A DNA stretch of 48,042 nt from Mucilaginibacter cryoferens (lineage in GTDB: Bacteria > Bacteroidota > Bacteroidia > Sphingobacteriales > Sphingobacteriaceae): the NCBI RefSeq assembly GCF_014205845.1, contig NZ_JACHCR010000034.1, positions 1 to 48,042 on the forward strand. Reading direction: 5' to 3'. How positions within the stretch are numbered: the first letter of the stretch is position 1; each line of letters starts with the position of its first letter. A model generated the notes under the pieces. It was not told where the DNA came from. It saw only the letters and a program-made list of their open reading frames with translations, and made no database searches. Shown piece by piece: positions 1-48,042 of the stretch. The translations under genes and the position numbers were made by a program.

Positions 1-95
1 CCTGCTACGGCAATTGATGCTTCCTGCTGGTTGCCATAAACGCTTACCGGCAGCTTCTCGTACCGGGTCTCTTCCAATAAATTTAATCGGGCCAT
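1..95 (-). CDS. nagB: Probable glucosamine-6-phosphate deaminase, N-terminal fragment
   Basis: The frame opens with ATG at 95 on the minus strand and runs off the window edge, leaving about 31 residues (MARLNLLEETRYEKLPVSVY then GNQQEASIAVA). The pattern of a short leader, then a 'YEKLPV.VY' strand and an 'EAS.AVA' helix, resembles the start of Bacteroidota NagB-type proteins. These isomerise and deaminate glucosamine-6-phosphate to fructose-6-phosphate and ammonia in amino-sugar breakdown. No catalytic residue is in the visible part, so the name is inferred from the N-terminus alone. The 3' part, and any fusion partner, lie outside the window. Confidence 0.45.
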   Translation of the reverse strand, partial: MARLNLLEETRYEKLPVSVYGNQQEASIAVA

Positions 96-347
96 AATTT
101 TCTAAAGAACCTTTGTTTTATATATGTTGAATTAAAAAGATCGTAGTACAAAAAATCCCCGCCGAAACGAGGATTCAATCAAACCAATTAACAAAACTGT
201 TTTAACCTCACCGACATAAGGCTAAAAAGAATTCTATTTAATAACAAGTTGTGCATTACTCCTACAAACATAATAAAAGTAATTTTCAATTAAAAGAACT
301 TTTTAAATTATTTTAATAAGTTATTTTAATGTTTCCTGTGCGTTAAA
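96..347. other. AT-rich intergenic stretch
   Basis: No convincing open frame was found here. A short stem (AATCC at 155-159 with GGATT at 171-175) is too weak to call a terminator. The region separates the probable nagB start from the end of the small RNA unit. No clear TAnnTTTG box for nagB was found. Confidence 0.4.
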
Positions 348-386
348 ATAAAAAAAGGAAAAGAGCTCCTGATGGGCAGGAACTCT
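348..386 (-). terminator. Terminator of the small RNA unit
   Basis: Read on the minus strand, AGAGTTCCTG and CAGGAGCTCT form a ten-pair stem with one G-U pair around the loop CCCAT. A tail of TTTTCC and seven T follows. This is a textbook intrinsic terminator. Confidence 0.8.
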
Positions 387-514
387 GATCTAACCAATTA
401 TAAAACATAAATATGAGAAGAGAAGAGATGCAGGGGACGGGATCGAACCATCCGTTTTGCTGCCAAACCAGCGCCTGCGTTGTAGCTATTAAATGCACCC
501 CATTTATAAACTAA
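350..514 (-). ncRNA. Candidate small RNA with tRNA-like T-arm
   Basis: On the minus strand a perfect -7 box TATATTTG (528-521) is followed by about 165 nt without a substantial ORF, ending at a strong hairpin and T-rich tail (386-348). Inside, GCAGG (478-474) can pair with CCTGC (434-430). That stem encloses two hairpins: GCTG/CAGC with a six-base loop, and GATGG-TTCGATC-CCGTC, which fits the tRNA T-arm consensus GTTCGAnnC. A normal tRNA is not formed, because the 3' strand after the T-arm (CCCTGCA) has no seven-base 5' partner and the D-arm is missing or collapsed. It could be a decayed tRNA, a tRNA-mimic regulatory RNA, or a family known under a name not recognised here. A 17-codon frame starting in the T-arm (MVRSRPLHLFSSHIYVL) is probably chance. 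Confidence 0.5.
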
Positions 515-520
515 CGGCTG

Positions 521-528
521 CAAATATA
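521..528 (-). promoter_or_regulatory. Promoter -7 box TATATTTG for the small RNA
   Basis: An exact match to the Bacteroidota -7 consensus TAnnTTTG on the minus strand, placing the start of transcription near 514. No clear TTG was noted at the -33 position. Confidence 0.55.
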
Positions 529-619
529 TAATAAATTCTATTATGTCTATGTGTTTAGTAGAATTAAATTAAATTTTTCACATATCTTTTTTTATGGTGT
601 ACTTTCCCCTTAACTAAAC

Positions 620-652
620 AAAAAAAGATGGCTCTTAGTAAGGCCACCTTTT
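620..652 (-). terminator. Terminator of katG
   Basis: On the minus strand AAAAGGTGGC and GCCATCTTTT pair with one G-U pair around a ten-base loop, ending in a run of T. It begins about 25 bases past the katG stop. Confidence 0.75.
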
Positions 653-677
653 CGCATTAAATAATATGAGGCCGGGA

Positions 678-3303
<2,626 letters not shown>

Positions 3304-3855
3304 ATGATCATACTACTTTGTGGTTTATCCGGCGTGGGGAAAACAACCCTTGCCAAAAAAGTAAAAGAAAAACTTAACCAGACCGAAATTTTAACAGAAT
3401 TGATTGATGCCGACGAGTACCGGCAAAGGCTTTTTCCAGATCTTAAATACTCAAAGGCCGATAGATTTGAAAATATCAGGAGGCTTGGTTTTTTGGCTAA
3501 CAAGTTTAGCGCCCAGGGTATTGTAACCATCATTAGCGCAATAATGCCTTATGATGCTATGCGGAGGCAATTGGTTGATAATTATGATAATGTAAAAGTG
3601 GTGCATATTGATTGCCCCCTAAGCGTTTTAAAATTACGCGATACCAAGGGGCTTTATAAAAGGGCACAACTATCACAGGATGATCCGGAGCGGCTTGGCA
3701 ACCTTACCGGGGTAAATGATCCGTTTGAGGTGCCCGAGGCCCCACATCTTTATATAAACACCTATACCGGTGATATTACAGAGTGCACCGGTAGGTTACT
3801 AACTTTTATAGAATATCAGCGTTTTTTATCGCGACAGCAGTTTATAGCCTGCTAA
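3304..3855 (+). CDS. cysC: Adenylylsulfate kinase (APS kinase)
   Basis: Phosphorylates adenosine 5'-phosphosulfate to PAPS, the donor of activated sulfate. The 183-residue chain has the P-loop 'GLSGVGKTT' at residues 7-15, a 'DADEYR' substrate motif, the 'SKADRFENIRRLG' helix typical of the family ('REENIRR' in relatives), 'KGLYKRA', and the 'LTGVNDPFEVPEAPHL' segment. It is a free-standing kinase, and no ATP sulfurylase or reductase gene accompanies it. The sulfotransferase gene starts 36 bases after the stop on the same strand. The pair therefore probably makes and spends PAPS for sulfation, rather than feeding cysteine synthesis. The family identity is firm. The link to sulfation is inference from the neighbour. 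Confidence 0.88.
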   Translation: MIILLCGLSGVGKTTLAKKVKEKLNQTEILTELIDADEYRQRLFPDLKYSKADRFENIRRLGFLANKFSAQGIVTIISAIMPYDAMRRQLVDNYDNVKVVHIDCPLSVLKLRDTKGLYKRAQLSQDDPERLGNLTGVNDPFEVPEAPHLYINTYTGDITECTGRLLTFIEYQRFLSRQQFIAC

Positions 3856-3891
3856 GCAGCATTAATTAAATTATTATTTAAAATTATCAAA

Positions 3892-4719
3892 ATGCAACAT
3901 CAAACTCTAATTATTGCCGGTATGCACCGCTCAGGTACATCGTTAATAACCAATTGGCTTAACCGTTGCGGTCTTCAAATTGGGGAGCGCCTTGAAGCCG
4001 GCAATGCCGGGAACATTGATGGGCATTTTGAAGACGTTGAGTTTTTAAAACTGCACGAAGAGATTTTAAATAACAACAGCCTGGATATATCTGGCCTGGT
4101 AGATGCCAAAAAGATAGAGCTTTCGCAGTACCAACTGGGTAAACTAGAGAGTATCATCAACATAAAACAACAATTATATGAGCAATGGGGATGGAAGGAC
4201 CCACGTACCTGCCTTTTCCTGGAAACCTATAGTAAGTTGTTACCCGAAGCCAAATACCTGGTAATTATGCGCGATCACCGTTCGGTACTTAACTCGCTGC
4301 TAAAAAGAGATTTTGCCGATGTTGATAAGAAATACATGGCACGCGGTTATTTTCAACGATTGATATGGACTCACTTTAGACGCGAGCGGCGGTTGGAGCA
4401 ATTTTATATTGACCATGCCGAAACTTTTCTGAAGGTGTGGATCAATTATACAGAAGAGATATTGAAAACCTTAAAAAAGCTGCCTGCCGATGACTACCTG
4501 GTTATTAACTATGAGCTACTGCTGGAAAAAGACGAGCAGGTGATTGATTTTTTGAAGGATAAATGGAATTTTAACTTAAGCTATTTTGATTTTAGCAAGA
4601 TCTATAAGGACGGACGGATGAGCATACCTAATAATATAGAGCGATTTGTAGCTACCAAAACTCTGTTAATAAAAGCCCAGTATCTGCAACTACGCTTAAA
4701 TCATTTTGTACGGATGTAG
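3892..4719 (+). CDS. Sulfotransferase family protein
   Basis: A PAPS-dependent sulfotransferase of 275 residues. The 5'-phosphosulfate loop is visible as 'GMHRSGTSLI' (Arg13-Ser17). The 3'-phosphate region is 'WKDPRTCLFLE' and 'YLVIMRDHRSVLNSLLKRD', where an Arg and a Ser would bind the 3'-phosphate of PAPS. The order and spacing fit the Sulfotransfer_1/3 superfamily. The acceptor (polysaccharide, lipid or small molecule) cannot be read from sequence. There is no signal peptide or membrane segment. It lies directly after the APS kinase gene and is probably co-transcribed. No hairpin terminator follows, only an inverted repeat further on. Confidence 0.82.
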   Translation: MQHQTLIIAGMHRSGTSLITNWLNRCGLQIGERLEAGNAGNIDGHFEDVEFLKLHEEILNNNSLDISGLVDAKKIELSQYQLGKLESIINIKQQLYEQWGWKDPRTCLFLETYSKLLPEAKYLVIMRDHRSVLNSLLKRDFADVDKKYMARGYFQRLIWTHFRRERRLEQFYIDHAETFLKVWINYTEEILKTLKKLPADDYLVINYELLLEKDEQVIDFLKDKWNFNLSYFDFSKIYKDGRMSIPNNIERFVATKTLLIKAQYLQLRLNHFVRM

Positions 4720-4740
4720 CTGGGGGGATGTGCAGATTTA

Positions 4741-4916
4741 AGATTACAAATGTGCAGATGATATTGTCTGAACCAAGATTAAGCTGATTTATCAGATTTT
4801 TTGGATTTGATTTGCGTTGCTCATTATTCAATTTAATCAGCAAAATTCATTAACCTGCTTAATTCAGGTTCGGATATAATGCCCTCATTAAAAAATCATC
4901 TGCACATTTGTAATCT
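4741..4916. repeat. 22-bp perfect inverted repeat, arms 132 bp apart
   Basis: AGATTACAAATGTGCAGATG plus AT at 4741-4762 is exactly complementary to 4895-4916. Partial further copies of TGTGCAGAT (4730-4738) and TCTGCACA (4936-4943) sit on the outer sides. The spacer has no gene. The arms are too far apart for a simple terminator, so this is more likely a small dispersed element. Confidence 0.75.
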
Positions 4917-4951
4917 GAAATCAGCACATCTAAAGTCTGCACATTAATTTT

Positions 4952-4959
4952 TATCTTTA
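4952..4959 (+). promoter_or_regulatory. Candidate promoter box TATCTTTA for parC
   Basis: Seven of eight positions match TAnnTTTG, 25 bases before the ATG at 4985. No good -33 TTG was seen. Confidence 0.4.
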
Positions 4960-4984
4960 CCCATCCAAAAGTTTTTAGCAAATA

Positions 4985-7801
4985 ATGAGTGAAGATCTGA
5001 ACCCAAACGAGATACCAGCCAACAACAACGAAAAATTACATAACGTTACCTCACTCGACGGTTTATACGAAAACTGGTTTCTTGATTATGCCTCTTACGT
5101 AATTCTTGATCGTGCGGTACCGCACATCAACGATGGGTTAAAACCGGTACAGCGCCGTATTCTGCACTCACTAAAGGAGATGGACGATGGGCGTTTTAAT
5201 AAGGCTGCCAATGTAATTGGTAATACCATGAAATATCACCCGCATGGCGACGCGTCTATTGGTGATGCCATGGTACAAATAGGGCAAAAAAACCTGCTGA
5301 TTGATTGCCAGGGAAACTGGGGCGATCCGGTAACCGGCGACTCGGCAGCGGCTCCCCGTTACATCGAAGCCCGCTTATCAAAATTTGCACTGGATGTTGT
5401 TTTTAATGCCGATACTACCATATGGCAGGCCAGTTATGATGGCCGTAATAAAGAGCCTATAACGCTGCCCGTAAAATTTCCCCTGCTGCTTGCACAAGGG
5501 GCCGAGGGTATTGCAGTAGGTTTGGCTACCAAAATATTACCGCATAATTTTATCGAACTAATTGATGCATCAATAGCGGCGTTGAAAGGTGTCAGGCCTA
5601 ATTTATTACCAGATTTCCCTACCGGTGGTATGGCCGATGCTTCGTTGTATAACGATGGGCAGCGCGGTGGCAAGGTACGGGTACGCGCCAAAATTGTAGA
5701 GCGCGATAAAAAAACGCTGGCCATTACCGAAATTCCGTTTACCACTACAACGGGTGGCTTAATAGATAGCGTAATATCTGCCAATGATAAAGGTAAGATC
5801 AAGATCAAAAAGATTGAAGATAATACCGCCCAAAATGTAGAGATCATCATTCACCTGGCACCTGGTATTTCGCCCGATGTAACTATCGACGCGCTGTATG
5901 CCTTTACCGATTGCGAAGTTTCCATATCGCCCAATACCTGCGTTATTCAATCAGATAAGCCACGCTTTATGAGCGTGAATGATATGCTTACTGAAAGCAC
6001 ATTTTTCACTAAAGAGCTACTGAAGCAGGAACTGGAAATTAGGTTGAAGGAGTTAATGGAGAAAATATTCTTTAGCTCATTGCTAAAGATCTTTATTCAG
6101 GAGGGGATGTACAAAAATCCGGAGTACGAAACATCTGGTAATTTTGAGGTTGTGGTTGAGGTATTGAACCGTTTGTTCGAACCTTTCTTTCCGCAATTTT
6201 ACCGCGTTATACTGCCCGAAGATTATAAAAAACTGATAGATAAGCCTATGAGCAGCATCACCCGCTTTGATGTTAAAAAAGCGGATGAGCAGATGAAGGC
6301 TTTAGATAACGAAATAAAACAGGTAAAACATCACCTTAAACACCTTACCGATTATACTATTGCCTGGTTTGAAAAACTGAAGGAAAAGTATGGTAAAGAC
6401 AGGGGGCGTAAAACCGAACTGCGCACCTTTGATAAGGTAGAAGCAGCCCAGGTGGCATTGGCCAATATCAAACTATACGTTAATAAGGTTGATGGTTTTG
6501 TGGGCTCGGGCCTTAAAAAGGATGAGTTGGTAGAGTACGTTGGCGATTGCTCTGATATTGATGAGATCATCGTTTTTCGCTCTGATGGCCGATGCCTGAT
6601 CACCAAGGTACAGGATAAGGTTTTTGTGGGTAAAGATATTATTCACGCAGCCGTATTTAAAAAGAACGACGAGCGAACGGTTTACAACATGATATATAAA
6701 GATGGCGAAAGCGGCATTGCCTATATCAAACGTTTCTCGGTAATGGGGGTAACCCGCGATAAGGAGTACGACCTTACCAAAGGTACTAAAGGTACCAAAG
6801 TGCTTTATTTTACGGCCAACTCCAATGGCGAGGCCGAAATTGTTAACGTGCAGCTTAAGCCGCATTCTAAACTTAAAAAGCTACAGTTTGATGAGGATTT
6901 TGCTTCGATAGCTATTAAGGGGCGCGGATCGATGGGTAATATCATCACCAAGTATCCGGTTAAAAAGATATTGCTAAAAAGCAAAGGGATATCAACCCTG
7001 GCCGGCAGAAAGATATGGTACGATGATATATTAAAACGCCTGAATGCCGATAGCCGTGGTAAATACCTTGGCGAATTTGATGGCGACGACCGTATACTGA
7101 ATGTACTAAGCACCGGTGTTTACGAACTTACCAACTTTGATCTTAACAATCATTTTGATGATAAAATGATTTTGATAGAGAAGTACGATCCTAAAAAAGT
7201 TTTCTCGGTTATTCACCTCGATGGCAAATCGAAAAACTACATGGTGAAGCGCTTTATTTTTGAAGCCATTGCTATAGGCAAACAGATAAGTATTATTAGT
7301 GATGAGCCGGGATCAAAAATGGTGCATATTGCCAAATCCAGCCAGCTTATTAAAATGGTACAGTTAAAAGGTAAGGAGCAAACACCAGAAACTATTGAAG
7401 TAAACCTTGCCGACCTGATTGATGTAAAAGGAATGAAAGCCATGGGTAACCGCCTATCGCAATTGCCTATAAAATCTGTTGAGCTGATTGCTACCGAAGA
7501 GGTTGCCGAAGAACTACCAGAAGAAGAGGCTGAAATTGAAGAGGACGAGATTGTAGCTGAAGATGATGCACCAGAGCCGGCTGAAGCCGCCGAGCCAGTG
7601 AATACAACAACAGCCAAGCCCGCCGAAGTGCCTAAAGCAGAACAACCGAAAGCTCCTGCACCGGAGCCGGTGAAACCTGCAAGCGAACCGGCAGAACAAC
7701 CTGAGAACCCGGTACCGCCAACACACAAAAAGGTAGACTTTGAGATCACCAATCCGGATGATATTGACATGGACGATAAAGGCCAGTTAGGCTTATTTTA
7801 A
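4985..7801 (+). CDS. parC: DNA topoisomerase IV subunit A
   Basis: The DNA-cleaving subunit of a type IIA topoisomerase, which separates linked daughter chromosomes. The breakage-reunion domain begins near residue 22. The catalytic tyrosine is Tyr126 in 'AAAPRYIEARLS', preceded by the conserved 'GLKPVQRRIL' and 'KYHPHGDAS' motifs. A coiled-coil tower and a C-terminal beta-propeller of GyrA/ParC type follow to about residue 820. The last 110 residues are a low-complexity tail rich in Glu, Pro and Ala, ending in 'DMDDKGQLGLF'. The divergent propeller favours ParC over GyrA, but the two are hard to tell apart by eye. No parE lies in the window, although it often neighbours parC. Confidence 0.88.
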   Translation: MSEDLNPNEIPANNNEKLHNVTSLDGLYENWFLDYASYVILDRAVPHINDGLKPVQRRILHSLKEMDDGRFNKAANVIGNTMKYHPHGDASIGDAMVQIGQKNLLIDCQGNWGDPVTGDSAAAPRYIEARLSKFALDVVFNADTTIWQASYDGRNKEPITLPVKFPLLLAQGAEGIAVGLATKILPHNFIELIDASIAALKGVRPNLLPDFPTGGMADASLYNDGQRGGKVRVRAKIVERDKKTLAITEIPFTTTTGGLIDSVISANDKGKIKIKKIEDNTAQNVEIIIHLAPGISPDVTIDALYAFTDCEVSISPNTCVIQSDKPRFMSVNDMLTESTFFTKELLKQELEIRLKELMEKIFFSSLLKIFIQEGMYKNPEYETSGNFEVVVEVLNRLFEPFFPQFYRVILPEDYKKLIDKPMSSITRFDVKKADEQMKALDNEIKQVKHHLKHLTDYTIAWFEKLKEKYGKDRGRKTELRTFDKVEAAQVALANIKLYVNKVDGFVGSGLKKDELVEYVGDCSDIDEIIVFRSDGRCLITKVQDKVFVGKDIIHAAVFKKNDERTVYNMIYKDGESGIAYIKRFSVMGVTRDKEYDLTKGTKGTKVLYFTANSNGEAEIVNVQLKPHSKLKKLQFDEDFASIAIKGRGSMGNIITKYPVKKILLKSKGISTLAGRKIWYDDILKRLNADSRGKYLGEFDGDDRILNVLSTGVYELTNFDLNNHFDDKMILIEKYDPKKVFSVIHLDGKSKNYMVKRFIFEAIAIGKQISIISDEPGSKMVHIAKSSQLIKMVQLKGKEQTPETIEVNLADLIDVKGMKAMGNRLSQLPIKSVELIATEEVAEELPEEEAEIEEDEIVAEDDAPEPAEAAEPVNTTTAKPAEVPKAEQPKAPAPEPVKPASEPAEQPENPVPPTHKKVDFEITNPDDIDMDDKGQLGLF

Positions 7802-7809
7802 AATTATAC

Positions 7810-7845
7810 AAGCCACCGGTTTTAAAAACTCCGGTGGCTTTTTGG
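7810..7845 (+). terminator. Terminator of parC
   Basis: AAGCCACCGG and CCGGTGGCTT form a ten-pair stem around an A/T-rich loop, followed by a run of T. It lies a few bases after the parC stop. Confidence 0.85.
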
Positions 7846-7918
7846 TTAATAGGGTAGTGGTAATCAACAATAAGGCTCAACTCTACAGTTAACCATTTGT
7901 TAAAACAATAATATTACT

Positions 7919-7958
7919 ACAAAAAGATACCGCCCAATGCGGTATTTTTTTATTTTTG
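7919..7958 (+). promoter_or_regulatory. Hairpin with T-tract overlapping promoter box TATTTTTG
   Basis: ATACCGC (7927-7933) pairs with GCGGTAT (7939-7945) around CCAAT, flanked by A-runs and T-runs as in a two-way terminator. The T-run leads straight into TATTTTTG (7951-7958), an exact TAnnTTTG box 31 bases before the ATG at 7990. One stretch may therefore stop incoming transcription and start the next unit. Confidence 0.6.
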
Positions 7959-7989
7959 ATTAGAAGTTACCCTAATATCCTTTTACAAT

Positions 7990-8757
7990 ATGATGAACAT
8001 GCTATTTGGCGGCGGCTATTATTACATTCCACTTATTTTAGAAGCCCTTTGTGCTATACATTGCCTGCGTAGGGGCACCCAGCAAAAATGGTTGTGGATC
8101 ATCATATTTTTACCTGTTATAGGCAGCTGTATCTATATTTATTCGGAGATACTCACCAGCCGGTCGGGTATACGGATACCTAAGGTTGATGTTGGCGCGG
8201 TGCTTAATCCGGGTGTTAAATTAAAACGCCTGGAAGAAGAATTGCGCTTTACCGATACCTTTGCCAATAAAACAAAACTTGCCGATGCCTACCTTGATGC
8301 CGGTTTTGTTGATAAAGCTGTGGAACTTTACCAAAATAGCCTTACCGGTGCCTTTGCCGAAAACGAACACGTACTGGCCCAGCTTATTGTGGCCTATTAC
8401 GAACAGGGGCGTTATGCCGAAATTATCCCGATTGCCAAAAAACTATATAAACTACCGCAATTTGCCCGTTCTAAAGCACATATGAAATATGCCCTGGCTT
8501 TAGAAAATACCGGAGAGGTTACATTGGCAGAGAGCGAATTTAAGGCCATGAAAGGGCGGTACTCGTATTTTGAACCCCGTTATGAGTATGGTTTGTTTTT
8601 AGTACGCCAGGGCCGCTATGATGATGCCCACCAGATATTTACCGATATATTGAACGAAGTACCCCAACTAAGCGCCATGGAACGCCGGATAAATAAAGTA
8701 TGGTTTGGTAAAGCCAAAGATGAACTGAGAAGGCTATCGGTGCAGAAGATGGCGTAG
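7990..8757 (+). CDS. Membrane-anchored TPR-repeat protein
   Basis: A 255-residue protein. Residues 8-50 hold two hydrophobic segments, the second being 'KWLWIIIFLPVIGSCIYIY'. Their spacing and the central basic 'RRGTQQK' resemble the short N-terminal module found before cardiolipin synthases (PLDNc type). Residues from about 75 on form helical pairs of TPR character ('KLADAYLDAGFVDKAVELYQ', 'AQLIVAYYEQGRYAEIIPIA', 'YGLFLVRQGRYDDAHQIF'). No enzyme motif is visible. It probably holds a partner at the inner face of the membrane. It stands alone, with its own promoter candidate and a repeat-filled 3' side. Confidence 0.75.
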   Translation: MMNMLFGGGYYYIPLILEALCAIHCLRRGTQQKWLWIIIFLPVIGSCIYIYSEILTSRSGIRIPKVDVGAVLNPGVKLKRLEEELRFTDTFANKTKLADAYLDAGFVDKAVELYQNSLTGAFAENEHVLAQLIVAYYEQGRYAEIIPIAKKLYKLPQFARSKAHMKYALALENTGEVTLAESEFKAMKGRYSYFEPRYEYGLFLVRQGRYDDAHQIFTDILNEVPQLSAMERRINKVWFGKAKDELRRLSVQKMA

Positions 8758-8810
8758 GGGATAATGTATTGGGTTATATATAATATACCGATAGTTAATG
8801 CTTTAAAGTT

Positions 8811-9001
8811 TTGTCATTGCAAGTGACAACCGGGGTAACCCAGAAAAAAAAGTAATGACATTTTAAAAAAAGACCGTACCTCCTCGCAATGACGGCGGCG
8901 ATGGTGTTGTGCTTGAAAAATACACACTGATAATCAATACTTTAAAAGTATGTCACTCCGGTTTTTTCTGGGTTACCCCCGGTTGTCACTCGCAATGACA
9001 T
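8811..9001. repeat. Family A repeat, two inverted copies
   Basis: The left arm (8811-8861) starts TTGTCATTGCAAGTGACAAC and goes on through CCGGGGTAACCCAG and an A-run to GTAATGACA. The right arm (8950-9001) is the same element on the other strand. Between them lies GACCGTACCTCCTCGCAATG, a piece of the related GTACGACGAAGCAATC hairpin element. The same unit recurs at the right end of the window (47891 on) and, in part, at 16048-16150. It contains no ORF. Confidence 0.85.
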
Positions 9002-9059
9002 AGTTTTATAGTTTAGTTTTCCTTTTCTGAAGGAGCGGATTTTCCCACTAAGGCTTAGG

Positions 9060-9141
9060 CGTTATTCGTTTTTTTAGCTATCAAAATCCGAAATCCAACA
9101 TCCTCAATCCGAAATCTCCCAAAAGCTGTCCGTCCGTCCGC
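9060..9141. repeat. Family C string followed by a family B half-element
   Basis: 9081-9121 holds three variants of AAATCCGAAATC/ATCCTCAATCCGAAATC. Directly after it, 9126-9141 reads CTGTCCGTCCGTCCGC, the left boundary of family B with one extra TCCG. No right boundary follows. This is just beyond the stop of the epimerase gene. Confidence 0.7.
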
Positions 9142-9164
9142 AGGTGCCCGCTGTTTTATCGCTT

Positions 9165-10031
9165 TTACAAACTTATAAAAAACGGCGCTTCAAAAACATG
9201 TCCTATATTCAGTTTCTGGATAGCCTCTTTTTGTTTAATATCTTTTTGATGCCCTTCAGAATCGGCACAGCCTAACCAGGGTTCGATGCATACAAAATCG
9301 GCACCGGGTTTGGCCCAGATGCCCAGGTAACTAAAATGCGGGAACTCTACAGATAAGCTTTGATCGTGTTTATCGCTTTTGATGGTTACCATACGCGATG
9401 ATAGCTTTTTAAATACCAGCGCGTCGGCATCAAACAACTGGCGGGTTAACTGCAGTCTGTTTTTTGGTGTTGGTACCGGGTGGCTTTCGCCATTGAAAAA
9501 GCCATCGGCAGATAGCAGCTCTGTTTCCAGGTGCTCATCGGTTTCAAACTCCAGGTAATAATCTTCATATTTTTCGCCGGCATTAAACGGTACATTAAAG
9601 GCCGGGTGTGCGCCTACCGAAAAGTATATGCTTCTTTTATCCAGGTTTATTACTTTATAGGTTACCCTTAACGAATTATCTATCAGTGTATACAATACCT
9701 GGTAATCAAATTTGTAGGGATATACCTTTAATTTTTTATCACAATAGGGCAGCGAGAAACTGGCCGAAACATCATCGCTGTTCAGCAAAACAAATTCGCT
9801 TTGGCGGGCAAAACCATGGCGGCTCATGGCGTATTTTTCACCATCAACCAGCAGTTCGTTATTAATTAAGCCACCCACCACCGGGAACAAATTGGGCGCG
9901 TGCCACGGCCATATGTCGGCATCAGCTTGCCATAGGTGTTCAACTCCGGTTGCTTTGTCAATCAATGAACTCAGTTGTGCACCTTTGGTATCGATGCTTG
10001 CCTTTAGGTATTCGTTTTCGATGGTGGTCAT
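9165..10031 (-). CDS. Aldose 1-epimerase family protein (LacX-like)
   Basis: Interconverts alpha and beta forms of aldoses or sugar phosphates. The 288-residue chain has the galactose-mutarotase beta-sandwich pattern. The catalytic and substrate-binding candidates are His72 in 'SRHGFAR', His142 in 'GAHPAFN' and the general base Glu250 in 'CIEPWLG'. The N-terminal 'LKASIDTKGAQLSSL' strand is typical of the LacX branch, whose substrate is often unknown. There is no signal peptide, so it is probably cytoplasmic. It stands 99 bases after the start of nothing and before the phosphoesterase gene on the same strand, whose stop is at 10131. A shared transcript is possible. Confidence 0.88.
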   Translation of the reverse strand: MTTIENEYLKASIDTKGAQLSSLIDKATGVEHLWQADADIWPWHAPNLFPVVGGLINNELLVDGEKYAMSRHGFARQSEFVLLNSDDVSASFSLPYCDKKLKVYPYKFDYQVLYTLIDNSLRVTYKVINLDKRSIYFSVGAHPAFNVPFNAGEKYEDYYLEFETDEHLETELLSADGFFNGESHPVPTPKNRLQLTRQLFDADALVFKKLSSRMVTIKSDKHDQSLSVEFPHFSYLGIWAKPGADFVCIEPWLGCADSEGHQKDIKQKEAIQKLNIGHVFEAPFFISL

Positions 10032-10130
10032 GGTAATACTGATTGGTCAGACCCGAAATTATGGAATTATTTAAATATCCCGAAGTTATATCGGCCTAAC
10101 AATTCTTAAAAATCTAATTCAGAAACAATA

Positions 10131-12578
10131 CTAATCATCATCCTCTTCCTTCTTTGGCTCTAAAATTACAAAGGCGCTGCGTTTGGGTGCCGGCATAACG
10201 GCAGTTTCGCCCTTAACAAACTTCCATATCACTTCGTTAAGATCGATATCTGGTGCGGCATCTTCTTTGGCCAGGTTAAACATTGCCGATCTTTTACTGC
10301 TTTCATTTACGGCAACGTTGCGCTGTTCCAGGTCAACCTGGGCGGGCTTGGTGATGTAGGGTGTTAAATTTGGCGTGGCTGTAAAGCAATCATACAAAGG
10401 CATAGCGGCAGCATCATACTGGCTCATGGGCGGCAGGCCCAAAATAAGTTCGATGGTGCGCAGTACGCCCGATGTGGAGTACATGCCATGGATTACGGTG
10501 TTGCGCTTTACATACGGCCCGGCAACAAATACCGGCGAACGGTGTGCATCCACATGGTCGGGACCGTTTTGGGCGTCATCTTCTAAAATAAATACCACCG
10601 ATTCTTTCCAGATAGGGTTTTTAGAAAGGTGTTCGATAAACTGACCGATAGCCTGGTCGTTATCGCCAACGGCGGCTGTTGGCGATATAGAGCCCTTATG
10701 TTGCCCGCTGGTATGATCATTGGAGATGCGCACACTGTTAAACTTAGGTACCGCGTTAATGGCTAATAACGAGTCGAAATCATGTGCCCATATCTGTACA
10801 CGTTTAATATCTTTCACATTCAGATCAAAGCCGGGAGATTGTTTGCAGTAGTGACCCTCTAACGCTTTCAGGCTGGCTTTGCCGGGGTTGCCGTCGGTTA
10901 CAAACTCGCCGTAGGTGCGGTAGCTTACACCGGCGCGTTTGCAGTAATCCCATATAAAACCATCGCGCGGGTAGGCTGCTTTGCGGGTGCCTTCAAAATC
11001 GTAATTGCCCCCACGACCGCCGTAGCTGGTTGGCCAGGTTTTTTCTACAAAATCTGTAGCGTAGGCGGCAGTGCTCCAGTTATGGCCGTCGGCACTTACT
11101 TCGGCATCAACATAAAAATTATCCAGCAGCACAAATTCATTGGCAATTGCATGGTGGTTGGGCGTTGTTTTTTTGCCGAAGATACACAGTGAGGTGTCGC
11201 CGTTTCCTTGGGGCATATCACCCAAAACCTGGTCGTAGGTGCGGTTTTCTTTAATAATGTAAAATACGTATTTGATTGGCGATTTTTCGCCCATGCGGCG
11301 TGGAATAGGGTTGCCTGTTTCGCCGGGGGCTGTTTTTGCTTTGGCGTTGTTAAACGGCGTATTGGCATAAACCTGTTTGGTAAATGCCTTAAGTTGTATA
11401 GGGTTAGGGGTGTTGATAAAGGATAAGGTGCCTTTAAACAGGCCACCAATATACTGCTCTTTACTGTTGATGGCCCCTTGTTTATAGCCGCTGTTATCGG
11501 TTTTTAACATGGGCTGAGGCCCCAGCGGGTTGGCCATTGATGTAAACCCTTTACCGTTTGATACAATGATTTTTTTACCCAGCATTTTAATATTGGTAGG
11601 GTACCAGCCAACCGGTATAAAGCCCAGGCTACGCGCGCTGCCTGCCTTGGTAACATCAAAAACTGCCAGACAATTGTTATCGGCATTGGCAATATACAAC
11701 GTTTTTTCATCGGCAGATAGCGCCAGCCCGTTGGTGGTTGAGCCCGTTAAATGGGTAGGATACAGGGCGGTGGTAATGTTCTCTAACGTTTTATGGGTAA
11801 CGGTGTTTATTACCGATACCGAGTTATCATTGGCATTAGCCACATACAGTATGGTTCCCTTTTTATTCAGCAATAACTCGTTGGGGTGACTCTCGGTATT
11901 TATAGTGCTTAACTTGTTGGTTATAATGTTGTAAATGCCCAGCTTATCGCCTCCCCACAGGGATATATACAGCGTTTTTTCATCGGGCGATAGGGTGCAG
12001 GCATAGGCTTCGGCAGGTAGTTTTACTGTTTTTAAGGTTTTGGCCTGTTTGGGGTCAACAATGTATAGCAAGCTATCCTCTTTGGTAACGGTGTACAGGC
12101 GGGTATCGGCTTTGTTAACGGTGATACCAGTTGGGCATACCTTGTTTTTTGGCCATTTATCGGGGGCTAACCTAATGGTATCTGGCGTACCCAGTTTGTT
12201 GTTAGCTATATTAAAAACGTATATCCAGTTATCGTTACCGCCAGATGCGTATAGCTTTTTATCATCACTGCTAAAGGCCAGCCCATACCACGATTTGGCT
12301 ACCACCTTTTCGTCTAACAGTTTTTCGTTTTTTGGGTCGATGAGCTGGATTGATTGGGTGCTTTGGCCGTTATTGGTAACCGCCAGCATTTTGCCCGAAG
12401 TTGATAGCTGGATATTCAACGGCAGATCGCCTAATGGCAGTGAGGTACCTGCCGGACTAAGCTTCCAGCCGTTGGGTAATAACACCTGTGCGGTTTGTGC
12501 TATTTTGCCCGGCGTTTGGGCTTGCGATGTTAATGACGATGCTAAAATAGCTAAGCCAATGAGTAGCTTTTGTTTCAT
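10131..12578 (-). CDS. Secreted YncE-type propeller / phosphoesterase fusion
   Basis: The chosen start (ATG at 12578) gives a clean signal peptide, 'MKQKLLIGLAILASSLTSQA'. An upstream ATG at 12638 would lie before the promoter box at 12604-12597 and is rejected. In the resulting 815 residues, about 25-410 are YncE-like beta-propeller repeats ('TLYIANADNNCLAVFDV', 'GWYPTNIK'). From about 435 on is an alkaline-phosphatase-superfamily phosphoesterase of the phospholipase C type: 'YVFYIIKENRTYDQVLGD', 'DGHNWSTAAYATDFVEKTWP', 'EDDAQNGPDHVDAHRSP'. The acidic tail ends in 'EPKKEEDDD'. The substrate is unknown; a phosphoester outside the cell or in the periplasm is likely. Glu/Asn/Arg of the 'KENRTYD' motif fit the metal-site region. 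Confidence 0.87.
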   Translation of the reverse strand: MKQKLLIGLAILASSLTSQAQTPGKIAQTAQVLLPNGWKLSPAGTSLPLGDLPLNIQLSTSGKMLAVTNNGQSTQSIQLIDPKNEKLLDEKVVAKSWYGLAFSSDDKKLYASGGNDNWIYVFNIANNKLGTPDTIRLAPDKWPKNKVCPTGITVNKADTRLYTVTKEDSLLYIVDPKQAKTLKTVKLPAEAYACTLSPDEKTLYISLWGGDKLGIYNIITNKLSTINTESHPNELLLNKKGTILYVANANDNSVSVINTVTHKTLENITTALYPTHLTGSTTNGLALSADEKTLYIANADNNCLAVFDVTKAGSARSLGFIPVGWYPTNIKMLGKKIIVSNGKGFTSMANPLGPQPMLKTDNSGYKQGAINSKEQYIGGLFKGTLSFINTPNPIQLKAFTKQVYANTPFNNAKAKTAPGETGNPIPRRMGEKSPIKYVFYIIKENRTYDQVLGDMPQGNGDTSLCIFGKKTTPNHHAIANEFVLLDNFYVDAEVSADGHNWSTAAYATDFVEKTWPTSYGGRGGNYDFEGTRKAAYPRDGFIWDYCKRAGVSYRTYGEFVTDGNPGKASLKALEGHYCKQSPGFDLNVKDIKRVQIWAHDFDSLLAINAVPKFNSVRISNDHTSGQHKGSISPTAAVGDNDQAIGQFIEHLSKNPIWKESVVFILEDDAQNGPDHVDAHRSPVFVAGPYVKRNTVIHGMYSTSGVLRTIELILGLPPMSQYDAAAMPLYDCFTATPNLTPYITKPAQVDLEQRNVAVNESSKRSAMFNLAKEDAAPDIDLNEVIWKFVKGETAVMPAPKRSAFVILEPKKEEDDD

Positions 12579-12596
12579 AACGGGATGTTTGTACGC

Positions 12597-12604
12597 CAAA
12601 ATTA
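12597..12604 (-). promoter_or_regulatory. Promoter box TAATTTTG of the phosphoesterase gene
   Basis: An exact TAnnTTTG match on the minus strand, 19 bases before the ATG at 12578. It supports the downstream start. Confidence 0.55.
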
Positions 12605-12653
12605 AACAATCAATTATGGCATATGTGTTACTTAACAAAAACTTAATACAAAA

Positions 12654-12678
12654 AAGGCCCGCTGGTGTGGCGGGCCTT
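12654..12678 (-). terminator. Terminator of glyS
   Basis: On the minus strand AAGGCCCGC and GCGGGCCTT pair without mismatch around a seven-base loop, followed by a run of T. It lies 19 bases after the glyS stop. Confidence 0.88.
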
Positions 12679-12696
12679 GTGTATGTAATAGCTTTT

Positions 12697-14178
12697 TTAC
12701 TTTAGTAAATTTCTCCAGCTTACCTGGTCGCCTATGATCTTTTCTAAATCGGCACTTGCAACACGCTCTTGTGCCATGCTATCGCGGTAGCGGATGGTTA
12801 CTGTATCGTCCTCCAAAGTCTGATGATCTACCGTGATACAGAAAGGTGTACCTATGGCATCCTGGCGACGGTAGCGTTTGCCAATGGCATCTTTTTCTTC
12901 GTATTGGATGTTGAAATCTACCTTCAATCTATCCATAATTAAACGGGCTTTTTCTGGCAGTCCGTCTTTTTTGGTAAGCGGGAAAATGGCGGCTTTAACC
13001 GGGGCAAGGCAAGGGTGCAGGTGCAGCACAGTGCGGCTATCCTGTTTCTCTTCGGTGCTCAGGTCTTCCTCTTCAAAGGCGTTTATCATGGTTAACAGAA
13101 ACATCCTGTCTAAGCCTATCGAGGTTTCAATAACGTAAGGGATATAGTTACCATAAGGCTTGCCGGTTTCAGGGTCAACCTCAGGGTCAAAATACTGCAT
13201 TTTTTTGCCAGAAAACTCCTGGTGTTGTTTTAAGTCAAAATCGGTACGGCTGTGAATACCCTCTACTTCTTTAAATCCAAACGGAAATTCAAACTCAATA
13301 TCATAAGCGGCATCGGCATAGTGGGCCAGTTTTACGTGCTCGTGGTAGCGGTATTTAGCAGCATCGGTACCCAGGGCAAGGTGCCATTTTAAACGGGCTT
13401 CTTTCCATTGGTTAAACCATTCTTTTTGCGAGCCGGGGCGTACAAAGTATTGCATCTCCATTTGCTCAAACTCGCGCATGCGGATGATGAACTGGCGGGC
13501 AATAACCTCGTTACGGAAAGCCTTACCTATTTGCGCAATACCGAAAGGAATTTTCATCCTGCCCGATTTTTGCACGTTCAGGTAGTTCACAAATATACCT
13601 TGCGCGGTTTCGGGGCGCAGATAAACCACATCGGCATCATCGGCTACAGCGCCCATCTGGGTGCTAAACATCAGGTTAAACTGGCGTACATCTGTCCAGT
13701 TGCGGGTACCGCTTACCGGGCAGACAATTTCATGCTCAATAATAAGCTCTTTTAAACGTGGCAAATCCTCGTTTGTAAGGGCTTCATTCATATCGTGTTC
13801 CAGCTTTTCGGCTTTGTCGGTTTTGCCATCCTTGGCGTAACGGTCAATTTTATCCTCCAAAAGCTGATCGGCACGGTAACGTTTCTTAGAATCTTTGTTG
13901 TCAATCATCGGATCGCTAAAGCCATCAACGTGGCCGCTCGCTTTCCAAATTTTGGGGTGCATAAATATGGCACTATCAATACCAACAATGTTATCGTGCA
14001 TTTGCACCATGGCTTTCCACCAGTAGGTTTTAATGTTGTTCTTCAGCTCGGCACCATTCTGGCCGTAATCGTAAACAGCGCTTAAGCCATCATAAATTTC
14101 GCTCGAAGGGAAAACAAAGCCATACTCCTTGGCGTGCGATATCACATTTTTAAAAAGTTCGTCGGTTGATTTGCTCAT
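12697..14178 (-). CDS. glyS: Glycyl-tRNA synthetase, dimeric single-chain type
   Basis: Charges tRNA-Gly. It is a class II synthetase of 493 residues in one chain (the alpha-2 type), not the two-chain form of many bacteria. The N-terminus 'EYGFVFPSSEIYDGLSAVYDYG' is diagnostic. Class II elements are visible as 'VYLRPETAQGIFVNY', motif 2 'FRNEVIARQFIIRMREFEQ' and motif 3 'IETSIGLDRMFL'. The C-terminal part from about residue 385 ('LAPVKAAIFPL', 'GTPFCITVDHQTLEDDTVTI') is the HGTP anticodon-binding domain. It has its own promoter box and terminator and so appears monocistronic. Confidence 0.97.
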   Translation of the reverse strand: MSKSTDELFKNVISHAKEYGFVFPSSEIYDGLSAVYDYGQNGAELKNNIKTYWWKAMVQMHDNIVGIDSAIFMHPKIWKASGHVDGFSDPMIDNKDSKKRYRADQLLEDKIDRYAKDGKTDKAEKLEHDMNEALTNEDLPRLKELIIEHEIVCPVSGTRNWTDVRQFNLMFSTQMGAVADDADVVYLRPETAQGIFVNYLNVQKSGRMKIPFGIAQIGKAFRNEVIARQFIIRMREFEQMEMQYFVRPGSQKEWFNQWKEARLKWHLALGTDAAKYRYHEHVKLAHYADAAYDIEFEFPFGFKEVEGIHSRTDFDLKQHQEFSGKKMQYFDPEVDPETGKPYGNYIPYVIETSIGLDRMFLLTMINAFEEEDLSTEEKQDSRTVLHLHPCLAPVKAAIFPLTKKDGLPEKARLIMDRLKVDFNIQYEEKDAIGKRYRRQDAIGTPFCITVDHQTLEDDTVTIRYRDSMAQERVASADLEKIIGDQVSWRNLLK

Positions 14179-14186
14179 AATAGCTG

Positions 14187-14194
14187 CAAAGATA
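14187..14194 (-). promoter_or_regulatory. Promoter box TATCTTTG of glyS
   Basis: An exact TAnnTTTG match on the minus strand, eight bases before the ATG at 14178. The expected transcription start would lie at or next to the start codon, so the leader is very short. Confidence 0.5.
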
Positions 14195-14274
14195 CAATTT
14201 AGGCAGAAAGCTGAAAGCGAAAGGCAAAAAGCTATTTTGATAAGTGCCGGTGCACATCGGCATAAAGAAAGTCT

Positions 14275-14282
14275 TATATTTG
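14275..14282 (+). promoter_or_regulatory. Promoter box TATATTTG before the secreted hypothetical gene
   Basis: An exact TAnnTTTG match. It lies downstream of an in-frame ATG at 14244 and 18 bases before a GTG at 14301, so it argues for the GTG start. Confidence 0.55.
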
Positions 14283-14300
14283 GTTATCCAAATTTACAAA

Positions 14301-14861
14301 GTGAACCTTAAACTAATTATCACGGCAATCTTCATGGCAGGGCTAAGTTACTCATCTAAAGCGGTCACCCAATCAAAATTATTTTTTGCTACAGATACGG
14401 GTAAAATTTCTTTCCCGCTAATCTATCATATGCCAAACGCCCAGTGGAATTTGGTAATAACCGAGCCAGGGCACCTAATCTACAAGCGAAACCCGGTAGT
14501 CGATTCGCGCGGCGATTCGGTAATAGCCGCCATTATGCTTTACAGCGAAAATGCGACGGCGTATAAAAAGGATGTTGCCTTGTTTTGGAGTAAAAAAATG
14601 CAGCCACTTACAGATAGAGGTGTAAAAGCTGTGCAGGTGCTTAGCTGGCAGAATAAAGATTATCCCCTATCTATGAAAAATGCCATTTTTGTAAAAGGAA
14701 CCTACACTGCACGGGATTTGGATCACATTATCTATATGATTTATATTATAGACCAACATAACAATGGCCTACAGGTATATCTTGATATGACAACCGAAAT
14801 TGAAAAAACATATGGCAATGAGTTTTGGGATGTAATTAGATCCCTCAAGGAAATTCAATAA
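14301..14861 (+). CDS. Secreted hypothetical protein
   Basis: Starting at GTG 14301 gives 186 residues with a neat signal peptide (MNLKLIITAIFMAGLSYSSK if GTG is read as Met). The ATG at 14244 would add 19 residues that spoil it. The mature part reads as an alpha/beta domain with 'WNLVITEPGHLIYKRNPVVD', 'LSWQNKDYPLSMKNAIFVKG' and a final 'IEKTYGNEFWDVIRSLKEI' helix. The family is not recognised. The last helix and the fold order are reminiscent of small periplasmic proteins that predict peptide export only. It diverges from glyS, with about 120 bases between the two starts. Confidence 0.7.
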   Translation: MNLKLIITAIFMAGLSYSSKAVTQSKLFFATDTGKISFPLIYHMPNAQWNLVITEPGHLIYKRNPVVDSRGDSVIAAIMLYSENATAYKKDVALFWSKKMQPLTDRGVKAVQVLSWQNKDYPLSMKNAIFVKGTYTARDLDHIIYMIYIIDQHNNGLQVYLDMTTEIEKTYGNEFWDVIRSLKEIQ

Positions 14862-15025
14862 CAGGCTTTTAAATGACATCCTAAAATCCCATAGTCTGCC
14901 AGTCCCAAAAGTCAAATCAATGGCGTTCCCTGCGGGTCGAGCTTTACGCTTATACTGCACAGGCACTAGCCACAAGCCGGTATTCGCTGCAATCCCTAAC
15001 GCGTAGCTGCGGTATCGGCCCAAAG

Positions 15026-15075
15026 TGTCCGTCCGCTACCAGGTATCCAAGTTTTGCGGACGGTTGGCAGACAGG
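15026..15075. repeat. Family B hairpin element
   Basis: TGTCCGTCCGC (15026-15036) and GCGGACGG (15056-15063) bound an element that also contains CCAGGTATCC, shared with the copy at 16312. Confidence 0.75.
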
Positions 15076-15173
15076 TTGATCATCTTAAATAAATTTTATT
15101 CTTTATTTTAAAGAATTTTCTGTATATTTGAATAGGTGTTGTATGCTTTAAACAAAGCTGGTTCAAAACATAA

Positions 15174-15216
15174 CTGTCCGCCAGGAGTGTGGTTCCCCGT
15201 TGCGGACGGACACCCC
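15174..15216. repeat. Family B hairpin element
   Basis: CTGTCCGCC on the left and GCGGACGGACACCCC on the right. The right boundary plus the following AAATCATC differs from the next copy, so the unit ends near CACCCC. Confidence 0.7.
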
Positions 15217-15271
15217 AAATCATCTGAAGATATTCTTTTAATTTGGGTGCGATAGTTATTGAAAAATGCCA

Positions 15272-15325
15272 GCTGTCCGCAAATTGTCCGCAACTGTCTC
15301 ACTCCCCTTTGCGGACGGACACCCC
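15272..15325. repeat. Family B hairpin element
   Basis: GCTGTCCGC, a second TTGTCCGC inside, and the right boundary GCGGACGGACACCCC. The interior CACTCCCCTTT resembles the GGTTCCCCGTT of the previous copy. Confidence 0.7.
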
Positions 15326-15547
15326 AACCAACCCAACATATTCTACAGGCAGTATGCATCCGTACACCGTCAAGGTCATTTATATATCCCCTTATATAAA
15401 TAGGCTATTGAAGGGGTGTTTTTAAAAATCGTGCTGGATTTTTAAATTAGGCATCAACAAAAAAATAGGGCAATCCATTCAAGTATCTCACTTAACATAC
15501 TACTTGCAATACTGTCATATTGATACCTATCGCAATAGTGAAAAATG

Positions 15548-15880
15548 TTATAAAAAATAGCGGAGCGTAGTAATCACTATGGTATATAGCAAAAATTGAA
15601 AGGCAGCTATCATTAATGCAGGTGTTAGCAAATTGCTATGCCAGGTAAAGGTGATCAGTACTTCATTGTTTAATGAACTTATTTCAAACTTACCTCCATC
15701 CAACCGTTTTACTGCCTCAAAATTCCACATCAGTTTCCAGGGCTCTTCATCAAATTCAACGCTGCTAAGGGTAACGTTGTTAACCCTGTATCTGCTATCA
15801 TCTGGTTTTGATACAATTTTACTGATAACAACAGCGGGGGCAAGGCCGGTTGATTGTGTTACTTTAAACTTTATTTTCAT
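15548..15880 (-). CDS. Small hypothetical membrane protein
   Basis: From ATG 15880 it gives 110 residues. The soluble N-terminal part (MKIKFKVTQSTGLAPAVVIS, then a segment with 'KRLDGGKFEISSLNNEVLIT') looks like a beta-rich domain. Residues about 86-108 ('LLTPALMIAAFQFLLYTIVI') form one C-terminal membrane segment followed by a short tail, so it is probably tail-anchored. An upstream ATG at 15946 adds 22 hydrophobic residues and cannot be excluded. No known family was recognised. The amino-acid makeup and alternation look protein-like rather than random, but promoter evidence is missing. Confidence 0.5.
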   Translation of the reverse strand: MKIKFKVTQSTGLAPAVVISKIVSKPDDSRYRVNNVTLSSVEFDEEPWKLMWNFEAVKRLDGGKFEISSLNNEVLITFTWHSNLLTPALMIAAFQFLLYTIVITTLRYFL

Positions 15881-15940
15881 AGCTGCGATAAGGGCAAAGG
15901 TGAAGGTACTTAGAGCCTGTTTAAAAATAAATAAACAAAT

Positions 15941-16150
15941 CGTCATTATAAGGTACGAAGCAATCCCCGACCTACAGAGTCGCTATGCAAATCCGCCCTG
16001 TAATTTGGGGATTGCTTCGTCGTACCTCCTCGCAAGGACGATCTTTTTTTTAGTTGTCATTACTGTTTTTTCCAGTCCTGTTGGTGCTCACTAGCAAGGA
16101 CGGTCTTTTTTTAAGATGTCATTACTGTTTTTTCCAGCCGTGATGGTGGT
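15941..16150 (-). repeat. Family A composite: hairpin plus about 1.5 units
   Basis: AGGTACGAAGCAATCCCC (15951-15968) pairs with GGGGATTGCTTCG (16007-16019) and the following TCGTACCTCC, giving a hairpin of about 100 bases. After it, on the minus strand, come the blocks GGAAAAAACAGTAATGAC (read twice, at 16047-16072 and 16117-16137) and GACCGTCCTTGC, in the same order as in the copies at 47891-48042. Confidence 0.8.
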
Positions 16151-16211
16151 TACTCGTATAACGCTTGGATATATGCTTCATTAGAATTATGAAAGAATTA
16201 ATAAATCAAAT

Positions 16212-16289
16212 TTAGACAGCTTCTAAGTATTCATCAATAGTTGCCCGGTATTTCTTTGGCCCTGTTATAATAGGTTTTGGCAGTGCTTA
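16212..16289 (-). pseudogene. Possible C-terminal fragment of a lost gene
   Basis: On the minus strand the frame after a stop reads ALPKPIITGPKKYRATIDEY then LEAV and a stop codon. The string looks like a real protein end (helix 'KKYRATIDEYLEAV'). No start codon or upstream part is present, and the region around it is repeat-filled. It may be a remnant or a chance frame. Confidence 0.22.
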
Positions 16290-16311
16290 ATGGTTATAGC
16301 ATAACTGCCCC

Positions 16312-16360
16312 GGGGTGTCCGTCCGCTCCCAGGTATCCATTACTTTCCGGACACTGGTTT
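16312..16360. repeat. Family B hairpin element
   Basis: GGGGTGTCCGTCCGC (16312-16326), CCAGGTATCC inside, and CCGGACAC on the right. Compared with other copies, the right arm lacks one GGAC repeat. Confidence 0.7.
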
Positions 16361-16470
16361 ATAGTGTTACGAAACCCAAAAACTTTGCGCCATAGTTGCC
16401 TCCTGTTCATTTTAAATTTAGAAAGTGATTCAGCTGCAAACTACCGTTAGCAACTCATCAATATCTTGTA

Positions 16471-16478
16471 TATGTTTG
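16471..16478 (+). promoter_or_regulatory. Promoter box TATGTTTG of the FAD oxidoreductase gene
   Basis: An exact TAnnTTTG match with a leader of about 70 bases before the ATG at 16554. The -33 element is not clear. Confidence 0.45.
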
Positions 16479-16553
16479 TTATCAAAGTTTCTTTGCCTCA
16501 AAAATTTATGAAGACTTTTGAGTGACCGCCATTTATCTAACAAACACATTGTT

Positions 16554-18581
16554 ATGAAAAAATACCAAAGAGCGATAGCTTTGCTCATAATTGCCCTAAG
16601 TTTTATTGCTGTGCCGCATGCACAGGCCCAAAAAAGGCCTGATATTAAGGTAGACGTATGCGTATATGGTGGCACATCTGCGGGGGTAATTGCTGCTTAC
16701 ACCGCAAAAAAAATGGGCAAAACGGTTGTACTGATAGAACCTGGTAAGCATTTAGGTGGGATGACATCCGGTGGGTTAGGTTATACAGATATTGGCAACA
16801 AATATGTAGTTACCGGCCTTGCCCGTGATTTTTACCGGCGTGTTGGCAATTATTACAACAAATTTGAACAATGGGTATTTGAACCTAAAGTGGCCGAAGG
16901 CATATTTAATGATTACGTAAAACGGGCAGGTTTTAACGTGATGTATAGTAACCGCATTATAAAAGTAAGTAAGGCCGCAAATAAGCTGCAGCAAATTGTA
17001 GTGGAAAACACTACCCTGCCAGCCGCAGATAGCCATAGCACTATACAGGCTAAAGTATTTATTGATTGTACTTATGAAGGCGATTTGATGGCGATGGCGG
17101 GTGTTGCCTACAGTGTTGGGAGGGAAGCTAACAGTGAGTATAATGAAACCATTAATGGCGTACAACTAATGGACGGGCATCAACTCCCCGGCGGAATCGA
17201 TCCCTATGTTGTGCACGGTGCCCCCCAAAGCGGCCTTTTATGGGGGGTAAGCAGCCAGCAGTTACAAACAACGGGCGCAGGCGATAAAAAGGTGCAGGCT
17301 TATAATTTTCGTATCACTTTAACCAATGTGCCTCAAAATAGAATTGCCATTACCAAGCCCGAAAATTACGACCCTAAGAAATATGAATTATTGATTCGCC
17401 TTAAGGAAAAACAGCCCTGGAAAGCGCTGACTGATGTGTTTATATGGAGCATGATGCCCAATGGAAAAACAGATATCAATAATAAAGGCGGTTTTTCTAC
17501 AGATATGATCGGGATGAACTGGGAGTACCCGGATGCCGATTATAACAAAAGGGCGGCGCTTTGGAAAGCACATGAAGATTATACCAAAGGCCTTTTATAC
17601 TTTGTTGGAAATGATCCGCGTATTCCGGCCTTCATTAGGGAGGAGATGCAAAAATGGGGATATCCTAAGGATGAGTTTACCGATAACCATAACTGGACAC
17701 CGCAGCTATATATCCGCGAAGCCCGCCGCATGATTGGCCAGCTGGTGATGACCCAGCATTATTGCCAGGGTAAAGAAGTAGCCAGCGATGGTATTGGCAT
17801 GGCCGCTTACACCATGGATTCGCATAATTGCGACCGCCTTGTTGTAAACGGGGAGGTGAAGAACGAAGGCAATGTGGAGGTGGGTGGTTTTGGGCCATAT
17901 CCTATTTCTTACAGGGCCATCATCCCAAAGGAAAAAGAGGCTGATAATTTATTTGTACCGGTATGCTTGTCGGCTACGCACATCGCCTACGGTTCTATCA
18001 GGATGGAACCTGTATTTATGGTACTCGCGCAATCGGCCGCGGTAGCCGCTTGCCAGGCAATCGATAAAAAAATACCGGTGCAGCAGGTAAATGTTGCAGC
18101 AGTGCAACGCAGCCTAAAAGATAACCCGCTTGCCGATAAAAGTGTACCCGAATTACTGGTTGATGATAGTGATACCGCTCAGGTGAAAATAACAGGCGAC
18201 TGGAAACTGGAGAAAAATGGCGGTTACGGTCCATCATTCATGTTAGATACCGCTAAAGCTGTTTCGGCCGCTTCTGTGCAGTTTACCCCGATGGTTGTTA
18301 AAGAAGGGGCTTATCATGTATATTTCTATTTTCCAAAGGTTAAAAATGCTGCTACTAAAACCACAGTAGTTGTTTACGACGGGCAAAAGGCAACCCAAAA
18401 AGTAATAAACCAGGCAGATATACAAGTGCAGGGCCAAACATCGGGCGAATGGGTGTCGTTGGGTGAGTATCGCCTGCCGCCCGGAAAAAATGCTTACGTA
18501 CAGGTTTCAAATCAAAACGCGGATGGAGCTATCATTGCCGATGCGGTGCTCTTTATTCCGGTTAGTAAAACCATTCAATAA
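16554..18581 (+). CDS. Secreted FAD-dependent oxidoreductase with golvesin-like C-terminal domain
   Basis: The start at ATG 16554 gives the signal peptide 'MKKYQRAIALLIIALSFIAV' followed by an AQA cleavage site. A TTG 36 bases upstream is rejected. The 675-residue chain opens with an FAD-binding Rossmann motif, 'VYGGTSAGVIAAYTAKKMGK', then 'IEPGKHLGGMTSGGLGYTD', as in the FAD_oxidored family of exported flavoproteins. The family includes putative polysaccharide-associated dehydrogenases and xanthan-lyase-region proteins. Residues from about 555 ('VDDSDTAQVKITGDWKLE', 'GAYHVYFYFPK', 'GAIIADAVLFIPV') match the beta-sandwich found at the end of golvesin/xanthan-lyase-type proteins, usually a carbohydrate-binding accessory. 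The substrate is unknown. Confidence 0.85.
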   Translation: MKKYQRAIALLIIALSFIAVPHAQAQKRPDIKVDVCVYGGTSAGVIAAYTAKKMGKTVVLIEPGKHLGGMTSGGLGYTDIGNKYVVTGLARDFYRRVGNYYNKFEQWVFEPKVAEGIFNDYVKRAGFNVMYSNRIIKVSKAANKLQQIVVENTTLPAADSHSTIQAKVFIDCTYEGDLMAMAGVAYSVGREANSEYNETINGVQLMDGHQLPGGIDPYVVHGAPQSGLLWGVSSQQLQTTGAGDKKVQAYNFRITLTNVPQNRIAITKPENYDPKKYELLIRLKEKQPWKALTDVFIWSMMPNGKTDINNKGGFSTDMIGMNWEYPDADYNKRAALWKAHEDYTKGLLYFVGNDPRIPAFIREEMQKWGYPKDEFTDNHNWTPQLYIREARRMIGQLVMTQHYCQGKEVASDGIGMAAYTMDSHNCDRLVVNGEVKNEGNVEVGGFGPYPISYRAIIPKEKEADNLFVPVCLSATHIAYGSIRMEPVFMVLAQSAAVAACQAIDKKIPVQQVNVAAVQRSLKDNPLADKSVPELLVDDSDTAQVKITGDWKLEKNGGYGPSFMLDTAKAVSAASVQFTPMVVKEGAYHVYFYFPKVKNAATKTTVVVYDGQKATQKVINQADIQVQGQTSGEWVSLGEYRLPPGKNAYVQVSNQNADGAIIADAVLFIPVSKTIQ

Positions 18582-18604
18582 CATTCGGTATTACGCATAT
18601 AAAT

Positions 18605-18658
18605 CAGCCCTGTCCGTCCGCAAAAGTACCGTTACCCCTTCGCGGACGGACAGGCTTT
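18605..18658 (+). terminator. Family B element acting as terminator
   Basis: CCTGTCCGTCCGC (18609-18621) and GCGGACGGACAGG (18642-18654) are perfect 13-base complements, and CTTTTA follows. It sits 25 bases after the oxidoreductase stop. This is the most symmetric family B copy in the window and the only one in a clear terminator position. Confidence 0.65.
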
Positions 18659-18724
18659 TACCGCATATTTTATAAAACTTATTGATGAAAAAGTTATTCT
18701 ATAAATAACTAATACAACCAAGCT

Positions 18725-19393
18725 ATGGAAACCATTGTAAACATCCTGTCAACCCGGTATATAACCCATAATGTAAAACAGTTTAGGCTGCAAAAGCCGG
18801 CGGGTTTCAGTTTTACGCCCGGGCAGGCCACCGAGCTATCTGTTAATAGGCCCGGGTGGAAGGACAAGAAGAACCCCTTTACCTTCACCAGCCTCACCGA
18901 TGATCCCTACCTGGAGTTTACCATTAAAATATACCCCGATAGCGATGAAGGCGTTACCAACCAGTTAAGCAAATTAGCTGTGGGCGATGAGTTGATATTG
19001 CGTGATGCCTGGGGCGCTATTGAATACAAAGGACCCGGTTACTTTATTGCCGGTGGGGCAGGTATTACGCCCTTTATAGCTATTTTAAGGTATTTAAATA
19101 AGCAAGGTAAGCTGGCGGGCAACAAGTTGTTTTTTAGTAACAAAACCGATAAGGATATTATCCTGGCCGATGAACTCAAAAGTATGCTTGGCCCCGAGGC
19201 CGTGTTTTTAATAAGCGGCCAAAAGGATAGCGTTCACGATACCCGCCGTATAGATGAAACCTTTTTAAAAGCCGAGGTAAGCGATTTTACCAAACACTTT
19301 TACGTATGCGGCCCCGACGCGATGGTAGAGCAGATCAACAGTATTTTAGCCAGGCTTGGTGCAAGTGCCGATTTGGTGGTGTTTGAGCGGTAG
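18725..19393 (+). CDS. Ferredoxin-NADP reductase-like flavoprotein
   Basis: A 222-residue protein of the ferredoxin reductase fold. The N-terminal beta-barrel binds flavin: 'FTPGQATELSVNRPGWKDK', then 'NPFTFTSL', equivalent to the usual RxYS motif although Arg is replaced by Asn. The C-terminal part binds the nicotinamide nucleotide: 'YFIAGGAGITPFIAILRYL' and 'YVCGPDAMVEQINSIL'. The chain ends 'LVVFER', with the terminal aromatic/charged tail seen in the fold. No iron-sulfur domain is attached, so electrons must pass to a separate partner. It is cytoplasmic and stands alone between the FAD oxidoreductase and the secreted NHL protein genes. Confidence 0.85.
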   Translation: METIVNILSTRYITHNVKQFRLQKPAGFSFTPGQATELSVNRPGWKDKKNPFTFTSLTDDPYLEFTIKIYPDSDEGVTNQLSKLAVGDELILRDAWGAIEYKGPGYFIAGGAGITPFIAILRYLNKQGKLAGNKLFFSNKTDKDIILADELKSMLGPEAVFLISGQKDSVHDTRRIDETFLKAEVSDFTKHFYVCGPDAMVEQINSILARLGASADLVVFER

Positions 19394-19474
19394 GGGCATC
19401 ATTACAAAATAATATGGGTTTATTATAAAAATAAGCTACTTTTAGCCTACTTTATCACATCGGATAGGCTAATT

Positions 19475-22063
19475 ATGCGGTCTTTTTTTTCTACTTTCTG
19501 TTCAGCTGTATTCCTGGTTGTTTTGTTGGTGTTTAATACACAACACTTATATGCCCAGGCACCGGTAATAAGGTATACAACTCCTAAAGTATATGCTATC
19601 AATAAACCCATAACCAATTTAATACCTGCTAACACAGGCGGCGCTGTGCCGGCAACAATTTACGGGCAGGTAACTACTATTGCGGGTTATGGGCATGCTG
19701 GTTATTTGGGCACAGTTACAGGGGTTACTGTTGATGAGGCCGGTAATGTTTATATTTTAGATTGGCAAAACAACGTAATTAGAAAGCTAACCCCAGTCGG
19801 CAATCTTTCTTTATTTGTTGGAAGTGGTGCTACTGGTTCGACCGACGGTACCGGTTCGGCAGCAAGCTTCAATGAACCAGATGGCATAGTTATAGGTCCG
19901 ACAGGAGATTTTTTTGTTTCTGACCAGGGAAATAACCTAATAAGAAAAATAACACCGGCAGGCGTTGTTACTACTTTAGCAGGTGGCATCGCAGCCGGCG
20001 CGGCAAACGGCAAAGGTAACCTTGCAAGCTTTAATAACCCAAGGGCGTTGGCAGCAGATGTGGCGGGCAATTTATACGTAGCCGACCAGGGAAATAACCT
20101 GATAAGAAAAATAACGCCCGACGGAACAGTTACAACTTACGCGGGCAATGGTTTATTTGGCTTTACCAATGCTTCAACGGCACTATCTGCCTCATTTAAT
20201 ACGCCTACCGGAGTTGGAATAGATGTTGCCGGTAATTTATATGTTTCAGATGCTGGGAATGGCGTTATCAGAAAGATAACTCCCGCAGGGGTAGTCTCTA
20301 CTTTTGCAACCGGGTTTGTTTTTCCACGCGAACTTAGGGTTGACGGTAGCGGCAATGTATATGTATGCGATCAGAACAGTAATTTTGTAAAAAGGATTTC
20401 GCCTGCCGGGGTTGTTTCTTCCGTTGCCGGTAATGGTCAGCCAGGGTATGTGGATGGCATTGGCAATGGAGCCAGTTTTAATGGGTTGCTTGGTATGGCC
20501 ATGGATGGAAAAGGTAATTTGTTTGTGGGAGAAGATAATAATAATGTGGCTCGGCAAATAACCATATCGGGCTATACAATTGATAAGCCCTTGCCCGCCG
20601 GCCTTAGTTTTGATAGTAAAACCGGCACCATTTCGGGCACGCCAACCCAAACATCACCCGCCACAGACTATGTTGTAACAGCCTATAATGGCGGTGGAAG
20701 TAATAGCACTATTGTTAACATTGAGGTTATAGTGCCAAAGCCATCTATCATTACCTTTCCACCACCGGTTAATCTCAATATAGATCCAGATAATATTTTA
20801 CACCCCGATGCCACAAGCACAAATAACGAAACGCCAATTACTTATACCAGCAGTAATCCGGCTGTGGCTTATATAGGTACCGATGGGCAAATTCATGTAA
20901 TTGCACCCGGATTAACTACCATTACCGCTAACCAAGCTGGTAATGACACTTATTTGCCAGCCAGCAGTGTACAGGAATTTTTTACTATTAAACAAAACCA
21001 GGTGATTAACTTTCCGGCTATCGCGGTAAAATCTACCTGTAGCGCTGATTTTTTTGCCGGGTCGGTAAGCTCAAATTCGCTTATCCCAATCACTTACTCA
21101 AACACCAACCCTGCTGTGGCAACAGTATCGGCCAGCGGAAATGTACACATTATAGGCTCCGGTACAACAACCATTACCGCCTCGCAAGCTGGCAATACCT
21201 TATACATTGCAGCTTTACCTGTTTCACAAACATTAACTGTAACGCCTCTTGTAACGCCATCGGTAACTATTACCCCCAATTTTTACGGTAGTTGCGATGG
21301 CATATTGGTAACATATACGGCAACGGCTGTAAACGCAGGCAATAACCCTACCTATCAATGGAAATTGAATGGTGATAATACCGGAGATAACAGCCCTGTT
21401 TACGCCAGTACCACCTTAAAAACAGGGGATGTTATTACCTGTATAGTTACCGACAATGATCAATGTACACCTGTTTCTTCACCAGCATCTAACCCGGCTT
21501 CACTTACAGCAGATGCTAACGTTACTGTTGGAGTTACTATTGCCTCGTCGGTAAGCGGAACAGTTGATATTGGTACACCTATCACCTTTAAGGCCACACC
21601 ATCTGCCAACGTACAGGATGCGCCCATTTACAGCTGGATGGTAAACGGACAAAACGCAGGGAGCAATAGCCCAACCTTTACATCTAACACATTAGCAGAT
21701 GGGGATGTAATTACCTGTACCATGGTGACGGGCGGTAAGTGCATAGTTAATCCATCGGTTACATCTAATGCAATAACGGTTTCTATATCAATACCAGCAA
21801 AAATAGTTGTACCCAATGCATTTACACCAAATGGAGATGGAAATAATGATACCTGGAATATTGCTGCGTTAGTAATATATCCTAACTGCACGGTTAACAT
21901 TTATAACCGTTATGGTATAGTTGTATATCAATCTAAAGGCTATCGAACCCCTTGGGACGGGCGAATGAATGGCAAACTGCTGCCAACGGGTACCTATTAC
22001 TACATTATCGACACCCAGAAAAACAGTCAGAAACTTTCTGGTCCGGTTACTATATTAAAATAG
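19475..22063 (+). CDS. T9SS-exported NHL-repeat and Ig-like protein
   Basis: The 862-residue product has a signal peptide ending near 'YAQAP'. Residues about 65-365 hold roughly six NHL propeller blades of 50-55 residues ('VAGNLYVADQGNNLIRKITP' and variants). Then comes an Ig/cadherin-like module ('PLPAGLSFDSKTGTISGTP') and repeated Big/PKD-like domains ('SNPAVAYIGTDGQIHVIAPG', 'TYQWKLNGDNTGDNSPVYAS'). The last 80 residues are a type-B T9SS sorting domain: 'VVPNAFTPNGDGNNDTWNI', 'YNRYGIVVYQS', 'WDGRMNGKLLPTGTYYYII'. It is therefore exported by the type IX system and held on, or released from, the cell surface. The function is probably binding or scaffolding. A near-match promoter box TACTTTTA lies at 19437-19444. 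Confidence 0.9.
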   Translation: MRSFFSTFCSAVFLVVLLVFNTQHLYAQAPVIRYTTPKVYAINKPITNLIPANTGGAVPATIYGQVTTIAGYGHAGYLGTVTGVTVDEAGNVYILDWQNNVIRKLTPVGNLSLFVGSGATGSTDGTGSAASFNEPDGIVIGPTGDFFVSDQGNNLIRKITPAGVVTTLAGGIAAGAANGKGNLASFNNPRALAADVAGNLYVADQGNNLIRKITPDGTVTTYAGNGLFGFTNASTALSASFNTPTGVGIDVAGNLYVSDAGNGVIRKITPAGVVSTFATGFVFPRELRVDGSGNVYVCDQNSNFVKRISPAGVVSSVAGNGQPGYVDGIGNGASFNGLLGMAMDGKGNLFVGEDNNNVARQITISGYTIDKPLPAGLSFDSKTGTISGTPTQTSPATDYVVTAYNGGGSNSTIVNIEVIVPKPSIITFPPPVNLNIDPDNILHPDATSTNNETPITYTSSNPAVAYIGTDGQIHVIAPGLTTITANQAGNDTYLPASSVQEFFTIKQNQVINFPAIAVKSTCSADFFAGSVSSNSLIPITYSNTNPAVATVSASGNVHIIGSGTTTITASQAGNTLYIAALPVSQTLTVTPLVTPSVTITPNFYGSCDGILVTYTATAVNAGNNPTYQWKLNGDNTGDNSPVYASTTLKTGDVITCIVTDNDQCTPVSSPASNPASLTADANVTVGVTIASSVSGTVDIGTPITFKATPSANVQDAPIYSWMVNGQNAGSNSPTFTSNTLADGDVITCTMVTGGKCIVNPSVTSNAITVSISIPAKIVVPNAFTPNGDGNNDTWNIAALVIYPNCTVNIYNRYGIVVYQSKGYRTPWDGRMNGKLLPTGTYYYIIDTQKNSQKLSGPVTILK
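19922..20115 (+). repeat. Near-identical DNA repeat inside the NHL blades
   Basis: Two 32-base blocks (19922-19953 and 20084-20115) beginning GACCAGGGAAATAACCT differ by one base and are 162 bases apart, exactly 54 codons. The rest of the blades has diverged more. This suggests recent duplication or gene conversion of one blade. Confidence 0.8.
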
Positions 22064-22190
22064 CTACATACGCCATAAAACGCCATTTTATTAAATATAC
22101 CCCATTAATGCCAGGAGTTACAAAGCCGTACCTTTGCTAGGTACAGGTTAATTGGTAGGTTGGGCATAGCATGGGGCATACCTGTAACAG

Positions 22191-22330
22191 GCCTGTCCGC
22201 AAAATAGCGATTCCTCTCTGCGGACGGACACCCCAGACACTCCTGCGAGTCAAAAATAAATCCGAAATCGAAATTCCCAAATCCGAAATTAAAACGATCT
22301 CCTATCTCAAATCTCAAATCTAACATCTAT
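22191..22330. repeat. Family B element followed by a family C string
   Basis: GCCTGTCCGC (22191-22200) and GCGGACGGACACCCC (22220-22234) form the family B part. From 22257 to 22325 come AAATCCGAAATCG, AAATCCGAAATTA, and ATCTCAAATCTCAAATCTAA. The last of these runs into the promoter of gldA. The B-then-C neighbouring also occurs, in the opposite order, at 9081-9141. Confidence 0.7.
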
Positions 22331-22339
22331 TTTTACCGC

Positions 22340-23044
22340 ATGAGTATCCGGGTAGCAACATTAACAAAAGTTTACGGCGAGCAAAAGGCGGTTGATGGTA
22401 TTAGTTTTACTGCCCAGCCGGGCGTATTGGGCTTTTTGGGGCCAAATGGCGCAGGTAAATCAACCACCATGAAAATACTTACCGGCTTTATACCGCAAAC
22501 ATCGGGCACGGCATCGGTTTGTGGGTTTGATGTGGTAAGCCAATCGCTTGATGTGCGTAAACATATTGGCTACCTGCCCGAGAGCAACCCGTTGCACCTG
22601 GATATGTATGTAAAGGAGTCGCTGGCTTTTATAGCCGGTATTCATAAAGTAGCCGAACCGGAAACTCGCATTGCCGAAGTGATAGAACAAACCGGCCTTG
22701 GCCCCGAGCAGCATAAAAAAATAGGGCAGCTATCTAAAGGCTATCGCCAAAGGGTGGGGCTGGCGCAGGCCATTTTGCATAACCCCGATGTATTGATACT
22801 GGATGAGCCTACCTCCGGGCTTGATCCAAACCAACTTATCGGTATCCGGCAGTTAATTACAGATCTGGGTAAAACAAAAACCATCATTCTATCTACCCAT
22901 ATTATGCAGGAGGTAGAGGCTGTTTGCGATAAGGTTATCATCATTAACAAAGGCAAAATAGTGGCCGATGATACCTTGCAAGGGCTTCGCACTCAAAATA
23001 ATAACCAAACGCTGGAGCAAATTTTTATCAGCCTTACTAATTGA
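22340..23044 (+). CDS. gldA: Gliding-type ABC transporter ATPase GldA
   Basis: Energises the GldAFG ABC transporter associated with gliding in Bacteroidota. The Walker A motif is 'GPNGAGKSTT' near residue 35, followed by the family-typical 'KILTGFIPQTSGTA' and 'IGYLPESNPLHLDMYVKESL' region. The signature is 'LSKGYRQRVGLAQAI', Walker B 'VLILDEPTSGLDPNQ', and the H-loop 'ILSTHIMQEVEAVCD'. At 234 residues it is shorter than GldA proteins of about 300. It ends soon after the ATPase core, so the usual C-terminal extension is missing. The permease/substrate part lies 1.6 kb downstream, separated by two barrel genes. The family is firm. A role in gliding is inference. Confidence 0.85.
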   Translation: MSIRVATLTKVYGEQKAVDGISFTAQPGVLGFLGPNGAGKSTTMKILTGFIPQTSGTASVCGFDVVSQSLDVRKHIGYLPESNPLHLDMYVKESLAFIAGIHKVAEPETRIAEVIEQTGLGPEQHKKIGQLSKGYRQRVGLAQAILHNPDVLILDEPTSGLDPNQLIGIRQLITDLGKTKTIILSTHIMQEVEAVCDKVIIINKGKIVADDTLQGLRTQNNNQTLEQIFISLTN

Positions 23045-23072
23045 TGTAAATAAGTTATTTTTTTTATTTTTG
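23041..23072 (+). promoter_or_regulatory. Promoter TTG-N21-TATTTTTG
   Basis: TTG at 23041-23043 and TATTTTTG at 23065-23072 fit the Bacteroidota -33/-7 pattern with the expected spacing. They lie 27 bases before the ATG of the first barrel gene, and the TTG overlaps the end of gldA. Confidence 0.6.
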
Positions 23073-23098
23073 ATCTGTATTTAAACCTTACAATCATT

Positions 23099-23728
23099 AT
23101 GAAAAAAACACTACTTGCCCTGTTTGTTTTAATTAGCGCCGTACTTACCGTAAAAGCCCAAAACTTTGGTGGCGGCGACGACTATTTGCCCCGTATTAGC
23201 GCCGGTTTTGGCGTTGGCGGCACCATTGGCCCACAATCATCCGGATTTCCGGCGGGTGGAAGCGTAGGCTTAAAGCTCGAATACCCGATAGCATCAAGTG
23301 CTGTTTGTATTACCGCATCGGCAGCTTATCAGTTTTATGTATCTAAAGATGGTTATTCGTACAGCTATAACAGTACCTATGGCGATAATACCACAGGTTC
23401 CATAGCTTCATTTGTTCCTGTTATGGTAGGGGCAAGGATCTATTCAGGTAAACTTTTTTTTGAAGGTGATGCCGGTGCATCTTTCAACCTAAATTCGGCC
23501 CATGCCTGCACCGATAAAAGTGTAGCGTTGGCACTGTCGCCAAGTATAGGTTATGGTTTCAGGTTCGGTTCATCAGAAAAGTTTGGATTGGATTTAAGCC
23601 TGGCTTATGAAACCCGCCTGGAAAGCAGCAAAACCCCCGCCGATTATACTTTGGTTAGCCCGTACCTCACCAAATATGGCAGTTATAACATGATAGCTTT
23701 GCACGTTGCATTTAGCCTTGGCTTATAA
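23099..23728 (+). CDS. Outer-membrane beta-barrel protein, copy 1
   Basis: A 209-residue protein with signal peptide 'MKKTLLALFVLISAVLTVKA' and a mature part of alternating strands rich in Gly and aromatic residues ('PRISAGFGVGGTIGPQSSGF', 'PVMVGARIYSGKLFFEGDAG', 'GYGFRFGSSEKFGLDLSLAY'). It ends in 'YNMIALHVAFSLGL', with the Leu at the C-terminus rather than Phe. It resembles small eight-strand barrels of the OmpW/PorT-like type, without a firm family name. A paralogue follows (23859-24461) with the same domain order. It has its own promoter and terminator, so it is not simply part of the gld operon. Confidence 0.8.
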   Translation: MKKTLLALFVLISAVLTVKAQNFGGGDDYLPRISAGFGVGGTIGPQSSGFPAGGSVGLKLEYPIASSAVCITASAAYQFYVSKDGYSYSYNSTYGDNTTGSIASFVPVMVGARIYSGKLFFEGDAGASFNLNSAHACTDKSVALALSPSIGYGFRFGSSEKFGLDLSLAYETRLESSKTPADYTLVSPYLTKYGSYNMIALHVAFSLGL

Positions 23729-23749
23729 AACGTATTGTATTTAACAAAC

Positions 23750-23782
23750 GGCCCCGGTAATTATTTTGCCGGGGCTTTTTTG
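23750..23782 (+). terminator. Terminator after barrel copy 1
   Basis: GCCCCGG and CCGGGGC pair around TAATTATTTTG, followed by TTTTTTG. It lies 22 bases beyond the stop. Confidence 0.85.
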
Positions 23783-23858
23783 TATTACAATTCTATAACT
23801 TACCCTGTTGCATTTAACTATAAATGAGCGTAATGGGTATATAAATTTATCTAAACCT

Positions 23859-24461
23859 ATGAAAAAACACCTGTTAGTACTAGCAATTTTAACCGCGATG
23901 GCATTTAATTGCCTGGCACAAACAAATTATAACGATCATTCGCGCATTAGCTTCGGTTTCATCTATGGTGCTACCGTTGGTCCGGCATCCAATAATTACA
24001 CCTACGCCAGCGGCTTTTTGGCTAAGTATGAGTTGCCTGTAAAATCATCGGCACTAAGCCTTACGCTTACATCGGGGTATAGCTTTTTTGTGCCGCAAAC
24101 CAGGTATACCGATCCGGCACATGCGCCCGGAGTTGTGTATGATAATTTTGATTATGCACATGCTGCCTTTGTACCGGTGGAACTGGGAGCCAGGTTTTAC
24201 CTTGTTAAAAAGCTTTATATTGAAGGCAATGTAGGCGCGTCATTCAACGTAAACTCGCACCCTCAGTATTATACCAATAAAACGGTAGCGCTGTTGGTAT
24301 CGCCCAATTTAGGCTATGCCTTCAGGTTTGGTCCATCGGGTAAAGTTGGCCTCGATTTAAACCTGGGTTACGAAGACAGGTTTGAAAGCGCCACAACAGC
24401 ATACAGGCAAGGCAGTTACGGTCGCATTGCACTAAGCGCCGCGCTTAGCTTTGGGTTGTAA
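23859..24461 (+). CDS. Outer-membrane beta-barrel protein, copy 2
   Basis: From ATG 23859 the product has 200 residues and begins with signal peptide 'MKKHLLVLAILTAMAFNCLA'. An in-frame ATG at 23808 would add 17 residues before it and is rejected. It aligns in outline with copy 1: 'ISFGFIYGATVGPASN', 'VPVELGARFYLVKKLYIEGN', 'VGASFNVNS', 'LGYAFRFGPSGKVGLDLNLG' and 'YGRIALSAALSFGL'. The two therefore arose by tandem duplication and have diverged. It is probably an outer-membrane barrel, and no ligand can be inferred. Confidence 0.8.
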   Translation: MKKHLLVLAILTAMAFNCLAQTNYNDHSRISFGFIYGATVGPASNNYTYASGFLAKYELPVKSSALSLTLTSGYSFFVPQTRYTDPAHAPGVVYDNFDYAHAAFVPVELGARFYLVKKLYIEGNVGASFNVNSHPQYYTNKTVALLVSPNLGYAFRFGPSGKVGLDLNLGYEDRFESATTAYRQGSYGRIALSAALSFGL

Positions 24462-24543
24462 ATTCGCTGCGCTCCATTAGTCATTGGTAGTTAGCGAAAA
24501 AAGTTGAAAATAATTAAAACGATAAACGGTCTGATCAATTGCT

Positions 24544-24627
24544 GACTAAAGACTAAAGACTAAAGACTAAAGACTAAAGACTAAAGACTAAAGACTAAAG
24601 ACTAAAGACTAAAGACTAAAGACTAAA
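24544..24627 (+). repeat. Tandem array of 12 perfect copies of GACTAAA
   Basis: The 7-base unit GACTAAA runs without a mismatch from 24544 to 24627 (84 bases). It ends 60 bases before the GTG start of gldFG. There is no ORF across it. Such arrays change length by slippage and, so close to a promoter, can alter spacing. Confidence 0.95.
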
Positions 24628-24687
24628 GAAGCTTTGCTTTAGTATATTATTGTTGTAATTTCGGCGTTTCAGCATAAATATACAGCA

Positions 24688-27093
24688 GTGCTTAGCATCC
24701 TCAAAAAAGAAATAACATCATACCTCAGCTCGCTGGTGGCTTATGTTACCATAGGCGTTTTTTTACTGGTACTGGGTTTGTTCCTTTGGGTATTTCCAGA
24801 TTCGAGCATATTAGATTACGGTTACGCCGGGCTCGAAAGTCTTTTTAGTACCGCACCCTATCTGTTCATGTTCCTCATCCCGGCCATCACCATGCGCTCG
24901 CTGGCCGAAGAGCGTAAGGAAGGAACCTTTGAGCTGCTGTTTACCCGGCCCTTAAAAGATTGGGAAATTGTATTGGGTAAATACCTGGCCTGCCTGCTTA
25001 TTGTGCTTTTTGCATTGCTGCCAACCCTGGTTTATTATTACTCGGTAAGCGTATTGGGTACGCCGCAGGGCAACATAGATAGCGGGGCGGTTATTGGCTC
25101 TTACATCGGTTTGTTTTTATTGGGGGCGGCATTTGCAGCTATTGGGTTGTTTGCATCGTCAATAACCAAAAATCAGATCATTGCCTTCACCATAGCGGTT
25201 TTCCTGTGCTTCTTTTTTTACAGCGGGTTCGATTCGTTGAGCCAGATGCTGTCTCTGCAAGATTGGAACCTGCAAAACCTGGGCATCACCCAGCATTATC
25301 AATCGGTAAGCAGGGGTGTGCTGGATACCCGCGACCTGTTTTACTTTTTATTGGTAGCCGCTCTTTTTATATGGCTTACCTTATTTATACTCATCAAACA
25401 GCGGCAAAAGAGATTGCGTGGTACCATTATGCTTGGCTTGTTGGCCGTATTTATAGTTATCGGTTTATTATCACAATACGTGTTTACCCGCTTTGATTTT
25501 ACCACCGAGAAGCGCTTCACCATATCGCCCATCAGCAGGCAAATTATTGGCAATTTGCCAAAGCCTGTTAAAATAACGATTTACCTGCAAGGCAGCGGCC
25601 TACCTTCCGGTATGAAACGCCTGCAAAGCGCCACCCGCGATATGATAAGCGATTTAAAGGCCTACAGCCATGGTGCCATCCAGTTTGAGTTTGTAGATCT
25701 GCTGGCCGCCATCAAAAACCTGCCCGCCGATCAGCAAAAACAAACCTATGAGGATTATGAAGCCAAAGGGGTAGTTGGGCAAAACATCAGCTTTAAAACA
25801 GACGATGGGGTATCGCAAAAGCTGATATTCCCCGAGGCTGTTGTAAAAGCAGGGGATAAAGAAATAGTAGTTAACCTGGTACAAACCCGCATAGGATCGT
25901 CAGACGAAGAGCAAATCAATATCTCTATCCAAAACCTGGAGTATGCCTTTGCATCGGCCATAAAAAAAGCGGTTAGCGGCGGCAAGCCACAGATAGGTTT
26001 TACCGAAGGGCATCACGAACTAACCGATGTGCAATTGAACGATGCTATGAAATCGCTATCGGATGGGTTTGAGGTGGGGCGTTTAAACCTTACCGCTATT
26101 CCGTTTAAGGCATTGCAAAATATTAAACTATTGGTTATCCCTAAGCCCGATAGAAAGTTTACCGAGCTGGAAAAATTTAAGCTCGACCAGTACATTATGC
26201 GCGGCGGTAAGGTGCTTTGGATGATAGACCAGGTAAATGCCGAACTGGATAGCCTGCGCGGCCATGGCGGCGACCAAATGTCGTTCCCCAAACAGCTTAA
26301 TCTCGACGATCAGCTGTTTACGTATGGCGTACGTATCAATTACGATCTCATCGCCGATATGAGTTGTTCGCCAATACCGGTTACTACCGGCGGCGTTGGC
26401 GGGCAGGCACAGATACAGATGCTGCCCTGGTTGTATTACCCGCTATTTATGCCTTACTCCAAGCATCCTATAGTGAAAAATCTGGATGCCATACACAGCG
26501 AGTTTGCTAGTACTATTGATCTGTTGGATACTAAAAATGTTCAAAAAACTATCCTGCTGGCATCATCGCCCTATAGTAAAAAGATAAGTGCGCCGCATAT
26601 CCTGTCGTTACAGGCTTTAGAGCAGGAGCCAAACCCTAAAGATTTTCAGGGTAAACCCAAAACGGTTGCGGTGTTACTGGAAGGTAAATTTACATCAGAC
26701 TGGCGCAACCGCCCGCTGCCCGATAGCCTGAAAGAGCCGGTAACCATAATGCCCGAAAGTGTACCCACCAAAATGGTGGTGATAAGTGATGGCGATATAT
26801 TAAAAAACCAGGTAGGGGCAGATGGTTCGCCATATCCGCTGGGGTACGATCATTATACCCAGCAAACCTATGGCAACAAAAACCTGCTGCTTAATATTGC
26901 CGATTATATGACGGATGATTCGGGCCTAATAGCTTTACGTACCAAAGAGATCAAGATACGGTTGCTTAACAGGGCGCGCATCCGCAACGAAAAATTGTAC
27001 TGGCAACTGGTAAATACAGTTGGCCCACTTGCTTTAGTGTTAATATGTGCTATTTTTCAACATTATATCCGCAAGCGGAAGTATGCCCGTTAA
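24688..27093 (+). CDS. gldFG: Fused GldF permease and GldG substrate-binding subunit
   Basis: Starts with GTG at 24688. The 801 residues hold two proteins in one chain. Residues 1-240 are an ABC-2 permease with about six membrane segments (about 16-35, 58-78, 99-120, 136-156, 164-182, 217-236) and the family motif 'MRSLAEERKEGTFELLFTRP', matching GldF. From about residue 245 a new membrane segment leads into 'YVFTRFDFTTEKRFTISPIS', the start of GldG, with its large periplasmic ABC-type auxiliary domain and a final membrane helix near 775-795. Most Bacteroidota have separate gldF and gldG. Internal ATG (residue 247) sits at the junction, so a second start cannot be excluded. It works with GldA. 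Confidence 0.85.
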   Translation: MLSILKKEITSYLSSLVAYVTIGVFLLVLGLFLWVFPDSSILDYGYAGLESLFSTAPYLFMFLIPAITMRSLAEERKEGTFELLFTRPLKDWEIVLGKYLACLLIVLFALLPTLVYYYSVSVLGTPQGNIDSGAVIGSYIGLFLLGAAFAAIGLFASSITKNQIIAFTIAVFLCFFFYSGFDSLSQMLSLQDWNLQNLGITQHYQSVSRGVLDTRDLFYFLLVAALFIWLTLFILIKQRQKRLRGTIMLGLLAVFIVIGLLSQYVFTRFDFTTEKRFTISPISRQIIGNLPKPVKITIYLQGSGLPSGMKRLQSATRDMISDLKAYSHGAIQFEFVDLLAAIKNLPADQQKQTYEDYEAKGVVGQNISFKTDDGVSQKLIFPEAVVKAGDKEIVVNLVQTRIGSSDEEQINISIQNLEYAFASAIKKAVSGGKPQIGFTEGHHELTDVQLNDAMKSLSDGFEVGRLNLTAIPFKALQNIKLLVIPKPDRKFTELEKFKLDQYIMRGGKVLWMIDQVNAELDSLRGHGGDQMSFPKQLNLDDQLFTYGVRINYDLIADMSCSPIPVTTGGVGGQAQIQMLPWLYYPLFMPYSKHPIVKNLDAIHSEFASTIDLLDTKNVQKTILLASSPYSKKISAPHILSLQALEQEPNPKDFQGKPKTVAVLLEGKFTSDWRNRPLPDSLKEPVTIMPESVPTKMVVISDGDILKNQVGADGSPYPLGYDHYTQQTYGNKNLLLNIADYMTDDSGLIALRTKEIKIRLLNRARIRNEKLYWQLVNTVGPLALVLICAIFQHYIRKRKYAR

Positions 27094-27099
27094 ATTTTA

Positions 27100-27107
27100 T
27101 ATTTTTG
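27100..27107 (+). promoter_or_regulatory. Promoter box TATTTTTG of dnaN
   Basis: An exact TAnnTTTG match, 19 bases before the ATG at 27127 and just after the gldFG stop. Confidence 0.55.
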
Positions 27108-27126
27108 ATAGATTAATTAGACCCAT

Positions 27127-28251
27127 ATGAGATTTATTGTTTCTACCACAACTTTACTCAAACAGCTGCAATCAGTAAGCGGTGCTTTAAGCAACAGTAC
27201 TGTATTGCCAATTTTGGAAAACTTTTTGTTCGAGATAAAGGAAGGAAACTTAACCATTTCTGCTACCGACCTGCAAACCAGCATGACCACTTCCTTAACT
27301 GTTGAAGCTAAGGAAAATGGCCGTATAGCTATACCATCGCGTATTTTATTAGAAACCTTAAAATCGTTACCAGAGCAACCGGTAGCTTTTTCGGTTGATG
27401 ATAATACCTTCGCCATTGAAATAAACGCCGGCGACGGTAAATACAAGCTGAGCGGCGAGAATGGTGAAGATTTTCCTAAAATTCCGGTTGTTGAAAACGC
27501 ATCGTCGGTAAACCTGCCCGCATCTGTTTTGGCCGAGGCTATCAACAAAACCATTTTCGCGGTAAGTAACGACGAGCTGCGCCCTGCCATGACGGGTGTG
27601 TTTTGCCAGTTAAGCCCACAGCACCTTACCTTTGTAGCTACCGATGCCCATAAGCTGGTACGCTACCGCCGTAAAGATGCCAAAGCCGAAAGCGCTACAT
27701 CATTTATATTGCCTAAAAAAGCTTTAACGCTTTTAAAATCATCATTACCTAACGATGATGTAAATGTATCTGTAGAGTATAACTCAACCAGCGCATTTTT
27801 TAAATTTGCCAATATTAACCTGGTATGCCGTTTAATTGACGAGCGTTACCCTGATTATGAGGCGGTTATACCACAAAATAACCCTAATAAATTAACTATA
27901 GACAGGCTTACCTTCCTGGGATCATTAAACCGTGTGGCTATTTACGCCAACAAAACCACCCACCAGGTAAGGCTTAAAATAAATGGCAGCGAATTGAATA
28001 TATCATCAGAAGATATTGACTTTGCAAACGAGGCTCACGAGCGTTTAAGCTGCCAATATGAGGGTGAGGACATGGAAATTGGCTTTAATGCACGTTTTTT
28101 AATAGAAATGTTGAAGAATTTAAGTTGCGAAGAAGTATCTTTGGAGATGTCAACTCCAAACCGTGCCGGCTTATTGCTGCCGCAGGGAGGGGATGAGAAT
28201 GAAGATGTGCTGATGCTGGTTATGCCGGTGATGCTCAATAGCTACGCTTAA
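27127..28251 (+). CDS. dnaN: DNA polymerase III sliding clamp, beta subunit
   Basis: A ring-forming processivity clamp for the replicative polymerase. Its 374 residues fit the three-domain family length. Recognisable segments are 'MRFIVSTTTLLKQLQSVSGA', 'STVLPILENFLFEIKEGNLT', 'GKYKLSGENGEDFP', 'LRPAMTGVFCQL', 'TFVATDAHKLVRYR', and the C-terminal 'LMLVMPVMLNSYA', equivalent to the conserved 'MPMRL' tail that contributes to the peptide-binding pocket. It is not next to dnaA or gyrB here, so this is not a classical origin cluster. It has its own promoter box and a strong terminator. Confidence 0.97.
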   Translation: MRFIVSTTTLLKQLQSVSGALSNSTVLPILENFLFEIKEGNLTISATDLQTSMTTSLTVEAKENGRIAIPSRILLETLKSLPEQPVAFSVDDNTFAIEINAGDGKYKLSGENGEDFPKIPVVENASSVNLPASVLAEAINKTIFAVSNDELRPAMTGVFCQLSPQHLTFVATDAHKLVRYRRKDAKAESATSFILPKKALTLLKSSLPNDDVNVSVEYNSTSAFFKFANINLVCRLIDERYPDYEAVIPQNNPNKLTIDRLTFLGSLNRVAIYANKTTHQVRLKINGSELNISSEDIDFANEAHERLSCQYEGEDMEIGFNARFLIEMLKNLSCEEVSLEMSTPNRAGLLLPQGGDENEDVLMLVMPVMLNSYA

Positions 28252-28282
28252 GTGTAAACTTAAATTATAAATCCAAAAACAG

Positions 28283-28310
28283 AGTCCGGCTTTAAAAACC
28301 GGACTTTTTT
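28283..28310 (+). terminator. Terminator of dnaN
   Basis: AGTCCGG and CCGGACT pair without mismatch around an A/T-rich loop, followed by six T. It lies 31 bases after the stop. Confidence 0.87.
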
Positions 28311-28416
28311 GTTCGCCTTGGATAACAAAAATTACAGTAAGCAGTTATTAGTGTTGTTGCAAGGGATTTGTGCTGGAGGACAAAATACCGAATCTGAAAA
28401 GGGGATGACGTTAAAA

Positions 28417-28516
28417 AAGTTTGTCATGCTGAGGTACGAAGCATCTATTGGCAGACTTTACAGGGTGAAGAAGTATGGTGAATAATAGATCCTTCGTACC
28501 TCAGGATGACAAAAAA
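28417..28516. repeat. Family A-related long hairpin element
   Basis: The left arm (from 28419, TTTGTCATGCTGAGGTACGA) and right arm (ending 28516 in GATGACAAA) are 30-base complements with two mismatches, around a 40-base middle. The right arm reads, on the other strand, GTCATCCTGAGGTACGAAGG. It is related to family A by GTACGAAG but has its own sequence. Confidence 0.8.
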
Positions 28517-28589
28517 GAAGTTTCGGGATTACGTGTGTTTATGCCTCGCAATGACTAATATATACCACTGATATACTTTTAATTAATAT

Positions 28590-29282
28590 ATGAATACCAG
28601 GATAAAAGCTTTATTTTTTGTTGCAGCGGCTGTTATCTGTTGGGCATCCTGTAAAAAAAGCAATGATGACCCAGCGGCAACATCATCGCTATCTGTTGTG
28701 GGTTTCTTTAACCTATCAAGCAACGATGTTAACTTTTACGTGAACGGTACCCGCATTAATAATACAACCACCTATTATCCGGGTGGCACTTTAGGGTATT
28801 TAAATGTTATTGCCGGCGCGCAAAATTATTCTATAAAAATAGATGGCAGTACCACCCCGTTTTTTGAAAAATCGTTGACGTTTGCTACCGATAGCGGGTA
28901 CTCTCTATATGTATCCGGGAAAACGGCAAACGATATATTTTACAGTAAAGACCTTTGGGTACCCGATACAGGGACAAACTTAACCAAGTACGCGCAAATA
29001 CGCTATGTAAACGCGTCGTCCACCTCTGGTAATATGAGTTTTGTGCTACGAGGTACTACTGATTCTGCGCAGTTTAGTAATGTTGCTTATAAAACCACAA
29101 CCAATTTTACAAGGGTCAATGCCGGGATACATTATATCGGCGTTTACCGGGCGGCTTACCCTACGGTTCCTAAAATTGATACGGTAACTATTACAGCAGG
29201 TAAAATATATACTTTTTACGGTTACGGTACTCCGGTATCTGGTAACCTGGATATTTTAGCGGGTTTATTTAATAATGGTTAA
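28590..29282 (+). CDS. DUF4397-domain lipoprotein, copy 1
   Basis: A 230-residue lipoprotein: 'MNTRIKALFFVAAAVICWAS' ends at the lipobox Cys of 'WASC', followed by the typical 'KKSNDD' flexible linker. The body consists of two beta-rich repeats with the DUF4397 pattern ('LSVVGFFNLSSNDVNFYVNG', 'YAQIRYVNASSTSGNMSFVL'). These domains are common in surface lipoproteins of this phylum, and their function is not known. The next gene is a relative, 10 bases downstream. A near-match promoter box TACTTTTA is at 28574-28581. Confidence 0.8.
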   Translation: MNTRIKALFFVAAAVICWASCKKSNDDPAATSSLSVVGFFNLSSNDVNFYVNGTRINNTTTYYPGGTLGYLNVIAGAQNYSIKIDGSTTPFFEKSLTFATDSGYSLYVSGKTANDIFYSKDLWVPDTGTNLTKYAQIRYVNASSTSGNMSFVLRGTTDSAQFSNVAYKTTTNFTRVNAGIHYIGVYRAAYPTVPKIDTVTITAGKIYTFYGYGTPVSGNLDILAGLFNNG

Positions 29283-29292
29283 TAGATAATTA

Positions 29293-30033
29293 ATGGCTAA
29301 TCAAAATAAAAACGGCTTCCTGGCTTCGTTATTAGCATTTGTACTGGTAGTTATTGGGCTGCCTTTTATAGTATCGTGCGGTAAATCAACCAATATAACG
29401 GGCTCCAATACGCAGCTACAGATCATTAATTTAAGTCCGGATGTGCACCCGGTAAACTTATTTATCAACTCTGTTAACCAGGCTAATGGGGTTACTTACA
29501 CTTACCCCAATAATTCGGGATACTTTTTTCTGCAAACACTTACGCCTCCCATTCAGTTTCGTACAGCTGTTGCCGCGGCGGTTAATATACCTTTTCAAAT
29601 AAATACCGTTTTGCGCAGCAATGCCAAGTACACCATCTTTTTAACCGGTTATCTGGCCGATAGTAGTATTAAAAACTCCATACTATCGTTAGATACCGCA
29701 ACGTTGCCGCCATTGGGCAGAGCCAAGGTAAGGTTTGCCAACACATCGCCATCATCGCCGGCGTTGGATCTGCGTGCCAATGATACATTGGCTTTCAACA
29801 ATGTTAAGTTCGATTCTATTTCGCATTATATCAACATCCCTACCGGTAATTATAATTTTACTATCAATGTACATGGTATTTCGGGTACTACGGCGTTTAA
29901 ACTTTCCAATGTAACCTTACTGGATGGGCGTGCTTATACCATTTATACGCAAGGTATTGTTGGGCGTACAGATTCTGTTGCGTTTGGCGCGGCTGTATTA
30001 ACCAATAATTTGCTGATAACGAAATCGCAATAG
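29293..30033 (+). CDS. DUF4397-domain lipoprotein, copy 2
   Basis: A 246-residue protein with an N-terminal hydrophobic stretch and lipobox 'FIVSC'. It shares the DUF4397 outline with the preceding gene ('LQIINLSPDVHPVNLFINSV', 'RAKVRFANTSPSSPALDLRA', 'GRAYTIYTQGIVGRTDS'). A gap of 10 bases suggests a shared transcript. The N-terminal polar part (MANQNKNG) before the hydrophobic core is longer than usual for a signal peptide, but no better start is present. Confidence 0.78.
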   Translation: MANQNKNGFLASLLAFVLVVIGLPFIVSCGKSTNITGSNTQLQIINLSPDVHPVNLFINSVNQANGVTYTYPNNSGYFFLQTLTPPIQFRTAVAAAVNIPFQINTVLRSNAKYTIFLTGYLADSSIKNSILSLDTATLPPLGRAKVRFANTSPSSPALDLRANDTLAFNNVKFDSISHYINIPTGNYNFTINVHGISGTTAFKLSNVTLLDGRAYTIYTQGIVGRTDSVAFGAAVLTNNLLITKSQ

Positions 30034-30054
30034 CGGCAATTCTTTTTATATTTC

Positions 30055-30062
30055 TATTTTTG
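30055..30062 (+). promoter_or_regulatory. Promoter box TATTTTTG of the DedA gene
   Basis: An exact TAnnTTTG match, 16 bases before the GTG at 30079. Confidence 0.5.
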
Positions 30063-30078
30063 GGCAAAATTTAAAAAC

Positions 30079-30732
30079 GTGGAAATAATAAAAAGCATCA
30101 TCGACTTTATACTACATATTGATAAGCACCTGGTACAAATAACCAGCGCTTACCAGGGTTGGACGTACCTGATATTATTTGCCATTATTTTTGCCGAAAC
30201 CGGATTTGTAGTTACCCCATTTTTACCCGGCGACTCGCTACTGTTTGCCGCCGGTGCCCTTATAGCAGGCGGTCAATCTGGCCTGGATATTTACCTGCTG
30301 GCTCTTATACTGGTTATTGCAGCATTTGCAGGTAACACCATTAATTACCTGTTGGGTAATTACCTTGGCCCCAAGGTGTTTAAGGAAGAAAATAAGATAC
30401 TGAAACTCGATTACTACCTTAAAACCAAAGCTTTTTTTGACAAGCACGGAGGTAAAGCAGTGATTTTTAGTCGCTTTTTACCTATTATCCGTACAATAGC
30501 CCCATTTGTTGCGGGAGTTGGCAGTATGCCTTTTTTGCGTTACAGCTTATATAACATTGTTGGCGGCGGTGCGTGGGTGCTAAGCTTTTTACTGATAGGC
30601 TTCTTTTTTGGTAATATCCCGGTTGTAAAAGAAAACTTTACTATTGTAGTAATGATAATTATCCTGGTATCTGTAGTGCCACCGGTTTATGCTGCTATAA
30701 AAGCTAAAACAGCTAAAAACACAGCCGGATAA
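30079..30732 (+). CDS. DedA family membrane protein
   Basis: Starts with GTG at 30079. The 217 residues hold the DedA/SNARE-associated pattern: 'FAETGFVVTPFLPGDSLLFA' in an N-terminal re-entrant region, 'GNTINYLLGNYLG', 'FFDKHGGKAVIFSRFLPIIR', 'PFVAGVGSMPF', and a C-terminal membrane helix. DedA relatives are implicated in recycling the lipid carrier undecaprenyl phosphate, or in phospholipid scrambling, at the inner membrane. It is not part of an obvious operon. Confidence 0.87.
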   Translation: MEIIKSIIDFILHIDKHLVQITSAYQGWTYLILFAIIFAETGFVVTPFLPGDSLLFAAGALIAGGQSGLDIYLLALILVIAAFAGNTINYLLGNYLGPKVFKEENKILKLDYYLKTKAFFDKHGGKAVIFSRFLPIIRTIAPFVAGVGSMPFLRYSLYNIVGGGAWVLSFLLIGFFFGNIPVVKENFTIVVMIIILVSVVPPVYAAIKAKTAKNTAG

Positions 30733-30807
30733 TATCTTTGCTTTTTCTTAGGGCAAGTTCAATGTTTATTCAGCCTTAACGCAAGTCTTGTGAGGCTGCC
30801 TGTGGGG

Positions 30808-30974
30808 GGCTGCCTTGTGATTGTGTTGACAAGATATGTGGTGAAGCACAGGTCTGCCATTGCTCAAAGGCCTGCGCTAAAAGAGTGGCTGCCTTGTGAT
30901 TGTGTTGACAAGATATGTGGTGAAGCAGAGGTCTGCCATTGCTCAAAGGCCCGCGCCCAAGACTGCGCTAAAAG
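30808..30974 (+). repeat. Two tandem copies of a 79-bp unit
   Basis: GGCTGCCTTGTGATTGTGTT starts at 30808 and again at 30887, a period of 79. The unit goes on through TTGACAAGATATGTGGTGAA and GGTCTGCCATTGCTCAAAGG to TGCGCTAAAAGAG. The second copy has 12-14 inserted bases (CGCGCCCAAGAC region) before its end. It lies between the DedA stop and the 3' end of the phospholipase gene. Confidence 0.85.
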
Positions 30975-31002
30975 AGCATATGTATTGTGGGGAGGCATTA
31001 CT

Positions 31003-31881
31003 TTAAGGCATCAGGCGGCTCAGATCTGGCTGCCCTGCATCAACCCAGGCCGAGTACCAGAAGCTGCCAACAGAAAGAATAGATGCCCTCATTTGCCGTT
31101 CCACCATGCCTTTCATCATCTTTTGATAGGCCAGCGCATAAGTTTCCGAATAATCTTTAACAGGTTTTTTACCATGCATCACCATGCTGTCTTTTTTATC
31201 GGAGGGAAAGGTTTTATTAAGCATGCGTTCGAAGCGCAGCACGGTATCAACGCTTTTAAATGATGCCCTGCAAATGCGAAAAGCTTCGGCCAGCGGATTT
31301 TCAATATAACGGGCCCTGCCCACTTTGTAGTTGTACTTATCGCCAAAAAGTTCTGGTATTCTGCTCTCCCATAATGCATGGATACCCGTTTGATTGCTCA
31401 GTTGCCCATTATAGTTTTGGGTGAGGTGTAGCGGCACATGGGCATCGGCAACATAATGCCCAAGGTTGGCCGATGTGTTGAGTATTGCCGTAGTATCATG
31501 TGCTTTAAAGGCTCTCACCAGTTTATAGTATTGGTATTGGATGGTCCATGGTACGGTGCCATATTTATCGAGGGTGTCGGCTGTGTATTTGGCAGCGGCA
31601 TCTGCCCATTTTTGGGGCATGGCCGCCCATGGCTTTTTACCGTAGTGGTCGGCATTAAAATAATGTCTTGGTGCTTCGGTAGAGTCTACGTAGCGGCGTT
31701 TATCGGCGCTTACAGCGTGTTTTACAATGTAATCGATATTGGCCTTGTAAAAAAATATCATACCCTTAGGTAGGGTATAAACTGCCATTTTATTGATGCG
31801 GTAGTGCGCAAAGAAACCCCAGGACGAACAGAGTAGTATAAGGCAAACGCCCGAGAAGCTTAAAATTAGGCGCTGCTTCAT
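31003..31881 (-). CDS. Zinc-dependent phospholipase C/S1-P1-like exported protein
   Basis: The 292-residue product starts with a signal-like stretch 'LSFSGVCLILLCSSWGFFAH'. The mature domain opens with 'WGFFAHYRINKMAVYTLP', a Trp/His start typical of the phospholipase C/P1 nuclease fold. It carries further probable metal ligands in 'HYFNADHYG', 'LGHYVADAHVPLHLTQNYNG' and 'HALWESRIPELF'. No exact substrate can be named. It lies one base after the end of the MutS-like gene (stop 31883) on the same strand, so the two are co-translated or co-transcribed. Confidence 0.8.
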   Translation of the reverse strand: MKQRLILSFSGVCLILLCSSWGFFAHYRINKMAVYTLPKGMIFFYKANIDYIVKHAVSADKRRYVDSTEAPRHYFNADHYGKKPWAAMPQKWADAAAKYTADTLDKYGTVPWTIQYQYYKLVRAFKAHDTTAILNTSANLGHYVADAHVPLHLTQNYNGQLSNQTGIHALWESRIPELFGDKYNYKVGRARYIENPLAEAFRICRASFKSVDTVLRFERMLNKTFPSDKKDSMVMHGKKPVKDYSETYALAYQKMMKGMVERQMRASILSVGSFWYSAWVDAGQPDLSRLMP

Positions 31882-31882
31882 T

Positions 31883-33553
31883 TTACAGGTCGTATTTATC
31901 GCGAAGTTGTATACTCACCTTATTGGCCTCGTTAATAATACTATCCGGAAAACCCAGGCCCTGTAAAACGGCTATCCCGTTGCGGTTTTTTAACAAGCCC
32001 TCTTTAAGCTTATAATCAAACACCAGTCGCTGATCGCCAATAAGCTCTTCAAAAGAGAAAACTTTATAGGCGCTGCCCAATAGTTCGGCCAGTTCCAGAT
32101 CATGGGTTGATACAAATACAAAGCTGTTATTTTCGATAAAGTGAGAGAGTACTGCTTTTGCCGCCGCAATCCTTTCAATGGTATTGGTTCCTCTAAAAAT
32201 TTCATCGATAATAACCAAACTATTAACGGGTTTAGCTGCCAATGCTTCTATCACAATGCTTTTTACCGCCAGCGCCTCGGCCTGGAAATAGCTTTTACTA
32301 TCGCCCAGGTCGTCGGTGATGTTGATGCTGGTAAATATTTTTAATGGCGGCGCGCTGTATGCCGATGAAAAACTGGTGTTAATAGTTTGCGATAAAAGCG
32401 CGTTTAAAGCTATAGCCCTTATAAAAGTAGTTTTGCCAGACATGTTTGAGCCGGTTACCAATATCCCATGTTTATTATCAATGCTGATGGAATTGGCTAC
32501 GCAATTTTCGATAAGGGGGTGATAAAGGTCTTTAATGACGATATGGTTATCGCCGGCCGAAAAATTGGGTTTGCAATATCCGGCCGCGCCATCTCTAACC
32601 GATTGAATGGAAATGGCCATATCAACCTGGGCAACCGCTTCGTAAAGTACCTTAATATCGTTAAGGTATTTGTTTACCCGGCTAATAGATATAATAAACA
32701 CCAGCGGCTCAATCAATAAAAACATCTTAAACCATTCTGATAGCAGGTAGGTCATGTCGGTTGGGTCAACCGCCGTTTTGTTTTGCAAGCTAATAAAGCC
32801 TAATGATTTTTTGAGCTTATCAACATTAGCTAAACTTTTATGTGTGGCATCGTTTTTTTTAAGCAGGTTATGGCTTAACAGCCATTTACCCACCCGGTTC
32901 AATATTAAAAGCTGAGGTAACGAGTTTGTGAAACTCAGCATTTTGGTTTTGTTACTGTAATGGATAAACACGTTGGCAATAAGCACAGCCAATAAAAAAA
33001 ACAAGGTGAACTGATCTGCAGCAACAAATAGTTTTACAATTAAAAGTATGGTTAAAACCGGGCCGGTAACTATATAGGCCATAGTAAGTGGCGAAAATAT
33101 AGATTGATGAATGTTGCTAAACAGTTGAGGCAGGTAATAGGCATCAGTTCCGCCTAATTCAGATAGCTTAAGTTCGGTTTGCTCCCTTAAATTTTTGTCG
33201 CTGTTAATGTGGTTTATGCTTTGCTCAAGTGATTCAAAATAGCTTTCAGAAACCTGGGGCGAATGCAGTTTTTTATACAAGTACTGCTGCCCTGGCTTTG
33301 AGTTTGTACGATCGATGTAGCAGAATACGTCGTCTAAATCAAGATCTGCGGCAGTGCTTTCGTTAATATGGCCGCCTTCATCGTTTGTTAAATAGGCGGC
33401 AATCAGCTTAAAATTTCTTGATAGATATTTGGGTTTGCCCCATTGCTCCCTAATTTCGGCCAGCTTCTTCTTTTTTAAAATGCGGCTTTTAAAAAAACTA
33501 TAAATAACTACAAGAGCGAGAATACTTAATAACGCTATAACCCAATAATACAT
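31883..33553 (-). CDS. Membrane-anchored MutS-family ATPase
   Basis: A 556-residue MutS-family protein that lacks the mismatch-binding N-terminal domain. Membrane segments are at about 4-21, 155-177, 181-198 and 276-292. The lever region ('DVFCYIDRTNSKPGQQYLYK') precedes an ATPase core with Walker A 'GSNMSGKTT' (368-376), Walker B 'LVIIDE' (446-451), 'RGTNTIER' and the His of 'STHD' (484). Such a layout is known in Bacteroidota but of unknown role, and without the mismatch module it is not a repair MutS. The gene starts next to a TACTTTTA box (33564-33557) three bases before the ATG. The phospholipase gene follows at once. Confidence 0.85.
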   Translation of the reverse strand: MYYWVIALLSILALVVIYSFFKSRILKKKKLAEIREQWGKPKYLSRNFKLIAAYLTNDEGGHINESTAADLDLDDVFCYIDRTNSKPGQQYLYKKLHSPQVSESYFESLEQSINHINSDKNLREQTELKLSELGGTDAYYLPQLFSNIHQSIFSPLTMAYIVTGPVLTILLIVKLFVAADQFTLFFLLAVLIANVFIHYSNKTKMLSFTNSLPQLLILNRVGKWLLSHNLLKKNDATHKSLANVDKLKKSLGFISLQNKTAVDPTDMTYLLSEWFKMFLLIEPLVFIISISRVNKYLNDIKVLYEAVAQVDMAISIQSVRDGAAGYCKPNFSAGDNHIVIKDLYHPLIENCVANSISIDNKHGILVTGSNMSGKTTFIRAIALNALLSQTINTSFSSAYSAPPLKIFTSINITDDLGDSKSYFQAEALAVKSIVIEALAAKPVNSLVIIDEIFRGTNTIERIAAAKAVLSHFIENNSFVFVSTHDLELAELLGSAYKVFSFEELIGDQRLVFDYKLKEGLLKNRNGIAVLQGLGFPDSIINEANKVSIQLRDKYDL

Positions 33554-33593
33554 TTTTAAAAGTAGTATTAAAGCTTAACTTATGCAATTACTA

Positions 33594-34352
33594 CTACAAC
33601 TTGCCCACATAAACTTTAGTATCGTAATTGATATTGATGAGGCCACCGTGCTGATATTTATCAAAAAGTATCCTCAAATCGTTTATCATTGGTTCATAAC
33701 CATCCTCGTTTTTAGCCGGCATGTACGATGAAGAAAGTAAGCGCCCTGCCAGGCCGTCGAAATCAAATACCTGTTTGTTTTGAAATACTTCCAATTTAAA
33801 TGGTTCGGGGTTAAAGAATGCGCCGATACTCGCTTCGTCAATATTGCGGTGATCAACTTTTACATAATCGCTGGCGTGTGCAATAATCAGCTGGTCGTAC
33901 TCCGCTTCAAACGCCGATGATGTTTTTCTTTCGTTCCAGATAAGGGCAACCAGGCCGCCGGGCTTTAAAATTCGTTTAAATTCGGTTCTCGATTTTTCCC
34001 TGTCGAACCAATGAAAGGCCTGGCCGGCAATTATGGTATCAATGCTGCCGGTTTCCAGTCCGGTGTTTTCTGCTGTACCGTTCATGGCTTTAAAGCCGGG
34101 ATAATTGCCGAGTAGTTCTACTGATTTTTCGCGCATTTGCAGGTTGGGCTCAATGGCGATAACTTTGTACCCAGCATCCAGAAAAAGAGCGGTTGATATG
34201 CCGGTGCCTGCGCCAACATCTGCAACCAGTTTATCGGTTGATAAGGCATAGCTGGTTTGCAAAAAACTAACGATTTGAGGAGGGTAGCTTGGGCGGTATT
34301 TTACATAGTCGTTTACCCGGTTGCTAAATCTGGTTGTGCTGTTATCGGTCAT
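33594..34352 (-). CDS. Class I SAM-dependent methyltransferase
   Basis: A 252-residue cytoplasmic methyltransferase. Motif I 'VADVGAGTGISTALFLDAG' holds the SAM glycine loop, followed by acidic 'VIAIEPNLQM', 'MNGTAEN' and the motif IV region 'DTIIAGQAFHWFDREKSRTE'. 'RILKPGGLVALIWNER' is motif VI. The pattern fits the Methyltransf_11/25 group (relatives of UbiE and Tam), whose substrates vary. Its 3' end is 40 bases from the MutS-like gene start, so it may head that operon, but the MutS-like gene has a box of its own. Confidence 0.85.
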   Translation of the reverse strand: MTDNSTTRFSNRVNDYVKYRPSYPPQIVSFLQTSYALSTDKLVADVGAGTGISTALFLDAGYKVIAIEPNLQMREKSVELLGNYPGFKAMNGTAENTGLETGSIDTIIAGQAFHWFDREKSRTEFKRILKPGGLVALIWNERKTSSAFEAEYDQLIIAHASDYVKVDHRNIDEASIGAFFNPEPFKLEVFQNKQVFDFDGLAGRLLSSSYMPAKNEDGYEPMINDLRILFDKYQHGGLININYDTKVYVGKL

Positions 34353-34514
34353 GAGCTGATTAAGTTAAGTTGTGATCGTCTAAAATAAATTAAATCGATA
34401 CTGTTATTCAAGCTAAATTATAAAGGATTGTTTTAGAAACTTTTATCCGGTAACACCAACTTAATCAATCCAGTCTAACTTAATCAACCCAATAAACTTA
34501 TTTGAAAAAACTAT

Positions 34515-34545
34515 TTGCACTATTCAAAATATCGCCATATATTTG
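34515..34545 (+). promoter_or_regulatory. Promoter TTG-N20-TATATTTG of rpsT
   Basis: TTG at 34515-34517 and TATATTTG at 34538-34545 are a full match to the Bacteroidota pattern, with a leader of about 35 bases before rpsT. This is the best promoter in the window and a good reference for the others. Confidence 0.75.
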
Positions 34546-34588
34546 CAGTCCTTAAAATAAGTAGAAAAAAGAATAACAAAGCTATACG

Positions 34589-34843
34589 ATGGCAAATCAT
34601 AAATCATCTTTAAAAAGAATCAGGTCAAACGCTGCGAAGCGTCTGCGCAACAGGTACCAGGCTAAAACAACCAGGAACGCTATTAAAAAATTAAGAACCA
34701 CTACAACTAAAGCTGATGCATCTGCATTGTTAAGTAAAGTGATCTCTATGCTTGATCGTTTAGCTAAAAAGAATGTTATTCACAAAAACAAAGCTTCAAA
34801 CAATAAATCGAAGCTTACTAAATTTGTAAACGGCTTAAGCTAA
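34589..34843 (+). CDS. rpsT: 30S ribosomal protein S20
   Basis: An 84-residue, highly basic protein starting '[20 protein letters not shown]', the family signature, and ending '[12 protein letters not shown]'. It binds 16S rRNA in small-subunit assembly. It is monocistronic, with a perfect promoter upstream and a terminator directly after. Confidence 0.98.
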
Positions 34844-34863
34844 ATCTTAGCTTTTCGAGATAT

Positions 34864-34900
34864 AAAAAAAGGATTGTGCCATTGGCATGATCCTTTTTTT
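34864..34900 (+). terminator. Terminator of rpsT
   Basis: GGATTGTGCC and GGCATGATCC pair (with G-U pairs) around ATT, flanked by seven A on the left and seven T on the right, so it could act in both directions. Confidence 0.8.
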
Positions 34901-34930
34901 GTTTGCGCGTTTTTTTCATACTTTAATGCC

Positions 34931-35629
34931 GTGGAAAACTACGAAAATAAGATAGGTATAAAATCATGGGCAGAAGAAGATCGTCCGCGCGAGAAATTAA
35001 GCGGACAAGGCCGCAGGGCACTAACTGATGCCGAACTGATAGCCATTCTCATAGGCTCGGGCAGTCGCAACGAAACCGCTGTTGAACTGAGTAAACGTAT
35101 CCTTCATCACTACGAAAATGACCTCAATAAGCTTGGCAAGGCTTCTATAGCCGAGCTTTCAAAGTTTAAAGGAATAGGAGAGGCCAAGGCTATATCTATT
35201 ATAGCCGCCCTTGAAATTGGTCGCCGCCGTAGTGATACCGAAAGCCAGGCCCCGGATTTTATCAATTCGAGCAAAGATGGCTACAATATTATGCGCCGCC
35301 ATTTAATGGATCTTAATCACGAAGAATTTTGGGTTATATTATTGGGCCGGTCGCAAAAAGTGCTGGGTAAAGAACTGATCAGCAAGGGAGGATTAACGGC
35401 TACGGTATGTGATCCTAAAATTATTTTCCTCTCTGCCATACAATACCAGGCCAGTGGTATCATACTGGTGCACAATCACCCGTCGGGCAATCTGAAAGCC
35501 AGTTACGAAGATATTTCCCTCACCCGCAACCTGGTTAACGCCGGCCGCATGCTGGAGATTAAAATATTCGATCATCTTATCATCACCGATAACGGCTATA
35601 CGAGTTTGGGAGATGAGGATCTAATGTGA
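34931..35629 (+). CDS. radC: RadC family protein (JAMM/MPN+ domain)
   Basis: GTG at 34931 is chosen as the start. An upstream in-frame ATG at 34874 lies inside the rpsT terminator. The 232 residues begin 'MENYENKIGIKSWAEEDRPR' and hold a helix-hairpin-helix region ('SKFKGIGEAKAISIIAALEI') followed by the JAMM metalloprotease-like core with His181, His183 and Asp194 in 'HNHPSGNLKASYED'. Despite the name, a repair role of RadC is disputed, and the biochemical activity is not settled. It is a standard core-genome protein, here not in an obvious defence island. Confidence 0.92.
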   Translation: MENYENKIGIKSWAEEDRPREKLSGQGRRALTDAELIAILIGSGSRNETAVELSKRILHHYENDLNKLGKASIAELSKFKGIGEAKAISIIAALEIGRRRSDTESQAPDFINSSKDGYNIMRRHLMDLNHEEFWVILLGRSQKVLGKELISKGGLTATVCDPKIIFLSAIQYQASGIILVHNHPSGNLKASYEDISLTRNLVNAGRMLEIKIFDHLIITDNGYTSLGDEDLM

Positions 35630-35692
35630 TTTTTTGATTTTTGATTTTTGATTTTTGATTTTGGATTTCGGAGTTTCGATTTCGGATTTGGT
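35630..35692. repeat. Family C string, left of the ATPase/TOPRIM pair
   Basis: Four copies of GATTTTT in tandem, then GGATTTCGGA, GTTTCGATTTCGGATTTGG. This is family C read on the opposite strand to the copy at 37575-37648. Confidence 0.75.
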
Positions 35693-35699
35693 ACAAAGG

Positions 35700-36272
35700 T
35701 TAGTTTTTCAGTTTCTCATCAAATTCAACAATGAAGTCTTTGAAGCACGAACACTTTGCTTCGATTTTATCGATATCTAATTGTTTGAATATTTCGGGGC
35801 AATGAGATTCATGAAATCGTTTTTTTGATTTGGAGGTAATTCTTTTAAGCTCTCCTTTCGGGTCTTTCACTTTCATAGGGTCACTTTTGAATTTGTGATC
35901 GATGGAATGGATTTTATTAAAGGTTTCAATATCTCCAAATATCAAAGCTTCTAATTCCCATATATTGAGCAACAAAATGCCTGCATTGTTTACTAATTCA
36001 TCTAAATCTTTAAACCATTGCCTTTTAGCTTGTAGTTTATCTTCCTGTGATTTAAATGCATCTAAATCCCGGATGTATACAATAAACTTACACTCTTGAT
36101 CTTCAAATTCGATAGGTAAACTTTTCTTTATTTTAGGACTATCTAATTGATGGCCTTTTATCCCTTTAACCAAAGGCTTGAAAAGTACTCTGTCTTTATA
36201 TCGTTTTTCTAAAAGGTTTTTTATGGCGGAAGTATCATTGGGATCTTCACCTACAAGTCCTACTTTTATCAT
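35700..36272 (-). CDS. TOPRIM-like protein coupled to an ATPase
   Basis: The 190-residue chain from ATG 36272 begins 'MIKVGLVGEDPNDTSAIKNL', with Glu9 in a 'GE(D)' turn. 'FIVYIRDLDAF' follows, with Asp69-Leu-Asp71, and 'LLNIWELEALIFGD' with Glu106. The order of Glu, then DxD, then a 'W/YE.EA' helix recalls TOPRIM domains of the DUF4276/RloB/OLD type, which cut nucleic acid with a metal ion. This is not proof. A longer frame (ATG 36296) would overlap the ATPase stop by 25 bases and is less likely. It is coupled to the ATPase by TAATG. The role may be the effector of a two-gene defence system. Confidence 0.6.
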   Translation of the reverse strand: MIKVGLVGEDPNDTSAIKNLLEKRYKDRVLFKPLVKGIKGHQLDSPKIKKSLPIEFEDQECKFIVYIRDLDAFKSQEDKLQAKRQWFKDLDELVNNAGILLLNIWELEALIFGDIETFNKIHSIDHKFKSDPMKVKDPKGELKRITSKSKKRFHESHCPEIFKQLDIDKIEAKCSCFKDFIVEFDEKLKN

Positions 36273-37486
36273 TATTCCAAATCTGAAAGCATCCAATAGT
36301 CACTAAAAAAGCCAACTTCCTTCATGTACTTTTGGGCTTTGCTGATCTCTTTATCAGATAGGTGTCGTATTTGGGTACCTTTCTCTAAATCATAATATGC
36401 AATGAGGATATGGTCTAATTCTTCGGGGCTTAAATGATCTAAAGCTTTAGGGGAATGAGTGGAGATAATAATTTGTTTTTCTTCTGACTGTTCTTTCAGA
36501 AAATCCATTAGTAGATTGAATTGGTGGGGGTGGATGCCTAACTCAGGTTCTTCTATTAGTATCAATCCATCTGTTACTGTAATTTCTGAAATTATATAAA
36601 ATAGCCGTTTGGTCCCATCTGACAATTGTGACCAAGGGAGCCAATTTCCATTTACTTTAAAATCAATTTTAATATTTTCAATAATTACGGATTTGTCCTC
36701 TCGATATAAATTGATATTACCATTAAATCGCAGGTCCTCAATATTGGTATAAAGTTTTATGTTATTTATGGTTTTGTCTTGGATTTTTAAAAGCCCGAGT
36801 ATATCGGAAGATGAAGCGTTTTCAATTTTATTTTTAGGCTCAGCGTCTTCAGTGTACTCGTCAAAAAAAATTTCGACTTTTGAGAGAATTTCCTCCATAA
36901 AGTTTAATACCCGTGGAAAACTCCAAAAAACAAATCCGTCTCCGGTATTGGCTTTAATAGTTCCCGGAATATCGACGCATGCTAAATTATCGGGTAAGCT
37001 GTATTTAAGATAATAACTATAAATGTTTTGGTAGCCCAAGATATAAAATAGGCCCATAGATATGTTAGTGTATCTGATTTGCCTATTTTGAAATTCAAAG
37101 TCTTTTGTTAGGGTTGAGCCTTGGGAATTATCAAACACTTTTTTATTATCGATAAAAAATTTTTCTGAAAATTTAAGCCTATTGGATGGATACTCCTGTT
37201 CTGATTTGGTAAAAAAATCTCGTTCTACTTCGATTGAAAATGAATGCTGTTCATCAGCGTTAAATTCCAGTTTAGAGTATTTGTAAGAGGCTTTGAGGTT
37301 CGATTTAATTCGAATCGCTTGGTAAATGAAGTCCATGAAATTTGATTTGCCAGAACCATTCTTCCCAATTAATATATTTAACCCCTTTTTTAAATCAATA
37401 GTCAAATCTTCAATAGATTTAAATCCTTTAAGATGAACACTATTTAAATATACTCTTGGACGTTCTTCCGCTGTTTCAGTTGGCAT
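36272..37486 (-). CDS. SMC/RecF-like AAA ATPase, partner of the TOPRIM-like protein
   Basis: A 404-residue ATPase with Walker A 'GKNGSGKSN' (41-49), a signature-like 'LSDGTKR' (288-294), Walker B 'LILIEEPELGIHP' (308-320) and the H-loop 'ISTHSPK' (341-347). This is the AAA_15/21 (OLD/RecF-like) type. The middle (50-285) is unlike a coiled coil and poorly conserved in character. 'VYLNSVHLKGFKSIEDLTID' is the usual strand before the P-loop. The stop and the start of the next gene overlap as TAATG. It has a TACATTTG promoter box at 37528-37521. The pair is AT-richer in appearance than the flanking housekeeping genes, consistent with gain by transfer. Confidence 0.8.
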   Translation of the reverse strand: MPTETAEERPRVYLNSVHLKGFKSIEDLTIDLKKGLNILIGKNGSGKSNFMDFIYQAIRIKSNLKASYKYSKLEFNADEQHSFSIEVERDFFTKSEQEYPSNRLKFSEKFFIDNKKVFDNSQGSTLTKDFEFQNRQIRYTNISMGLFYILGYQNIYSYYLKYSLPDNLACVDIPGTIKANTGDGFVFWSFPRVLNFMEEILSKVEIFFDEYTEDAEPKNKIENASSSDILGLLKIQDKTINNIKLYTNIEDLRFNGNINLYREDKSVIIENIKIDFKVNGNWLPWSQLSDGTKRLFYIISEITVTDGLILIEEPELGIHPHQFNLLMDFLKEQSEEKQIIISTHSPKALDHLSPEELDHILIAYYDLEKGTQIRHLSDKEISKAQKYMKEVGFFSDYWMLSDLE

Positions 37487-37520
37487 ATGTTAAAATGGGA
37501 TATTACTACACACTTTTACA

Positions 37521-37528
37521 CAAATGTA
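37521..37528 (-). promoter_or_regulatory. Promoter box TACATTTG of the ATPase/TOPRIM pair
   Basis: An exact TAnnTTTG match on the minus strand, 35 bases before the ATG at 37486. The same eight bases serve the hypothetical gene at 44162. Confidence 0.5.
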
Positions 37529-37574
37529 TTTGTTTTTCTATAGATATTCGCTTTTCGCAATATTACTGCAAAAC

Positions 37575-37648
37575 ATTTTCAAATCTTCAAATTCCCAAAT
37601 CTTCAAATTAAATAAATCCTAAATCCGAAATCCCACATCCGAAATCTT
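37575..37648. repeat. Family C string, right of the ATPase/TOPRIM pair
   Basis: ATTTTCAAATCTTCAAATTC, CAAATCTTCAAATTAAAT, then CCTAAATCCGAAATCCCACA and TCCGAAATC. It is in the opposite orientation to 35630-35692 and runs into the promoter of pheT. Confidence 0.75.
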
Positions 37649-37650
37649 TA

Positions 37651-37658
37651 TATCTTTG
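37651..37658 (+). promoter_or_regulatory. Promoter box TATCTTTG of pheT
   Basis: An exact TAnnTTTG match, 20 bases before the ATG at 37679. Confidence 0.55.
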
Positions 37659-37678
37659 CCGATTATCATTTCTGAATA

Positions 37679-40078
37679 ATGAAGATATCGTATAACTGGC
37701 TTAAAGAATTTATTGATACTGATAAAACTCCACAGGAAATTTCGATCATCCTTACCGGTACCGGTTTGGAGGTAGAGAGCCTGGAAAAAGTGCAACCCAT
37801 CCCCGGCGGCTTAGAAGGCCTGGTAATTGGGTTTGTAAAGGAGTGTGTTGCCCATACCAACTCCGATCACCTGCATGTAACCAAGGTTGATGTAGGTGGT
37901 GCCAAAGACCTGCAAATTGTTTGTGGTGCCGCTAATGTGGCAGCAGGCCAAAAAGTAGTTGTTGCTACTGTAGGTACAACTATTTACCCAACTGTGGGCG
38001 AACCTTTTGGTATTAAAAAATCAAAGATCCGTGGCGAAGTATCTGAAGGGATGATTTGCGCCGAAGACGAGATAGGGTTGGGTACCGATCATGCAGGTAT
38101 CATGATACTTGATGAAGATGCCGTAGTTGGCTCATTGGCAAAAGATTACTTTAAGCTTAACGACGATTATATGTACGAGATAGGTTTAACCCCTAACCGT
38201 GCAGATGCAACTTCGCATTTGGGTACAGCCCGCGATATAGCTGCATTTTTAAAGATTGGCATAAAGAAACCCGATGTAGGTGAATTTAAGGTTGATAATA
38301 CCAGCCGTACCATTGAGGTTGTTGTAGAGAATGAGCAGGCAAGTCCGCGCTACTCTGGCTTAACCATTAGCGGTGTTGAGGTTAAAGAATCGCCAAAATG
38401 GCTAAAGGAGCGATTGGCTGTTATCGGTATTCGTGCTATTAATAACATTGTGGATGTTACCAATTATGTATTACATGAGTTGGGACAGCCGCTGCATGCT
38501 TTTGATGCCGATGAAATAACAGGAGGTAAGGTGCTTGTTAAAAACTATGCCGAAGGAACCATTTTTAAAACTTTGGATGATGCTGATCGCAAATTATCTG
38601 AAAACGATCTGATGATTGGTAACGCCCAGGAACCAATGTGTATTGCCGGCGTTTTTGGCGGTGCAAAATCGGGTGTAAAAACATCTACTGTAAATATCTT
38701 TTTAGAGAGTGCTTATTTCAACTCGGTATCTGTACGTAAAACAGCAAAGCGTCATGGTTTAAAAACCGATGCTTCGTTCCGTTTTGAGCGTGGTACCGAT
38801 CCGGATATGACGGTGTTTGCCTTAAAGCGCGCTGCTTTGCTTATTCAGCAGGTTGCGGGTGGTAAAGTTTCGTCGGAGATCTCTGACCATTACCCGGCCC
38901 CGGTTGCGCCATTTGCTTTTGAGGTAACTTATAAAAATATCGACAGGCTGATTGGTCAGGAAATTACTCATGGCGAGATCAAAGCGATCATTGAGGCGCT
39001 TGATATCAAAATAGTGAATGAAACTGCGGATTCGCTATCGCTGCAAGTGCCTCCATACCGTGTTGATGTTACCCGTGAAGTTGATATTGTGGAAGAGATA
39101 TTGCGTATTTACGGATACAACAATATTCACATTCCAACCCAGATCAGGGCATCGTTAAATAATTCGCAAAAGGCAGAAAAAGATACAGTGCAAAACCAGA
39201 TCTCGGATTTACTGAGTGCTAATGGCTTTAACGAAACATTGTCAAACTCGCTAACCAAATCGGCCTATTCGGATAATCTGGATGGGGCTGTAAAGATACT
39301 AAACCCGTTAAGCAGCGATCTGGATGTAATGCGCCAAACACTGCTTTACTCAGGGTTGGAAGCTATTGCCTACAACCAAAACCGCCGTAGTGCCGATTTG
39401 AAGTTTTATGAATTTGGCAAGGTGTACAGTGTTAAGGATGATAAGTACAGCGAGGTGCAACGTTTTTCGGTATTTATTACCGGTGCCGATGCTGCCGAGC
39501 AATGGAACCAAAAGCAAAAGCCGGTTTCGTTTTATAACTTAAAGGCTATTGTTGATGGTATTTTGCAGCGCTTAAATATTACCGATTTTGTAGTGGAAGA
39601 TGCCACCTGCAGTAAGCTGGCATTTGGTTTACAGTATATGCTTAATGGTAAACAGCTGGTTAAATTTGGTCCGGTTGGTGCCGGTGCTTTGAAAAAGGCC
39701 GATGTAGATAAAGAGGTTTTTTATGCCGACTTTAACTTCGACCTGGTTTTAAACGCGGTGCGTAAAAATGTGATAGTTTACCAGGAAGTTTCTAAGTTTC
39801 CGGCTGTAAGGCGCGATCTTTCTATGCTGATAGATAAGGCGGTTTCTTTTGGTCAGCTGAGGCAGATAGCACAGCGTACCGAGCGTAAGCTTTTAAAGGA
39901 GGTAAGTGTATTTGATGTTTACCAGGGAGATAAGTTGCCTGCCGGTAAAAAATCATACGCGCTGAGCTTTATTATTCAGGATATAGAAAAAACGCTCACC
40001 GATAAAGCCATTGACGCTGTAATGCAGAAATTAATTTATAATTTAGGAAAAGAAGCAGGAGCGGAGATTAGGAAGTAA
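37679..40078 (+). CDS. pheT: Phenylalanyl-tRNA synthetase beta subunit
   Basis: The large subunit of the alpha-2-beta-2 enzyme that charges tRNA-Phe. At 799 residues it is full length. In order: the 'MKISYNWLKEFIDTDKTPQE' start, an EMAP-type tRNA-binding domain (about 40-150), the B3/B4 region, where misacylated tyrosine is edited (about 210-385), a B5 domain (about 400-480), a class II-like core without catalytic residues (about 490-690), and the C-terminal FDX-ACB anticodon-binding domain ('FPAVRRDLSMLIDKAVSFGQ' to 'AGAEIRK', about 705-799). The alpha subunit (pheS) is not adjacent, as is usual in Bacteroidota. Confidence 0.97.
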   Translation: MKISYNWLKEFIDTDKTPQEISIILTGTGLEVESLEKVQPIPGGLEGLVIGFVKECVAHTNSDHLHVTKVDVGGAKDLQIVCGAANVAAGQKVVVATVGTTIYPTVGEPFGIKKSKIRGEVSEGMICAEDEIGLGTDHAGIMILDEDAVVGSLAKDYFKLNDDYMYEIGLTPNRADATSHLGTARDIAAFLKIGIKKPDVGEFKVDNTSRTIEVVVENEQASPRYSGLTISGVEVKESPKWLKERLAVIGIRAINNIVDVTNYVLHELGQPLHAFDADEITGGKVLVKNYAEGTIFKTLDDADRKLSENDLMIGNAQEPMCIAGVFGGAKSGVKTSTVNIFLESAYFNSVSVRKTAKRHGLKTDASFRFERGTDPDMTVFALKRAALLIQQVAGGKVSSEISDHYPAPVAPFAFEVTYKNIDRLIGQEITHGEIKAIIEALDIKIVNETADSLSLQVPPYRVDVTREVDIVEEILRIYGYNNIHIPTQIRASLNNSQKAEKDTVQNQISDLLSANGFNETLSNSLTKSAYSDNLDGAVKILNPLSSDLDVMRQTLLYSGLEAIAYNQNRRSADLKFYEFGKVYSVKDDKYSEVQRFSVFITGADAAEQWNQKQKPVSFYNLKAIVDGILQRLNITDFVVEDATCSKLAFGLQYMLNGKQLVKFGPVGAGALKKADVDKEVFYADFNFDLVLNAVRKNVIVYQEVSKFPAVRRDLSMLIDKAVSFGQLRQIAQRTERKLLKEVSVFDVYQGDKLPAGKKSYALSFIIQDIEKTLTDKAIDAVMQKLIYNLGKEAGAEIRK

Positions 40079-40082
40079 TGTT

Positions 40083-40185
40083 GGATCTCAGAATTTCGAA
40101 TTTGAATTTATTTTAATTAGAATTTAAATATTAGAATTTCGAGTTTGCTTTTTTTATTTAGAGTTTAGAAAATTAGGATTTAGAG
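40083..40185. repeat. Degenerate family C string
   Basis: Variants of TCAGAATTTCGAATTTGAAT, TTAGAATTTAAATATTAGAA, TTTCGAGTT and TTTAGAGTTTAGAAAATTAG fill the gap between pheT and the ZapB-like gene. They are more worn than the copies at 37575. Confidence 0.6.
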
Positions 40186-40198
40186 TTGCAGCCAAAAG

Positions 40199-40489
40199 AT
40201 GCCTTCAGTAGCAGAACAGTTAAATAAGATAGTTGATAAAACCGAAAGGTTAATTGAACTTTGTGGTGCTTTGCAGGAAGAGAATGATCTGTTAAAGTTG
40301 GAGAGCGAAGCGATGGCCGTAGCGCTTGATGCAAGCAAAAATAAAACAAAAGACCTGGAAGAAAAGCTTCGTGTATTGAAACTTGCTAAGTCATTTTCAG
40401 AAACAAATGAAAAAAGTGTTGACATTAAGCAAAAAATTAACGACTTTGTGCAGGAAATAGATAAGTGTATTGTATTATTGAAAAAATAG
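40199..40489 (+). CDS. ZapB-like coiled-coil protein
   Basis: A 96-residue protein almost wholly coiled coil: 'LNKIVDKTERLIELCGALQE', then 'ENDLLKLESEAMAVALDASK', 'DLEEKLRVLKLAKSF' and a final helix 'DFVQEIDKCIVLLKK'. No enzyme motif. In Bacteroidota a small coiled coil of this kind often precedes zapA, by analogy with the ZapA/ZapB pair that stabilises the FtsZ ring; the ZapB name here is inference from length, composition and neighbour. Its stop is 20 bases before the chosen zapA start. Confidence 0.7.
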   Translation: MPSVAEQLNKIVDKTERLIELCGALQEENDLLKLESEAMAVALDASKNKTKDLEEKLRVLKLAKSFSETNEKSVDIKQKINDFVQEIDKCIVLLKK

Positions 40490-40509
40490 TACAAAAAGTG
40501 AAAGCTCAA

Positions 40510-40800
40510 ATGGGAGAAATCTCAATAAAAATAAATATTGCTGACCGGGTTTACCCTTTAAAGGTAAACATGGAAGAAGAGGAAATAATACGCAGGGCGG
40601 CTAAACTAATTAACGACCGGATAAAGGAATATCAGGAAAATTATGCGGTGAGGGATAAGCAGGATCTGCTTTCGATGTGTGTGTTGCATTATGCAACGTC
40701 GTCATTAAAAGCGGAGAAGAAAGTTAACGTTGAGGATACCGACGTTGCCGAAAAGGTTTACCAGTTAGACCATTTGCTGAACGAATTTTTTTCGAAGTAA
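40510..40800 (+). CDS. zapA: Cell division protein ZapA
   Basis: From ATG 40510 the 96 residues read 'MGEISIKINIADRVYPLKVN', then 'EEEEIIRRAAKLINDRIKEY', the beta strand and first helix of ZapA, and a coiled-coil C-terminal part ('KVYQLDHLLNEFFSK'). It bundles FtsZ filaments at mid-cell. A longer frame begins at ATG 40465 inside the previous gene and is rejected. A GTG at 40498 is possible. Followed by the structured RNA, as zapA precedes the 6S RNA gene in other bacteria. Confidence 0.88.
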   Translation: MGEISIKINIADRVYPLKVNMEEEEIIRRAAKLINDRIKEYQENYAVRDKQDLLSMCVLHYATSSLKAEKKVNVEDTDVAEKVYQLDHLLNEFFSK

Positions 40801-40863
40801 TAAACGTTCTTTACATATATACAAGAGCACATTTAAGATTTAACCGCAGTTAAATTTTAGGTT

Positions 40864-40965
40864 TCACTATTAAAAACTTAACGCTTCAATATGAGCGGAT
40901 CAGGGAGGCATGCGTTACTATGCGTACTAACGTAACCTCGATCCCAACATCGAAATGAGGTTTTT
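40864..40965 (+). ncRNA. Candidate 6S-like structured RNA between zapA and rny
   Basis: A near-match box TAAATTTT (40851-40858) precedes about 100 bases that fold well. GGATC (40897-40901) can pair with GATCC (40940-40944) and GAGG (40905-40908) with CCTC (40936-40939), closing over the hairpin region CGTTA/TAACG (40913-40932). In the alternative fold AACCTCGAT (40934-40942) pairs forward with ATCG and GAGGTT (40949-40962), followed by TTT, which looks like a terminator. The position after zapA is where the 6S RNA gene lies in many bacteria, and a Bacteroidota form is known. A leader that controls rny is the other reading. Confidence 0.45.
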
Positions 40966-41030
40966 CAATACATGATACTTAAAAATTAGTTGCGGTTTTT
41001 TTATAAACATACATACCCAATAAACCTAAA

Positions 41031-42596
41031 ATGGACATATTTCTATACGTGATTATCGGACTACTCGTGGGCACTGGCCTCGGGATAGTTATCGGGCGCT
41101 TCCTCCTGCGGAAGCTTTTTAAAGACCAGGAAACATCGGCACAAAATAAAGTGAAGAAGATATTAAAGGACGCTGAAAACAACGCCGAGATCCTGAAGAA
41201 AAATAAATTGCTGGAAGCAAAAGAGAAATTTTTGCAGATGAAAGCCGAGCATGAGCAGGAAGTAACCAACAAAAATAACAACATTAACCAACGCGAAAAC
41301 GGTGTTAAACAAAAGGAGCAATCGTTAAACCAACGCCTGGAAAACATGAACCGCAAGGAGAGCGAGCTTGACGGTACCCGTAAAAATCTGGAGAAACAAA
41401 CCGAGATTGTTGTAAAAAAACAAGAAGAAGTTGAGGTTTTAAAAAATTCGCATGTACAGCAATTAGAAACCATCGCTGGTCTATCTGCCGATGATGCCAA
41501 AAACCAGTTGGTTGATACTTTGCGCGAGGAAGCCCGCAGCAAAGCAATGATCCAGATAAAGGATATTGTAGACGAGGCCAAGCTTACCGCTACTAAAGAA
41601 GCTAAAAAGATAGTTATCCAAACTATACAGCGTACCGCTACCGAGAGCGCTATCGAAAACACTGTATCTATTTTCAATATCGAGAATGACGAGATCAAAG
41701 GCCGTATTATTGGTCGCGAGGGTCGTAATATTCGCGCGTTGGAAGCTGCAACAGGTATCGAAATTATTGTTGACGATACCCCGGAAGCTATCATTTTATC
41801 AGGCTTCGACCCGGTAAGGCGTGAAATTGCAAGGTTGGCTATGCATCGTTTGGTAACAGATGGTCGTATTCACCCGGCGCGTATTGAAGAGGTGGTTGCC
41901 AAAACCAAAAAGCAAATTGAAGAAGAAATTGTTGAAATAGGCGAGCGTACCGTTATCGACTTAGGTATACATGGCTTACATCCGGAACTGATCCGTATGG
42001 TTGGGCGTATGCGTTACCGGTCATCTTACGGGCAAAACCTGTTACAGCACTCGCGCGAGGTAGCAAACTTTTGCGCTACTATGGCTGCCGAGTTGGGCCT
42101 GAATGTGAAGATGGCTAAACGTGCCGGTTTGTTGCATGATATTGGTAAAGTACCAGATGATAACCCAGAGCTGCCACACGCTATTTTAGGTATGCAGTTA
42201 GCCGAAAAATATAAGGAACATCCTGAAGTTTGTAACGCCATTGGTGCTCACCACGATGAAATCGAGATGACCTCGATGCTGTCGCCTATCATTCAGGCTT
42301 GTGATGCTATTTCTGGTGCCCGTCCGGGTGCACGCCGCGAGGTGGTTGAAAGCTACATTAAACGTTTAAAGGAACTGGAAGAACTGGCACTGTCGTACCC
42401 TGGTGTCGAGAAAACATTTGCTATACAGGCTGGTAGAGAGTTGCGTGTAGTGGTTGAGAGCGAAAAGATCTCTGATGCACAATCAGAAGTTTTGGCGGCT
42501 GATATTTCTAACCGCATCCAAACCGAGATGACCTATCCGGGGCAAATAAAAGTTACCGTAATAAGGGAAACCCGTTCGGTAGCATTTGCCAAGTAA
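41031..42596 (+). CDS. rny: Ribonuclease Y
   Basis: A membrane-bound endoribonuclease that starts mRNA decay. At 521 residues it has the family layout: N-terminal membrane helix ('[20 protein letters not shown]'), a long Lys/Glu/Gln coiled coil (about 35-215), a KH RNA-binding domain ('[10 protein letters not shown]', 224-233), and an HD domain with 'HSREVANF' (His340) and His369-Asp370 in 'AGLLHDIGK'. The C-terminal '[18 protein letters not shown]' is typical. Strong codon bias toward CGT and GGT in the HD part fits high expression. A terminator follows. Confidence 0.97.
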
Positions 42597-42616
42597 GCAG
42601 GTCTTAATAAAAAACA

Positions 42617-42661
42617 ATTCAAAACCCTTTCGGCTAATAACCGGAAGGGTTTTTATATTTG
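42617..42661 (+). terminator. Terminator of rny fused to promoter box TATATTTG
   Basis: AAACCCTTTCGG and CCGGAAGGGTTT pair with one G-U pair around CTAATAA. The T-run then leads directly into TATATTTG (42654-42661), an exact -7 box, five bases before the GTG at 42666. Confidence 0.8.
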
Positions 42662-42665
42662 TACC

Positions 42666-43211
42666 GTGGCAAATAAAAGATCTTCAACCGATAAAGGCAA
42701 AACATTGCAGGGCGTAAAGCCCCAAGAAACGCGTGCCGAACGATACCTGAACAGGTATGCCCTTAGCCACCAGGACCCTGTTAATAAGGTAATACATTAT
42801 ATATGTATCCCCTTGCTGATGTTTAGCTTGTTTGGCTTATTTTGGGCAATACCTTTTCCTCATTTTAAATTTTTAGGCATTTACAACGGCTATTTTAACT
42901 GGGCGTCATTTGCCATAGCTGTCGCGGTTTATTATTATCTGCGTATTTCGCCGCTTATATCATACACCATTTTGTTTATTATGCTTGGGTTTAGTTATGT
43001 TATAATGATGATGCTAAGCTGGCAAACACTGGGCGGCCCCGCTATGTGGTTAATTTGTGTCATAATTTTTATACCATCCGCTTGTTTATTGCTTATAGGT
43101 AATAAGCGCGAAAAAACGTTTCCGGAGTATGGGCTTAATATTACTTCGTTGCCGGTAGCGCCTGTCCATATTTTATATAAAGTGCTAAAATTGCTGCGCA
43201 TCAATAAATAA
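42666..43211 (+). CDS. DUF962 (Mpo1-like) membrane protein
   Basis: A 181-residue protein with about four membrane segments. The DUF962 signature is visible: 'RYLNRYALSHQDPVNKVIHY', with His35, Asn40 and His44, then 'ICIPLLMFSLFGLFW'. Yeast Mpo1, the studied relative, is an iron-dependent dioxygenase of 2-hydroxy fatty acids. Whether the bacterial form shares this is unproven. GTG at 42666 gives 'MANKRSSTDKGKTLQG'. It lies five bases beyond the promoter box, so the transcript may be leaderless or translation may begin later. The next gene is on the other strand. Confidence 0.78.
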   Translation: MANKRSSTDKGKTLQGVKPQETRAERYLNRYALSHQDPVNKVIHYICIPLLMFSLFGLFWAIPFPHFKFLGIYNGYFNWASFAIAVAVYYYLRISPLISYTILFIMLGFSYVIMMMLSWQTLGGPAMWLICVIIFIPSACLLLIGNKREKTFPEYGLNITSLPVAPVHILYKVLKLLRINK

Positions 43212-43276
43212 GAAGCTATTTAGGAATAACAGGGTAGGGCTGGCCTGGTTTTATAAACTGGTTTATTGGCGCATTT

Positions 43277-43609
43277 TTAATCCTCCAGGTTTGCAGCCCA
43301 ATTATTTGTACCGCTAAACAGCACCGCAAACCTGTTTGCCATTTGGCTAAACAGGCAATCATCTACACCATATTTTATATTCCCCTTATAGCCGGTAGCC
43401 TTTATTATCCCAAGGTTTTTTAATTCGGCAATGTGCTTGTTTATGGTTTCGTGATTAAATGGAATAGTATGAAAATTTTCTTTAGTTATTGAATTACCAT
43501 TGGCTATTATTAGGCGGATGATAGCAACCCGTACAGGTAGTGCAAGCGCTTTAGCAAAATTGGCGAGTTCGTTATCTGTATTTGAAAATTTTGAATCGAT
43601 AAAAGGCAT
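43277..43609 (-). CDS. ArsR-type winged-helix regulator
   Basis: A 110-residue DNA-binding protein: 'ELANFAKALALPVRVAIIRL', then 'IPFNHETINKHIAELKNLGI' as the recognition helix, and the wing 'IKATGYKGNIKYGVDDC'. This is the ArsR/HTH_5 order. No pair of Cys that would form a classic metal site in the recognition helix is seen ('FNHETINKH'), so the signal is unknown. Its target may be the neighbouring genes, DUF962 or the small hypothetical, which is inference from position only. Confidence 0.78.
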   Translation of the reverse strand: MPFIDSKFSNTDNELANFAKALALPVRVAIIRLIIANGNSITKENFHTIPFNHETINKHIAELKNLGIIKATGYKGNIKYGVDDCLFSQMANRFAVLFSGTNNWAANLED

Positions 43610-43781
43610 AACTATTAAATTATGAGTTGTGAATAGCTATAACGGGTTGATAAGCGGCTTTAGGCTCCATCGTTATAAAATGAAAATTGGCAGCTGGCTG
43701 GCGAAGCAGCGGTTTAATTAATTGAAGATTGCCTCTGATTTAGTCAAAGGTTACCATAATTAATATTTGTTGCTTAATACA

Positions 43782-44162
43782 TCAAATTCGCCAGGAGTGA
43801 ATGAGCGAAAGAAGATTGTTTGAATAAACGGTTTTAAGTTGGCGAAAGCGTGTTTTTAAGGCTGATTGATGACGACTAATGAAAATATTAGTTTGAACAA
43901 GCCTTGTAAACGGAGTACTAACAGAAGCTAAATTTTTACTGAAAATTACCCGCGGCCTGGACAGAAATACTACCGGAGCTGGTTTGTTATCAGCAGATTT
44001 TAAAATAGTGCCTGTTGATGACGTCGCTCCGTTAATTAAACCGCTAACATTAGTTGCTAAATTGCTTTTTGTACAACGCGTAACATAAAGGCACGAGAAA
44101 AACAAATATAGGGCAGCTATAAATAGAGATAATGTCTTTCTGCTTAAAAGGGCTAGCGTCAT
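43782..44162 (-). CDS. Small hypothetical protein with signal-like N-terminus
   Basis: A 126-residue frame. Its N-terminus 'MTLALLSRKTLSLFIAALYL' plus 'FFSCLYVTRC' is a hydrophobic segment after a positive start, as in a signal or anchor. The rest is rich in Ser, Arg, Phe and Asn and resembles no known family. In its favour, an exact TAnnTTTG box (TACATTTG, 44198-44191) lies 29 bases before the ATG, and the region would otherwise be a long empty gap. Against it, the composition is unusual and no partner is visible. Confidence 0.42.
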   Translation of the reverse strand: MTLALLSRKTLSLFIAALYLFFSCLYVTRCTKSNLATNVSGLINGATSSTGTILKSADNKPAPVVFLSRPRVIFSKNLASVSTPFTRLVQTNIFISRHQSALKTRFRQLKTVYSNNLLSLIHSWRI

Positions 44163-44190
44163 GGTTAATGTGCCGGGAACGATAAAATAC

Positions 44191-44198
44191 CAAATGTA
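44191..44198 (-). promoter_or_regulatory. Promoter box TACATTTG of the small hypothetical gene
   Basis: An exact TAnnTTTG match on the minus strand, identical to the box of the ATPase/TOPRIM pair. Confidence 0.45.
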
Positions 44199-44442
44199 AA
44201 ATGCTAATGTTAAATTAATGATAGTATTTGTTTAAAATTATATTATCAATAGGCCGTTGCGCCAGAGTTATGGCTGCTATGTTAACAAAAAGGTTTTTTG
44301 AGTGGTGTTTTACCGCGTATTACGCGTTTTATGCAATGTTAAGTATCGGCATTATTAACTCAAAACACACAAATTGCTAACATTGGGAGGCTATTTATAG
44401 CTAAATTGAGCTTGCATTAAACATTTGTTAATATAATAATGT

Positions 44443-44465
44443 ACTGTTAATATTAAATTAACAGT
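44443..44465. promoter_or_regulatory. Operator-like 9-bp inverted repeat
   Basis: ACTGTTAAT (44443-44451) and ATTAACAGT (44457-44465) are perfect complements around ATTAA, 34-56 bases before the receptor start. The geometry suits a dimeric repressor or activator. Its position around -50 relative to the start codon would let it control transcription. Confidence 0.45.
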
Positions 44466-44476
44466 AGGGAGAGACT

Positions 44477-44499
44477 TTTGTGTTCAAAATAAACACAAA
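44477..44499 (+). promoter_or_regulatory. Hairpin that includes the receptor start codon
   Basis: TTTGTGTT (44477-44484) and AACACAAA (44492-44499) are perfect complements around seven bases; the last A is the first base of the receptor ATG. A hairpin there could limit ribosome access. Confidence 0.4.
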
Positions 44500-47400
44500 T
44501 GAAAAAGCTTTACTTCATCCTCTTATCACTGCTGATTATTGGGGTTGCTAATGTTGCCAACGCGCAGATTACCACCTCTTTAGTAAGCGGAAAAGTTACC
44601 GACCAAAAAGGTGTTACCTTGCCGGGCGTAACCATTACCGTACTTAATACCAGTACCGGTACACGTTACGGCTCACAAACAAATTCTGATGGTCGTTATA
44701 CTATTGCTAACGTTAACCCGGGTGGTCCTTACACCATCACAGCTACTTTTGTTGGATTTAAAAAAGACATAAGAGCAGATATCACCTTAAGTTTAGGTGC
44801 CACAACTTTTAACTTTGCATTGGCCGATGAAACCACAACCTTATCGGAAGTGAAAATTAAAGGTAATGCTGGTGGTACAAAAACAGGTGCAAGTACCCGC
44901 ATCAACCAAAATCAGATCAAAAACCTGCCATCTATTAACCGCAGCTTACAGGATCTGACCCGTACAACACCACAGAGTAATAACAACTCTTTCCAGGGAA
45001 CTAACTACCGTTATAACAACGTAACCCTTGATGGTGCTATTAATAACGACGCGATCGGTTTCAGCCCATCATTAGGTGGCCAAAACAATGCATCGGGCCA
45101 GGTTGGTAGCAGTACCCGTACAAGCCCGGTATCTTTGGATGCTATTCAGGATATTCAGGTATTGGTTGCTCCTTACGATATTAAAATTGGTAACGTATTA
45201 GGTGGTAGTATAAATGCTGTTACCCGTAGCGGTACTAATGATTTTTCGGGTTCAATTTACGGTTATGGCCGTGGCGCTTTTTTGGTAGGTCCAAATAACG
45301 CTGCTGCTGCATCAGGTGGCGACGGTTCTAAAATACCAGATAGCTTCCACGATTACCAAACAGGTATCCGTTTAGGTTTCCCTATCATCAAAAACAAATT
45401 ATTCTTCTTTACCAATGAAGAGATCGCCCGCCGTAATGATCCGGTTATCCGCGGTGCCGATGCAAGTGGCTCAAGCCAGATTCTTAGTTTACAGGATGCT
45501 CAAAATTTAACTACCGCATTTAGCAAGTTTACAGGTGGCTTAAGCCCGGGTACTTATTCAAATACTTCCATCTACGCGCGTTCAAATAAATTTTTTAACC
45601 GTTTAGATTGGAATATTAACGATAACAACCAGTTAACTATCCGTAATAATACCATCACCTCAACAGCTACTAACTTAGAGCGTGATCAGCAGAACTTCCG
45701 TTTCGGTGGTATTGATTATGTATCTCATAACAACTCAACCTCAACAGTTGCCGAGTTAAAAACAAGGTTCTCTAACGATGCAAGTAACAGCTTAGTTGTT
45801 GGTTACTCAAATGTACATGATTACCGCGATCCAACTTCAGACCCTTCATTACCGCAAATTGAAATTACCGGCCGTACACCAGGTACCACCATATTTATGG
45901 GTACCGACCGTGAGGCTGCCATTTTTGATATGCACCAGAAAACTACTGAGTTTACCGATAACTTTACTTTAACAAAAGGTAGACACACCTTTACATTTGG
46001 TACACACAACGAGTTTTACAACATCACTTATAACTTTGTAAACTCATGGAACGGTCGTGTTGCTTATAGCAGCATCGAAAACTTTATCAATAACGTTCCT
46101 TCACGTGTACGTGCTAACTTTAATTATACCGATAACTCACGCGATTACATCCTGGATAACCCATCGGCTAAATTTAACGTTAACCTGTTAAGCTTATACG
46201 GTCAGGATGAGATCCAAATTACCGACAATTTTAAATTGACTGCCGCTTTACGTTTAGACTATGCTGGTGTACCAAATAAACAACCATTAAGTTCTAAAAC
46301 CACAGGTGCAGTTTCTGATTTAAATTACGGTAATACATTTACCTATACCAAACCAAGCGAGATCAAACAAAATTATTTAAACAACATCGAGATCAACCCC
46401 CGTGTATCTTTTAACTATGATGTTAATGGCGATCAAAGCCTGATCATTCGTGGTGGTAGCGGTTTGTTTACAGGTCGTGTTCCATTTGCATGGTTCGGTT
46501 ACGCGTTTTACAACAATGGTGTAACTTACGGTGCTTATGATAATAAAGGAGCTCAAAAAGCGGGTACCAACCCGGTTCAAACATCTGCAAACGGTGGTTT
46601 AAACTATGTTAACCAACAGGGCTTTAATACTGCTGCAACCGGCCCAACGCAGGTAGATTTAATTGACAACAACTTTAAAATGCCACAGGTTTGGAGAAGT
46701 AGTTTAGCATTTGACTATACAACTGACGATCAGTGGAAATTTACTGCCGAAGGTATTTATACAAAAACCATCCACGATTTAAAATTTCAACAGGTAAACA
46801 CTAAGGATAGCGTAACTTACTATGCTTATGATACCAAACACCAACAACCAATATTTGTAAACCAAAAAGTAAGCCCATCGTTTACAAATGCTTACGAATT
46901 ATCAAACACCAGCCTTGGTTACCGTTATAGCTTAACCGCCCAGGTTGGTAAAACCTTCCCTTTTGGCTTAAGTGGTAATGTTGCTTATACTTACGGTCAC
47001 TCAAAAGATGTAACCAACGGTATCCGTAACTCAATGGAGTCTAACTGGCAGTTAAACCAGGCTTTAAATCCTAACAATCCAGGTTTGGCTAACTCAAACT
47101 TTGATATCCGTAACCGTATTGTTTCAACGCTTAACTTTAGACGCGATTGGGATGCTGCTAAAAACTATACAGCTAACTTCAGCTTCTTCTTTAGCTCACA
47201 ATCTGGTAACCCATACACTTATGGTTTTTACCCAAATGCAATTGACGGAACAGGCCAACAAGTTAGCTTAGCTTACATCCCTAAACAAGGCGAAACTGTT
47301 AATTTCTTTACTGATATAGTTGGTGGTAAAACTGCAGTACAACAAGCTGCCGCGTTTGATGCCTTTATCGATAAAAACAGCTACTTGTCATCACGTCGTG

Positions 47401-47753
47401 GTAACTTTACCGAGCGTAATGCAGCCTTTACGCCATGGAACAATCAGTTAGACTTCCGTTTTTCACAAGACTTTAAATTTGGTAACGGTAAACACAAACA
47501 AGTGATCACTTTCACTTATGATATTGTTAACTTAACCAACCTGCTTAACAAAAACTGGGGTCAGTATTACTTCTCTGCTAATACTTACAACTCAACTTCA
47601 AGCGTTGGTTTAACGCCAAAAACTACACCATCATTTGGTGCAGCGTCTTCAACCTATCCAAAGTATACATTCCAGGACCCTGGAGTACCGTACTCTGTTG
47701 ATTTGTTTGCTTCACGCTGGCAAATGCAATTTGGTGTACGTTACGCCTTCTAA
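44499..47753 (+). CDS. TonB-dependent receptor, Oar-like, with carboxypeptidase-regulatory domain
   Basis: A 1084-residue outer-membrane receptor. Signal peptide 'MKKLYFILLSLLIIGVANVA'. Residues about 30-110 are a carboxypeptidase-regulatory-like domain ('VSGKVTDQKGVTLPGVTITV'). A plug follows ('NQNQIKNLPSINRSLQDLTR', 'YRYNNVTLDGAINNDAIGF', 'GQVGSSTRTSPVSLDAIQDI') and the rest is a large beta-barrel. There is no SusD partner, so it is not a Sus-type glycan system. The layout is that of OmpA-related/Oar-like receptors tied to peptide or other uptake. The DNA is rich in CGT, GGT and AAC codons, unlike neighbours such as gldFG, suggesting high expression. The terminator follows at once. Confidence 0.9.
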   Translation: MKKLYFILLSLLIIGVANVANAQITTSLVSGKVTDQKGVTLPGVTITVLNTSTGTRYGSQTNSDGRYTIANVNPGGPYTITATFVGFKKDIRADITLSLGATTFNFALADETTTLSEVKIKGNAGGTKTGASTRINQNQIKNLPSINRSLQDLTRTTPQSNNNSFQGTNYRYNNVTLDGAINNDAIGFSPSLGGQNNASGQVGSSTRTSPVSLDAIQDIQVLVAPYDIKIGNVLGGSINAVTRSGTNDFSGSIYGYGRGAFLVGPNNAAAASGGDGSKIPDSFHDYQTGIRLGFPIIKNKLFFFTNEEIARRNDPVIRGADASGSSQILSLQDAQNLTTAFSKFTGGLSPGTYSNTSIYARSNKFFNRLDWNINDNNQLTIRNNTITSTATNLERDQQNFRFGGIDYVSHNNSTSTVAELKTRFSNDASNSLVVGYSNVHDYRDPTSDPSLPQIEITGRTPGTTIFMGTDREAAIFDMHQKTTEFTDNFTLTKGRHTFTFGTHNEFYNITYNFVNSWNGRVAYSSIENFINNVPSRVRANFNYTDNSRDYILDNPSAKFNVNLLSLYGQDEIQITDNFKLTAALRLDYAGVPNKQPLSSKTTGAVSDLNYGNTFTYTKPSEIKQNYLNNIEINPRVSFNYDVNGDQSLIIRGGSGLFTGRVPFAWFGYAFYNNGVTYGAYDNKGAQKAGTNPVQTSANGGLNYVNQQGFNTAATGPTQVDLIDNNFKMPQVWRSSLAFDYTTDDQWKFTAEGIYTKTIHDLKFQQVNTKDSVTYYAYDTKHQQPIFVNQKVSPSFTNAYELSNTSLGYRYSLTAQVGKTFPFGLSGNVAYTYGHSKDVTNGIRNSMESNWQLNQALNPNNPGLANSNFDIRNRIVSTLNFRRDWDAAKNYTANFSFFFSSQSGNPYTYGFYPNAIDGTGQQVSLAYIPKQGETVNFFTDIVGGKTAVQQAAAFDAFIDKNSYLSSRRGNFTERNAAFTPWNNQLDFRFSQDFKFGNGKHKQVITFTYDIVNLTNLLNKNWGQYYFSANTYNSTSSVGLTPKTTPSFGAASSTYPKYTFQDPGVPYSVDLFASRWQMQFGVRYAF

Positions 47754-47778
47754 TACTGGTAAAACAGTTTAATAAAAA

Positions 47779-47816
47779 AGTCCCTGCCGGTTGTTATCTG
47801 GCAGGGACTTTTTTTG
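47779..47816 (+). terminator. Terminator of the TonB-dependent receptor
   Basis: AGTCCCTGCC and GGCAGGGACT pair without mismatch around GGTTGTTATCT, followed by seven T. It lies about 25 bases after the stop. Confidence 0.9.
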
Positions 47817-47887
47817 TTTAATGGTGGGTAGTATTATGAAAAGTATTTGCTGTATTAACGGGCAAGTAAAGTAATGATATTAAAAAA

Positions 47888-48042
47888 GATCGTCATTGCG
47901 AGTGACAACCGGCTTGACTGGAAAAAACATTGATGACATCCTAAAACAGATCGTCATTGCGAGTGACAACCGGGGGTAACCCAGAAAAAACAGTAATGAC
48001 ATCTTAAAAAAGACCGTCCTTGCGAGGAGGTACGACGAAGCA
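47888..48042 (+). repeat. Family A tandem units, cut by the window edge
   Basis: CGTCATTGCGAGTGACAACC begins at 47891 and again at 47952, and CGTCCTTGCG begins a third unit at 48014, giving a period of 61-62. The third unit continues AGGAGGTACGACGAAGCA, the hairpin type seen at 15951-16040, and runs off the window. Confidence 0.85.

What the first reader, a model, noticed from the sequence alone, without database searches (positions are those of the whole stretch)
35630..37648. ATPase/TOPRIM-like gene pair boxed in by inverted family C repeats
A RecF/OLD-type ATPase and a small protein with TOPRIM-like acidic residues overlap as TAATG, between the core genes radC and pheT. The two gene set resembles split OLD/Gabija-type, RloAB-type or PARIS (AriA/AriB) defence pairs, but the small protein does not match one of these by eye. 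The same AAATCCGAAATC repeat lies on both flanks in opposite orientation, and the genes look AT-richer than their neighbours. Together these suggest a mobile or gained cassette.
Basis: partly seen in the sequence, partly recalled or inferred. Interest (0 to 1): 0.8.

Follow-up and report, generated by a model that had tools for sequence, protein, structure and literature searches.

The report
Split OLD-type nuclease defence gene pair
Squeezed between two housekeeping genes, this bacterium carries a two-gene unit that looks like a compact anti-virus alarm: an ATP-driven sensor whose middle part differs strongly from strain to strain, and a small partner with the active-site pattern of a known family of DNA/RNA-cutting enzymes.

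Summary
In detail: an ABC-type ATPase (36272-37486, minus) and a 190-aa protein (35700-36272, minus) overlap as TAATG between radC and pheT, are the two most AT-rich of 31 genes measured, and have AAATCCGAAATC in opposite orientation on both sides. The small protein is DUF4276. Its confident model is closest to OLD Toprim domains (modest score), and an OLD-like two-metal residue set (E9, D13, D69xD71, E106xE108, K139) is kept. Both proteins match PADLOC's HEC-01 candidate, so the kind is catalogued.

The "boxed cassette" reading fails: the repeat is a genome-wide intergenic element (69 exact copies), similar arms lie at pair-free sites, and 1 of 12 pair copies has inverted flanks above shuffles. 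Gain is real: 5 of 61 congeneric genomes have the small protein, at several places.

New here: ATPase residues 56-250 are hypervariable (32% mean identity against 67-72% either side), a dip absent from RecF of the same genus, which suggests a sensor lobe. Most likely a PARIS/OLD-like two-gene phage defence; no function was tested.

The parts
36272..37486 (-). ABC/SMC-type ATPase, 404 aa (AAA_21/AAA_15; PADLOC HEC-01A and AriA models equal); first gene of the operon; residues 56-250 hypervariable; C-terminal SDYWxLSDLE tail nearly invariant
35700..36272 (-). DUF4276 protein, 190 aa; OLD-like Toprim nuclease candidate with E9, D13, D69, D71, E106, E108, K139
37521..37528 (-). TACATTTG, a TAnnTTTG box 42 nt before the ATPase start (that this is the Bacteroidota -7 promoter box is recalled); inside the palindrome ACAAATACATTTGT, 37520-37533, shared with G056 and G031
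   Evidence: box in the last 60 nt in 12 of 12 copies, shuffles mean 0.58, max 4 of 12
35657..35689 (-). left AAATCCGAAATC-type repeat after radC; native intergenic repeat, not judged a part of the gene pair
37614..37646 (+). right AAATCCGAAATC-type repeat before pheT; also at pair-free sites of relatives, not judged a part of the gene pair

Best explanation
A self-contained two-gene phage-defence operon of the HEC-01 kind, in effect an OLD nuclease split into an ATPase and a free Toprim-like nuclease. Working model: the SMC/Rad50-like ATPase assembles with the DUF4276 protein and keeps it inactive; its hypervariable middle lobe recognises a phage product; an ATP-driven rearrangement then frees or switches on the partner, which cuts nucleic acid by two-metal chemistry and stops the infection, probably at the cost of the cell. 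Shown by sequence or model: operon, ATPase motifs, Toprim-like fold (modest fold score), conserved active-site set, own promoter-like box, patchy gain, hypervariable middle. Inferred: nuclease activity, inhibition by the ATPase, sensing by the middle lobe, anti-phage function. Substrate (tRNA as for AriB, or DNA as for OLD and Gabija) unresolved.
Confidence: 0.65

Rival explanations
1. A toxin-antitoxin addiction pair kept mainly by its own toxicity: the ATPase neutralises the Toprim toxin and patchy spread reflects selfish transfer, without phage defence.
For: AAA:TOPRIM_OLD pairs were shown to behave as toxin and neutraliser in E. coli, and one related AAA pair gave no phage protection in the BASEL screen (passages of PMC10440598). 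Patchy distribution.
Against: Addiction alone does not explain a fast-changing ATPase middle on a constant chassis; broken copies in G074 and G187 show that loss is tolerated there, which fits either view.
Confidence: 0.15
2. A housekeeping or DNA-repair role (RecF/Rad50-like ATPase with a processing nuclease), as for the archaeal OLD-family ATPase Cran1 in the cell cycle.
For: The ATPase head is closest to SMC and Rad50 structures. Cran1 is reported as apparently not antiviral (abstract of PMC12796447, search listing).
Against: Absent from 56 of 61 congeneric genomes; sits at different places; hypervariable where RecF is not.
Confidence: 0.06
3. The repeats and the genes form one mobile cassette, with the inverted AAATCCGAAATC repeats as its ends.
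For: Inverted flanks of this copy score 14 against a maximum of 12 in 40 shuffles; the repeat is abundant in the genome; the pair is gained and AT-rich.
Against: 11 of 12 copies lack inverted flanks above all shuffles. ACATCCGAAATC before pheT is present without the pair in G017, G013 and G031, and G017 has inverted arms of the same style within 174 bp. At the same site in G056 the left flank is another sequence. 9 of 9 two-orientation clusters run minus then plus within 500 bp and 30 of 30 inspected hits (of 69) lie outside long frames: an ordinary intergenic palindrome family.
Confidence: 0.04
4. The activated nuclease degrades phage or host DNA (Gabija/OLD-like) and does not cut tRNA (PARIS-like). 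Same defence class, different substrate.
For: Nearest structures are OLD DNA nucleases; residue set as in OLD.
Against: AriB, also Toprim and also split from its ATPase, cuts tRNA with a two-metal site; active-site residues do not tell DNA from RNA.
Confidence: 0.45

Closest known systems
PADLOC HEC-01 (HEC-01A ATPase + HEC-01B)
   Same: Both genes score best, or equal best, to its models
   Different: HEC-01B score is modest (35 bits); HEC-01 is a computed candidate, and the defining paper was not seen. The window's branch keeps DxD where most of 26 phylum DUF4276 loci have DxY
PARIS (AriA/AriB, split OLD)
   Same: ATPase and Toprim-type nuclease as separate genes; AriA model hits the ATPase as well as HEC-01A does and AriA is among the structural matches
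   Different: Small protein shows no AriB or DUF4435 match (hhalign)
OLD nucleases (class 1) and GajA of Gabija (class 2)
   Same: SMC/Rad50-type ATPase; Toprim fold and two-metal residue pattern
   Different: Two genes here, one chain there; no GajB helicase beside
AbiL / RloAB
   Same: ATPase plus small OLD-Toprim-related protein; AbiLi model hits 36 of 36 ATPases
   Different: RloB partner there, DUF4276 here; RloB not matched at E <= 1 nor by hhalign

Membership tests
DUF4276 (PF14103) | Score above the curated cut-off | tested here: met
   41.0 against 30.2 bits; profile comparison with 26 other DUF4276 loci 98.8% probability
HEC-01 (PADLOC) | HEC-01A-type ATPase | tested here: met
   E 3.4e-30, but AriA scores the same (E 4e-30); 36 of 36. 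PADLOC's own thresholds were not available
HEC-01 (PADLOC) | HEC-01B-type partner next to it | tested here: met
   E 1.7e-9, 35.4 bits; 80 of 80; adjacent in 12 of 12 copies
HEC-01 (PADLOC) | Embedded in Hma or another defence locus | tested here: not met
   Neighbours are radC and pheT; the other copies lie among housekeeping-looking genes by eye. How the class was found, not a structural need
PARIS | AriA-type ATPase | tested here: met
   E 4e-30; structure match 8v45
PARIS | AriB-type partner (DUF4435, recalled) | tested here: not met
   No AriB or DUF4435 match; hhalign to 6 DUF4435 proteins
OLD-type Toprim nuclease | Toprim fold | tested here: inconclusive
   [not shown]
OLD-type Toprim nuclease | E-x3-[ED], DxD, x-E pair and K of the two-metal site | tested here: met
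   By residue pattern; geometry in space not tested
OLD class 1 / Gabija GajA | ATPase and Toprim in one chain | tested here: not met
   Two genes
Gabija | GajB helicase next door | tested here: not met
AbiL / RloAB | RloB partner (PF13707) | tested here: not met
Phage defence system | Protects against phage | not testable with these tools
   needs plating

The most novel reading that the evidence does not exclude
An immune receptor with a fixed chassis and a fast-evolving or exchangeable recognition lobe: ATPase ends, nuclease and C-terminal tail stay constant while residues 56-250 are diversified lineage by lineage to follow phage triggers. DUF4276 would then name a large class of split-OLD effectors across Bacteroidota that the literature searched here does not describe.
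Probability: 0.4. Interest if true: 0.65.

Novelty: new member of a known kind. Interest (0 to 1): 0.45.

Why it matters
DUF4276 is in 33 of 198 sampled Bacteroidota-phylum genomes at E <= 0.001, with a related ATPase directly upstream in 24 of 27 usable loci (own included), yet no paper of the library names it. The matched residue set says which residues to change, and the hypervariable lobe says which part to exchange, so that both effector and sensor become directly testable.

Tried and rejected
Repeat-bounded cassette: rejected by flank comparison over 12 copies and at pair-free sites. The shuffles keep base content only; direct repeats in the flanks (scores up to 11) were not compared with shuffles.

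Fusion as evidence: P0156 (589 aa, DUF4276 + AAA) looked like a natural fusion, but by eye its linker is the ATPase tail read in another frame; dropped.

Module exchange by recombination: 0 of 6555 pairs among 115 ATPases (of 120 listed; length filter) have a middle more alike than the C-terminal part, so no direct exchange was seen. Between this genome and G056 silent identity is also lower in the middle (fourfold sites 1 of 15 against 110 of 206 in radC+pheT, p 0.0003, and against 34 of 85 in the rest of the pair, p 0.017; same codon at identical residues 29 of 73 against 99 of 167, p 0.007). This fits replacement or old alleles, but misalignment can mimic it; left open.

Sequence links to known Toprim families: nothing by hhalign for the window's subfamily against 17 OLD, 10 RloB and 6 DUF4435 proteins; the wider DUF4276 set gave weak links to OLD (E 3.5e-5, probability 45) and RloB (E 6.4e-5, probability 36). 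PDB sequence searches of the small protein gave nothing believable.

Not run: scans of viral contigs, metagenome contigs and genome contigs; Foldseek against the viral library; a family search for integrases in the flanks; co-folding.

Rows left out: of 40 fetched stretches before pheT, 29 had radC before pheT, 11 had not and were not counted; L105 (gap 6008 bp) was counted but not studied. 18 of the 58 genomes with a pheT match were not fetched this way (own among them). G168 is a weak match in another setting; G074 and G187 have stops; these three were not used as pair copies. Of 30 DUF4276 loci 3 had no usable frame; the own locus was left out too, giving 26. The 34 loci were paired by equal contig length, one (myungsuensis, whose small protein is a 153-aa fragment) by name only; six of the 34 were also seen side by side in fetched DNA.

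Full report
What is there. The window is contig 34 of a genome of 6.95 Mb in 64 contigs, by its relatives a Mucilaginibacter. Between radC (34931-35629, +) and pheT (37679-40078, +) lie two genes on the minus strand: a 404-aa ATPase (36272-37486) and, overlapping by one base, a 190-aa protein (35700-36272). They are the two lowest-GC genes of 31 that I listed by hand, more than 3 sd below the other 29. In 12 of 12 copies of the pair that I compared, the ATPase gene comes first on the same strand and the second gene starts between 7 nt before and 4 nt after its end. A TAnnTTTG box lies 12-49 nt before the ATPase start in 12 of 12, TACATTTG in 10 of 12 (starts chosen to match this ATPase); shuffled leaders have it in 0.58 of 12 on average, at most 4. 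That the box is the Bacteroidota promoter element is recalled. The unit thus seems to travel with its own promoter.

The wider family. In 26 other DUF4276 loci of the phylum E9 is E in 22 (4 gaps), D13 is E or D in 15, D69 is D in 25, E106 is E in 22, E108 is E in 25, but D71 is Y in 15 and D in 8, and K139 is S in 16 and K in 1. A related ATPase lies directly upstream in 24 of 27 loci, own included.

The ATPase. By eye it has the Walker A, signature, Walker B, D-loop and H-loop motifs of ABC ATPases (names recalled). Its model (pLDDT 88) matches retron I-A and PtuA ATPases, Rad50, SMC heads and AriA. PADLOC ranks HEC-01A and AriA equal, so the ATPase alone does not settle the class. S395, D396, W398, S401, D402, L403 and E404 of its last ten residues are invariant in 36 aligned relatives (36 chosen of 120 listed): a tail to test for contact with the partner.

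A hypervariable middle. Over 34 loci (561 pairs) mean identity is 0.61 for the small protein, 0.67 for ATPase residues 1-55, 0.32 for 56-250, 0.72 for 251-404. The small protein's identity follows the C-terminal part (rho 0.59) better than the middle (0.22). For RecF, an ATPase of the same head type, 30 sequences of the genus give 0.87, 0.79, 0.79; the ratio of middle to C-terminal part is 1.01 on average, at least 0.875, against 0.44 on average, at most 0.684, here. RecF is a conserved housekeeping gene, so this control shows that the head type does not force the dip; it does not show what drives it. At this site in G056, whose ATPase is that of P0123, named M. dorajii, the small protein is 88% identical, the ATPase ends 78% and 86%, the middle 39%. 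Third-position identity of the small protein (0.55) equals that of radC (0.55) and is near that of pheT (0.61); fourfold sites of the pair outside the middle are somewhat lower than in radC+pheT (34 of 85 against 110 of 206, p 0.04). So the pair was probably inherited here since before the two species parted, though a separate arrival of a related copy is not excluded.

Gain. The small protein is in 5 of 61 genomes of the genus and matches in 11 of 251 of the family, one of them weak and in another setting, two broken by stops. Of 29 relatives with radC before pheT in the fetched stretch, one (G056) has the pair there and 5 have under 300 bp between the genes; most of the rest hold 450-1800 bp without a match to the pair. 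G020, as close to this genome by PheT as G056, has a GDSL-type hydrolase gene there. Elsewhere (gene names by eye) the pair is upstream of rpsL-rpsG-fusA (G035, G212), between a repeat-protein gene and an ABC ATPase gene in G031, which is the interval 22064-22339 of this window, pair-free here, and near genes like tatD (G059), gltD (G281), zwf (G275) and lepA (G103). No tRNA was found in the window or in 12 fetched loci. No integrase was seen by eye; none was searched for. A transposase-like frame lies beside the broken G074 copy. The phage and plasmid collections hold no match at E <= 0.01.

The repeats. AAATCCGAAATC occurs 69 times in the genome, in 44 clusters; 9 of 9 clusters with both orientations run minus then plus; 30 of 30 inspected hits are outside long frames. 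ACATCCGAAATC stands before pheT at pair-free sites in G017, G013 and G031, and G017 has inverted arms of the same style within 174 bp. Only this copy, 1 of 12, has inverted flanks above all shuffles. The repeats belong to the interval; the pair came to lie between them.

How it may work, and what it is. PARIS is the closest worked example: the AriA hexamer holds AriB until a phage protein frees it, and AriB then cuts tRNA (PMC11455837, whole text; PMC12409363, passages). AAA:TOPRIM_OLD pairs were shown to behave as toxin and neutraliser (PMC10440598, passages). The class 1-4 scheme of OLD proteins was read in PMC10568477 (three sections), which calls PARIS a proposed class 4 with separate genes. 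By membership the pair is DUF4276 and HEC-01-like; it is not PARIS, Gabija, AbiL/RloAB or single-chain OLD as tested. In the library, DUF4276 is in no paper; HEC-01 is in five, by title one relevant, where it is a list entry; HEC-06 and others are said to have shown activity (passage of PMC12988326). Preprints are not held and most subscription papers are missing, so this is no proof that the pair is undescribed. The original HEC paper was not seen. After checking I left the odds as they were and corrected counts and wording.

Noticed in passing
window 9084-9116, 22258-22290, 35657-35689, 37614-37646: AAATCCGAAATC repeat family: 69 exact copies in the genome, outside long frames in 30 of 30 inspected, often right after a stop codon; two-orientation clusters run minus then plus in 9 of 9, i.e. 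palindromic elements. Possibly terminator- or REP-like.
   Followed up: partly
G000 contig C1:507958-508158 (locus L146, 154-2085): The same genome has a separate 644-aa single-chain OLD-like protein (AAA_15 + OLD-like_TOPRIM).
   Followed up: no
L066 (G020, radC-pheT interval): A close relative carries a GDSL-type hydrolase gene in the same interval; G013 and G031 carry a 163-codon open frame there. The interval seems to accept different genes.
   Followed up: partly
L129 (G074) and L131 (G187): Broken copies of the pair with stops; the G074 copy is next to a transposase-like frame (by eye) and keeps only the end of the ATPase.
   Followed up: no
L130 (G168), 4118-5850: A different ATPase + EGDTE-type small protein pair within what looks by eye like a type I restriction locus (RloAB-like).
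   Followed up: no
[not shown]
   Followed up: no
window 37520-37533: Perfect palindrome ACAAATACATTTGT over the TAnnTTTG box, also before the pair in G056 and G031 (3 of 12 copies); operator-like.
   Followed up: partly
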